From Spirochaetota bacterium (GTDB lineage Bacteria; Spirochaetota; UBA4802; JAFGDQ01): a DNA stretch of 46,020 bases. The stretch is from positions 1 through 46,020 of the forward strand of contig JAXHTS010000005.1 of NCBI GenBank assembly GCA_034190085.1, in the 5' to 3' direction. Below the pieces are notes generated by a model, which ran no database searches, was not told the origin of the DNA, and worked only from the letters and a program-made list of their open reading frames with translations. The position numbers and the translations under genes were made by a program. Below, piece after piece: positions 1 to 46,020 of this stretch (its first letter is position 1; each line of letters begins with the position of its first letter).

Positions 1-72
1 GGTTATGAAATGATACCCTTAGTTTTAAAGGATAAAATATTCAAGGATGCTGTCTTGAAGGAAGCAGCTTAG
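1..72 (+). CDS. C-terminal end of an unidentified protein (truncated by window edge)
   Basis: The frame is open from base 1 and ends at a TAG at 70-72, giving a 23-residue tail that finishes in KDAVLKEAA. The composition looks like an ordinary helical protein C-terminus, but it is too short to assign a family. It converges with the minus-strand rubrerythrin gene that ends at 139. The 66 bases between hold a weak hairpin (GTGGAT/ATCCAC near 91-115) but no clear U-tract terminator. Confidence 0.45.
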   Translation, partial: GYEMIPLVLKDKIFKDAVLKEAA

Positions 73-138
73 AATATATATTCTGCTGGTGGATATAATT
101 TTATCAATCCACAACTTTTGGTAATAGCTCGCTGCATA

Positions 139-714
139 TTACCAGTTTTCTATAAAAAGCTCGAAATATCCGATTGGTCGAACGCATGCTGGGCATTTAT
201 CCGGAGCGCTTTCACCTTCATGAATATAACCGCAATTCATGCATCGCCATACAGTTTTTTTATGTCGGTTAAAAATCGTGTTATTTTTAATACTCTCTGA
301 CAGGGCTAAAAATGTTTTTTCATGCTGGGCTTCTGCAATAGATATCGCATCCCAAAAACCAGCAGCTTTATCAAAACCTTCTTTTCGGCCGACTTTTGCA
401 AAGCCAGGATACAGTTCAGTATGAACATATCGTTCAAGATCAGCTGACGCCATCAGGTTATCTAGGGTTGTTTTAATCACACCGGTTAAAAAACTAGCAG
501 TAACTTCCAGTTCTCCTCCATTGAAAAACTTGAAAAAACGCAAGGCATGTTCACATTCTTGATCTGCTGTTTCCTTAAAAATACTAGCTATTTGGATATA
601 ACCGTCCTCAATAGCCTTATTGGCAAAAAAAATATAACGTGTTGTCGCCTGAGATTCAAAAGCATATGATATTAGCAAATTTTTAGCTGTTTGACTCTCC
701 CTAAACCTACCCAT
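139..714 (-). CDS. rbr: Rubrerythrin (diiron domain plus C-terminal rubredoxin-like domain)
   Basis: Cytoplasmic non-haem diiron peroxidase that reduces H2O2 with electrons from rubredoxin or NAD(P)H-linked donors. The 191-residue length is normal for the family. Diiron ligand motifs are visible: ESQATTRY near residue 20, ETADQECEHALRFF near 48-61 and AEAQHEKTF near 128. The C-terminal rubredoxin-like site is CMNCGYIHEG followed by CPAC, with the usual CPAC-x-YFEL ending. Start ATG at 714 is preceded by a GAGG Shine-Dalgarno. The ferredoxin gene lies 31 bases upstream and is probably co-transcribed. It is a paralogue of the rubrerythrin at 31334-31906, sharing the same architecture but differing in the ESQA motif (ESQATTRY versus ESQARNRY). 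Assignment is secure; the physiological donor is inferred. Confidence 0.95.
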   Translation of the reverse strand: MGRFRESQTAKNLLISYAFESQATTRYIFFANKAIEDGYIQIASIFKETADQECEHALRFFKFFNGGELEVTASFLTGVIKTTLDNLMASADLERYVHTELYPGFAKVGRKEGFDKAAGFWDAISIAEAQHEKTFLALSESIKNNTIFNRHKKTVWRCMNCGYIHEGESAPDKCPACVRPIGYFELFIENW

Positions 715-745
715 AACGATAACCTCAATGATTTATTAATAATTA

Positions 746-937
746 CTATTCTTCGATTTGAATTGCATCGGCTCCGCACTCCTTGGCCGCCTGTCGACAA
801 ATATCCTTATATTGATCAGGTATCTCATCAAATTTGACAATGGATTTCAGTTCATCCTCATCATATTCAAATACTTCAGGGCATAAATTGTTACAATTAC
901 GGTCTCCCATACATTGGCTTGTAATTATTATTTTCAT
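746..937 (-). CDS. Small ferredoxin with Asp in place of the second cluster Cys
   Basis: A 63-residue cytoplasmic electron carrier of the monocluster ferredoxin family. The cluster motif is C9-x2-D12-x2-C15-x3-C19-P, so the second canonical Cys is Asp. Two more Cys form C-x6-C near the C-terminus (ICRQAAKEC, then GADAI). This is the pattern of Pyrococcus furiosus-type ferredoxins, where Asp ligates a labile iron and the cluster interconverts between [4Fe-4S] and [3Fe-4S]; that behaviour is inferred here from the motif alone. The body is acidic (EYDEDE). It sits 31 bases upstream of rubrerythrin in the same orientation, which suggests it may donate electrons in the same pathway. An A+T-rich leader of about 250 bases separates it from the adenosyltransferase gene. 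Confidence 0.88.
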   Translation of the reverse strand: MKIIITSQCMGDRNCNNLCPEVFEYDEDELKSIVKFDEIPDQYKDICRQAAKECGADAIQIEE

Positions 938-1193
938 CTGTTAACTCCTTGTTGATTAGATATTGATTTTTAACATTACCACTTACTCAAGAGCAATCAC
1001 TTTATATACAACATAAATTTTTTTCATACTCAATGAATGAATTGTTTTTCAGTAATCTTGATAGGTTAACATGCTACATCTCTGAAAGACATTTTCCTTA
1101 AATGTATTGACTCTTTTAGAAAGAATACATAGTTACATAAATGGCTAATCTTACTATATTCATACCATTATTCTTAACGATTGACAATCTGCC

Positions 1194-1709
1194 TCACCCA
1201 CCTGTCCATAGCCTTTCAGGCTTATGGGCCCGCTTATCGACTGTGCGGGCCACTTGAAATAGCAGATCCGAAAGCCGATTGAGAAACGGCAAAACGTTTT
1301 CGTTTTCCACCTTCAGCGCCCCTACACGTCGTTCAGCTGTTCGCGCCAGTGCCCTGGCAAATTGAATCTGTGCAGAGAGTACACCTGATCCCGACAGAAC
1401 GAAATTACTCAAAGGCGTAAGATCGTCTTCAAGCTTTTGAATCATCTTTTCTATTGCTTTAACCCTATGTTCATCAAAGCTTACTTCAGCATTCCCTAAA
1501 ACAGAATTGATGCGACATAGGTTTCGCTGAATGTCATCAATCATTTCTTTGAGATCATCGTCCATGAGTTGCGCGTATATCAAACCAAGAAACGAATTGG
1601 TTTCATCTATTGTTCCAATGGCTTCCACACAGAGGTCATCTTTGCCAAGTTTCGTACCATCAGCAAGCAATGTACCCCCCCTATCTGTATAAAGATCATA
1701 AATTTTCAT
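1194..1709 (-). CDS. ATP:cob(I)alamin adenosyltransferase, PduO/MMAB type
   Basis: Transfers the adenosyl group of ATP to cob(I)alamin to make adenosylcobalamin. The 171 residues match the family length of about 170-190. The N-terminal ATP-binding segment reads TDRGGTLLADGTKLGKDD, followed by AIGTIDETNS, equivalent to the family's A-x-G-x-V/I-D-E-x-N-S. The C-terminal helix carries ARALARTAERRV, equivalent to the conserved ARxxxRRAER, and LNRLSDLLF. The segment FVLSGSG replaces the usual FVLPGG, a mild deviation. Start ATG at 1709 has AAGGAGATATA upstream. It appears monocistronic: a long non-coding region lies upstream, where I saw no cobalamin riboswitch core. The sequence does not show which B12 enzyme it serves. 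Confidence 0.93.
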   Translation of the reverse strand: MKIYDLYTDRGGTLLADGTKLGKDDLCVEAIGTIDETNSFLGLIYAQLMDDDLKEMIDDIQRNLCRINSVLGNAEVSFDEHRVKAIEKMIQKLEDDLTPLSNFVLSGSGVLSAQIQFARALARTAERRVGALKVENENVLPFLNRLSDLLFQVARTVDKRAHKPERLWTGG

Positions 1710-2130
1710 TATATCTCCTTTTTCATCATCAACTGATCATGGTCGTATCAACTGTATCCAGCCATTTGTAATTCTCCATTGTAAATGTCCCAAATTAGTA
1801 AATGAAGTCGATAATAGATCTATAACAGATCTACTATTAATAGTTGAATATTGTACTTCTTCAACCGACTCAACGCTGAAATCAACCACCTTTACAGAGT
1901 GCAGTGAAGTAAAGGTCGGTTGTATTGCCTGGTTATATGTTTTTTTTTTACCACATAGAGCACAAAAAAAAATTATAAAATAAGCTCTTCATGTTGATCA
2001 ATTCGCCACATCTATTATTTTTGCTGAGGGCTTTTTTACATATATCAACACTTTTCATAATATTAGAGTGTTTTTTATCTTCTTTGATATTATTTATGCA
2101 CAGGATTAATTAACATTTAAAATCAATAAT

Positions 2131-2240
2131 CTAAAGTATGAAGGATTCTAACCAAGATGAGAAGCATTATCACCCAGGTTAGAAGAATATTACCTAAGCC
2201 AGAGTGATAATTTCCATAAAAGTTATCACTCTGGCCTTCT
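2131..2240 (-). repeat. Degenerate 21-bp-periodic repeat related to the array at 45755-46020
   Basis: Read on the minus strand, 2200 down to about 2131 divides into units of 21, 23 and 21 bases, each with a GG-x-AAT-x-x-CTTC-like core. The best unit contains TAGGTAATATTCTTC (2198-2184), an exact 15-base match to the third unit of the array near the window end, and similarity continues into the next unit. Further left the units decay. The copy is in opposite orientation to the distal array. Confidence 0.5.
2200..2237. other. Perfect 13-bp inverted repeat (hairpin)
   Basis: GCCAGAGTGATAA at 2200-2212 is the exact reverse complement of 2225-2237, with a 12-base loop. It lies about 260 bases downstream of the heavy-metal efflux operon, which reads leftward toward it, so it may help end or stabilise that transcript. 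No run of T follows on either strand, so it is not a standard intrinsic terminator. A third copy of the arm's end, TTATCAC at 2169-2175, could compete for pairing. Confidence 0.45.
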
Positions 2241-2393
2241 TATCTATCTTCATAACCCCTTCGAGATCACTTCACGCAGCTTTTTCATCCGCTTTGAGAG
2301 GATGTATTGATTACTCTGTGCGCTGACTATCAGCAGAAGATCATTAATACTCCAGAACAATTAACAGCTATTGAACTCAAAATAAATACAAAC

Positions 2394-2478
2394 GTAACTA
2401 CTCTAATGTTTTTTTCATATACACTATTAGACAATAAGATTCCTGCATCCGCAGGAATGGCATTAGCTGAGTAGTTAC
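2394..2478. mobile_element. MITE-like element with GTAAC ends and near-perfect 8-bp target duplication
   Basis: The left end GTAACTACTCTAATG (2394-2408) is the inverse of the right end CATTAGCTGAGTAGTTAC (2461-2478), with a 3-base gap. The flanking octamers ATACAAAC (2386-2393) and ATACATAC (2479-2486) agree at 7 of 8 bases, as expected for an aged 8-bp target-site duplication. Inside is a REP-like hairpin, ATTCCTGC-ATCC-GCAGGAAT (2439-2458). At 85 bp it has no coding capacity. The termini share GTAA-x-T-x-CTCA with the 81-bp element at 19171-19251. GTAA ends and 8-bp duplications are, to my knowledge, features of the IS66 family; the parent element is inferred. Confidence 0.55.
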
Positions 2479-2500
2479 ATACATACTATAATTGCTCTTC

Positions 2501-2812
2501 TCAATATACTTCGTGACTGTGTCCCTTATGCATCCCCTTTTCAGCAGGGACATCATCAAGTTTTACACCTTCAAGCTTTTTCATATACTTGTCAGGATCC
2601 TTATCGAATTTTTCCTTGCATGCCGGACAACAAAAATATACCCTCTTGCCCTTGTAATCCTGATAAGAATTCTTATCGATATTCCCCCCCATAACCGGAC
2701 ATTTTATTTGTCCCCCTGCATCACCAAGCTTAACATCCTCCTTGCAGGATATCCCTGAGAAGGAGAACAATGCAAAGGAGAGAATCAAAAAAAACGTAAA
2801 TGTTTTACCCAT
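2501..2812 (-). CDS. YHS-type metal-binding lipoprotein of the efflux operon
   Basis: A 103-residue exported protein. The N-terminus has a positively charged start, a hydrophobic stretch (FTFFLILSFALFSFSG) and the lipobox-like FSGISC, so it is probably lipidated and periplasm-facing. The rest is a small YHS/TRASH-like metal-binding module: CPVMGGNI around residue 38, then YFCCPACKEKFDKDP around 60-74. The tail is His-rich (HKGHSHEVY) and may bind Cu, Ag or Zn. Start ATG at 2812 has AAGGAGG seven bases upstream. It is the last gene of the cus-like operon, 75 bases after the RND pump. I infer a periplasmic metal-chaperone role similar in concept to CusF, which is an unrelated fold. Confidence 0.82.
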   Translation of the reverse strand: MGKTFTFFLILSFALFSFSGISCKEDVKLGDAGGQIKCPVMGGNIDKNSYQDYKGKRVYFCCPACKEKFDKDPDKYMKKLEGVKLDDVPAEKGMHKGHSHEVY

Positions 2813-2887
2813 AGTAAAACCTCCTTAATATTATATTTAGTCTTTATTATTATATGTAAAAAGGATAAAATATTCAGCCTTTGCAGC

Positions 2888-5800
2888 TTATTCCACCCTC
2901 TTTTCATACCACCATTCAAATATTACCGGAACAAGTATAAGTGTTACAACAGTAGATGTAATAAGACCCCCAACCATTGGCGAGGCTATCCTTCTCATGG
3001 CTGTGTTGCCTGCCTCTGTTCCCCAAAATATCGGAAGCAGTCCAAGCATAGTCGTCATTACTGTCATTATTTTAGGGCGAACCCTCATCACAGCGCCGTG
3101 GATCACTGCATCGCGCAGCCTCTTAAACTTCTTCTCTCTAAGCTGCTTCAATGCCTCATCAAGATAAACCAGCATTATTACTCCGGTTTCAGCGGCCAAT
3201 CCTATGAGCGCAATGAATCCAACATCTGAGGCAACCGACCTATTATGCCCTGCAAAATACATAAACCACAATCCTCCTAGCGGCGCAAAGAAGATTGCAG
3301 TAATCATTACCCATAAAGGATGTGAGGCATTCTTAAAATGAATAAAGAGAATAACAAATACTATTAGAATTACTATTGGGATCAATACCCACATTCGATC
3401 CGCAGCGAGTTTCATCTGCTCATATTGACCGCTTATCATATATGTATAGCCAGTTTCCCATGGAATTTTTTTTTCTTTAATCATCTGATCGATATGATTT
3501 TTTATCTTATCTGCAAGACCTCCGATATCGGATAATCTGGTATCAACATAGAGCCAAGAGGTTAAACGCGCGTTCTCTGTCTTAATCCCACCCGGCCCCT
3601 TCTCAATCCTAATACTGGCAACCTCAGATATTGGAATTTGTCCCCCTCTGGGAAGGGGGATGTAGATATTCCTCAATGAATCGATTGATTCCCTATAACT
3701 TCTCAAATAGCGAATATTTGCGCTCCATCTATAGATTCCGGAAATAATGTGAGTCACTCCCCTGCCTCCAAGAGCAGAGGTGAGCACTCTCTGAATGTCT
3801 GAGACATATAGTCCATAAAGGCCTGCTTGCACCCTGTCAATCTCATATATAACATAGTTAGCGCCCTCCACCCTCTCGCCTATTACACTACTGACACCTG
3901 GTATTGCTGAAATGTGACCCTCGAGACTCCCGGTTATCTCCTGGAGCTTTCCAAGATTATCACCCATCACCTTTATGCCTAACGGAGTCTTTATCCCTGT
4001 TGACAGCATATCAATTCTTGTCTTAATAGGCATAGTCCAAGCATTAACAAGACCCGGAAGCTTAACCGTTCTGTCCAGTTCATCGATAATCCTTTCCATT
4101 GTCATGCCATCACGCCACTCTGATCTATCCTTAATTAGTATGGTTGTCTCTATCATGCTGAGTGGCGCAGGATCAGTCGCTGTTTCAGCCCTTCCTATTT
4201 TTCCAAAAACCTTATCAACCTCAGGAATTTTTTTTATCAATTTATCAGTTTCAATTAAAATCTCACGCGCCTTCGCCACTGATATGCCAGGTATGGTGGT
4301 AGGCATATATAGAAGATCTCCCTCTTCAAGCGGAGGCATAAATTCCGAACCTATAGGTTTCAGCAAAACAACATCGGTGAATGGAATTTTTACTCCCATG
4401 ATCGGTATTAAACTAAAAAGTAACACAATAACACTTCCCATCACTATCTTCCTTTTGTTATCCAGGCTATAGCTAATAACCGAATGATATATCCTAATCA
4501 ACAAACTGCTTACTGGATGTTTCTCCTCCGATGGGATCTTACCCCTTACGAAATAACCAACAAGTATTGGGAGAAAGACAACAGCGAGCAAAGCGCTGGA
4601 TGTCATGGCTAAGGTCTTAGTAAAGGCAAGGGGAATAAATAACCTCCCGGATTGTTCAGGGAGGGCAAAGACTGGAAAGAAACTAACTATAATGATTATC
4701 ATGGACCAAAAAAGGCCAGGTGCAACCTCTAGCGTTGCTTCCTTAGCCGCCTTCCAATATAATGCATCATTGAGTTTCTTCTTGCTTTTTTCTAATTGTG
4801 CCAGATGTTTATGAGTATTCTCCACCATCACCACACTGGCATCCACCATCACTCCAATAGCGATGGCAATACCGCCTAGTGACATTATGTTAACGGCAAC
4901 ACCAAGGGAATACATCAGCAAGAAAGAGGTGATGACTCCAAGGGGAAGAATAATCAATGCTACCATTGCTGAGCGAAAATGCAGCAGAAAGAAGATAGTA
5001 ACAATTGATACGATTATTAATTCTTCAATTATCTTCGTTCCAAGATTGTTTACTGCCCTATAGATTAGTTTTGATCTGTCGTAGGTTATCTCAATTGTAA
5101 CGCCATCAGGCAGGCCCTTCTTAATGATATCAAGTTTTGCTTTAATCCTGTCCGTGGTTCTCGGCACATCCTCACCATGGCGCATAATAATTATGCCGCC
5201 TACAACCTCTCCATTGCCGTCAAGATCAGAAAGACCACGCCGAATATTTGGCCCTTCTGTAATATGAGCGATATCGCCCAGCTTCAGCACTGCGCCCTGA
5301 TGTGAGAATCGGATGGGGATTGACCTGATCTCTTCAATTGCCTTCAGGTAACCCTTAGCTAGGATCATATATTCAGTCTCAGCCTGCTGGAAAAGGCGGG
5401 CGCCCATCTCCATGTTTGATTTTTGAATTGCCTTTTCAATATCCCCAATAGAGATGCCGAACTGCAATAAAAGATTAGGATCAACCTCTATCTGAAACTG
5501 CCTTTGAAAACCCCCGATTGAAGCGACCTCACTTACACCTGGCAGAGAGGTTAATTCATATCTAAGAACAAAATCCTGTAAATCTCTTAAATCTGCGAGA
5601 GTATGCCTTCCGCTATTATCGACAAGAGCATATTCAAAAATCCATCCAATAGATGTGGCATCCGGGCCAAGTTCGAGCTTAACCTTATCCGGTAGCTTAC
5701 CCTGCATTCCGCTTAAATACTCAAGCACCCTGCTTCTCGCCCAATACAAGTCAGTTCCATCTTCAAAGAGAATATAAACCAAACTAAACCCAAAAAACGA

Positions 5801-6052
5801 ATACCCACGAACCGTTTTAGCGAATGGCACTGAAAGCATCTTGGTTGTGAGGGGATAGGTTACCTGGTCTTCCATAACCTGCGGAGGTTGCCCAGGATAT
5901 GTTGCCTGAATTATTACCTGTGTATCAGAGAGGTCCGGTATGGCGTCCATCTTTACCCGGAACATGCTCCAAATTCCCATAAACAAAAGCGTAACAACTA
6001 ATATTATTATCAACAAACGGTTATTGATGCACCATTCAATTAATCTATTCAT
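2888..6052 (-). CDS. cusA: Heavy-metal efflux RND pump, CusA/CzcA family
   Basis: Inner-membrane proton-driven RND transporter of 1054 residues, the full family length. The N-terminal membrane segment (LLIIILVVTLLFMGIW) is followed by DAIPDLSDTQVII and YPGQPPQVMEDQVTYPL, signatures of the heavy-metal subfamily. TM4 carries the proton-relay motif GVMVDASVVMVEN. The periplasmic domains contain EFMPPLEEGDLLYMPTTIPG, DPAPLSMIETTI and RIDMLSTGIKTPLGIKVMG. These closely resemble E. coli CusA segments that hold the Cu(I)/Ag(I)-binding methionines, so Cu/Ag is favoured over Zn/Co/Cd; that choice is inference. It lies 29 bases after the adaptor gene. No strong Shine-Dalgarno precedes the ATG at 6052, so translation may depend on coupling. 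Confidence 0.95.
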   Translation of the reverse strand: MNRLIEWCINNRLLIIILVVTLLFMGIWSMFRVKMDAIPDLSDTQVIIQATYPGQPPQVMEDQVTYPLTTKMLSVPFAKTVRGYSFFGFSLVYILFEDGTDLYWARSRVLEYLSGMQGKLPDKVKLELGPDATSIGWIFEYALVDNSGRHTLADLRDLQDFVLRYELTSLPGVSEVASIGGFQRQFQIEVDPNLLLQFGISIGDIEKAIQKSNMEMGARLFQQAETEYMILAKGYLKAIEEIRSIPIRFSHQGAVLKLGDIAHITEGPNIRRGLSDLDGNGEVVGGIIIMRHGEDVPRTTDRIKAKLDIIKKGLPDGVTIEITYDRSKLIYRAVNNLGTKIIEELIIVSIVTIFFLLHFRSAMVALIILPLGVITSFLLMYSLGVAVNIMSLGGIAIAIGVMVDASVVMVENTHKHLAQLEKSKKKLNDALYWKAAKEATLEVAPGLFWSMIIIIVSFFPVFALPEQSGRLFIPLAFTKTLAMTSSALLAVVFLPILVGYFVRGKIPSEEKHPVSSLLIRIYHSVISYSLDNKRKIVMGSVIVLLFSLIPIMGVKIPFTDVVLLKPIGSEFMPPLEEGDLLYMPTTIPGISVAKAREILIETDKLIKKIPEVDKVFGKIGRAETATDPAPLSMIETTILIKDRSEWRDGMTMERIIDELDRTVKLPGLVNAWTMPIKTRIDMLSTGIKTPLGIKVMGDNLGKLQEITGSLEGHISAIPGVSSVIGERVEGANYVIYEIDRVQAGLYGLYVSDIQRVLTSALGGRGVTHIISGIYRWSANIRYLRSYRESIDSLRNIYIPLPRGGQIPISEVASIRIEKGPGGIKTENARLTSWLYVDTRLSDIGGLADKIKNHIDQMIKEKKIPWETGYTYMISGQYEQMKLAADRMWVLIPIVILIVFVILFIHFKNASHPLWVMITAIFFAPLGGLWFMYFAGHNRSVASDVGFIALIGLAAETGVIMLVYLDEALKQLREKKFKRLRDAVIHGAVMRVRPKIMTVMTTMLGLLPIFWGTEAGNTAMRRIASPMVGGLITSTVVTLILVPVIFEWWYEKRVE

Positions 6053-6081
6053 AATAAAATATTATGTTTAATTTGCCTTTA

Positions 6082-7434
6082 CTAATGTCGATGACCGGCC
6101 ATCTGTCCCTTGTGCATCGCCTCTTTCAATGATGCTTCTGAATCGAGAAGAAATTGACCATTCGCCACAACCAGTTCATCACGTTCCAAACCGCTTGAAA
6201 TTATGGCCGTTCCTCCTGATCGTACCAAAACCACAACAGGACGAACCTCAAAACTCCCCTTACCTAATGATACAAAAACATAATTTTCTTCCCCGGAATA
6301 AATAATCGAGAACTCGGGCACAGTTATAACCTTACTTGGCAATTGATAATGAACTTTTACACTCGCATACATTCCTGGTTTTAATAATAATCTATCATTC
6401 GGCACAACAATTCGAACCTTAATATCCCTGGTCTTCATATCTAAAAAAGGGTAGATTAAATCTATTTTCCCTGAAAATTTATTCCCTGGATATGCTGTGG
6501 TCTGAATTGACACCCTTTGTCCCTTTATAATAAATTGAATATCCTTCTCAAAAATATGTATGAAAACCCAGAGTGATTTTAGATTTGCAATCCTAAAGAG
6601 TTCCTGCCCAGATTTAATATGCGAACCCTGAAGCACATTTTTCTTGATTAAAACTCCGCTTATGGGCGAACGAAAATATGTTAAGCGCTCAGCTTTTCCG
6701 GTTTTCTCAAGGGATGATATCTGTGAAGCAGGAACATCTAGGTATATTAACTTACGCCTTGAGGCCACAATTGTAGGATCCTTTAAAAGATCACCCCCAC
6801 CCTTTCCCTGTGATACATAGTTCTTTTTTAATGACTGAAAGGTAGTAATGTATTCTTCCATGGCTGCAAGTATCTTCTGACTGTAAACACCCATGAGAAG
6901 TTCTCCCCTATGTATAAGCTGACCCTCCTTGGAAACATACAATTCTTCAATCCAACCATCATACTTTGTTGTAATTATAACGAGTTTATTTGGATCTTCA
7001 TTATAGTCGATGTGACCTGAATATGATTTGTTCATTGTAAATTGCTCATTTTTAGCCGGCACAGTGTACACCTTCGCATTCTGGAGCAAATCATCAGCCA
7101 TGGAAAATTGGAAAAAACCTGTCACTTTATCATCCTTATCTGTTTTATGGCCTAGCCCTCTATCCTTATCAAAATCATCTTTAGCATGTTCATCACCATT
7201 GTTTCCCCCTACATTCGGAACAAATGTCAGTTTCATCCCACATATAGGACACTCGCCGGATTCCTGCTGAAGCACCTGAGGATGCATTGAGCATGTATAA
7301 TAGCCTTCATCAGACAAAACACTCCGCTCCCTAGTGCATGTGATATCGCTTAGTGCCAATGACATTATCATGAATATTAGAATGAACTGAGCAAATCTCT
7401 TTAATCCCATATCCTCATCCAGAATTATACCCAT
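6082..7434 (-). CDS. cusB: Periplasmic adaptor (membrane fusion protein), CusB family, with N-terminal heavy-metal-binding domain
   Basis: Links the RND pump to the outer-membrane channel. Of 450 residues, the first 30 or so form a signal or anchor sequence ending in DITC, a possible lipobox. Next comes a heavy-metal-binding domain, YYTCSMHPQVLQ followed by GECPICGMKL, found in many CusB/SilB-type adaptors. The remainder holds the barrel-sandwich (GWIEELYVSKEGQLIHRGELL), an alpha-hairpin, and the beta-barrel with LKPGMYASVKV. It ends in a Met/His-rich tail (MHKGQMAGHRH). The ATG at 7434 overlaps the TAA of the channel gene by one base (TAATG), implying coupling; GGGGAAG sits at good spacing. 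An internal ATG nine codons in is possible but less well spaced. Confidence 0.93.
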   Translation of the reverse strand: MGIILDEDMGLKRFAQFILIFMIMSLALSDITCTRERSVLSDEGYYTCSMHPQVLQQESGECPICGMKLTFVPNVGGNNGDEHAKDDFDKDRGLGHKTDKDDKVTGFFQFSMADDLLQNAKVYTVPAKNEQFTMNKSYSGHIDYNEDPNKLVIITTKYDGWIEELYVSKEGQLIHRGELLMGVYSQKILAAMEEYITTFQSLKKNYVSQGKGGGDLLKDPTIVASRRKLIYLDVPASQISSLEKTGKAERLTYFRSPISGVLIKKNVLQGSHIKSGQELFRIANLKSLWVFIHIFEKDIQFIIKGQRVSIQTTAYPGNKFSGKIDLIYPFLDMKTRDIKVRIVVPNDRLLLKPGMYASVKVHYQLPSKVITVPEFSIIYSGEENYVFVSLGKGSFEVRPVVVLVRSGGTAIISSGLERDELVVANGQFLLDSEASLKEAMHKGQMAGHRH

Positions 7435-8723
7435 TAATGCTTCCCCATCTGCTGGTCTATTCCCTCTTTACCTGGGAATTTATATATTAGATAATTCAAC
7501 CTGAGTCCGCTAATCATTAAATCTCTATATAAACGAGCAGCTTCCAGTGAAGCATTCAGATATAAACGATATGCATCTAACACATCGAGCAGGTTAATAT
7601 TGCCACCAGAAAGTGAAGCAATCTGAGCCTCATATGCCGACCAATAAGAAGGAAGGACTTGCTTCTCATAGCTAGTAAAGGCTTCCAAAAGTTTTGAATA
7701 ATTCTCTTTCTCGCCCTTCCACTTTGTGGAAAGTTCAATCTCAATTCCTTTGAGTATCTCTTTCAGTTCATCTTGCTTCTCCTTTGCAGCATTTATACTA
7801 TGTCGTTCCTTTAAAGCATAATAAAGAGGAATTGGCATCGAAGCCTTAAAGGAGAGAAAATCTTCGCCATTATCCTTTCCCGGAATCTCCTGGCGAATTC
7901 TGTAATCAAAGCCAAAGATGACTCCCGGATTTAGCTTTGCGATTTCAAGTTGATAAGCAGCCCTCTCCCCTACATAATGAGAATATACCTTTCTATAGAG
8001 TGGGTGATTTTCTACATGAAACCCTTCAAAATTCCCCTTAGCCCTGTTGGCATCTATCCATGAGTCTATTGATTTATCAGTAATGTCCCAATTTAAGGCA
8101 ATGCCACATATCCTCTCCATATCAGCCTTTGCTATTGAAATATCACCGTTCAGCTCAATTATTCGATTGTTTAGGGCTGACACATCACCCCTTAGCTTCA
8201 AAAGATGAGAACTGTTCATTTTATTAACCGACACAAGCGACTCCACGAGTCTTAAAACATCAGCAAGGACTTTCATGTTCTCTTTAAGGATATTCTGTTT
8301 CTTATATAAAAACAAGATATTGTGAAAAGCGCTTTGAACCTGGAAAATTAAGAGGTTCTGGGTCTCTTTTAATGACTCCTTTTCGGATTGATATTTCTGA
8401 TAGAATGTCCGCTTTCTATATGTATCCCCCCATGGACTTGCTATGTATTGAGATACTCCAATGCTTATACCTGACATAGAATGCTTATCCAGAGCCGGCC
8501 AGTCCGATAAAGGAATATTGGAGTAGCCAATGCTGAATATTGGATTCTGTTGAAAGATACTCTCCTTGTCATATAACTTCTCTGCCGCATTCATTCTATG
8601 GATTTGTGATTTAACTAAGGGGCTGTACTTCAATGCCATATCCAAAAAATAGTCAACACCTTGAGCCTTAACAGAGGATGCTGAACGGACTATAAATATG
8701 AAGATTAAGAAATATTTCCACAT
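7434..8723 (-). CDS. cusC: TolC-family outer-membrane efflux protein, CusC-like
   Basis: Outer-membrane channel for the metal efflux complex, 429 residues. It begins with a signal peptide (YFLIFIFIVRSASSVKAQG) with cleavage likely after KAQ; unlike E. coli CusC it shows no lipobox Cys. The body has the OEP pattern of two long helical repeats: SQIHRMNAAEKLYDKES early, and a second half with ISLSG/NINLLDVLDAYRLYLNA, typical of the TolC coiled coil. It is the first gene of the operon, with the adaptor's ATG overlapping its stop. Upstream, 8724-8938 holds the presumed promoter, but I cannot place a clear -35/-10 pair and only a weak Shine-Dalgarno (GGATTTATAAG) is seen. Confidence 0.88.
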   Translation of the reverse strand: MWKYFLIFIFIVRSASSVKAQGVDYFLDMALKYSPLVKSQIHRMNAAEKLYDKESIFQQNPIFSIGYSNIPLSDWPALDKHSMSGISIGVSQYIASPWGDTYRKRTFYQKYQSEKESLKETQNLLIFQVQSAFHNILFLYKKQNILKENMKVLADVLRLVESLVSVNKMNSSHLLKLRGDVSALNNRIIELNGDISIAKADMERICGIALNWDITDKSIDSWIDANRAKGNFEGFHVENHPLYRKVYSHYVGERAAYQLEIAKLNPGVIFGFDYRIRQEIPGKDNGEDFLSFKASMPIPLYYALKERHSINAAKEKQDELKEILKGIEIELSTKWKGEKENYSKLLEAFTSYEKQVLPSYWSAYEAQIASLSGGNINLLDVLDAYRLYLNASLEAARLYRDLMISGLRLNYLIYKFPGKEGIDQQMGKH

Positions 8724-8938
8724 TGTAACTTATAAATCCTAAACAGGAAGAATGTTACTACTTTAACTAAATCTCTGTGATTATTTCTATCACCCTATCT
8801 GTGCAGTCTTATCATTATAAAGGGATATCTCACACCTGGTTATCAAGGATCCATAATCATTGAAGGTTAATCAATTACATAAATAGCTCCATGTAGGGGG
8901 ATACAATTCAAGACATTATCTGAGGAGGGAATAGTATA

Positions 8939-9412
8939 CTAAGTAATAATTGTAACAGCTATGTCCTTCGCTAGTTGCAATATTTTATGAGATATGCTTC
9001 CCAAAATAATATCATTTAATTTCGATGATCCCTTCTTCCCTAATATGATAGTATCATATCCACCATTTGTAGCTTCCCTGATAATGTGATTCTCCACATT
9101 TTCAGTCTGATTTTCCACCTTTATCACTAAATTATCTGAAGATATCCCAGTTTTCATAATTTTCTTCTTCGCCTTCTCCATGAAATCCTTAATAATATCC
9201 CTCTTGCTATCCTCTAAGGCGCAAAATGCTTTCTGGTGTTTTTTAAAGAGCGGAGTGAGTGATGGTTCATCTAACTCACAGACTGCAGATGGACGAGGCA
9301 GCACATTATATAGTGTAATTTCATCTTCAGAGTTTATGACTTTAGTTACATAATCAACTGCTTTCTCTGAAAGTTCCAATCCATCAATTGTTAGTAAAAT
9401 TTTTTGTTTCAC
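8939..9412 (-). CDS. Universal stress protein A family, ATP-binding type
   Basis: Cytoplasmic UspA-fold protein of 157 residues. It begins with the characteristic KILLTIDGLELSEKAVDYV strand-helix and ends with the nucleotide-binding signature G-x2-G-x9-G-S (LGKKGSSKLNDIILGS near residues 128-143), so it should bind ATP. The start is GTG at 9412, preceded by GGAGG with six bases of spacing; no ATG is available nearby. It appears to be a single-gene unit between the efflux operon and a nitroreductase, in a neighbourhood rich in oxygen-stress genes. Its specific role cannot be read from sequence. Confidence 0.9.
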   Translation of the reverse strand: MKQKILLTIDGLELSEKAVDYVTKVINSEDEITLYNVLPRPSAVCELDEPSLTPLFKKHQKAFCALEDSKRDIIKDFMEKAKKKIMKTGISSDNLVIKVENQTENVENHIIREATNGGYDTIILGKKGSSKLNDIILGSISHKILQLAKDIAVTIIT

Positions 9413-9563
9413 GAAAGTCCTCCAAATTGTAGATAATAAATTTATTACTATTGTAATTAATATGTGGGATTAATATAAGTTCTCATACATTTAATATTGA
9501 TTAAATGTGAATTTTTTATCTAAAAGATATAAACTCTATTTATAATTGATCCCTTGATTAATT

Positions 9564-10205
9564 TTAATAGTTTTCACTCTTAACAAAATCCGATACTTCC
9601 CTCCTGAAAGCCCTCGGCAACAAGTCAATGCCTGACTTTAGATAACCAAGAGTAACGATCATCGGAATTATTCTGTCATCAGGTATGTTAAACTCTTTTT
9701 TTATCTTCCCTTCATCTATTCCATCCATAGGATGAGTTTCAAGCCCCATCCCTTTTGCGGCTATCATAAGGGTCATGGCAAATAACGCTGTATTCTTTAC
9801 AGCAAAGAGCTTTCTTTGTAGGCTATCCTTATCTCCGTAGAGATTATGGGCTGTTCCTTTGGTTCTTTCAACGCCATCTGATTGGATGTAGCCTAATTTA
9901 AGCCAGCTATCAACTACCTTGTCTATATTCTCCTCTACTGCATTGGGATTAGCAATCATAATCAACACAGCAGATGCCTCCTCAACCTTTGGCTGATCAA
10001 AGGCGCAACCCCTTAAAACACTCTTCTTCTCAGATTTTTTTACTACTACAACCTCCCAAGGCTGTAAATTCAATGAAGATGGTGAGAGATTGGCGATCTT
10101 AATCAATTCCATGATTGTGTCATCACTAATAGCCCTTTCAGGATCAAAAAAATTGATTGATCTCCTCTCTTGAATTGTATTTATAACCTGTTGCTCTGAA
10201 CTCAT
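9564..10205 (-). CDS. FMN-dependent nitroreductase family oxidoreductase
   Basis: A 213-residue flavoprotein of the NfsB/FRase-I superfamily, which uses NAD(P)H to reduce nitro compounds, quinones or flavins. The N-terminal FMN-phosphate motif is ERRSINFFDP near residue 14, followed by LSPSSLNLQPWEVVVV near 40-56. The C-terminal half contains KNTALFAMTLMIAAKGMGLETHPMDG and IIPMIVTLGY, both typical of the fold. Dimeric and cytoplasmic by family. The ATG at 10205 has AAGGAGGATAAT upstream. It is separated from Ni-SOD by about 107 bases in the same orientation and may be co-transcribed with it. The true substrate is unknown. Confidence 0.92.
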   Translation of the reverse strand: MSSEQQVINTIQERRSINFFDPERAISDDTIMELIKIANLSPSSLNLQPWEVVVVKKSEKKSVLRGCAFDQPKVEEASAVLIMIANPNAVEENIDKVVDSWLKLGYIQSDGVERTKGTAHNLYGDKDSLQRKLFAVKNTALFAMTLMIAAKGMGLETHPMDGIDEGKIKKEFNIPDDRIIPMIVTLGYLKSGIDLLPRAFRREVSDFVKSENY

Positions 10206-10312
10206 ATTATCCTCCTTTGTATATGCCTTCTGATTATTGTTATTTCTTAATATTTAAGTTAGGGAAATACCGTAATATCCTTCAATGAAGGTGTAGAGTA
10301 TATGTTTATAAA

Positions 10313-10774
10313 TTATCTCTTATTACTAAAATAGATTCCTTGAAACTCATGTACAAGCTTGGTCAACTCTTCCACATATTTGATATCATTTGTCTGCTTT
10401 ACCTTCATTGCATAGACAATCATTCTATGGAGCAATGTTATTTGATTAATGTATTTGTTATATAGAGTTTTGTCGCTACTTTTAACCGGTTTTATACGCT
10501 GAGCCATAAAATATTGATATACTATATCTTGTATATAATTTGCGTGTGTTTCTTTATTATTGATCCACCGTACTATCTGATTATAATTCTTTTTCTTCTC
10601 TTTTGATAAATCCATGATGGACACCATGGACTTCCTGATCGTTCTTATATGCTCTTTGAGCATATGAATTCTCATTTCATCATCATAAATGCCGCATGGC
10701 ACTTCACAATGGGGAAGCGCTGTTCCCTTAAAGAGTAATAAATTAATGAACAATAGGGGAATTAACCTTTTCAT
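10313..10774 (-). CDS. sodN: Nickel superoxide dismutase with an N-terminal Sec signal peptide
   Basis: Dismutates superoxide to O2 and H2O2 with a Ni centre held by the N-terminal nickel hook. The hook is fully present: HCEVPCGIY, with H1, C2, P5, C6 and Y9, followed by DDEMRIHMLKEH and a long helical bundle. Instead of the short propeptide of Streptomyces SodN, the precursor carries a classical signal peptide (MKRLIPLLFINLLLFKGTALP) ending just before His1. Signal peptidase cleavage could therefore itself expose the Ni-binding amine; that is inference. I start at the ATG at 10774 because AGGAGAAGG lies directly upstream. The longer frame starting at 10813 lacks this and would bury the signal. 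No SodX-like protease is adjacent. The mature protein is about 132 residues, close to the family's usual 117 plus a short extension. Confidence 0.88.
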   Translation of the reverse strand: MKRLIPLLFINLLLFKGTALPHCEVPCGIYDDEMRIHMLKEHIRTIRKSMVSIMDLSKEKKKNYNQIVRWINNKETHANYIQDIVYQYFMAQRIKPVKSSDKTLYNKYINQITLLHRMIVYAMKVKQTNDIKYVEELTKLVHEFQGIYFSNKR

Positions 10775-10848
10775 AATCCTTCTCCTGTTGATAGAGTATT
10801 GTATAATGAACACCTTTCACAATATTTGTTGTAACTTTGCGATTCATC

Positions 10849-11097
10849 TTATTTGGTGGAGGAACTTCCTCTTCTAATTTCTCGTTTCCAGAAGACAATT
10901 ATGCCGTCCTTTCCAAAGAAGAGTTGAATCATCTCCCACCCCTGCTTCCCTCTTTCGTTTAATAGATTATTGAGGATGTTCATTTGGCTCAGAGTTATCT
11001 GTTCAAGCTTACATTTCCCAGCTTCTGAACAAAAATAGGTTAATTGATCAAAAGTCTCAGCTTCATGCTTGGTTATCTCATATTCTATCTTTTTCAT
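10849..11097 (-). CDS. Small DUF4177-like protein
   Basis: An 82-residue protein with no signal peptide. It starts KKIEYEITKHEAETF, and the C-terminal half reads LLNERGKQGWEMIQLFFGKDG followed by VFWKRE. That is the pattern of DUF4177 (strand, helix ending L-N-x-x-G-x-x-G-W-E, then two strands ending in FKR). Family function is unknown. I choose the ATG at 11097 because GGAAAGGG lies six to ten bases upstream; the longer frame to 11160 adds an atypical leader. Two Cys (FCSEAGKC) are present in the middle. It sits between flavodoxin and Ni-SOD on the same strand, so it belongs to the redox-stress neighbourhood. Family assignment is moderately sure. Confidence 0.65.
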   Translation of the reverse strand: MKKIEYEITKHEAETFDQLTYFCSEAGKCKLEQITLSQMNILNNLLNERGKQGWEMIQLFFGKDGIIVFWKREIRRGSSSTK

Positions 11098-11184
11098 ATT
11101 TTTCCCTTTCCAGTAATATAAAACGATGCAAATATAACTATTTTTACCTCTATCAATCAAGGCATCTATAGTGAAATACCTGAT

Positions 11185-11631
11185 TTATTTTCCCATCTTC
11201 TGGCTTAAGCTCTTGCCATATTCCTGACAGGCCCTCAAGCCTTCATCAGTTTTTAATATATCATCCTTTAGATTGAATGCTCCAAGGTCAGTCATATCCA
11301 TCTTGAAAACATGCTCCATTGTATCAAAAATTTTTGCCGGAGCATTTCCACTATGGGAATATGACCCAAAGGTGCCCCCAATCTTATTCTGAAGCTGAGC
11401 TTTATCAACTATAAACAGGAAGGTCTTCATCCCATCAGTCATATCACTATAATATGTGGGACAACCCAGAATATAACCATCATAGTTCTGTAAATCCTTA
11501 TCCTTTTTGATAGAAGAGATACTCTTTACAACCGCCTCATTGCCATCAATGCGAATACCCTCAGCAATATAATTTGCCATTTTTTCCGTATTACCCGTTC
11601 TGCTATAATAAGCGATTAGTGCCTTTTTCAT
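11185..11631 (-). CDS. Flavodoxin (FMN electron carrier)
   Basis: A 148-residue flavodoxin. The FMN phosphate-binding loop is SRTGNTEKM right after the first beta strand (KKALIAYY), and the second loop is LGCPTYYSDMTDGMK near residues 58-72. FGSYSHSGNAPAK corresponds to the FGSYGWSG loop of flavodiiron-associated flavodoxins. The start at ATG 11631 is supported by GGAGG seven bases upstream; eight extra codons are possible in the longer frame. It lies about 20 bases downstream of the flavodiiron protein and is presumably in its operon, so it may carry electrons to that enzyme or to rubredoxin-linked partners. Cytoplasmic. Confidence 0.92.
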   Translation of the reverse strand: MKKALIAYYSRTGNTEKMANYIAEGIRIDGNEAVVKSISSIKKDKDLQNYDGYILGCPTYYSDMTDGMKTFLFIVDKAQLQNKIGGTFGSYSHSGNAPAKIFDTMEHVFKMDMTDLGAFNLKDDILKTDEGLRACQEYGKSLSQKMGK

Positions 11632-11651
11632 GCGTATCCTCCAATTATTAA

Positions 11652-12848
11652 TCATTTACTCCTATTAGATAGGGCTTCTCCAATTTTTCTACCAAGCACA
11701 CGGCATGCCTCTAGTCCCCCCTCATCAGGAACGAATTGGATATTGATACCCGGATCGATAATATCCAATTTCATCTCCTCAAATTCCCTATTAATCAACT
11801 TCACAGCCTCCCCACTCCATCCATATGAACCAAAGGCTGCACAAATTTTATTCTTTGGCTTCAATCCCTTAATGTAGGTTAAAACATCTATGACTGTAGG
11901 GAAGAGGCCATTGTTCAACGTTGGCGATCCGACAATTACTGCCCCCGCATCCATCAATTCTGTCATAATGTCACTGCGATGAGATTTCCTTATGTTTATA
12001 GGTTTAGCAGCTACACCCTGCTCTGAAATACCAGCAATAATAGCCTCAGCCATCATCTCTGTGCTGTGCCACATAGTATCATAAATTACCAGGGCCTTCT
12101 TTTTAGGTTTCTGTTCGCTCCACTCAACATAAGCCTCTATTATCTCATTGATATCCCTGCGCCACATAATCCCATGATCAGGGCATATAATGTTGAATTC
12201 TAAACCAAGCTTTTGTACCTTCTCAAGTAGCTTAAGGATCAGAGGAGCGTAGACTAAAAGAATATTTGCAAAGTACTTTTTTGCATGCGGCATAATATCT
12301 TCCTCAATCTCATCATCAAACCTTTCCAAACTGGCGTAGTGTTGTCCAAAGGCATCGCTGCAAAATAAAATTTTATCATTTCTATCATATGTAAACATGC
12401 TATCCGGCCAGTGAAGCATCCTTGTTTCCAAAAAAGTCAGCGTCCTCTTGCCTATAGATAACTCACCTCCATCATCAACTGCTTGATAATTAAATCTATT
12501 ATGATAAAAGTGGTGGGAGAGGTTTTCAAATCCCTTCTTAGAACAATATATTGGCTTATCCTCTCCAATCTTCTTCATAACATCGGGCAAACCACCTGAA
12601 TGATCCATCTCTGTATGATTGCTAATGACATAGTCTATTCTTTTCGGATCTACTATATGACTGATCTTGGCTATAAGGTCACCGACAAATTCCCTCTTCA
12701 CTGTATCAACAAGTGTTATCTTATCATCCATCACTAAGAAAGCATTATATGTTGTTCCCTCCTTAGTCAAATACCCATGGAAATCCCTTATATTCCAATC
12801 AACTGCTCCTACCCAATATATATCAGGCGCTATTTCAACCGGCTTCAT
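11652..12848 (-). CDS. Flavodiiron protein (FprA / rubredoxin:oxygen oxidoreductase)
   Basis: Four-electron O2 reductase and/or NO reductase, protecting anaerobes in the cytoplasm. Of 398 residues, the N-terminal metallo-beta-lactamase-like domain carries the diiron ligands in HTEMDHSG (H-x-E-x-D-H, near residues 79-84), LHWPDSM (near 146), FCSDAFG (near 165) and CPDHGIMW (near 226). The C-terminal flavodoxin domain starts at KKALVIYDTMWHSTEMMA (near 252) and contains GSPTLNNGLFPTV and FGSYGWSGEA for FMN. This is the class A architecture without a fused rubredoxin. Separate rubredoxin (14186) and flavin reductase-rubredoxin (43063) genes could supply electrons. AAGGAGGAATAG precedes the ATG at 12848. 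Whether O2 or NO is preferred cannot be told from sequence. Confidence 0.95.
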   Translation of the reverse strand: MKPVEIAPDIYWVGAVDWNIRDFHGYLTKEGTTYNAFLVMDDKITLVDTVKREFVGDLIAKISHIVDPKRIDYVISNHTEMDHSGGLPDVMKKIGEDKPIYCSKKGFENLSHHFYHNRFNYQAVDDGGELSIGKRTLTFLETRMLHWPDSMFTYDRNDKILFCSDAFGQHYASLERFDDEIEEDIMPHAKKYFANILLVYAPLILKLLEKVQKLGLEFNIICPDHGIMWRRDINEIIEAYVEWSEQKPKKKALVIYDTMWHSTEMMAEAIIAGISEQGVAAKPINIRKSHRSDIMTELMDAGAVIVGSPTLNNGLFPTVIDVLTYIKGLKPKNKICAAFGSYGWSGEAVKLINREFEEMKLDIIDPGINIQFVPDEGGLEACRVLGRKIGEALSNRSK

Positions 12849-12909
12849 CTATTCCTCCTTGCATGCTTATTGTCTCCTAGTATAAAAATATGAATATTTT
12901 CTCCAATCT

Positions 12910-14097
12910 CTATTTCTGATTTATAATGTAGTCATAAGCTGAGAGCGCAGCCTTTGCCCCTTCACCTGCTGCTATGACCACTTGTTTATAGGGCACCGTT
13001 GTAACATCCCCGCATGCGAAAACCCCCGCTATACCCGTTTTGCATAGATTATCTACTGTAATTTCCCCCTGCCTGTTAGTATCCAATGTATCAATAACGA
13101 TCTCTGAATTAGGCAAAAGTCCGATCTCAATAAATATACCTTCAACATCAAACCTTAGCTTCTCCCCGGTATCAAGAGATTGTATCTCTATACCTTCCAC
13201 CATTGCATCCCCTATAATTTTAAGTGTATTATATTTTGTATAAATATCTACAATAGAAGAGTTCTCAACCTTTTCCTTTAGAACCTGATCTCCGGTTAGT
13301 GGAGTCAGTGAAATAAGGTGTATCTTCTTGGCAACCTTATCTAAATCAATAACAGCCTCAAGAGCCGAATTGCCACCGCCGATAACAGCTACATCAGCAT
13401 TAGCGAATAACGGGGCATCGCATGTTGAACAATAAGCAACACCCTTTCCAACGAGCTTATCCTCTCCCGGCACATTTAAGTGCCTCGGACGCTTTCCGGT
13501 TGCCAGGATCAAGGTTTTAGAATAATACTCATCACCAGATGTTGTTACCACCTTCTTTATCTTACCTGTAAGTTCAATGGAGACAACATCCTCCCCCTCA
13601 ACCTTTTCTACTCCATATTTTTCAACATGCTCATCAAACTTGTTGATTAAGTCTGCTGTCTCTATCTGGCTAAATCCAAGATAATTCTCAATATCATAGG
13701 TGTCAGCCACCTGCCCTCCAATGTTCTTAGTGATGATAATAGTCTTTAAAACCTTTCTAGCTGCATATATTGCAGCGCTTAAACCTGCAGGGCCACCCCC
13801 AATAATTATTACATCATAGATTGTTGATGGAGATTCCTTTTTAGCAAGACCTAAAAGCGTAGAAAGCTCTCCGGTAGCATCGAGGTTCACGATATCACTG
13901 TAACCACCAACAGATTTATCATCTATCAATATCTGTGGAAGAGAGGTACTGGAAGTTTTTCTCCTCATCTCTTCCCACTCCTGGGAACCGGGCTTCGAAT
14001 CGACCTCAGTGAACTCGATGCCTCTCTCCCCTAAGAAGGATTTTAGTTTATTGCAGTATGGGCAAACATTGGTTGAAAAAACGGTCACATTCGCCAC
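12910..14097 (-). CDS. Glutaredoxin-thioredoxin reductase fusion
   Basis: A 395-residue flavoprotein with an N-terminal glutaredoxin domain (residues 1-75; active site CPYC at 12-15, TSLPQILIDDKSVGGYSD typical of Grx). A TrxR-type FAD/NAD(P)H reductase follows from about residue 90. The FAD motif is IIIGGGPAGLSAAIYAAR, the redox disulfide YCSTCDAPLF, the NAD(P)H motif VIGGGNSALEA, and the final FAD contact FACGDVT. The architecture is an AhpF-like relay in which the reductase disulfide reduces its own Grx domain. Start is GTG at 14097 with AGGAGG upstream. It lies between rubredoxin and flavodiiron protein and could support peroxiredoxin or the UGA-containing protein upstream; those partners are inferred. 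Confidence 0.93.
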   Translation of the reverse strand: MANVTVFSTNVCPYCNKLKSFLGERGIEFTEVDSKPGSQEWEEMRRKTSSTSLPQILIDDKSVGGYSDIVNLDATGELSTLLGLAKKESPSTIYDVIIIGGGPAGLSAAIYAARKVLKTIIITKNIGGQVADTYDIENYLGFSQIETADLINKFDEHVEKYGVEKVEGEDVVSIELTGKIKKVVTTSGDEYYSKTLILATGKRPRHLNVPGEDKLVGKGVAYCSTCDAPLFANADVAVIGGGNSALEAVIDLDKVAKKIHLISLTPLTGDQVLKEKVENSSIVDIYTKYNTLKIIGDAMVEGIEIQSLDTGEKLRFDVEGIFIEIGLLPNSEIVIDTLDTNRQGEITVDNLCKTGIAGVFACGDVTTVPYKQVVIAAGEGAKAALSAYDYIINQK

Positions 14098-14185
14098 TAT
14101 CTTAGCCTCCTATAAGCTTATTGTAATATTTAAGGATAAAATCTATCATCATTCTCTCATTTAATGAAAATGTTTGTTTACATAC

Positions 14186-14344
14186 CTACTCTTTCTCAAA
14201 ATCTTCTTTCCCTGCGCCACATACAGGGCATACCCAATCATTGGGAAGATCCTCAAATTTTGTGCCAGGATCAATACCATTATCCGGATCTCCCTGTTCA
14301 GGATCATAAACATATCCACAAACTGAACATACATACTTATCCAT
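14186..14344 (-). CDS. Rubredoxin
   Basis: A 52-residue one-iron electron carrier. The two iron-binding knuckles are [16 protein letters not shown] and [13 protein letters not shown], with the conserved [15 protein letters not shown] between them. Length and spacing are those of a classical rubredoxin. The ATG at 14344 has AAAGGAGG eleven bases upstream. It sits 88 bases before the Grx-TrxR fusion and in the same run as the flavodiiron protein, its likely electron acceptor; rubrerythrins are other probable acceptors. Confidence 0.95.
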
Positions 14345-14376
14345 TCTCTATAAGCCTCCTTTATATGTTGTTAATT

Positions 14377-14718
14377 TTAACTATAAAAAAGCATTCGTTG
14401 ACGTTCTGTTAAAAAGTCATCTAGTTTTTGATTATTCCATCTTAGATTAGCGTCTCTTAATTCAGAAATTACTTTTCTTGCCTTCTTAAGTGAATCACTA
14501 TCAGAAGATTTAGTAAGGGTAGTAAGCCATTGAGATAGCCTTATCATCTCTGCTTCCTCCTGATCCAATCCTTCAATTCTCTTTTTCTCATACTTAATCC
14601 CACAACTGGGACATGTCCTGGACTCAACCGCCCCTTTAGATGGTCAGGTTGGGGGATATTGGATATCAAACTCACTCTGATCTCCTTCATATCCACAATG
14701 ATCACAGATAATATTCAT
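14377..14718 (-). CDS. Zinc-ribbon protein with in-frame UGA (candidate selenoprotein, or broken gene)
   Basis: From the ATG at 14718 (GGGAGTAGGAT upstream), the frame encodes MNIICDHCGYEGDQSEF, then reaches TGA at 14644-14646 as codon 25 (context PPT-UGA-PSKG). It continues open in the same frame to 14377 with a second CxxC (RTCPSCGIKYEKKRIEG) and a helical tail. The total is 113 residues if UGA is read. The paired CxxC motifs on both sides of the UGA argue for one protein. Just downstream, UGACC can pair with GGUUG around a 12-base loop, and CCUGAC can pair with GUCCAGG, reminiscent of a bacterial SECIS. The organism also has a much clearer Sec gene at 28031-28738. The UGA is not in a recognisable CxxU or UxxC motif, so a nonsense mutation or sequencing error is a real alternative. 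Function unknown. Confidence 0.55.
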
Positions 14719-14883
14719 ATCCTACTCCCTATATATTAAAAGCTCTTCCGGTTATCATTTATTTTAACTCTTCCCTACACTACACATAATGTAATTCGTA
14801 ACAACTAATCAATAACTACCAAATTAGTAATAAAAAAGTATTATGATCCAAATCTACAAAAAACTTTTTATAGAATAATTTGC

Positions 14884-15675
14884 CTATGAATAAACAACAG
14901 CATCCACAAATAATTCGTATGTCTCATCTTCGTCAAGGTCATGAATCAGTACCTTCTCGACTGAGTTCGAGCCAGATATCTCCTTCAATTTAGATTGCTT
15001 CAATATCTTAACATGAGATTGCTTCAACTTTGTCTTCAATTCATCTGATGCTTTTACTTGTTTACCCATAGATAGCAGTATAACCCTGCCACTTATAGCC
15101 TCTAATTTTAATGCTACCTCTATACTATTATCGCCATTTTCTAATACCAATATTCGTTTGTCCTTTAATTCATTAAAATTGATATCCTTGACGTAAACAC
15201 CCCTGCCCACAAAATCATTCCCACCGGATATTTCATTCAAATTACATACCCTATAGTTTATAAACTCTTCAGACTCTATTTCTTGAGCGTTCTTACCCTC
15301 TCTATAATTCTTTATGGCATCATGAAGTGCATCTGCGGCTAAATTTGAGCAGTGCATCTTTATTGGAGGAAGGCCATCAAGCTCATCTGCCACATCCTGC
15401 CTAGTAATCCTCAATGCCTCATCTAGGCTTTTGCCTTTTGCCATCTCTGTTATCATGCTGCTTGTCGCAACTGCTGAGCCACAACCAAATGTCTTAAATT
15501 TAATATCTTCAATTGTGTCTGTATCCTTATTTACGTTAATATAAATCTCCATCAGGTCTCCACAAACAGGATTACCGACACGACCCATTGCTACATTCTC
15601 ACCCTCCAGGGTCCCAACATTTCGAGGATTTCTAAAATGATCCAATGTTTTCTCAGAATACTCTGTTGACTTCAT
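14884..15675 (-). CDS. IscU/NifU-type Fe-S scaffold fused to a thioredoxin-reductase-like domain
   Basis: A 263-residue protein. Residues 1-130 are a complete IscU-like scaffold: EKTLDHFRNPRNVGTLEG at the start and three cluster cysteines in NPVCGD, FGCGSAVA and MHCSNLAADAL. A linker (EFINYRVCNLNEISGG) follows. From about residue 170 the sequence resembles the NAD(P)H-binding half of thioredoxin reductases: KRILVLENGDNSIEVALKLE parallels the usual VIGGGDSAIEEAL, with a later VDAVVY strand. The first dinucleotide-binding glycines are lost (LENGDNS), so nucleotide binding is doubtful. Start at ATG 15675 has AAGGAG eight bases upstream; the GTG three codons earlier is too close. It lies 16 bases after the desulfurase gene. 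The C-terminal role is unknown. Confidence 0.85.
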   Translation of the reverse strand: MKSTEYSEKTLDHFRNPRNVGTLEGENVAMGRVGNPVCGDLMEIYINVNKDTDTIEDIKFKTFGCGSAVATSSMITEMAKGKSLDEALRITRQDVADELDGLPPIKMHCSNLAADALHDAIKNYREGKNAQEIESEEFINYRVCNLNEISGGNDFVGRGVYVKDINFNELKDKRILVLENGDNSIEVALKLEAISGRVILLSMGKQVKASDELKTKLKQSHVKILKQSKLKEISGSNSVEKVLIHDLDEDETYELFVDAVVYS

Positions 15676-15691
15676 ATACAACACTCCTTGC

Positions 15692-16855
15692 CTAACTTGA
15701 TAATGGTGATAACTCCCGTAATCGTTCCACTACCCTTGGAAGAACTTCTATTAATCTCTCAACATCATCCTCTGTGGAATATCGTCCAAGAGTAACCTCT
15801 AAAGAACCATGGGCCTCTTCATGTAATAATCCCGTTGCTATTAGGGTATGTGATGGCTCCAAGGTTTTCGATGTACATGCAGATCCTGTGGATATTGAAA
15901 TTCCTTCATCCTTCATAGATAATAAAAGGGATTCTCCTTCAATATAATCAAATCTGAAGTGAGCATTGTTTGCCAATCTGTTTTCCGGATGTCCGTTTAG
16001 ATATGATCTTGGTATGATCTCCAAAACCCGTTTAATAAGATGATCACGCAAATTCTTCAATCTCCGACCCTCCTCTTCCATATTTTTCTGGGCTATCTCA
16101 CACGCCTTTGCCATTCCCACAATGGAAGCAATATCTTCTGTTCCGGATTGCAGCCCCCTCTCCTGTCCACCGCCAATGATAATTGGATTAACATATACAC
16201 CCTTACGTATATATAGAGCGCCCAGGCCCCTGGGGCCGTATAGGTCATTTGAAGAAAGGGTTAAGAGGTCAATCTGATCTCTTACAACATCAATTGGAAT
16301 TACCCCCTCCGCTGCAACAGCATCTGAATGAAAATATATTCCCTTATCTTGTGCAATCTTACTAATCTCAGCAACGGGTTGGATTGTCCCGATTTCATTG
16401 TTCGCATATTGAATTGAAATAATGATTGTATCTTCTCTTATCTGTTCTCTTAGTTTCTCTAATCTCACAACCCCATGTATATCAACTGGCACTTTAGAGA
16501 CTTCAAATCCGTTTCTAGCCAGGTATTTAGCAATATTGTGAATGGATATATGCTCAACTTCAGAGATTATAATGTGCCGCCCCTTTCTCCTATTCCTCAT
16601 TGCGCATCCAATTATTGCCATGTTATTTGATGCAGTGGCACCAGGGGTGAATATTATTTCGTCTGGATTCTCAGCCTTGATGAAGCTAGCTACCCTTTTT
16701 CTGCTATCCTCCAATGCGTTAGTCGCTATATCACCATCATTATGTAACGCAGATGCATTACCAAATTTTATTGAAAAGTACGGAAGCATCTCATTTAGAA
16801 CATCCGTATTAACAGGTTTAGATGATTGATAATCTAAATATATATTCCTATTCAT
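15692..16855 (-). CDS. NifS/IscS-family cysteine desulfurase homologue lacking the PLP lysine
   Basis: A 387-residue fold-type I aminotransferase-class protein. Family features present: IYLDYQSSKPV, FTPGATASNNMAI, EVEHISIHN, QYANNEIGTIQPV, FHSDAVAAEG, and the active-site cysteine loop STGSACTSK near residue 325. The lysine motif is changed: where IscS has S-x-H-K-x-Y-G-P-K-G, this protein reads LSSNDLYGPRG, so His-Lys is Asn-Asp and no internal aldimine can form. As I recall, Archaeoglobus fulgidus IscS carries the same Lys-to-Asp change and still partners IscU, so a non-desulfurase structural or cluster-transfer role is plausible. The ATG at 16855 is chosen for its GGGAGG; an upstream GTG overlaps the DsrE stop. 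The operon order TusA, DsrE-like, NifS, NifU suggests a sulfur relay. Confidence 0.9.
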   Translation of the reverse strand: MNRNIYLDYQSSKPVNTDVLNEMLPYFSIKFGNASALHNDGDIATNALEDSRKRVASFIKAENPDEIIFTPGATASNNMAIIGCAMRNRRKGRHIIISEVEHISIHNIAKYLARNGFEVSKVPVDIHGVVRLEKLREQIREDTIIISIQYANNEIGTIQPVAEISKIAQDKGIYFHSDAVAAEGVIPIDVVRDQIDLLTLSSNDLYGPRGLGALYIRKGVYVNPIIIGGGQERGLQSGTEDIASIVGMAKACEIAQKNMEEEGRRLKNLRDHLIKRVLEIIPRSYLNGHPENRLANNAHFRFDYIEGESLLLSMKDEGISISTGSACTSKTLEPSHTLIATGLLHEEAHGSLEVTLGRYSTEDDVERLIEVLPRVVERLRELSPLSS

Positions 16856-16866
16856 CACCAACCTCC

Positions 16867-17232
16867 CTAAAACCACATTGAGCCTGCTGCATCCAATACC
16901 AGATCGTTCAAGGTAGCTGCTCCTACGATCTTCACTCCATCAATCAACTCAACTTTATCCCATCCAAGCATCTGCTTTGAAGCTTCACATACATATATCT
17001 CAATACCCATACTCAAGGTTTTATCGATCATATCCTTAACTGATGGAAAAGAGCCCAGCCTAATCTCATCAGCAACTCCTGGTTTTAGTATTTTTAATCC
17101 CATACCTAGATAATACACCTTAGGTTCTATATCCATTGCTCTAGCACTCTGTGCTAATACAAGTGGAGAATACTGCCTTTCAGGCGCATCACTTGTCTGA
17201 ACATAGAGCAAAAATTTCTCATTACTAGCCAT
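16867..17232 (-). CDS. DsrE-family small sulfur-relay protein
   Basis: A 121-residue cytoplasmic protein of the DsrE/DsrF-like (alpha/beta) superfamily: KFLLYVQTSDAPERQYSPLVLAQSARAMD, a YYLGMGLKILKPG loop, a central IEIYVCEASKQMLGW with one Cys near residue 80, and the C-terminal VGAATLNDLVLDAAGSMWF. In this family a conserved Cys carries persulfide or the protein serves as a partner of TusA and DsrEFH; the Cys here is at the family position. It lies between TusA (13 bases upstream) and the NifS homologue (12 bases to its ATG), all on one transcript. A Shine-Dalgarno (GGGAGGATTTAAT) precedes the ATG at 17232. Direct role is inferred from context. Confidence 0.85.
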   Translation of the reverse strand: MASNEKFLLYVQTSDAPERQYSPLVLAQSARAMDIEPKVYYLGMGLKILKPGVADEIRLGSFPSVKDMIDKTLSMGIEIYVCEASKQMLGWDKVELIDGVKIVGAATLNDLVLDAAGSMWF

Positions 17233-17244
17233 ATTAAATCCTCC

Positions 17245-17502
17245 CTATTTTGTTCTCTTAATTAAAAACCGTAAGACATCCTCATCCTTCTCGAAGTGCA
17301 ACAACTCATGTCCTGTGCGCTTAACAAAACGTTTAATATCCTCCTCAGCGGCAGGATCATCTGCAATTACCTCCAATACATTACCAACATCAACAGAATC
17401 AATTCCCTCTCGTGTCTCAAATAATGGAGCAGGACAAAACTTCCCCACAGTATCAATAACCTTGTCTGGTTTAATCATATCTTTTTCTGTCATCATAACC
17501 AT
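17245..17502 (-). CDS. TusA-family sulfur carrier protein
   Basis: An 85-residue protein of the TusA/SirA-like family. The signature is present near residues 19-30: DTVGKFCPAPLFETREGI, with the CPxP sulfur-accepting Cys, followed by VGNVLEVIADDPAAEEDIKRFVKRTGHELL. The family carries sulfur as a protein persulfide between desulfurases, DsrE-type proteins and acceptors. It is the first gene of the operon with DsrE-like, NifS and NifU genes. Three possible ATGs (17502, 17496, 17493) lie within four codons; GGATGG lies only a few bases before the last two, so the exact start is uncertain. The upstream region 17503-17683 is very AT-rich and probably contains the promoter. Confidence 0.9.
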   Translation of the reverse strand: MVMMTEKDMIKPDKVIDTVGKFCPAPLFETREGIDSVDVGNVLEVIADDPAAEEDIKRFVKRTGHELLHFEKDEDVLRFLIKRTK

Positions 17503-17683
17503 CCAGATAGTAAATCTATGAATATAAGATAATACTAAGTACCTAATATTTCACTATAAGTTTTCTGTATAAAATAATATCTAAATATAAAAAATGCAAA
17601 AAAATAAATAATTAATATATATTCTATGTGCTAAATTTATATTTACTCAAAGTAATTCTTTTTACAATTAGACAGACTACTCA

Positions 17684-19147
17684 TTAAGATGTTACTGCAT
17701 ATCTTATGCCTGCATAGATATTCGTATTATTTTCAAACTGACCAAAAAATGTATAGTCCCTATCGCCTAGAAATATATTCCCGCCCAATTCTCCTGATAA
17801 ATAATCATTTATTTTATAGTGAACATTTGGTCTAATATATAGATCATTATCAGAGGGAGAGTAAAAAGCAAAAATCGATATTCTTAAATTTTGATTCATC
17901 AAAAGCTTGGTTAACCGCATAGTAATCACGTGACGATATTCATCCCTTGCATATTCTAATGAAGTTAAGGAGCTTTTGTATTGGCCGTAATCCATCATAT
18001 ATTCTAGGTAATATTGAACTCCTAAAGTAAAGTCTTTTGCCAATTCCTTTTCATAACCTGCAAGCGAACGGAACTCACTATTATTTATAAATGGATTGCT
18101 TCCACTGGAGTCCTCTCTTGAATCATAATATCCTATCTCAAATGAAGTTATCCCCCCTACAATAACTCCTCGAATACTTGCGCCATACTCAAGCAATTCA
18201 GGGAAAACCCACTTGCCTGAAATTGGATTAATACCCGCGGGGCTTTTCCAAAAACCGTAATATCCATAAAGGGCTAATTCGTAACCCTTAATATTCTTGA
18301 ATAACCTATAAGCGACTTCGTCATCATCAAACCATTCATCCCTCTTTTCTGTTCTTATGATATTGTCCCTGCCCGACCTGTCATTAAGAATTGGATTCCA
18401 ATAGGATATTCGTTTACCCTCAATATGACGATCAGAATTGAAATAAGGGATATATACAATATCAAGGTTGACTATCCGGCTGAATAAAGAAGCTTTAAAT
18501 GCATCAGACGGAGATTTTAGATACTCCAAATCCCTGCCAATGAAAAACGATTTCCAATCCTTTGGGAAAAGATCATTTATAAAAAGCAAATCCCCAGTCC
18601 CCCATGTAAATATCTGTCTCCCAAGCTTAATATCCATAAATTCAGTGGGCCTCATGGACAAATTCAGCTCCCTTAAATCTATCCATCCTTCCCCGTCATC
18701 TATATCAATGCAGTGATCATCTGCTACTTCATCATAAATAAAGTCTGTAGTAATCTTGAAGACTAATATAGACCAATCCTTTTCTACATCCATCTGAAGA
18801 CGAGTTTCACCTATTGATAGATCCCTTTCGTAGGGATCATCTTGAGTCCTCCCTCCCAAACGACCATCTATGAATCCTCCTAAATCAAATGGGATATTCT
18901 CAAAAAAGTTATCTCCCGGTGAATCAAAATAAGCTTCTTCTTCATATTTCTTTCTCTCATCCATACCCTCTGGCAAGGCAGGTCCTCCCTCGCCGCTCTC
19001 ATCAAGACCGCGAGGGAGTTCGACTTCCTCATCTCCTGCATTATCTTCCAGCCCAGAAGGGAGCGCTGGTTCAACCTGTGCATATATTTTTGCTGAGAAA
19101 AGAAATACTATTATTACAAAATATATGATATATACAATTCTTCCCAT
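17684..19147 (-). CDS. Outer-membrane beta-barrel protein with N-terminal LPxG repeats
   Basis: A 487-residue exported protein. A signal peptide (IVYIIYFVIIVFLFSAKIYA) is followed by three imperfect repeats, ALPSGLED, ELPRGLDE and ALPEGMDE, spaced 14-15 residues apart in an acidic linker (about residues 27-70). The rest alternates aromatic and polar residues in strand-like segments (SWSI, LGRQIFTWGTGDLLFINDLFP, YYLEYMMDYG) and ends IYAGIRYAVTS, like an outer-membrane barrel; it recalls DUF1302/alginate-export-type proteins that accompany MMPL exporters. It is third after the RND exporter and LolA-like genes, separated from the latter by a MITE insertion. No good Shine-Dalgarno precedes the ATG at 19147. 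The substrate is unknown. Confidence 0.8.
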   Translation of the reverse strand: MGRIVYIIYFVIIVFLFSAKIYAQVEPALPSGLEDNAGDEEVELPRGLDESGEGGPALPEGMDERKKYEEEAYFDSPGDNFFENIPFDLGGFIDGRLGGRTQDDPYERDLSIGETRLQMDVEKDWSILVFKITTDFIYDEVADDHCIDIDDGEGWIDLRELNLSMRPTEFMDIKLGRQIFTWGTGDLLFINDLFPKDWKSFFIGRDLEYLKSPSDAFKASLFSRIVNLDIVYIPYFNSDRHIEGKRISYWNPILNDRSGRDNIIRTEKRDEWFDDDEVAYRLFKNIKGYELALYGYYGFWKSPAGINPISGKWVFPELLEYGASIRGVIVGGITSFEIGYYDSREDSSGSNPFINNSEFRSLAGYEKELAKDFTLGVQYYLEYMMDYGQYKSSLTSLEYARDEYRHVITMRLTKLLMNQNLRISIFAFYSPSDNDLYIRPNVHYKINDYLSGELGGNIFLGDRDYTFFGQFENNTNIYAGIRYAVTS

Positions 19148-19170
19148 TATCAGTAAATACTTTATCTACC

Positions 19171-19251
19171 GTAAGTTCTCAATAAGTGGTAGGTAAAGTG
19201 TGGTTTATCCCCCCAGCGGTGGGGATAACCTACCACTTATTGAAAACTTAC
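19171..19251. mobile_element. 81-bp MITE with perfect 8-bp target-site duplication
   Basis: The ends are 24-base inverted repeats with one mismatch: GTAAGTTCTCAATAAGTGG (from 19171) against its inverse finishing at 19251 with ...AACTTAC. An inner stem (TTATCCCC/GGGGATAA) extends it to an almost complete hairpin. The octamer TATCTACC occurs exactly at 19163-19170 and again at 19252-19259, abutting both ends: a target duplication. No coding capacity. GTAA termini plus 8-bp duplications fit IS66-type mobilisation (recalled family knowledge). The insertion fell on the stop codon of the LolA-like gene and regenerated a stop (TAG for the original TAA). As a hairpin it may also act as a polarity or terminator element before the outer-membrane gene. 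Confidence 0.85.
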
Positions 19252-20096
19252 TATCTACCCTTTAAATATTTGTATGGAGGGCGTCTTAAGGAACGCTCAG
19301 TAAAAACCTCTTTCGGGAGATTAATATTATATTTAACTTTATTATATTTGATTATCGTTTCTCCATTATTACGCAGGTCTTTCATTTTCGCCTGCGTTAC
19401 AGTATGGTAGCCATTTATCTTCTCTACCTTAAGAGCCTCATATTCTCTATACTTTTCAGAATTTTTATCGAAATATTCCACCTTGACTGGAATGAACTTC
19501 TCTTTGTGAATCCACATATTATAATAAGAAAATTCGACTGTTTCCGGCTTTTTGGGCGTATTCTTTAATACATAATAATTCTCTGTAGTCTTTATAAGCT
19601 CATGCCTATTTTCATCAATATTCCTTCCCGAAACATCCTCGTAAAAGAAATGGGAACCTACAAAGCTTGTACGCTTTTCAGTTGAAGATATTCTCTTTAC
19701 CAGATCTAATGCAGGAAGATAAATCCATCGGTCATCATCCTTATCTACATGTTTCCATACTAAGAATGACATCTTCTTTACATCAGCAGGATAATGAAAA
19801 TAGACATAAAACCACTGATCTTTACAATAACTGTCTGCCTTAATTGTCTTATCCTTAGAGGGTGGTTCATCACTTCGTAAAATTGTAAATCTGCGAATTC
19901 GTTTTCTACCCTGGCTATCAATGATAGTCATGTTAACCATGGCGCGTCCATCTTTGCCCTGATAGTAAGAGGTCTTGTTCGTATTGTTTACTATTTCATC
20001 AACAGATTTTCCTTTCTCTGCCTGCAGGTTAACCGGTATAAATAGATAGAAAAATACAGGAAGCGCCAAACCAATAATATTAATCTTTCTCTTCAT
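19251..20096 (-). CDS. LolA-like outer-membrane lipoprotein-sorting protein
   Basis: A 281-residue periplasmic protein. It has a signal peptide (INIIGLALPVFFYLFIPVNLQA) and the domain found next to MMPL/RND exporters: SVDEIVNNTNKTSYYQGKDGRA, MTIIDSQGRKRIRRFTI, DQWFYVYFHYPADVKKMSFLVW, DRWIYLPALDLVKRI, GSHFFYEDVSGRNIDENRH and KEKFIPVKVEYFD. The fold resembles LolA/LppX half-barrels and is thought to pass lipid or lipoprotein cargo across the periplasm. Its ATG overlaps the exporter's stop by four bases (ATGA), so the two are translationally coupled. Its own stop codon (19251-19253) is formed partly by the MITE inserted immediately downstream; the protein is not shortened, because the pre-insertion frame would also stop there. 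Confidence 0.9.
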   Translation of the reverse strand: MKRKINIIGLALPVFFYLFIPVNLQAEKGKSVDEIVNNTNKTSYYQGKDGRAMVNMTIIDSQGRKRIRRFTILRSDEPPSKDKTIKADSYCKDQWFYVYFHYPADVKKMSFLVWKHVDKDDDRWIYLPALDLVKRISSTEKRTSFVGSHFFYEDVSGRNIDENRHELIKTTENYYVLKNTPKKPETVEFSYYNMWIHKEKFIPVKVEYFDKNSEKYREYEALKVEKINGYHTVTQAKMKDLRNNGETIIKYNKVKYNINLPKEVFTERSLRRPPYKYLKGR

Positions 20097-22996
20097 TGCT
20101 GTAATTCACCTCCCCTTCTTTCATAAAAAGTGTCTGTTTTACATTTATCCCTTCTGCCAAGAACAAAGCAATTAATTGCAAAAATTAAAATAACTATGGC
20201 GCTGATCCATGAAAGAGTTGACCAACCGACATCAAGGAACTGACGAATATTTATTATTAAAAGAAAAACAACTGCAACTCCGGAAATTATGCATGTTGAA
20301 CAGTTGCAAAAGAAAGAACAAGCTTGGGTGTTTGGAAACATAAAATTTTCCAGAACCTTTATAATAGACGGAAGAATAAAAAGTGTTATTATGCCTGCAA
20401 AAAGAAGTATAGCAGCTATAAAGGTTCCCACTGTCTGATATGGGACAAGATTGGCAAATAACAGTGGTAAAAAGCCCATACCAATCACTATTACATTCCT
20501 TGAAATAGCCCTTGCAGGCTCATTAAATAACGGTTCAATAGTTTTATCCCAGGATAATAATTTCTCATAAAAACTGCGGCTTCGGGAAAGGAAGTGGATT
20601 GAATAGTCTACAGCAAGCCCCAAACTTAAAGAAGAGAGTATAGCTACAGGCATATCATAGTCTTTCCCAAGAAGCCCAATAATGCCGTAGATCAAACCAA
20701 TTGTAACAGTAAGGGGCAGCATGCACACAATACCCCATAAAGCAGATCGGAATAAAATAGTCATTATTAGAAACACAAACAAAAAACTACCCCAGAAAGC
20801 CTGAAGCATGCCATAAACCATCTCCTTTTGCCATATAACATTGATATAAGTTAGACCAAACCATTTATGCTCAATAGAAAAGGGAATATCATTTTCAGCA
20901 AAGAATTGGTTTACACTATCAATTACCCTATTCATATCCCTGTTATCACCGCTTTTAAGTTGTGTCCAGATTATTGTCTTTTTATAGTCGGGCGTTACAA
21001 AATGGAAAAGGTCCTGTGGTCTATGGCTGCCTTGATATGTGATTAAACATTGAGCCACACCTTTTGAAGAATCTGGAATCCTGAAATCCTTTTCCTTCCC
21101 AGAAACGAGTTCCCTATATACGGTTTTAACAATATCAACTAAAGAATTGCTTTTGCCAACCACCTCAGTTTTTATAAGATATTTTTGCAATTTATCAATA
21201 AATTTAAGAGCTTCTGGCTCTTTAAATATCTCAACTCCACGTCGCTCATCTTCTAAAAAAACAAAAAACTCATCCCAGGCTTCTAATTCACTGTTTTCAG
21301 CTTTATCTCTCTTTGATGATGCATAAGTTTCAAGTTTAGATAAAAGATTGGATTTTGATGAAATATTAACTTGAATTTCTGGTATCTTTTTTCTTATGTC
21401 TTCAAAAACCTTTAAAACACCAGGCACCCAGTCCTGAAGTTCCTTCTCTCTCTTAGCAAGATTGGAATAAAATGTCTCTTGATAAGAGCTTAAAGGAATC
21501 TCATGATCTTTTGCCTCCAAAGCTAAATAAGCCATATAGGTGCCGCCGAAATGACTGTTTAAAACTTTATCAGCTTCTCTGATTGGATGACTTGGAGCAA
21601 ACCACTTTATGGGATTATCATTTATGTTGATTCGGCTTATTCCATAAATAGCAACAAGCACCATTATAAATGCTAATACAAGTACGAGCTTGGCATTATT
21701 GAATGATAGCTTTGAAGTAAGTTTTAGAATGAAAGATAAGGGAGATCTTTGGTCCGAATAATCTCTTCTGGCACTCCCAAATCTCTCTAATGATTTATTT
21801 GAGAGCAGTATTAGGTACGATGGCACAAAAGTAATTGTTAAGAACCATGCAATTATTACACCCATTGCTACAAAAATTCCAAATATCTGAACAGGAGGGA
21901 TAGGCGTTAAAGATAGGGAAGCAAATCCTATGGAGGTTGTAAGAGATGTATATAACATCGGCTTAAAGAGTTCATCCATGACATGAACAACAATATCCCT
22001 TCTATCTTCTGAATCGTTATATCTATCAAAAAATTCAGAAAGGATATGTACAGCATCAAGAACAGCTATTGGCACAATGAAAATGGGGATCATAGAGCTC
22101 ATAATATGTATGGTATTTCCTGTTGAGATTAAAAGCCCCATAGTACAGATAGCTGAAACCATAGCCACTATCATGGGAGATATTATAAAACCAAGTTTTC
22201 TAAAAAAAATAAACATTAGAATGAATATTACAACCATGGCAAGAGGTGCGGAGATTGCCATCTGCTGAAACATCTCCACGCCAAAGGTGTCCTCTGCTAC
22301 AGGTAGACCAGTAATAAAATACTTCTCATCCCCTCTATATTTTGATATCTCTTCTTTTAACCTTATATAAATTCGGTTGCTCAAATCTTTAGAGGTTATT
22401 GGGAGATAGATGCATATTGCCTTGCCATCCTCTGAAATAAGCGTTCCGTTTAAAAATGAAATGCGACGCGCTTTGTCTCGAATGGCAAGTGCTTCATCTT
22501 GGGTTTTAGGCGGAGACGACATGAGCCATTCAAATCGAACTGTTCCCACTCCTACCTGTTGGATATTATCTACTGTTGACGGTGAGATAATATCTTCTAA
22601 TACAACACCTATCTTTTTATCTGGGTTATCCTCATCCTGCCAGCGTAGTGTTTTTGCATATTCAGTCAGTTCAAATATTTTAGTAAGCGAGTGGGGATTA
22701 AAAACCCCGTCAGGATGAGTTTCATTAACAACACCCAATACAACAATATCGTTTAGCGACATCTCAATCTTCATTTTATGATGGAATACGCGTACTGCCT
22801 CATCTTCAGGAAGCATATTTTCAGGATCTGTATCAATCTTGAGAGAGCTTAAAAAGAAAAATGTATTTGGCCATATTGCAGGAAGAGTTGTGATTAGAAT
22901 AAAAAATAAAGTGATAATAGCCATCAACCAAACTATAACTTTTGGATGGTCAATTGAAAATTTTGTAATCATATCTTTAACTATCATTATGCTCAC
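20093..22996 (-). CDS. RND-superfamily exporter, MMPL/HpnN-like
   Basis: An inner-membrane RND transporter of 967 residues, about the size of MMPL-type lipid exporters and shorter than the drug/metal RND pumps. It has an N-terminal TM (VIVWLMAIITLFFILITTL) and KIDTDPENMLPEDE, typical of the first periplasmic domain. Clustered TMs with the SSD-like pattern IPIFIVPIAVLDAVHILSEF occur near residues 300-320, and the mirrored second set has SSLSLGLAVDYSIHFLSR near 800. A Cys-rich segment precedes the last TMs (ACSFFCNCSTCII), which is unusual. The start is GTG at 22996 or an in-frame ATG at 22987 or 22972; none has a clear Shine-Dalgarno. Coupled to the LolA-like gene; substrates of this class include hopanoids and other lipids, but the cargo here is unknown. 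Confidence 0.9.
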   Translation of the reverse strand: MSIMIVKDMITKFSIDHPKVIVWLMAIITLFFILITTLPAIWPNTFFFLSSLKIDTDPENMLPEDEAVRVFHHKMKIEMSLNDIVVLGVVNETHPDGVFNPHSLTKIFELTEYAKTLRWQDEDNPDKKIGVVLEDIISPSTVDNIQQVGVGTVRFEWLMSSPPKTQDEALAIRDKARRISFLNGTLISEDGKAICIYLPITSKDLSNRIYIRLKEEISKYRGDEKYFITGLPVAEDTFGVEMFQQMAISAPLAMVVIFILMFIFFRKLGFIISPMIVAMVSAICTMGLLISTGNTIHIMSSMIPIFIVPIAVLDAVHILSEFFDRYNDSEDRRDIVVHVMDELFKPMLYTSLTTSIGFASLSLTPIPPVQIFGIFVAMGVIIAWFLTITFVPSYLILLSNKSLERFGSARRDYSDQRSPLSFILKLTSKLSFNNAKLVLVLAFIMVLVAIYGISRININDNPIKWFAPSHPIREADKVLNSHFGGTYMAYLALEAKDHEIPLSSYQETFYSNLAKREKELQDWVPGVLKVFEDIRKKIPEIQVNISSKSNLLSKLETYASSKRDKAENSELEAWDEFFVFLEDERRGVEIFKEPEALKFIDKLQKYLIKTEVVGKSNSLVDIVKTVYRELVSGKEKDFRIPDSSKGVAQCLITYQGSHRPQDLFHFVTPDYKKTIIWTQLKSGDNRDMNRVIDSVNQFFAENDIPFSIEHKWFGLTYINVIWQKEMVYGMLQAFWGSFLFVFLIMTILFRSALWGIVCMLPLTVTIGLIYGIIGLLGKDYDMPVAILSSLSLGLAVDYSIHFLSRSRSFYEKLLSWDKTIEPLFNEPARAISRNVIVIGMGFLPLLFANLVPYQTVGTFIAAILLFAGIITLFILPSIIKVLENFMFPNTQACSFFCNCSTCIISGVAVVFLLIINIRQFLDVGWSTLSWISAIVILIFAINCFVLGRRDKCKTDTFYERRGGELQQ

Positions 22997-23352
22997 ATGA
23001 AGTTAATTAATAATTATCACTTACTTTTTGGTATCCCAAATTTCTCCAAAATAACTTCCCTCAGGAACCATATTATTAAAGCAGATTATAATATGTTTAA
23101 ACCTACGAAAACAGAAAACATATATCAGTATTGGCTACGGCAATATCTCATTGCTTCGGTAATTTATAGTAATCCCCAAGCTATAGTCTTATATATTGCT
23201 CCATTCCCATTTTGAAGAAGCAATATAAAAATATTAAGTACAATAAATAATAATCCTAAACCTATAGTTCATGCAAATGTAGTAATAGTCTTACCCACAC
23301 AACCTAATCAATAATTAGGCAAGTGCTTACAAATTTATTACTAAAATACGCA
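22997..23352. other. Intergenic region upstream of the exporter operon and downstream of korB
   Basis: I see no credible gene; the plus-strand open frame across it has no ribosome-binding site or recognisable residues. It holds a small hairpin CCTAAT-CAATA-ATTAGG at 23303-23319, about 35 bases past the korB stop, without a T-run. The AT-rich part near 23000-23110 presumably contains the promoter for the exporter genes, but I cannot assign boxes. Confidence 0.4.
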
Positions 23353-24204
23353 TCATCCATATCTCTCCATGATACTCTTTAACTTAGATCCATCAACTTT
23401 CTGTTTTATTAGAGGACCTTGATTCAACACATCAAAATGATCTTCAAAACTTGGCCTGTTATTCTTATAAATAAGGCCAATGGGGATACGATCCCCCCAT
23501 TGTGAAGCGATCTTATTTGCTTCCTCCCAATCTGTAGGATTATATTCATCAGGCAGGGAATAACATCTTTGCTTATACCAAGAAAATGTATTGATTCTAT
23601 TAAATGAGACACAGGGCTGTAGTATATCAATAAGTGAAAAACCTCGATGTGATATTGCCCTACTGATTAGCTCAGTTAAATGATCAATCATGCCTGAAAA
23701 AGCACGTGCGACAAAGCCAGCACGCAAAGTTACTGCTACTGCAATGGGATTAAAGGGAGAGGATGTTACTCCCTCTGGCTGAGCTTTAGTAACAAAACCT
23801 TCACCAGATGTAGGGCTTGCCTGACCCTTTGTTAGACCATACACCTGATTATTATGAACTAGGAGCGTAATATCAATATTACGGCGTATTGCAGCTAAAA
23901 AATGATTCCCCCCTTCTCCATAGTTACATCCATCGCCACTCTCAACAATTACTGTCAAATCTGAATTGGCAGTCTTTGCGCCTGTTGCCACAGGTAGCGA
24001 CCGTCCATGGAGACCATTAAACACATTGGCATTCAAATAATGCGGCAACTTAGCCGCCTGACCTATACCAGAAACAAATAGAATCTGATGTGGCTTCAAT
24101 TGTTTATCAACCAAGGCCTGTTTAACTGCCTTTAAAATAGAAAAATTGCCACAGCCCGGACACCAAGCTGTCTCATAATTACCATAATCCTCAATCGTTA
24201 CCAT
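23353..24204 (-). CDS. korB: 2-oxoacid:ferredoxin oxidoreductase, beta (TPP-binding) subunit
   Basis: Oxidatively decarboxylates a 2-oxoacid (probably 2-oxoglutarate or a related acid) to its acyl-CoA while reducing ferredoxin, together with the adjacent alpha/gamma subunit. The 283 residues fit KorB. Key segments: TAWCPGCGNFSILKAVKQAL near residues 12-31, SGIGQAAKLPHYL, the TPP/Mg motif SGDGCNYGEGGNHFLAAIRRN near 90-109, NNQVYGLTKGQASPT, and FSLIDILQPCVSFN. GAGGGAATAAA lies before the ATG at 24204. It is 25 bases downstream of the alpha/gamma gene in the same operon. The substrate cannot be fixed from sequence: Kor-type is favoured because of the two-subunit layout without a fused ferredoxin domain. 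Confidence 0.93.
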   Translation of the reverse strand: MVTIEDYGNYETAWCPGCGNFSILKAVKQALVDKQLKPHQILFVSGIGQAAKLPHYLNANVFNGLHGRSLPVATGAKTANSDLTVIVESGDGCNYGEGGNHFLAAIRRNIDITLLVHNNQVYGLTKGQASPTSGEGFVTKAQPEGVTSSPFNPIAVAVTLRAGFVARAFSGMIDHLTELISRAISHRGFSLIDILQPCVSFNRINTFSWYKQRCYSLPDEYNPTDWEEANKIASQWGDRIPIGLIYKNNRPSFEDHFDVLNQGPLIKQKVDGSKLKSIMERYG

Positions 24205-24229
24205 TTTATTCCCTCACAGTAGGCTTTAG

Positions 24230-25912
24230 TTAACAGTTAACTTCTCCTATGATATAGTCCGGTGTAATTGGGAGTCCGTCAAATCGAAGGACTCTGTTCT
24301 CGATCTCAAATCCGGTTTCACGTCGAATTAAACGCGCAAATTGTCCTGTAGCATTGGACTCCACACAAACAACCCTCTTTGCTCTTTCCAGATAACCTAG
24401 AAATTTCTGTGAAACAAGGGGCCATACTTGGGAGAAGTGAAGGGTGCTTGTCCTTATTCCATTAGACCTTATTATTTCAGAAGCCTCCTTTACAGCTCCC
24501 TTGGTTGAACCCCATGATATCAATAATATATCCGGATTATCGTCTCCATCCATCTCTGGAGGTATAACCTCTTTTTTTATTCCCTCACCTTTTTTCAGTC
24601 GTTTTTCCACCATCTCTTTCCGTATTGAAAGATCCTCCGTTATATGACCATCTACAGTATGTTCATCGCTATCAACTACAACTAGATTCTCTGTCATACC
24701 AGGAATTAAACGAGGAGAAACCCCGCTTTCAGTAATGGCATATCTATAATAAAAAGATGATACTGATTCAGCTTTCAAAGTAGGCTGAATTTGAGATAGA
24801 TTATCTAGATCAAGGGGTTTTACCGCACGATACGAATCGGCGAGATACTGATCAGTCAGAATAAACATTGGGCCTTGATATCTTAGAGCCAAATCAAAAG
24901 CTCTTCGAGTAAGATGAAAACACTCCTCAATGCTGCCAGGGGCAAGTATAGCTATAGGAAACTCACCATGACCGGCATGAAGCACAAACTCCAAATCTGC
25001 CTGTTCTGTCCGTGTAGGGAGGCCTGTCGCAGGCCCAGGACGCTGAGCTACAACAATTACTATTGGCGTTTCTGTCATTGCAGATAGGCTCACTCCCTCT
25101 ACCATGAGCGCAAATCCTCCGCCGGAGGTAGTCACGACGCTTGGAGCACCAGCATAGAATGCACCAATTGCCATATTGATCGCAGCTATCTCATCCTCTG
25201 CTTGCTCAACTATCAAACCCATTTCCCTAGCATCATGTGCGAGATTTAAAGCAATAGAGGTTGCTGGCGTCATCGGATAAAAAGAACAAAATTTAACTCC
25301 CGCTTGTAATGCTCCAAGCGCTATAGCCTCGTTGCCATTTATCATTATGCGACTTTGAGGATTTTCTATTGTGGCTAGTTTATGAATACTTGAATAATTC
25401 TTCTCTACCCATAAAAAGGTATCAATCAATACCCTCCTATTTTCTTTAATTGTGCTCTCATCTTTTTTTTCAAAATGATCATCCAATGCTTGTGCAACCG
25501 ACTTTTCGCTAAGACCTATAACTGAAGCTATTGAACCCAGAGCTACAACATTGAAGAGTTTATCCGGAGCTAACTCTCCATAGGGAATATTTAGTGAATT
25601 GATATTACTAATCTTTAAATCCTTATCAGCGATGACAATACCATCAGATGATAGCTCTTCACGATGACCAGTAACAGTGTCTGCATCCAAGGCCACAAGA
25701 ATGTCTAAAGTCTCCTGAGGAGCGCTGATCTCACTAGTGCTAGCCCGAATGACAAAAGTGTTATGACCACCCCTGATTCTTGATTGATAACTCTGAGTCA
25801 CAACTATTGAATAGCCATTTCGCACCAACGCTTTAGAAAGAACCTGCCCGATGGTAACCAGACCTTGCCCAGCATGCCCACCTATCATAATATTCAAATA
25901 ACTCCTCTCCAT
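24230..25912 (-). CDS. korA: 2-oxoacid:ferredoxin oxidoreductase, fused gamma-alpha subunit
   Basis: A 560-residue subunit with the gamma domain first (residues 1-180: MIGGHAGQGLVTIGQVLSKAL, SYQSRIRGGHNTFVIRAS) and the alpha domain after (from about 190: NEAIALGALQAGVKFCSFYPMTPATSI, EQAEDEIAAINMAIGAFYAG, TTSGGGFALMVEGVSLSAMTE). Domain order and length are those of the common KorA fusion. The C-terminal part (LLISWGSTKGAVKEASEII, VCVESNATGQFARLIRRE) closes the alpha domain. It forms the operon with KorB and would feed reduced ferredoxin into redox metabolism. The ATG at 25912 is preceded by GGGGAAAAAT. About 100 bases separate it from the ferritin-like gene. Confidence 0.94.
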   Translation of the reverse strand: MERSYLNIMIGGHAGQGLVTIGQVLSKALVRNGYSIVVTQSYQSRIRGGHNTFVIRASTSEISAPQETLDILVALDADTVTGHREELSSDGIVIADKDLKISNINSLNIPYGELAPDKLFNVVALGSIASVIGLSEKSVAQALDDHFEKKDESTIKENRRVLIDTFLWVEKNYSSIHKLATIENPQSRIMINGNEAIALGALQAGVKFCSFYPMTPATSIALNLAHDAREMGLIVEQAEDEIAAINMAIGAFYAGAPSVVTTSGGGFALMVEGVSLSAMTETPIVIVVAQRPGPATGLPTRTEQADLEFVLHAGHGEFPIAILAPGSIEECFHLTRRAFDLALRYQGPMFILTDQYLADSYRAVKPLDLDNLSQIQPTLKAESVSSFYYRYAITESGVSPRLIPGMTENLVVVDSDEHTVDGHITEDLSIRKEMVEKRLKKGEGIKKEVIPPEMDGDDNPDILLISWGSTKGAVKEASEIIRSNGIRTSTLHFSQVWPLVSQKFLGYLERAKRVVCVESNATGQFARLIRRETGFEIENRVLRFDGLPITPDYIIGEVNC

Positions 25913-26013
25913 ATTTTTCCCCTCACTCTTCCAGGCTTTTAATACACATTTATAACTACTGAATCATAACATACCGAATAATTATGTACTTTTTTTTCAG
26001 ATCACTATGTAAT

Positions 26014-26508
26014 TCAGGACCTCAATGATCTTAGTTCTGAGCTAAGAAGGGCAATATGCTTCATCTCTTCATTTATAATCACATCAATCTCACTACGCCC
26101 ACGCTCCTCAGTAATCATCTCTTTCATACCAATATAAAACAAAATAGAATCCTTTTCCAAACCAATGGCTGTTTGAAGAATTTCTTCAATATCAATATTT
26201 CCTATAAGTTGCTCCGTTAAATTACCCTTCTCATCAAAAACCTGACCATCAGCCCATGCTTGCAAGTATAAGATTGCATGATCCTCAGGATCGTATACAG
26301 ATGTAGATTCTCCTAGACTTAACAACTTATTCCTCATCCCGGCGAACACCTTTTCATGCTCCACCTCCATATCTGCAAGCCTATTCAACAGATCACGGGT
26401 TATTTGTCTTGTGCTTGATTTAGCCGCACTGCTATAAAAGCTATTTCCATTTCGCTCCATCTGCTCTGCAATCTTTAGAATCTCATCAGGGCTAAAATTG
26501 ACTATCAT
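26014..26508 (-). CDS. Ferritin-like diiron protein (rubrerythrin-related, without rubredoxin domain)
   Basis: A 164-residue four-helix-bundle protein. Ligand-like motifs are E-x-x-G-x-x-F-Y in the first helix ([10 protein letters not shown]), D-M-E-V-E-H-E-K in the second, [15 protein letters not shown] in the third and [10 protein letters not shown] in the fourth. These match the ferritin-like/DUF2202-rubrerythrin pattern of two E-x-x-H pairs. It lacks the C-terminal CxxC rubredoxin domain, so it is more likely an iron or peroxide protein than a classical rubrerythrin. Its ATG overlaps the ferritin stop by four bases (ATGA), with GGAGGAATAAG inside the ferritin gene: tight coupling. It is the last gene of the oxygen-defence run. 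Confidence 0.87.
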
Positions 26509-27032
26509 CTTATTCCTCCATCTGCTGTCTCATTGGGTTGTGTAAACACACGTTGGGCCAATTCTCGATCTACTATAAAGAGTCCATTCCCCTGATCACC
26601 AATCAATTTTAGCATCTGCACCACCATATCCGCTGAGGCCTCTTCCTCAACCTGTTCTGATACAAACCATTGTAGAAAGTTAAATGTGGAATAATCCTTC
26701 TCTGTTTGGGAAAGATCAACGATGTCATGAATCAATCCTGTAACCTTTTGCTCATGTCTATAAGCATCTTCAAATGCATCAAGAGGCGAACCCCATTCCA
26801 ATGGAGGTTTCTCTATTAAAGCAAACGTTACTCGACCGCCTCTATTGTTAATATAATCAAAGAACTTCATTGCATGAACAAGTTCCTCCTGTGCCTGAAC
26901 TCTCATCCAATTTGCAAAACCATCTAAATTGATAGATTTAAAATAAGCGCACATCGCAAGATATAGATAAGATGAGTAGAGTTCAGCATTAAGCTGTTCA
27001 TTCAAAGCATCTAATATCTTTTTATTCATCAT
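26505..27032 (-). CDS. ftnA: Ferritin
   Basis: A 175-residue non-haem ferritin that stores iron as a ferric mineral. The sequence begins [27 protein letters not shown], followed by [23 protein letters not shown] (E-x-x-H ferroxidase ligands), then EKPPLEW, and the late helix [20 protein letters not shown], all canonical FtnA. I use the ATG at 27032 because GGAAGGGATAG lies upstream; the longer frame to 27089 overlaps the desulfoferrodoxin gene and adds no family residues. Coupled by ATGA to the next ferritin-like gene. Together with the peroxidases it would remove iron that drives Fenton chemistry. Confidence 0.95.
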
Positions 27033-27036
27033 ATCA

Positions 27037-27414
27037 CTATCCCTTCCATAATCCATGAAGGTTGCAATATTCTCTATATATTGAACCACTCTCTACGCAA
27101 CAGAAGGAAGCTTCAGGTGCCTCGCCTGGTTTTAAGTATATTCTATCGATCTTCCCATCTTTTTGTATGGTTTCAATCCATTCGATATAATGTTTCTCTT
27201 CCATTGGATGAGGAACATCTCCCACCTTAACCTTTACACCATGATCAGTATTTTCAACAACTGGGACATGCTTTTCCTTTGCAGCATCAACAGTATTCTC
27301 CTTAAATAGTTTCATAGGCTCACCACAGCAGACAAGCTCGCCCTTCCCTCCATGTAAAACTTCAATTATGTTACCACACGCCTCACACTTGTAAACCTCA
27401 TATCTCTCTGCCAT
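27037..27414 (-). CDS. dfx: Desulfoferrodoxin (superoxide reductase, two-iron class)
   Basis: Reduces superoxide to H2O2 without producing O2. The 125-residue protein has the N-terminal desulforedoxin centre [17 protein letters not shown] with the later VCCGEP completing four Cys. The catalytic centre II has its His and Cys ligands in [22 protein letters not shown] and YCNLHGLW. Length and motifs are canonical for class I/2Fe Dfx. The ATG at 27414 follows TAGGAGGAGACAA. It lies four bases ahead of the ferritin start, so the two are surely co-translated. The H2O2 it makes would be handled by the adjacent rubrerythrin and peroxiredoxin; rubredoxin is the usual electron donor. Confidence 0.96.
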
Positions 27415-27493
27415 TTGTCTCCTCCTAATATTTTTTCGGGGACTTATTATCCATTATTCCCCAATTATTATAAAATATAGACAAAATAATATA

Positions 27494-27982
27494 TTAAAAC
27501 TCCACAAATTGCTCCTTCTTTGCGCTGCAAACAGGACATTCATCCGGTAAAATTGCATCCGCAACATATCCACATACCTTACAGACATAATATGTGGTCT
27601 CGCTTTCCGCAGCCATATGTCCCATAGCCTTTTTATACAGCTTAGAATGAGTTTGTTCAACATCTCTGGATTGACTGAACAGCAGGGCTGCTTGGTTGTT
27701 ATCTTCCTTCTCAGCCTCTTTGAGAAATTCACTATATGCAACTTCTGCCACCTGAGTCTCTGACTCGAAGCTTGATGCAAGATTTTCCTCAGTGCTCTTA
27801 ATCTCTTTAAGCATTTTCAGCGAACGAGTGCCATGTATCTCCTCAGAGAAAGAAATTACACGAAAGAGTTTTGCTATCTGAGGATAACCTTCTTCCTCTG
27901 CTTTATCAGCAAAGACCTTCAACCGAAGCACAGCCTTAGCCTCACCTGTGTATGCTTTATGTAACAGTTCTTTTACTCCCAT
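27494..27982 (-). CDS. Rubrerythrin (short type with C-terminal rubredoxin-like site)
   Basis: A 162-residue rubrerythrin. Ferritin-like ligands occur in AYTGEAKAVLRLKVFADKA near residue 10-28, SFSEEIHGTRSL near 45-56, ESETQVAEVAYSEF near 74-88 and SRDVEQTHSKLY near 105-116. The C-terminal knuckles are YVCKVCGYVADAI and CPVCSAKKEQF. Unlike the two long rubrerythrins it starts GVKELLHKAY and resembles reverse-type or archaeal rubrerythrins. The ATG at 27982 has GAGGG upstream. It follows the Sec peroxiredoxin by about 50 bases and precedes Dfx, an arrangement consistent with one transcript that handles both peroxide and superoxide. Confidence 0.93.
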   Translation of the reverse strand: MGVKELLHKAYTGEAKAVLRLKVFADKAEEEGYPQIAKLFRVISFSEEIHGTRSLKMLKEIKSTEENLASSFESETQVAEVAYSEFLKEAEKEDNNQAALLFSQSRDVEQTHSKLYKKAMGHMAAESETTYYVCKVCGYVADAILPDECPVCSAKKEQFVEF

Positions 27983-28030
27983 ATTTTTGTACCCTCTTAC
28001 GAATTAGTTTATCTGATTACTATATTCTAC

Positions 28031-28738
28031 TTAAGGCTTCCATTCCTTCCATACATTACCTACCAAATCTGGCCCAGGTTTTAAGGTTTGACCACCTGGT
28101 TTCCAACCTGAAGGTGTTGCCTCAGTCCCTTTACTTGCACGAACATGCTGAAATGCCTGTACTTGGCGAAATGTCTCTTCAACATTCCTTCCAACAGGCG
28201 GTGTTAACACCTCATATCCCTGTACAACACCGTCAGGATCTATAATAAATCTACCCCGGTTTTCAACACCAGCATCTTCATCATAAACTCCATATACCCT
28301 CCCAACTCTACCTCCACCATCAGAAAGCATCGGAAAGGGGACGCCTTCATCAACCATCTTTGACAACTCATAATCATTCCACATCTTATGAACAAACATG
28401 CTATCAACGCTCATTGAGAGTACATGAACTCCAAGTTTCTCAAATTCGCTATTCTTATCAGCAACTGCCGATATCTCTGTTGCTCAAACAAAGGTAAAAT
28501 CTCCCGGATAAAAACATAAGAGAATCCATTTACCCAAATAATCAGAAAGTTTTACATTGATAAATTCGCCCTTATGATATGCCGGTGCTGTAAAATCAGG
28601 GGCTTTATGCCCTACCTTAATCATTGGTCTCTCCTCCTTCTTTATAATATCATTACTGCTTTCTGTCTCCATTGTTCCACTATCACCAATGGATGCACCA
28701 GTTGGACGAGCACAACCAAGAGGAATCTCTTCAGCCAT
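28031..28738 (-). CDS. prxU: Selenocysteine-containing peroxiredoxin (PrxU-like); UGA at the peroxidatic position
   Basis: Reduces H2O2 and organic peroxides. The frame is interrupted by TGA at 28484-28486 exactly where the catalytic Cys belongs: PGDFTFV[13 protein letters not shown], against the family's PGDFTFVCPTEISA. Everything else is canonical AhpC/Prx ([33 protein letters not shown]-like [24 protein letters not shown]). A stem GCAAC/GUUGC with a 13-base loop follows the UGA directly. The usual resolving Cys is replaced: ATPSGWKPG for VCPAGWKPG, and no Cys follows Sec, so it is a 1-Sec type enzyme probably reduced by a thiol partner such as the upstream glutaredoxin. Two starts have strong Shine-Dalgarno sequences: 28738 (AAAGGAG; adds a 38-residue leader with GCARPTGAS) and 28624 ([20 protein letters not shown]). 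Total 235 or 197 residues. Confidence 0.9.
28461..28486 (-). promoter_or_regulatory. SECIS-like stem-loop immediately after the peroxiredoxin UGA
   Basis: In the mRNA sense, UGA (28486-28484) is followed at once by GCAAC (28483-28479), a 13-base loop containing several G residues, and the complementary GUUGC (28465-28461). Bacterial selenocysteine insertion elements are hairpins inside the coding region just downstream of UGA, recognised by SelB. The 5-bp stem is short but perfectly placed. SelB specificity is species-dependent, so this remains a candidate. Confidence 0.5.
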
Positions 28739-28862
28739 ACATCTACTCCTTTTCGGTTTATTGATTTACACTCTCTAAATCACTTGTTATTTGCTGAACA
28801 TACATCTTCAGTACCCCTTTTGGAATAATTCTTTTACTACATGGATATTTCAATCAACCTCG

Positions 28863-29681
28863 TTAGAGAATACGAGAGAGTTGATCTATATGAATTCTCT
28901 CCTGCAATGCAAGACTCTGGAAAAATGTTATAAGTGATGGCTCTACTTTAGTAGCCATTGTATGATAAAGATCAAAGGCCTTGCATTCCATCTCCAGGGC
29001 TAATTCAAGAGCCTCCATCCTACTTGTTATTGACTCCTCATCAAACTTTAGAAGGGAATATGGTAGGGATATGCCCCCCTCCATAAATTCTGATTCCTTT
29101 ATATCCTGAACAGAAGGAGCATCTGGCCATACTTCCTTTAATTGAGTATAAATCATCTCTAAATGCTTACTCTCCATCTTAGAAAGCTTCTCCATTAAAT
29201 CCTTTGTCTCCATATCCTCAATTTTTTGCATAACTTTAAGGTAGAATTCCTGACTGCTCTTCTCCATCTGAAGAGCAAACAAAAAAAGTTCCTTAATATC
29301 ATTTACATCCTTAAAAAACTCCCTGGCTTCATCAGGAGGTCCCTTCACTAGCTCATAGGGCCAATTACTTACTCCTCCAATCATATTGTGAATATTTTGC
29401 AATCCGAGGTTACAGAGCAATATAGCCCCTCCCATGCTTCTCTTTCCTGAACGACAATATACTATAATCTTCTTCAGTCTCTCTAACTCTGAATACCTTT
29501 GATCCAACTCATTTAAAGGAATAAACCGAGATCCAGGAATATGTCCCTCCTCATATTCTGGCGGCGTTCTTACATCAAGTATAATGTATTCATCCCTACT
29601 ATCTCCCCGCAGAATGTCCCATACATCAACTGGATAAAGATTTTTAATTTTTTCCTCTGAACAAACAAGCTTTTTTAACAT
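28863..29681 (-). CDS. Rhodanese domain fused to a ferritin-like domain
   Basis: A 272-residue cytoplasmic fusion. Residues 1-120 are a single rhodanese domain: EYIILDVRTPPEYEEGHIPGS, the active-site loop VYCRSGKRSMGGA with the catalytic Cys, and IHNMIGGVSNWPYELVKG. Residues 130-272 form a four-helix ferritin-like bundle with E-x-x-H-type pairs: FALQMEKSSQEFYLKVM, KMESKHLEMIYTQL, ALELALEMECKAFDLYHTM and LALQERIHIDQLSRIL. The combination would couple sulfur (persulfide) handling to a diiron site; the reaction is unknown. GAGAGAGATC precedes the ATG at 29681, and a likely promoter lies at 29723-29750. It precedes the Sec peroxiredoxin in the same run. Confidence 0.9.
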   Translation of the reverse strand: MLKKLVCSEEKIKNLYPVDVWDILRGDSRDEYIILDVRTPPEYEEGHIPGSRFIPLNELDQRYSELERLKKIIVYCRSGKRSMGGAILLCNLGLQNIHNMIGGVSNWPYELVKGPPDEAREFFKDVNDIKELFLFALQMEKSSQEFYLKVMQKIEDMETKDLMEKLSKMESKHLEMIYTQLKEVWPDAPSVQDIKESEFMEGGISLPYSLLKFDEESITSRMEALELALEMECKAFDLYHTMATKVEPSLITFFQSLALQERIHIDQLSRIL

Positions 29682-29722
29682 GATCTCTCTCTCTTATCAT
29701 TTTTTAAAATTAAATAAAATCC

Positions 29723-29750
29723 ATTATAATCAAATGTTTAATATTTACAA
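29723..29750 (-). promoter_or_regulatory. Putative sigma-70-type promoter for the rhodanese-ferritin gene
   Basis: On the minus strand TTGTAA (29750-29745) and TATAAT (29728-29723) are separated by 16 bases, in the 71-base gap between the glutaredoxin stop and the rhodanese-ferritin start. The -10 box is a perfect consensus. This would give the downstream peroxiredoxin-Dfx-ferritin genes an independent start. No operator half-sites were evident. Confidence 0.4.
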
Positions 29751-29752
29751 AT

Positions 29753-30010
29753 TTACACATCTGATCTGTTTTCAATACAATTCAACATCTGATCAATTTT
29801 CTGTGGATCAAATCCAACCATAACCTCTCCGCATGCTGAAACAACAGGCACAGATCTCGCACCAGAGATATCAATCATCTCCTTTAATGCATCCTTATCC
29901 TGCGTAACATCGTAAGCTATAAATTTTATTCCCTTTTTAGAAAGATACTCTTTCGCTGTGCGGCAATGAGGACAGGTTGGAGTTGTGTAAATTTTTACTT
30001 CTTCAGACAT
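29753..30010 (-). CDS. Glutaredoxin-like thiol-disulfide protein (CPHC)
   Basis: An 85-residue thioredoxin-fold protein: KIYTTPTCPHCRTAKEYLSKKGIKF with the active site CPHC, then YDVTQDKDALKEMIDISGARSVPVV (cis-Pro loop SVPVV), and GFDPQKIDQML at the end. It matches the NrdH/Grx-like family 'glutaredoxin-like YruB' type found beside peroxiredoxins and ferredoxins in anaerobes. The ATG at 30010 has AGGAGGATAACC upstream. It lies 26 bases downstream of the HAO-like cytochrome. It is the natural candidate to reduce the Sec peroxiredoxin two genes downstream, which lacks its own resolving Cys; that pairing is inferred. Confidence 0.9.
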   Translation of the reverse strand: MSEEVKIYTTPTCPHCRTAKEYLSKKGIKFIAYDVTQDKDALKEMIDISGARSVPVVSACGEVMVGFDPQKIDQMLNCIENRSDV

Positions 30011-30036
30011 AGGTTATCCTCCTTAAAAATTAATAA

Positions 30037-31311
30037 TCATTTTCTTTTACTTTTTGCTTTAAGTCGTAAAGTAGAAGCAATCTCCTTTATATAATCGAGA
30101 TCTTTTACCATCGCAGCGTATCCATACCAATAAGCATAATCAGGATTTGCGTGAAATACTCCCTGATATGTTCGCATTCTGTGTTTCATGAACATGGTAA
30201 ACAGAACCTGCTCAATATATGAACCGCCTGTTTGATAAAAATACATAAAATCAGGATATGCGTAGGAATAATGCTTTGGCTTTTTTATAATTCCCTGTGT
30301 ATAAAGCTTTGCCACAACATCAATCGCTTCAGCCATCAGGCGATCAGACTCCTTGATCATCTGATCTCCCTTCTGTAATTCACCCCGAGCGTATCTTTCA
30401 GAATGACAGTTAGAACAGATCTTAACCATCTTCTCCCGCTCCCTTCTCCAGTCTTCTTCAGTTAGCCTAGCAAAATCTAATTTCTTAACTAGATCCAATC
30501 TACCAGTAGGTGTGCCATTTGGATCAAGAACACCAAGGGCCTTAAGAATGGTAGCCCTGTCCTTTGCCCATTGCTTGTCCTTAGGCATGGGAAGTCTGAC
30601 AGCAAAAAATCCCCAGCCCACCTTGTTTGTATGAGTGCCTTCAGGCAAATGGCAATTCTGACATGTCGGAGCGGATGCTTGCTTAGGCAAACGCCCTATT
30701 TCCTTCATTGCGTACCTCTCTCCATGCTTAGAGCTTTCATACATCTCCCACTGAGGATGATCAAATCCCATATGGCATATCTGACAAGCCTTTGGATCCT
30801 GAGCCTCCTTTTTCGAAAAGGTGTGTCTAGTATGGCATTCATCGCAAGAATTGGTTCGATATTTATATCCCTTTTTGCGAAGTTCCTCTCTCTGCTTCTC
30901 AGTCTTCATACCCATATTATGGCAGCCACCGCAACCCTTACCACCTATCATGAGAATTTCAGGCTCCATATGTGTCACGGGCATAGCCATCATCGATGAC
31001 CATCCCAGATTATGTTTACCTTTTATGAACTGATCGAACTGCCTTTCATGACACTCTCCGCATGTTTCTTCATGCGGCATCTCGACTAAATCAATATCAT
31101 TATTCGACTTATGCTCTGAACCATGACATGAAAAACATGTGATACCACTTTCGCTATGCTTGCTACTCTCCCAGTCTATTACACGCTGCGGGTTAACCTT
31201 CTTGTGACAATCAATACATTTATCCTGGCTTATTATAGCAGTTCTACTTAGAGCAATTATTGAACAACTCATAAGTATTAAAATACTTTTTTTTACAATG
31301 TTCCCTTCCAT
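30037..31311 (-). CDS. Octaheme c-type cytochrome, hydroxylamine oxidoreductase (HAO) family
   Basis: A 424-residue periplasmic cytochrome with an N-terminal signal (VKKSILILMSCSIIALS). Eight CxxCH haem motifs are present: CIDCH, CFSCH, CGECH, CGGCH, CDECH, CQICH, CQNCH and CSNCH. Spacing and segments such as WEMYESSKHGERY, CQNCHLPEGTH and GVFHANPDYAYWYGY are those of HAO-like proteins, which oxidise hydroxylamine or reduce nitrite, hydroxylamine or other N species. Non-nitrifier members without the cross-linking Tyr are usually reductive; I cannot decide that residue without an alignment. Cytochrome maturation genes are not in the window. It is embedded between a rubrerythrin and a glutaredoxin, which suggests a role in nitrosative or oxidative detoxification rather than respiration; inferred. 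A weak GAGAATT precedes the ATG at 31311. Confidence 0.9.
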   Translation of the reverse strand: MEGNIVKKSILILMSCSIIALSRTAIISQDKCIDCHKKVNPQRVIDWESSKHSESGITCFSCHGSEHKSNNDIDLVEMPHEETCGECHERQFDQFIKGKHNLGWSSMMAMPVTHMEPEILMIGGKGCGGCHNMGMKTEKQREELRKKGYKYRTNSCDECHTRHTFSKKEAQDPKACQICHMGFDHPQWEMYESSKHGERYAMKEIGRLPKQASAPTCQNCHLPEGTHTNKVGWGFFAVRLPMPKDKQWAKDRATILKALGVLDPNGTPTGRLDLVKKLDFARLTEEDWRREREKMVKICSNCHSERYARGELQKGDQMIKESDRLMAEAIDVVAKLYTQGIIKKPKHYSYAYPDFMYFYQTGGSYIEQVLFTMFMKHRMRTYQGVFHANPDYAYWYGYAAMVKDLDYIKEIASTLRLKAKSKRK

Positions 31312-31333
31312 GATTTAATTCTCAATTTTACAT

Positions 31334-31906
31334 TTAATAATTTTCTACATGCAGTTCAAAGTAGGCCTGTTCATGATCACATGCCGGGCATCTATTCGGC
31401 GCACCTTCTCCCTCATGAACATACCCACAATTTCGACACTTCCATTTTGCAGTGAAATCCTTCTTAAATACCTTCCCCTCCTCAAGATTTTTAAGCAGGG
31501 CAAGATACCTCTTCTCATGCTGCTCCTCAACTCTAGCAATTGACCGAAACTGTATGGCAATATCCTTAAATCCCTCCTCATCAGCCACATCAGCAAATCC
31601 AGTATACATCTCTGTCCATTCATGATGTTCACCAGCCGCCGCAGCCTTTAAATTTGAGGCAGTATCACCAATAACTCCTGCAGGATAAGCAGCAGTAATC
31701 TCGACATCTCCACCCTTTAATAATTTAAAAAACCGCTTTGCATGTTCTTTCTCATTATCAGCGGTCTCATTAAATATCGCAGCTATCTGTTCATAACCCT
31801 CTTTTTTTGCTTGCGAAGCGAAGTAGGTGTATCGATTCCTGGCCTGAGACTCCCCAGCAAAAGAGATTAATAAATTCTTTTCTGTTTTACTTCCTTTAAA
31901 ATCCAT
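31334..31906 (-). CDS. rbr: Rubrerythrin (diiron domain plus C-terminal rubredoxin-like domain)
   Basis: A 190-residue classical rubrerythrin: [20 protein letters not shown] and [17 protein letters not shown] in the first helix pair, [15 protein letters not shown] in the last, and the rubredoxin-like site [20 protein letters not shown] followed by YFELHVENY. It is a peroxide reductase of the cytoplasm. It is closely similar to the copy at 139-714, but its ESQARNRY motif is the standard one. GAGGAATGAAGA lies before the ATG at 31906. It follows the DUF4242-like gene by about 60 bases and precedes the octaheme cytochrome by 22 bases, so it belongs to the same transcript. Confidence 0.95.
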
Positions 31907-31967
31907 TCTTCATTCCTCCTCAAAATAATATATTAAATCCAATGCTCATAATGGGATAAGCTACTTT

Positions 31968-32249
31968 CTAATCCTCCATATCTCCATGAATATCCCAATA
32001 ACACTCGTCAGGTGTCATCTCATCAACCTCCACGACTTCTTCGGATGGCAGGTGATGTTTATTTAAGATATTGATTAGGGTTTCTCGATCAGAAGCCTCC
32101 CACAAACAATATATTTTGCCCTCCTTCAAGTTGTAATTTACCCTCATCCAGCTAGCTTCCTTTTCCCTTGCGCATGTTTTACAAAAATTATTAATATGGT
32201 GCGATACAAACTTTGGATCTTTCTGATGTATTATCATGTATTTGGGCAT
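31968..32249 (-). CDS. DUF4242-like small protein
   Basis: A 93-residue cytoplasmic protein that begins MPKYMIIHQKDP and has the pattern of the DUF4242 family: WMRVNYNLKEGKIYCLWEASDRETL (matching the family's W-x-x-S-Y-x-x-D-K-x-Y-C-x-Y-E-A), then a helix with HHLPSEEVVEVDEM. Function is unknown; some relatives are annotated as nickel-binding. Two Cys and two His near FVSHHINNFCKTC could bind metal. The ATG at 32249 lies one base past the acetyl-CoA synthetase stop, and its GGAGGAG Shine-Dalgarno is inside the end of that gene: strict coupling. The longer frame to 32276 has no support. Confidence 0.7.
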   Translation of the reverse strand: MPKYMIIHQKDPKFVSHHINNFCKTCAREKEASWMRVNYNLKEGKIYCLWEASDRETLINILNKHHLPSEEVVEVDEMTPDECYWDIHGDMED

Positions 32250-32250
32250 A

Positions 32251-33966
32251 TTACTCCTCCATTGTGGATAGATCACCAGTAGGCAAGCCTAACTCCCAAG
32301 CCTTAAGGACTCTTCTCATTATCTTTCCGCTCCTGGTCTTAGGTAATGAATCGCGAAAGTCTATCTCTCTAGGCGCTGCATGCGCAGCTAATTCTTTCTT
32401 AACAAACTGTGATATCTCCCCTTTTAATTCATCTGAAGGCGAATATCCTTTATTAAGAGAGATAAATGCCTTAATTATCTGTCCTCTTAGCGCATCTGGT
32501 TTCCCAATTACACCTGCCTCTGCAACTGCGGGATGTTCAAGTAGCTTGCTCTCCACCTCAAAGGGACCAACACGCTCTCCAGAAGTCTTAATAACATCAT
32601 CCACCCTACCCTGAAACCAAAAATAACCATCCGCATCCTGGTAGGCTGAATCACCAGAGATATACCACCCATTAAAAGAGAAATATTGCTTATACTTTTC
32701 CTCATTTTTCCATATCTTTCTCATCATTGATGGCCAGCCTGCCTTAATTGCAAGATTGCCTATACTGTTTGGGGGCAACCTGTTGCCCTTATCATCTAAA
32801 ATTGCTGCCTCAACACCTGGGAAGGGCTTTCCCATTGAACCAGGCCTTACAGGCATGCTCGGGAAATTGACTATAATCTGCATCCCAGTCTCAGTCATCC
32901 ACCATGTGTCATGAATGGATTGATTAAAAGCCTTTAATCCCCAACGAATCACCTCTGGATTTAATGGTTCTCCTACACTGAAAATCAATCTCAATGTTTC
33001 AAGATTATATTTCGAAACTTCTTCATCCCCAGCTGCCATGAACAATCTAAAGGCAGTCGGAGCGCTATACCATATAGATACTTTATATTTCTCTATTGTA
33101 GAGTACCATCTATCAACGCTGAATCGCCCCCCCCTGATGAGGCTTGTTGCGCCATTGAGCCAGGGTCCATAGATTCCATAAGCTGTTCCAGTTATCCAAC
33201 CAGGATCCGCAGTACACCAAAAGATATCTTCATCCCTCAGATCCAACACCCACTTAGCTGTCTGATATTGCCCTATCATTGCGTTCTGAACATGAAGAAC
33301 ACCTTTGGGCTTGCCAGTAGACCCGGAGGTGTAGTGCAGGATTAAAGGATCCTCCAATCCTAACCATTCTATCTCAGCCTTCTCAGATGCCTTCTCCATC
33401 TCTAATTCATAGCTAATCTCTCCAGATTCCAATCTATCCTCAACTCCAACCAAGATTATATGTTTCAGAAATGGCAAATCCCGATTTGGTATTCTATGTT
33501 TCATCTCTGGTGTAGTAATAATTGCCACTGCCTCACTATCAGCCAATCGATCCCTAACTGCCTCCTCCATAAATGCTTCGAATAATGGCCCTACCACAGC
33601 TCCAATCTTAGCTATGCCCAGAAAGGTAATGTAAAGTTCCGGAGATCGAGGCATAAAAACAAAAACCCTATCACCCTTCTTAATGCCTATAGATCTTAAC
33701 ACATTGGCAAATCGGTTTGAAAGATACTTAAGTTCCATAAAGGTATATTTTTCTTCCCTAAAATCATCTATATAATAGAGAGCCACCTTGTTCTTGCGCC
33801 AATTCTCGGTATGCTTATCAATAGCCTCATAGGCTATATTCACCTTACCGGTGTTATACCAAGTAAAATCCCTTTCAACATCTGACCATTGAAACTTATC
33901 GTATACATCTTCGTAACTTTTCAAATTAGCCTGTGGCTCTCTTGGTTGTAACGAATTCATATTCAA
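32251..33966 (-). CDS. acsA: AMP-forming acetyl-CoA (acyl-CoA) synthetase
   Basis: Activates acetate or another short acid to its CoA thioester via the acyl-adenylate. The 571 residues match the B. subtilis AcsA-like subclass, shorter than E. coli Acs. Motifs: ATP-binding loop LHYTSGSTGKPKGVLH near residue 215, ADPGWITGTAYGIYGP, WWMTETGMQIIVNFP, YISGDSAYQDADGYFWFQGR, and the C-terminal LPKTRSGKIMRRVLKA whose Lys is the catalytic and acetylatable residue. Start: TTG at 33966 lies six bases after GGAGG; the ATG at 33960 is twelve bases away, so TTG initiation is plausible. It is the first gene of the defence run, with DUF4242 and rubrerythrin following. The functional link to oxygen defence is not obvious. 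Confidence 0.93.
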   Translation of the reverse strand: MNMNSLQPREPQANLKSYEDVYDKFQWSDVERDFTWYNTGKVNIAYEAIDKHTENWRKNKVALYYIDDFREEKYTFMELKYLSNRFANVLRSIGIKKGDRVFVFMPRSPELYITFLGIAKIGAVVGPLFEAFMEEAVRDRLADSEAVAIITTPEMKHRIPNRDLPFLKHIILVGVEDRLESGEISYELEMEKASEKAEIEWLGLEDPLILHYTSGSTGKPKGVLHVQNAMIGQYQTAKWVLDLRDEDIFWCTADPGWITGTAYGIYGPWLNGATSLIRGGRFSVDRWYSTIEKYKVSIWYSAPTAFRLFMAAGDEEVSKYNLETLRLIFSVGEPLNPEVIRWGLKAFNQSIHDTWWMTETGMQIIVNFPSMPVRPGSMGKPFPGVEAAILDDKGNRLPPNSIGNLAIKAGWPSMMRKIWKNEEKYKQYFSFNGWYISGDSAYQDADGYFWFQGRVDDVIKTSGERVGPFEVESKLLEHPAVAEAGVIGKPDALRGQIIKAFISLNKGYSPSDELKGEISQFVKKELAAHAAPREIDFRDSLPKTRSGKIMRRVLKAWELGLPTGDLSTMEE

Positions 33967-34783
33967 TTGATTCCTCCTCTATGCTTTTCATATCCTATAA
34001 ATTGCATATTGTTATCAACATTATCCTAAAGTAATATGATTTTATTACTCCACTTATGAACTAATTGTAAAATATTAAAAATCAATTAATAGTTAACAAA
34101 ATTCATCAATAATCGCATTCTCATAAATTATGTTTAGGAATGATATACTTCCCTCAAATGTAACGACATATATAATATGAAACTGGAGGCCTAAGTTTTT
34201 TACAAAAGTATAGTATCTTAAATGAAATGTCAATTCAGATTAATTGTTATTTTTAAATAGCAAAATTCGTATATTTCTATTAGTAAATTATTATTAATAT
34301 CTATTAACAAAATTTGTTAATTCGCTAGTCCACAAGAAGCAGTTTATCCACACATGTGGTTGATAGAAACATAGTTAACCGATAACTGATTGAGGTGCAA
34401 ATAAAAGATATAGAAAGAAAAAATATTTGTTGATTATTTTTACTTGCATCTTAAGATGTGATTCAATATAAAGTTAGGATATATAACCACTTTTCATTCA
34501 TGTTCTAATGATTGTATCAGATATGCATTCTGGGGATACAATTATAACATGCGCCATGTACTCCTTCCCCCATTTTGTTTATCGATAATTGGAATGTAAC
34601 CTAAATTGAATTCCTTTTTTTATATGCACAATTCAATTAGGATACATCATTAGAAATTAATTTAATTAGACATCTGGACAATTCATCGAAGAATTATATT
34701 CTAATTTATCTACACAAATGCATGTATATAAAGTTAATAATATTAGAAAATTATAACAATAATGAAAAGGATGTTAAAAACAC
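33967..34783. other. AT-rich divergent intergenic region
   Basis: It separates the divergently read acsA and aldehyde dehydrogenase genes and must carry both promoters. No gene or RNA is recognised. One exact DnaA-box-like TTATCCACA occurs at 34344-34352, next to CCACACATGTGG, but a single box does not define an origin. A promoter-like pair with a central palindrome is listed at 34444-34472. The rest is homopolymeric AT sequence. Confidence 0.5.
34444..34472 (+). promoter_or_regulatory. Putative promoter with an operator-like palindrome in the spacer
   Basis: TTGCAT (34444-34449) and TATAAA (34467-34472) are 17 bases apart. The perfect palindrome CATCTTAAGATG (34447-34458) overlaps the -35 and the spacer, so a dimeric regulator could block or distort the promoter. 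It lies about 310 bases upstream of the aldehyde dehydrogenase start, giving a long leader. Evidence is purely from motif appearance. Confidence 0.3.
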
Positions 34784-36268
34784 ATGAATAAAACAAAAAC
34801 TGTTGATTCTGGATCAAAAAAAGCACCAACTAAGAGAGCTGGCAAGTCGGCTGCTGCTAATCCATATATGCATATTCTTGAGCGACAAAAGGCAGCATTC
34901 AACACAAATGATATTCGAACCTATAAGGAAAGGGTTGATGCATTGATGCGTTTGAACAAATCGTTGGGGGAATTCTCAGAGGAATTGGTTTCCGCTATAC
35001 AGGCTGACTTCGGTCATCGCTCTCACCATGAAACCATAATTACAGAGGTGCTGGCCTCCATGGCAGAGATACGCATAACGAAGGCAAAGCTCAAGGGCTG
35101 GATGAAACATAAAAAGGCTCCTATGAGCATAGCTGTAATGCCAGCCACCGGGCGTATCCTTTATCAACCCAAGGGTGTTGTTGGCATAATGGGAGCATGG
35201 AACTACCCGGCATTCCTAGTATTCTCTCCCCTAATTGGAGTTCTGAGCGCTGGCAATCATGCCATGATAAAACCATCCGATGTCACCCCAAGGACCTCAG
35301 AGGTTATTCAAAAAATGATAGCTAAACACTTTGATGAGGAATATATAACTGTTATCACAGGGGATGTGAATGCAGCAATCGCCTTCTCCGAACTGCCCTT
35401 TGATCATCTTATATATACAGGCAACACAGAAGTTGGTCGCAAGGTGATGATGGCTGCTGCAAAAAACCTGACACCAGTCACACTTGAAATGGGAGGCAAA
35501 TCGCCAACCATAATAAGCGAAGATTATCCGATTAAGAAGGTAGTCACAAGAATTATGATGGGTAAATCAATTAATGCTGGACAAACCTGTGTTGCGCCAG
35601 ATTACATTATGCTGCCCAAAAGCAAAGAACAGGATTTCATTAACGAGTATTCCAAGGCAGCAGCAAAGCGCTATCCTTCATTAGCCAATAACGAAGATAT
35701 CACCTGTATTATAAATGATCGTCACTTCAAACGTATTCAAGGTCTTATTGATGACGCAAAGCAGAAAGGGGCAAATATTATCCAGGTAAATCCCAATAAC
35801 GATAGCCTCCCAAAGGGCAAATGCATCATCCCAACGACCATAATTACTAATGTAACTGACGACATGAAGGTGATGCAGGAGGAAATATTCGGGCCGGTTA
35901 TACCACTAAAAACCTATGAGACTCTTGAGGAGGCTCTACAATATGTCAAAAACAGAGAAAGACCTCTTGCATTATACTATTTCGACAACAGGAAGAAAAG
36001 AATAGATAGGATGATAAAGCAAAGCATATCTGGAGGTGCATGTGTGAATGACACTATGCTGCATCTTGCACATATGAATATGCCCTTTGGAGGCGTAGGA
36101 TCAAGTGGGACCGGAAGTTACCATGGATTTGACGGTTTTGTTGAGTTCTCCCACAAAAAGGCGGTTCTCTATCAGCGTAAATTCTTCTCTCCCTCAGTAT
36201 TTATGAAGGGCCCATACCCACAACGATTAATAGGCATATTAAAATCGTTAATTAAACGATTAGGATAA
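34784..36268 (+). CDS. Aldehyde dehydrogenase (coniferyl/fatty-aldehyde type)
   Basis: Oxidises an aldehyde to the acid with NAD(P)+. The 494-residue protein has the ALDH catalytic features: PKGVVGIMGAWNYPAFLVFSP, IKPSDVTPRTSEV, the coenzyme-site YTGNTEVGRKV, catalytic Glu in LEMGGKSPTII, catalytic Cys in INAGQTCVAPDYI, EEIFGPVIPL and MPFGGVGSSGTGSYHG. It groups by these motifs with the ALDH3/CalB subfamily. The N-terminus has an extra low-complexity, Lys/Ala-rich stretch (SKKAPTKRAGKSAAAN) before the first conserved helix. The C-terminus is basic (IGILKSLIKRLG) and may touch membrane, as in fatty-aldehyde dehydrogenases. The only weak AAAAGGATG lies before the ATG at 34784. It is monocistronic on the plus strand; the substrate is unknown. 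Confidence 0.93.
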   Translation: MNKTKTVDSGSKKAPTKRAGKSAAANPYMHILERQKAAFNTNDIRTYKERVDALMRLNKSLGEFSEELVSAIQADFGHRSHHETIITEVLASMAEIRITKAKLKGWMKHKKAPMSIAVMPATGRILYQPKGVVGIMGAWNYPAFLVFSPLIGVLSAGNHAMIKPSDVTPRTSEVIQKMIAKHFDEEYITVITGDVNAAIAFSELPFDHLIYTGNTEVGRKVMMAAAKNLTPVTLEMGGKSPTIISEDYPIKKVVTRIMMGKSINAGQTCVAPDYIMLPKSKEQDFINEYSKAAAKRYPSLANNEDITCIINDRHFKRIQGLIDDAKQKGANIIQVNPNNDSLPKGKCIIPTTIITNVTDDMKVMQEEIFGPVIPLKTYETLEEALQYVKNRERPLALYYFDNRKKRIDRMIKQSISGGACVNDTMLHLAHMNMPFGGVGSSGTGSYHGFDGFVEFSHKKAVLYQRKFFSPSVFMKGPYPQRLIGILKSLIKRLG

Positions 36269-36490
36269 AATATAAAACTGAAGATCGATTATTATTGCTT
36301 TTTAATGAAACAGCGTTGCATAATTTTAGTATAATAATGAAACCAAATGAAATAATCTATCAGTTGTACTAACCAACATTGACACTGATATGCACTGAAT
36401 TCTCAGAGGATTTATTCACACTGCCACATGGGAAAAGACTATAAGCAGATCATCAAAGCCTTAACACTTTAGGTTCATTAATAGTTCGGT

Positions 36491-37162
36491 TTACTTTTCT
36501 TGCATAATGATCCATTGAATGGCGTGTTTAGTCAACTCAGCAGAATTATTCAGCTTCATCTTAGTTCGAATATTTCTTCTGTGACTCTCAACTGTATAAA
36601 TGCTTAGATTCAATTTCTTTGCTATTTCCTTTGTGCTGAATCCATTACCGATTAGTTGAAAGATTTCAAACTCCCTATCCGTCAGTGTATCAATGGACAG
36701 CCCATCTGTATCAACGGATCCATGAATAAGCTTGTCAATAATCTTTTTTGAGAGGATATCACTTATGTATAGATCGCCTTTCAGAACAGTCCGTATAGCG
36801 TCAATTATATTTTTGGGCGCCACCTCCTTCATGATGTAACCCCTTGCTCCAGCCCTTATGGCACGCTCAGCATAAAGCGATTCTTCATGCATAGAGAGCA
36901 TAAGAGTATACACCTCCGGGAATCTCTCTCGTATGGATCTTACTAGATCAATGCCATTTATACTACCTCCAAGAGAGATATCCACAATCACAATGTCAGG
37001 CTTATGTTTATTGATTAGGACCATTGCCTCACTTGCATCTGAAGCCCCGCCGCATACCTTTAGATCATCAGCCTTCTCAACTACCTGCTTTATTCCCTCC
37101 CTGATAATTGGATGATCATCAACTAACACAATGTTTACATTATTCTTTTTTTTTGTACTCAT
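36491..37162 (-). CDS. NarL/FixJ-family response regulator
   Basis: A 223-residue two-component regulator. The receiver domain (residues 1-125) has VDDHPIIREG acidic pocket, the phosphoacceptor Asp in DIVIVDISLGG near residue 55, LMLSMHEE and the Lys in GYIMKEVAPKNII. The C-terminal LuxR-type HTH (from about 155) reads LTDREFEIFQLIGNGFSTKE, then IAKKLNLSIYTVESHRRNI with RTKMKLNN. The start ATG at 37162 has only a weak Shine-Dalgarno and lies 16 bases past the ferritin-like gene, so coupling is likely. Its cognate kinase is most probably the HisKA_3-type protein at 37931-40411, which is the type that pairs with NarL regulators. Targets are unknown. Confidence 0.94.
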   Translation of the reverse strand: MSTKKKNNVNIVLVDDHPIIREGIKQVVEKADDLKVCGGASDASEAMVLINKHKPDIVIVDISLGGSINGIDLVRSIRERFPEVYTLMLSMHEESLYAERAIRAGARGYIMKEVAPKNIIDAIRTVLKGDLYISDILSKKIIDKLIHGSVDTDGLSIDTLTDREFEIFQLIGNGFSTKEIAKKLNLSIYTVESHRRNIRTKMKLNNSAELTKHAIQWIIMQEK

Positions 37163-37177
37163 AAATCAATAATTATA

Positions 37178-37648
37178 TTAGCCTATCCCTTTATCCTTCA
37201 TATAGTATAGAATCCTATTAACATGATCCTTATCATCATCAGTCAATTCTTGAAAGACTTTCATTACTCCTGAGGATGATGTTTTATCCATAGCATTATT
37301 GAAGTGAATCTCCCCTGCTGACCTTTCAACTTCGAGGGCAGCATTAAATGCCGCTTCTCTTGAAGGGGGATTTTCGTTGAAGTCATTCATTAGTGAAATC
37401 AATTTGTTGTTCACTCCAATTAGGGTTTCCAATGATGAACTTAATAATTCAGATGGAAAGATATCTTGAGATAAGAGAGGGTCTTTGCTATCCCTTATGA
37501 GAGTAGCATGCTTTTTTTCTTCCAATTGCATTTCCCACCAAAAATCCGAATCTTCTGGAAATTGTTTGTATAAATACAGATAAAGATTGGCCACATTTTC
37601 TTCCAGTTTTATCGATTCATCGATAAGTTGAGGTAATTCTTGGTTCAT
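37178..37648 (-). CDS. Ferritin-like four-helix protein next to a two-component system
   Basis: A 156-residue protein rich in Glu and His with ferritin-like helices: ESIKLEENVANLYLYLYKQF, WWEMQLEEKKHATLIRD (E-x-x-x-x-H pattern), FNAALEVERSAGEIHFNNAM and LTDDDKDHVNRILYYM. These resemble rubrerythrin/ferritin-like E-x-x-H pairs, but the motifs are looser than in the other ferritin-like proteins here, so diiron binding is probable but not certain. ATG at 37648 has GAGGAGAATAAA upstream; the longer frame is less supported. It lies between the histidine kinase and the response regulator, which suggests a sensory or signalling accessory role, perhaps O2, peroxide or iron sensing; that is inference. 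Confidence 0.72.
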   Translation of the reverse strand: MNQELPQLIDESIKLEENVANLYLYLYKQFPEDSDFWWEMQLEEKKHATLIRDSKDPLLSQDIFPSELLSSSLETLIGVNNKLISLMNDFNENPPSREAAFNAALEVERSAGEIHFNNAMDKTSSSGVMKVFQELTDDDKDHVNRILYYMKDKGIG

Positions 37649-37930
37649 TTTATTCTCCTCAAAATGAAATTTAATCAGCAAATTAACTTGCTGATCAGCT
37701 TTTTTTTATAAATTAATAATAAATTAATCATTTATTGTCAATCCCTGGAAAACACTATTTATTATTAACAATATTCATTATAAAATCATACCAGAAATTC
37801 ATTAGCATATACAATTTGAAATAGGAGATAAAATAGATTGGTTTAAACCGAAATAAAATTTATGTGGGGATAAAAAGACATTATTTTTTATTGAGAACTA
37901 TACAGTATAAAGAATTCTTTATTGGATATG

Positions 37931-40411
37931 TCACCTTTTCAACCGAATCTCAAGCTGATATCCACCATCCTCGTGATTGCCAGTATAAAATTCTGCACCA
38001 ATTATATTCGCCCTATATCGCATTATTCTTAATCCCATTCCTGAATCTACTTTTGTATCAGTGATACCCTTTCCATCATCCCGAATGATCATACTGGTAT
38101 ATAATTCGTCCGAAGATAAATAAATATAAATATTTTTAGGCTTTCCATGCTTTATTGCATTATTCACTGCTTCTCGAGCAATATAAAATAGATGTGTTGC
38201 TATTTGAATGTCATCAACAATAAAATAACCCTTCTGTAATAACTTACATGATACGTTAAATATCTCTTCTGTAGAAGCAGCCATCTCTTCAAGGGCTGAC
38301 TTTAAACCCCTTCTCTCCATCTCAACGGGACAAAGCATTCTTGTAATTTTCCTTGTTTGCACAATCGCGCTTCCAATAAGCCTGTCAATCTTCTCTATAT
38401 TATCCGAAACATCTATGAATAATTTTTCAGGCACCTTTTGTCTTAGCGCTTCCACTAAAAACGCAATGGCAGTTAAATTTTGTCCCAGGATGTCATGCAG
38501 ATCATTCCCGATTCTATGCCTTTCCTGTTCACTTATCTGTAATACCTCCCTTTGAATCTGCTCCTTTTCTGTAACATCAATATAATATTGAATAATGCCA
38601 TATATCTCCTCTTCCTTTGAGATATATGGCACGGAATGAACAAGACATTTTATTACATTACCATCCGGCAATAACTTGCTAATTTCATATTCAACATCCC
38701 TTTCGCCATTTAATACCCTTTCCATTGGACAATTACTTGTCTTGCATCTGCTTTCATTCCAAACATCAAAACATTTTGTTTTTCTTATGTTATTTCTATC
38801 AAGATGAAACATCTTAATAAATTTTTTATTAAAATTAATATAATTGAATTCTCTATCAATAGAAACCACTCCAATAGTAATTGTATTAAATATTTGATTT
38901 AATTCAGCGTAAGCCTTACTCTTCTCCACTTCAGCCAGCTTGCGTTCAGCTATCTCCCTGTGAAGTTGCTCATTAACCCTTCTAAGCTCAGTAGTGCGTT
39001 CCTTTACAGTCTCATCTAGCATGTCTTGATACTTTTTTAAAACATCATCCGCCTCCTTTCGCTTTGTAATATCTTGAACTATGCCAAGCATTCGAATTGC
39101 GTTTCCATCCTTATCACGCACAACATCACCATTTTCGGAAATCCAGCGAATTGTGCCGTCCGGCCATATGATGCGATGCTCAATTGAGTACTCTTCATCA
39201 AATTCTATACATGCGTTGACCGAATCAATTACATTCTCTCTGTCACATGGGTGCACACACTCTAAAAATGCCTCATAGGTTGATCCGAACTCTCCGCGCT
39301 TAAAACCAAACATCGGCTCTATTGTCTCGGACCACTCAAGATTACCGGTTGTGATATCCCAGTCCCAACTGCCTATATTGGCAGCCCGCTGAGCAAGTTT
39401 ATATCTCTCCTCACTCTTCTCTAACGCCTCCTTGGCTTCCTTGTGATTGGTAATATCCACAACCATTGAACGGCTTTCAACAACCCTTCCATACTCATCC
39501 ATCACAGGATTATTGGTGAGACTAATCCACACCGGGGTTCCATCCGACCTCTGCATCTGCAACTCTTCATCGGTTATCCTCTCACCTGCCCGAAATCGTT
39601 CGAAGATATTAGATGCTTTAACCTTACCGTGTAATGTGTCAGCATATAGCGAAAAAACAGATTTACCGGTTATATCCATTACATCAAAACCCAAGATTTC
39701 TCCTGCCTTCTTGTTGCATCTGCGAATAACGCCATCTATTCCAACTGTAAAATATGCGTTTGGTGCATAATTATAAAGATCTCTGTGTTCATACTCCGAC
39801 TTTTGAAGACTCTCCTCAGCGAGCTTCCGATTCATGGCAATCCCGATGCTGGCCCCAATTCCCTCAAAATATTGTATCATATCGCAGGTAAACATATTTT
39901 TACGCCTGTCATTCAATTGAAGGAGTCCAATTATATCTCCATCCGATGAAAGGGGAATCAGAGCTACAGATTCATATCCCTCGCTAAAGCAGCGACCCCT
40001 GAAATAGGCCAAGCTGTCTCTATGTGAAATTGAAGCCATAAACTCGGTTGAGTCGTTTATCCAAAGACTACTGCCTTTGGCAATATATTTCATATTATAA
40101 TCCATTCTATTCCTGATTATATTACCACACAGGCATTCAAGAACTGGGAATCCATCAAAGTCGCGTACTAATTCATCCTCACCTGTATAAACGCAGAGAT
40201 TTCTTTCAGCCTCAACAAATTCCTCTGTAAATCCGGATGTTTCATAATATGGATAGTCTTCTCCCTCCCTTAAACGTATGCCTACAGCTTGAAATCCCGT
40301 ATATTTTTTTATCAACAAAAGGATATCTCTAATTGTATCATTCTTTTCGCCTGATTGATTGAGCGACTCCAGCAGTTTAATCAGTAACTCCTGACGTTCT
40401 TCAGCTTTCAT
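37931..40411 (-). CDS. GAF/PAS hybrid sensor histidine kinase (HisKA_3 type)
   Basis: An 826-residue cytoplasmic sensor kinase with no membrane segment. Domains in order: GAF (about 20-195, with ECLCGNIIRNR, a Cys-containing insert seen in some anaerobe GAF domains); PAS 1 (205-330; YNYAPNAYFTVGIDGVIRRCN); PAS 2/PAC (335-455; IGSWDWDITTGNLEWSE, IRWISENGDVVRDKDGNAIR); a coiled coil (455-500); PAS 3 (505-620; NTITIGVVSIDREFNYIN); then the dimerisation/phosphoacceptor helix SEQERHRIGNDLHDILGQNL and an ATPase domain with IAREAVNNAIKHG (N box), DDGKGITDTKVDSGMGLRIM (G boxes). HisKA_3 kinases pair with NarL-type regulators, such as the one at 36491. PAS 3 contains a Cys cluster (CFDVW, RCKTSNCP) that could bind a cofactor or metal. 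The signal is unknown. Confidence 0.93.
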   Translation of the reverse strand: MKAEERQELLIKLLESLNQSGEKNDTIRDILLLIKKYTGFQAVGIRLREGEDYPYYETSGFTEEFVEAERNLCVYTGEDELVRDFDGFPVLECLCGNIIRNRMDYNMKYIAKGSSLWINDSTEFMASISHRDSLAYFRGRCFSEGYESVALIPLSSDGDIIGLLQLNDRRKNMFTCDMIQYFEGIGASIGIAMNRKLAEESLQKSEYEHRDLYNYAPNAYFTVGIDGVIRRCNKKAGEILGFDVMDITGKSVFSLYADTLHGKVKASNIFERFRAGERITDEELQMQRSDGTPVWISLTNNPVMDEYGRVVESRSMVVDITNHKEAKEALEKSEERYKLAQRAANIGSWDWDITTGNLEWSETIEPMFGFKRGEFGSTYEAFLECVHPCDRENVIDSVNACIEFDEEYSIEHRIIWPDGTIRWISENGDVVRDKDGNAIRMLGIVQDITKRKEADDVLKKYQDMLDETVKERTTELRRVNEQLHREIAERKLAEVEKSKAYAELNQIFNTITIGVVSIDREFNYINFNKKFIKMFHLDRNNIRKTKCFDVWNESRCKTSNCPMERVLNGERDVEYEISKLLPDGNVIKCLVHSVPYISKEEEIYGIIQYYIDVTEKEQIQREVLQISEQERHRIGNDLHDILGQNLTAIAFLVEALRQKVPEKLFIDVSDNIEKIDRLIGSAIVQTRKITRMLCPVEMERRGLKSALEEMAASTEEIFNVSCKLLQKGYFIVDDIQIATHLFYIAREAVNNAIKHGKPKNIYIYLSSDELYTSMIIRDDGKGITDTKVDSGMGLRIMRYRANIIGAEFYTGNHEDGGYQLEIRLKR

Positions 40412-40449
40412 TATTCCATTTATTAGATCATTGTTGCAAAAAATGTAAT

Positions 40450-42885
40450 CTATTTCTCCTCATCCCCTGATGAATATGATTTTAATCCATCTGCGATCTC
40501 TTTTAACCGTTTGTTCACTAAATAATTTATGCTGCCCTCAGGATAGGTGTTGTCCTCCCTTCTCTCCCCAGCCTCAATATCTGTTAAAACTTCAATCCCC
40601 TCATCAATGGTCTTAACTGCATAGATATGGAACATGCCTTTAGATACAGCATCCACGATCTCCTCATGCAGCATCAGATTGCGTATATTTGTGTGAGGTA
40701 TCATGACACCCTGTTCCCCTGTAAGCCCTCTTGCCTTGCATACCTTATAGAATCCCTCAATTTTGTAATTGACCCCACCGATCGGCTGAACCTCGCCAGT
40801 TTGATTCACTGATCCGGTAACAGCGATCCCCTGCTTCAATGGCACTCCTGAAAGGCTAGAGAGTATTGCATATAGCTCTGTAGAGGAAGCGCTATCCCCC
40901 TCTATCCCCTGATAGGACTGCTCAAAACAAAGGCTTGCCGAAAGGGAGAGAGGTTTCTCCTGCGCATATTTCCATCCGAGATATCCGCTCAATATCATAA
41001 CACCCTTATTGTGTATTCTACCGCTAAGCTCCGATTCGCGTTCAATATTTATCACACCGCTACGCCCCATGAAGGTTTTGGCAGAAATCCTTGATGGACG
41101 ACCAAACATAATATCGCCCATATTATATACGCTAAGCCCATTTACATGCCCAACCTCAAAACCCTCAACATCAATCATAACCGTGCCATCATCAATATGT
41201 TCACGCATCCTCTCATCGATAAGATTATGTCTGAATATCTTTTCATCAAACGCCCTTTGCACATGCTCAGCAGAAATCAATGACACCCCAGCTTTGACAG
41301 CCCAGTAATCAGATTCCAAAAGCAACTCCTTCAATTGCCCGAATCTTGAGGAAAGCTTTTGTTGATCAGCCACCATCCGAGCTGCATACTCAAGCATCTT
41401 AGCAACCCCTGAGGAGTCAAAAGGGAGAAGTTTTTCCTCCTTGCAACAATTAGCAATAAAACATGCATAAGCTTGCATATTATCTGGAGAGCGGTCAACC
41501 TGTGAGTCGAACTCCGCCTTCACACGAAACAATTCCCAAAACTCTTCATCATATTCAGACAGCATATGATAAATATAGTTATCACCAATAAGAATTATCT
41601 TAACATTAACTGGCATCGGTTCAGGCCTCATCCCTACAGGAGCGATGAAACCAAATTGCTCGTAGGGATTTTCAACCCGTACCTCTTTTATTCTTATGGC
41701 TCGCTTTAAGGCTTCCCATACTCCTACCCTCATAAGCACATCCCTAATATTCAGAAGCAAATAACCGCCATTAGCTCTACTTAGCGAGCCAGCCTTTATC
41801 ATTGTGTGATCACTCAAGTAACCCCCAAAGGAAAATCGCATTTCAACCTTTGCAAAAAGGTTAATATAGGTGGGATTGCTCTCCACTATCACAGGCGGGC
41901 CTACTGTTTCGCTGTTATCCACGAACAAATTGATCTTAAAAGGAAGGAAGGGGTCCTTTTCACCAAAAATTGGAGCATTTGGCATACCAGGGTAGGCCTG
42001 AGCCGGCGCCTCCTGTTGTTTGAATATGCCTAAATATTCCAATGTATAGGCTTGCAAGCCTTTTAAATAGCGATCCATACCATAATAATGCCTAAAATCG
42101 TTCAGCAATTCATGAAATATTGAATGGATTGTATTTTCTCCAATATTGCGGTCCAATTCTCGCAATCGGTCCTGCATGTTTTTTTCCGATTCTCTAAACC
42201 TGTCAAAACTCGCTCCCATCTGTTTCATTAGATTATCACGCTTCTCATCCAAAACCTTTCTCTGCTCTTCGGGTAACGAAAGGTAATCGGTTCGAGACAT
42301 GGTTCCACTAACAGTCATTGGAATCAACAATGGCCCAGTGGGTGTTATCTGCAACAGAAAACCCTCGGATTGGGCACTCTTCTCTAGTTGATCTAAAATT
42401 TGTCTCTCCTCATTCTGGCCTTCCTCAACAATCCTGCCCCTCGCCGCTCCATATTCCTCACTAGAGAATGCCTTCCCCAACTCCTCCTTAAGCCTCAGCA
42501 ATAATGTTGACATCTGATTTGAAAAAGTTTTACCCATCCCCTGAGGAAGTTTCAATATCTGTGGTTGATCAGGATCATCAAAGTTATAGACATAACACCA
42601 ATCATCCGGATGATATGACTCTTCACTATCCTGTCGTTCATTTATGAGCCTCTTTATATGCTCCTGAACCGCTGTTGTCTTGCCAGTCCCTGTCAAGCCA
42701 GCAACATAGATATTGTAACCGGATCGATTCATTTCCAAACCAAATCGTATGGCCTCAATAGCCCTACTTTGCCCAATAAATTCCTCTAAAGAAGGCAATT
42801 CCTCTGTACAAGTAAAATGTAACTGATCAGGATCACACTGCCAGCGCAATCTATCAGCACTAACCCTATGCCTTTCCATAACCAT
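40450..42885 (-). CDS. LonB-like ATP-dependent serine protease
   Basis: An 811-residue protein of the archaeal/LonB-like Lon family with AAA+ and S16 protease domains. The N-terminal part has PSLEEFIGQSRAIEAIRFGL, Walker A GLTGTGKTTAV near residue 68, a long helical insert (residues 150-290), and Walker B/sensor segments ANGGYLLLNIRDVL and VKIILIGDNYIYHML. The C-terminal S16 domain has the catalytic Ser in GIEGDSASSTELYAILSSLS and the Lys in PIGGVNYKIEGFY. No N-terminal substrate-binding domain of LonA and no TM segments are seen, so it is cytosolic. Start chosen at ATG 42885, six bases after GGAGG; the ATG at 42891 abuts that Shine-Dalgarno. It probably removes damaged proteins. Confidence 0.93.
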   Translation of the reverse strand: MVMERHRVSADRLRWQCDPDQLHFTCTEELPSLEEFIGQSRAIEAIRFGLEMNRSGYNIYVAGLTGTGKTTAVQEHIKRLINERQDSEESYHPDDWCYVYNFDDPDQPQILKLPQGMGKTFSNQMSTLLLRLKEELGKAFSSEEYGAARGRIVEEGQNEERQILDQLEKSAQSEGFLLQITPTGPLLIPMTVSGTMSRTDYLSLPEEQRKVLDEKRDNLMKQMGASFDRFRESEKNMQDRLRELDRNIGENTIHSIFHELLNDFRHYYGMDRYLKGLQAYTLEYLGIFKQQEAPAQAYPGMPNAPIFGEKDPFLPFKINLFVDNSETVGPPVIVESNPTYINLFAKVEMRFSFGGYLSDHTMIKAGSLSRANGGYLLLNIRDVLMRVGVWEALKRAIRIKEVRVENPYEQFGFIAPVGMRPEPMPVNVKIILIGDNYIYHMLSEYDEEFWELFRVKAEFDSQVDRSPDNMQAYACFIANCCKEEKLLPFDSSGVAKMLEYAARMVADQQKLSSRFGQLKELLLESDYWAVKAGVSLISAEHVQRAFDEKIFRHNLIDERMREHIDDGTVMIDVEGFEVGHVNGLSVYNMGDIMFGRPSRISAKTFMGRSGVINIERESELSGRIHNKGVMILSGYLGWKYAQEKPLSLSASLCFEQSYQGIEGDSASSTELYAILSSLSGVPLKQGIAVTGSVNQTGEVQPIGGVNYKIEGFYKVCKARGLTGEQGVMIPHTNIRNLMLHEEIVDAVSKGMFHIYAVKTIDEGIEVLTDIEAGERREDNTYPEGSINYLVNKRLKEIADGLKSYSSGDEEK

Positions 42886-43062
42886 TCGCATCCTCCTCTA
42901 TTATCAAAATTCATCTATAATCTAACATACTCGTAGGCTATTTTTAACAGATTAATCTAACAGATCATTTTTGTGATTGGAAAGCCTAAATATTAGGATG
43001 TTTTATTTATCCCCCTTCCCTACTGAAATTCACTCCAATTGATTGTATCAATTCTGTAGAAT

Positions 43063-43767
43063 CTATAATTTTTCAAATTTATCCTTGCCTGCCCCGCATA
43101 TAGGGCATACCCAATCTGCTGGAAGATCAGCAAAAGAGGTTCCTGGGGCAACACCACTCTCAGGATCGCCTTTCCCAGGCTCATAAACATATCCGCATAC
43201 CGTACATCTGTAACTGATATTATTTTCTTTATGCTTTTCATCTTTCTTCTCATCTTTAATAAATGTTGGAGCAGATTCCGGCGTTTTCCCCCTCTTAATT
43301 TGATGATAATACGAATAGGTCATTGGTTCGCCATCTTCAATCAATTCCGCTTCAATCACCTCCCCCACAAAAATTGTGTGAGTTCCTACATCCATACGCT
43401 GGACCAATTTTAATTCAAGATATCCCAATGCATGTTCTATTATTATGGGGGTTCCCATTGATCCTTTACGATAGTTAATGTCCTTACATTTATCATAGTC
43501 TCTACCGCATTTAAAACCGAAATTTCCAATAAGCGATAATGGGGCATCCTGACTGAGTATAGAAATTGAAAAAGAATCGCTATTAGAGATGCATTCATGT
43601 GTGAAATTCTGTTTATTTATTGCAACAGCGACCATAGGCGGCGAGCTTGTAACCTGAATAACAGTATTACAAATTTGCCCGTTAACTTTCTCTCCTTTTT
43701 GAGAAGCTATTATATAGAGTCCATAGCTTATCTTATGAAAAACTCTAGAATTAATCTTAGTGCCCAT
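43063..43767 (-). CDS. Flavin reductase-rubredoxin fusion (high-molecular-weight rubredoxin type)
   Basis: A 234-residue two-domain electron transfer protein. Residues 1-165 form a flavin-reductase-like FMN domain: [52 protein letters not shown], and [24 protein letters not shown] charged Lys/Glu linker ([12 protein letters not shown]) leads to the rubredoxin domain (residues 185-234): [17 protein letters not shown] and [16 protein letters not shown]. In Moorella such Hrb proteins pass NADH-derived electrons to a flavodiiron protein, so this may serve the FDP at 11652. GGGAGTAGAAT precedes the ATG at 43767. It appears monocistronic. Confidence 0.94.
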
Positions 43768-44324
43768 ATTCTACTCCCTTTTGATAGTTTAGCTGGATAT
43801 TGCTGCCAATATTATTCTTATCACAAACGTAATTGTTAATAATGAACACATTCATCTAATGTTTTCTCATATAAACATTAACTAAAATTTCAGTGTAATA
43901 TATGCAAAGTGAAATACAAATGAAATCCCGCCTTATTCAGGGAATTCATCTAATGGCAATGAAAATGTAGCAACCTTAAGGATAAATAAATGACATACAT
44001 AGCGAGCCTACATATCAATTTATCACGATGACTTGATCACACTTGAAATATTAATTAATGATTTTTATATGTTTAATACAATCACAGGCGAGGCATTATT
44101 CACATAGTTTGGATTGACATATTAGTATTATATTCAATAAAGTCAAATATTATTCACCCTTATAGAAGATTCAGAAACTCAAGCCTTAGTAAACCTAGAG
44201 GTTTGAAATGATAGGAGAGGAGACACTTGTGGCCATAAATGATCAATCGCAGGTTAAATGTTCTATAATACGATTATGTTCTAGACATGCTAAAATTTAA
44301 TTACTTCAAGAAATATTAATAAAT
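43768..44324. other. Divergent intergenic region between the rubredoxin fusion and nadD
   Basis: No credible gene seen. A short open frame of about 30 codons from an ATG near 44208 has no good ribosome-binding site. A hairpin AAACCT-AG-AGGTTT lies at 44191-44204, followed by GGAGAGGAGA. Two TTATTCAC sequences (near 44098 and 44152) are isolated. It must hold promoters for both neighbours, which I cannot place. Confidence 0.4.
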
Positions 44325-44945
44325 ATGAAAGCAAGAAATAATAAGTTTGGGATTATGGGAGGCTCTTTTGATCCTATCCATTTTGGCCATCTGCAAGTGG
44401 CTGAATTCGCCAGAGAAAGGATGGATTTGAATATGGTTTTCTTTGTAATATCTCATTGCCCTCCTCATAAATCAATAAATGATTTGTCTTCTTCACATCA
44501 CCGCTTATCCATGGTTGAGCTGGCAATAAGGGATAGGCCATATTTCGAATCATCTAAAATAGATATTGAGAGTGGATGCCCAACCTACACGGGTGATACC
44601 ATAAGAAGATTTAAAAAAAATTATGGAGATGATAAGGAAATCTATTTTATTAGCGGCATTGATGTGATTCTTGCTATTATTAACTGGGATAAAGCGAGGA
44701 CATATCCTGGAATATGTAATTTTATTGCTGCAACAAGACCTGGGTATGATGAAATAGAGATTGGAAATAAAATTCCGGATATTTTTAAACCTTTCATTAC
44801 AATAATAGAAGTGCCACTTTTGGCCATCTCTTCTACTGAAATTAGATTACGAATAAAATCTGATAAATCTATTGCAGGGATGGCACCTGATCCTGTACAA
44901 AATTATATCAACAAAAATGATTTATATAAAGGAAAAGGAGTGTAA
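44325..44945 (+). CDS. nadD: Nicotinate-mononucleotide adenylyltransferase
   Basis: Makes deamido-NAD from nicotinate mononucleotide and ATP in NAD biosynthesis. The 206 residues fit the family. The nucleotidyl-transferase motif is IMGGSFDPIHFGHLQVAEFA near residues 10-28 (G-S-F-D-P-x-H-x-G-H), and the partner motif AISSTEIRLRIKSDKSI near 163-179 supplies S-x-T-x-I-R. Other family landmarks are CPPHKS near 46, RLSMVELAI near 63, CPTYTGDTIRRFK near 86 and YFISGIDVILAIINWDK near 106, close to the canonical FIxGxDxxxxxxxW. ATG at 44325 has no strong Shine-Dalgarno. It stands alone on the plus strand, followed by decayed sequence. Confidence 0.96.
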   Translation: MKARNNKFGIMGGSFDPIHFGHLQVAEFARERMDLNMVFFVISHCPPHKSINDLSSSHHRLSMVELAIRDRPYFESSKIDIESGCPTYTGDTIRRFKKNYGDDKEIYFISGIDVILAIINWDKARTYPGICNFIAATRPGYDEIEIGNKIPDIFKPFITIIEVPLLAISSTEIRLRIKSDKSIAGMAPDPVQNYINKNDLYKGKGV

Positions 44946-45264
44946 TTCTGGTGACTAGCAGGCATTCTGCCAACTTCCACTGCACATGATGTAGATCATT
45001 CTATGTTGATTTGAATGCAATGATAAAAATGCTGGAAAAGCATGAAAAAGCCAAAAGTTCGAAGACACTATATAGTCTGCCCCATTGTCAGATCCGTCCC
45101 CAATTCATCCGCTATTCTGTCCATAAGGATGTTCCTACTTAATTGCATCATTCTACCTGAATAATAACTCGCCTAACGAAAAAACTCAATGAATTTGAGA
45201 CGGGGACAATTAAAATATTGGTCAATGCTGCGTTTACTTTCTGTTTCTGTGACTCTTAAGATGC
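44946..45264. other. Non-coding stretch with a possible insertion-sequence remnant
   Basis: No gene is recognised downstream of nadD. GTCCCCAATTCAT near 45096-45110 recurs inverted near 45192-45212 as an arm in which six bases (GTCTCA) are inserted between GTCCCC and AATTCAT. This may be a decayed terminal repeat or REP-type element, but similarity is too slight to name. Confidence 0.25.
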
Positions 45265-45266
45265 GC

Positions 45267-45295
45267 GCGACTACCCAGCTAATGTCATTCCCCTG
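45267..45295 (-). repeat. Partial copy of the 2394-2478 element
   Basis: On the minus strand this reads GCAGGGGAATGACATTAGCT followed by GGGTAGTCGC. It matches the right half of the element at 2451-2478 (GCAGGAATGGCATTAGCTGA, then GTAGTTAC) with a 2-base insertion and four to five substitutions. No matching second end or target duplication is visible here, so it is either a half-element or a related dispersed repeat. Confidence 0.45.
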
Positions 45296-45312
45296 CATTC
45301 ATCTGACTTCTG

Positions 45313-45347
45313 CCCACATCTTTTTGTGTAAAACAAGTAGATGTGGG
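45313..45347. terminator. Hairpin downstream of the decayed GxxExxY gene
   Basis: CCCACATCT (45313-45321) pairs perfectly with AGATGTGGG (45339-45347) around a T- and A-rich loop that can extend the stem imperfectly. It lies just after the conserved end of the minus-strand GxxExxY remnant, the position expected for a transcription terminator. No clear T-run follows, so the call is tentative. Confidence 0.35.
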
Positions 45348-45371
45348 GATTAAAGTGATTTGGAGATATTT

Positions 45372-45700
45372 GATCAATTTCTATTCTTCTAAAATCTGCA
45401 CTCTCCTTAGCAAAGTTAACAAGAATACCAACTTTAAGTCCGGCAGCTTTAAAATATAAACGAATTTGAGCATAATGTGATCTGCTAAGATAATAATAAT
45501 TCCATCAAGCCCAGGACAGCCAATTTGTTAATCTTGTTAAAAATAATAACTTTCTTTTCATTTTCTGCTGTAATATTACAATTGTTTAATCCAAATAATA
45601 ATGCCTTTCTATAAATACTTACCCAAAACCCTGTGCCAGGAGTATTATGAACCTTACCCGGGTAGTTGCTAACAAAGTTTGAAATAAATAATTGCCCCAT
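45372..45700 (-). pseudogene. Decayed GxxExxY-family (PDDEXK_3-like) protein gene
   Basis: Two pieces of the same family lie in different frames. The upstream piece, from an ATG at 45700, contains VHNTPGTGFWVSIYRKALLF and NITAENEKKVIIF, matching the family's N-terminal helix and G-x-G-F-x-E-S-x-Y motif (Glu is Val here). The downstream piece (45477-45372, another frame) reads HYAQIRLYFKAAGLKVGILV followed by NFAKESADFRRIEI, the typical family C-terminus. The middle section, including the catalytic Asp/Glu-x-Lys region, is missing, so a deletion plus frameshift has inactivated the gene. Intact relatives are about 125 residues of unknown function, often found in repeat-rich or O-antigen regions. 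The 71-codon frame is not a functional gene by itself. Confidence 0.72.
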
Positions 45701-45754
45701 GATGATGAGATCGCAAAGGGATCATCAAAAAAAATAAGGAAAAACAGGGCAATT

Positions 45755-46020
45755 CTTATTAAATTATTCTTCTGACTCTGATAATAATCATTCTTACCTA
45801 GGTAATATTCATTCTGACCTAGGTAATATCCTTCCTGACCTAGGTAATATTCTTCCTGACCTAGGTAATATCCTTCCTGACCTAGGGGATATCCTTCCCG
45901 ACCTAGGGGATATCCTTCCCGACCTAGGGGATATCCTTCCCGACCTAGGGGATATCCTTCCCGACCTAGGGGATATCCTTCCCGACCTAGGGGATATCCT
46001 TCCCGACCTAGGGGATATCC
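45755..46020. repeat. 21-bp tandem repeat array continuing past the window edge
   Basis: CCTAGG recurs every 21 bases at 45797, 45818, 45839 and so on to 46007, giving ten full units plus a partial one. The first four are CCTAGGTAATATyCwTyCTGA variants; the last six are identical (CCTAGGGGATATCCTTCCCGA). Two still more decayed units (about 13 and 15 of 21 matches) lie at 45755-45796. Each late unit contains two palindromes, CCTAGG and GGATATCC. Because 21 is a multiple of three, the plus frame reads as LGNILPD then LGDILPD heptapeptides, but this frame has a TAA at 45735-45737 and no start codon, so coding is unsupported within the window. A degenerate relative lies at 2131-2240. Confidence 0.92.

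Follow-up and report, generated by a model that had tools for sequence, protein, structure and literature searches.

The window, a stretch of 46,020 nucleotides from a Spirochaetota bacterium, carries a NifS/IscS homologue without the PLP lysine (iscS-ND) next to tusA-like, dsrE-like and iscU genes (Table 1). Comparison with homologues from other genomes allowed us to infer strongly that iscS-ND lacks cysteine desulfurase activity. By sequence statistics, these genes form a dedicated cassette with an invariant chain of cysteines in TusA, DsrE, IscS and IscU. It appears somewhat probable that iscS-ND and its cassette are a cysteine-independent feed for Fe-S assembly, in which sulfane sulfur would pass from TusA and DsrE to Cys327 and on to IscU.

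An intact gene does lie in the interval given by the sequence-only reading, with the qualification that it is on the minus strand, the plus strand of 15692–16855 having many stops. The likely ATG start is preceded by GGGAGG, which overlaps the stop codon of the upstream gene, and an alternative GTG start at 16876 would give 394 aa. The product belongs to the IscS/NifS family overall (Aminotran_5, E 3.4e-71) and scored 480 bits against TIGR03402, below the cutoff of 530.75. Its lysine motif, LTLSSNDLYGPRGLGALY (SSNDLYGPRG), replaces the S-x-H-K of canonical enzymes. Alignment to these enzymes bore out the earlier statement that His and Lys are lost to Asn and Asp (codons 16249–16247 and 16246–16244 for Asn203 and Asp204 in the 387-aa numbering) with the loop Cys retained. 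Compared with a class I cysteine desulfurase, the family and the loop cysteine were present, and the Schiff-base lysine, Gln183 (E. coli numbering; Ala in the window) and Arg354 were absent. The Lys of GPKG was rejected as an alternative Schiff-base lysine within the motif, since 35% of members, the window protein among them, have Arg there. Decay or an assembly error as the source of the substitution was ruled out by the intact frame and by about 120 homologues with conserved Cys and cassette; the view that the gene is undamaged thus stood.

Table 1. Positions of the cassette genes and of key residues of iscS-ND in the window.
Feature	Position	Strand	Description
tusA-like	17245..17502	minus	85 aa; PF01206 E 1.2e-21; CPxP cysteine in FCPAPL
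dsrE-like	16867..17232	minus	121 aa; PF02635 E 5.9e-13, PF13686 E 4.6e-15; Cys in YVCEASK
iscS-ND (NifS/IscS homologue without PLP lysine)	15692..16855	minus	387 aa; ATG 16855, stop 15692
Asn203-Asp204	16244..16249	minus	at the His-Lys position (E. coli IscS H205-K206), by alignment
loop Cys327	15875..15877	minus	equals E. coli IscS Cys328 and A. fulgidus IscS Cys321; within STGSACTSK
Glu353	15797..15799	minus	at the substrate-carboxylate Arg site (E. coli IscS Arg354; SspA Arg340)
iscU fused to TrxR-like domain	14884..15675	minus	263 aa; IscU residues 1-128, TrxR-like ~148-261

Residues were compared between 112 iscS-ND members and 53 canonical homologues. The Schiff-base Lys was replaced in 112/112 members and present in 53/53 canonical proteins, and the fixation of Asn and Asp is partly circular because both residues belonged to the search pattern. 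Outside that pattern, Gln183 was replaced in 112/112 members and kept in 53/53 canonical homologues. The substrate-carboxylate Arg354, also outside the pattern, was found in 0/109 iscS-ND rows and 52/52 canonical rows; no single residue had taken its place in the clade, where Leu, Gln, Glu, Val or Met occurred. SspA R340 was matched to E. coli R354 and window residue 353 because the spacing to the loop Cys is constant at 26 residues. In SspA, Arg340 and Asn150 bind the cysteine carboxylate and R340E impairs function (PMC7188994); the Glu at window residue 353 is exactly this substitution. E. coli IscS variants K206A, Q183E and H104Q showed no desulfurase activity, and R354K caused little change (PMC9978102). 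The loop Cys, the PLP-stacking His and the N1-binding (pyridine nitrogen) Asp were each found in 112/112 iscS-ND members, and the phosphate Thr of the PLP pocket and the C-terminal LR-x-x-S-P-L region near the IscU docking site were invariant and conserved, respectively. Since Lys, Gln183 and Arg354 are lost but the PLP-pocket residues are kept, PLP probably still binds in the pocket, which can no longer catalyse desulfuration.

Genome contigs were scanned with a degenerate DNA pattern encoding N-D-x-Y/H-G-P-x-G-x-G, which matched at least 118 stretches, and among the matches listed 118/118 loci were true IscS homologues. The hosts among these listed matches were archaea (Asgard groups, Bathyarchaeia, Archaeoglobi, ANME, Methanosarcinaceae, Thermoplasmatota and Nitrososphaerota) and bacteria (Deltaproteobacteria, Aminicenantes, WOR-3/Stahlbacteria, Actinomycetota, Nitrospinota, Eisenbacteria and others). 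With the motif columns excluded, iscS-ND was monophyletic against the canonical homologues (UFBoot/SH-aLRT 100/99; 200/200 bootstrap trees), and a second tree, also without these columns, placed the ND proteins on one side of a branch (SH-aLRT 99). By these trees, which included Archaeoglobus relatives and not A. fulgidus IscS itself, iscS-ND is one clade including A. fulgidus-type IscS. The sequence-only reading of a bacterial case was too narrow: the case is not a lone one, and the clade spans archaea and several bacterial phyla. iscS-ND occurred in 49/119 sampled Asgard-phylum genomes (about 40%), about 4/198 genomes of a deltaproteobacterial phylum and 1/393 genomes of the window's own phylum. 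The window protein was 74.6% identical to a Helarchaeota protein (L116), and their IscU proteins were 66.7% identical; the nearest relatives of the window TusA and DsrE were other clade members, not L116. Horizontal transfer, perhaps from an Asgard-type donor, is the most likely origin of the window cassette. A contaminant contig was considered unlikely, as a flavorubredoxin-type gene that lies about 2 kb outside the cassette was 68% identical to that of a same-family genome, in which the surroundings of this gene held no cassette.

The window genes follow in the order tusA, dsrE, iscS-ND, iscU, closely spaced and all on the minus strand, and Pfam confirmed each of the IscU-like, DsrE-like and TusA neighbours named earlier. 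The sulfur-relay context proposed for the gene proved to be very general across the clade. TusA was encoded on the same strand in 78 of the 87 loci with enough upstream DNA, TusA or DsrE in 80/87, and both in 50/87, and IscU lay downstream of iscS-ND in 75/89 loci. dsrE was absent beside about 40% of the members with room for it. Around 22 canonical iscS genes of the host genomes, TusA/DsrE was nearby in 0/22 and IscU in 10/22. The Fisher p of 3e-16 for TusA/DsrE, calculated before allowing for relatedness, is only indicative because the rows are related and the flanks compared differed in length (1.5 kb against up to 2 kb). The TusA Cys and both Pro of CPxP were kept in 87/87 linked homologues, and the DsrE Cys (YVCEASK) in 56/56. 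Neighbour clustering of the iscS-ND loci returned only TusA, DsrE and IscU as recurrent cassette genes and no recurring tRNA-thiolation gene; the other large clusters were reverse-strand shadow frames. Counts in a promoter/terminator scan were at shuffle level.

The IscU protein directly downstream of iscS-ND, for which an alternative GTG start lies at 15684, was matched by NifU_N (PF01592, E 2e-49), Pyr_redox (E 3.8e-6) and TRX_reduct (E 3e-14). It has the putative Fe-S ligands Cys38/Asp40/Cys65/Cys109, and Cys38, Asp40, Cys65, His108 and Cys109 were invariant in 34 fusions, of which 33/34 were matched by TIGR01292. IscU was found in three architectures: alone (~125–180 aa); with a full TrxR-like flavoprotein (~450 aa) that has the FAD motif and no CxxC, in ANME, Methanosarcinaceae and Freyarchaeota; and with an NADPH-type domain only, without CxxC and GxGxxA, in Asgard archaea and bacteria including the window. 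The window tail is not a thioredoxin reductase by these features, as CxxC and GxGxxA are both absent and the FAD domain is missing. An AlphaFold2 model of the window fusion gave two confident domains (pLDDT 91), with their relative placement unsure because the pTM was 0.57. In Foldseek, the first domain matched IscU and the second the NADPH domains of TrxR and TrxR-type ferredoxin-NADP reductases, e.g. 3LZW. Electrons for the reduction of a persulfide could come from the intact TrxR-like form; known chemistry gives the decayed form no means to deliver them. In one Euryarchaeota MAG (L031:1609-2365, minus strand), IscU and the TrxR-like tail were in two overlapping frames, perhaps by a frameshift or a split gene.

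The closest solved structure to the window protein was A. fulgidus IscS 4EB5 (E 1.8e-133, motif SSNDIYGPKG), and the earlier statement that this archaeal protein has the same substitution was correct. A. fulgidus IscS (IscS2, Asp199; 4EB5, 4EB7 and 4HVK, and 4R5F with D199K) shares SSND, the loop Cys and an IscU partner with the window protein, and TusA also adjoins iscS-ND in its Archaeoglobi relatives (L065, L083 and L104). The motif of 4R5F, which we take to be the D199K mutant, is SSNKIYGPKG. Unlike the A. fulgidus case, the window IscU has a TrxR-like domain, and the host is a bacterium that also has canonical NifS. In PMC7585200, A. fulgidus IscS is retold as having no desulfurase activity because Lys is Asp, in agreement with the earlier statement of an IscS-IscU complex without this activity. 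As retold there and in PMC9769115, Cys321 of this protein serves as a ligand of the IscU [2Fe-2S] cluster, and a figure legend of PMC9769115 indicates PLP in 4EB5. M. acetivorans IscS1 is also without the PLP lysine, and the IscS1/IscU1 pair is accompanied by four further genes without an assigned function (PMC7585200); compared by description only, these neighbour genes fit the cassette. Both proteins being reported without this Lys in PMC7585200, the substitution itself was already known. In the literature searched, with most subscription journals outside its scope, we found no description of the clade breadth, the further catalytic losses, a TusA-DsrE cassette or TusA-DsrE-IscS-IscU operon, or an IscU-TrxR fusion, and no biochemistry on clade members beyond A. 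fulgidus IscS.

Some other known systems resemble parts of the cassette. The minimal MIS system (MisS-MisU) likewise consists of IscS and IscU homologues without carriers or chaperones; it is described with a cysteine desulfurase (PMC12192291), whereas the window has the scaffold without the catalytic residues and so falls outside that definition. TusA and a DsrE-type protein are encoded together in rhd-tusA-dsrE2 and in the Metallosphaera dsrE3A-tusA modules, with conserved carrier cysteines (PMC4175335). Those modules feed Dsr/Hdr sulfur oxidation, whereas tusA and dsrE in the window are joined to iscS-ND and IscU.

Canonical H-K motifs were also present in 37/50 iscS-ND host genomes, and this coexistence indicates that iscS-ND is usually an addition and not a replacement. 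Archaeoglobus/Geoglobus MAGs and three closed bathyarchaeal chromosomes had no canonical motif, and the ND protein was the only IscS-class match there. A search elsewhere in the window's genome found two canonical NifS, L002 (SAHKLYGPKG) and L003 (SAHKIYGPKG), and a SufS-like protein (L001). Another contig of this genome (C15; L195:1802-5242, plus strand) encodes, in one frame of 1147 residues, a molybdopterin oxidoreductase with a C-terminal canonical NifS-type cysteine desulfurase, which may couple sulfuration to a Mo enzyme; a similar long frame was present in L132/L197 (G013:C24).

Other lysine-less NifS proteins were also observed. In the same phylum, L196:3399-6726 (plus strand) and L154 (G039:C16) carry TADANMVHGPKG, with Lys replaced by Met and the carboxylate Arg kept; this type was found in 1/296 genomes. 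The L196 operon reads tusA, dsrE2-like, nifS, iscU fused to FeS_assembly_P, an Rrf2 regulator and Nfu, and sits within a rubrerythrin/ferritin/peroxiredoxin island. L205:962-2188 (minus strand) and L203 (G655:C29) have Pro at the Lys position (LASNPFYGPHG) and have also lost Gln183 and Arg354; IscU adjoins, and tusA and dsrE are absent. Quick trees placed the Met and Pro variants outside the ND clade, and AU tests did not reject their grouping with ND (p 0.80 and 0.81, respectively), so we make no claim of convergent lysine loss.

The window also carries an anaerobe oxidative-stress island (139-714, 9564-14097, 26014-29681 and 43063-43767, minus strand). It encodes rubrerythrins, ferritin, superoxide reductase, a peroxiredoxin fragment, a rhodanese-rubrerythrin fusion, flavodoxin, a flavorubredoxin-type protein, a glutaredoxin-TrxR fusion, a flavin reductase-rubredoxin and a nitroreductase. 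As in the window, a flavorubredoxin-type gene lay a few kb from iscS-ND in nine loci from roughly three separate branches (L027, L033, L060, L063, L070 and L127 from Bathyarchaeia; L024, L087 and L097). With rubrerythrin, ferritin, superoxide reductase, peroxiredoxin, flavorubredoxin-type and TrxR genes around the cassette, cluster repair after oxidative stress is a plausible setting for it.

A relay running in reverse is the simplest reading of a protein set that has lost desulfuration but none of its sulfur-carrying cysteines. iscS-ND would descend from a cysteine desulfurase and retain its fold, PLP pocket and mobile-loop cysteine as well as the C-terminus that binds IscU. Sulfane sulfur on the TusA and DsrE cysteines would be passed to Cys327, which would present the sulfur to the three IscU cysteines and also act as a transient ligand of the cluster. 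The TrxR-like domain would be the remnant of a flavoprotein reductase that could serve to reduce the persulfide and whose FAD motif persists in some archaea; along the branch of the window, decay would have left it with a structural or docking role. Which way sulfur flows, what donates it and what this domain does are inferred only. TusA and IscU dock on E. coli IscS from different sides, to the same loop Cys and in a mutually exclusive way (PMC2854127), so the relay would be sequential. Counting against the relay, a canonical-motif desulfurase in 37/50 hosts means that the cell can usually draw on cysteine sulfur, dsrE is absent at about 40% of loci, and the published view of A. fulgidus IscS is that of a ligand donor.

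This published view, as retold in PMC7585200, leads to the main rival of the relay: iscS-ND would be a pure scaffold that holds IscU and lends Cys327, sulfur would come as free sulfide, and TusA and DsrE would be co-regulated for another job. Sulfide is plentiful in these anaerobes, and the archaeal SMS system can use it for Fe-S assembly (PMC12192291), but tusA/dsrE at 80/87 iscS-ND loci against 0/22 canonical loci and the invariant TusA and DsrE cysteines are left unexplained, and we regard this rival as rather unlikely. Sulfur could also flow outward, with a canonical desulfurase or IscU loading iscS-ND, which, like E. coli IscS, would pass sulfur on to TusA/DsrE to serve tRNA thiolation or other acceptors. 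TusA receives sulfur from IscS in E. coli, opposite to the direction proposed here (PMC2854127), and most hosts have the canonical motif; however, iscS-ND is the sole IscS-class protein in the Archaeoglobus MAGs and closed bathyarchaeal chromosomes and tRNA-thiolation genes do not recur in the cassette, which makes outward flow improbable. The invariant Thr, His and Asp of the pocket, and the PLP indicated in 4EB5 in PMC9769115, would suit a different, non-desulfuration PLP reaction with Asp at the lysine position. The lack of a fixed substitute for the carboxylate Arg and the Arg that often replaces the GPKG Lys speak against such chemistry, and we consider it very improbable. A degenerating gene without function has the loss of catalytic residues as its only favourable point; it is contradicted by the invariant loop Cys, the intact frame and the cassette across about 120 divergent genomes, and its probability is negligible.

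Well-studied ISC-type systems begin with the cleavage of cysteine. Since the structure of A. fulgidus IscS, with no lysine and no activity, it has been a puzzle where its sulfur comes from. The cassette offers a concrete, testable answer in TusA and DsrE, and the puzzle now extends from one odd species to an entire clade that is common in Asgard archaea. The graded decay of the IscU-TrxR fusion suggests how electrons once reached the scaffold. Tentatively, Asgard and other anaerobic archaea may widely share a separate line of Fe-S assembly that some bacteria have also received. Its lysine-less IscS would be fed inorganic sulfur via TusA/DsrE, not cysteine, and a repurposed flavoprotein reductase would be fused to the scaffold. 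If true, anaerobes would regularly use ISC-type assembly that does not depend on cysteine, and this would bear on Fe-S assembly in sulfide-rich settings.
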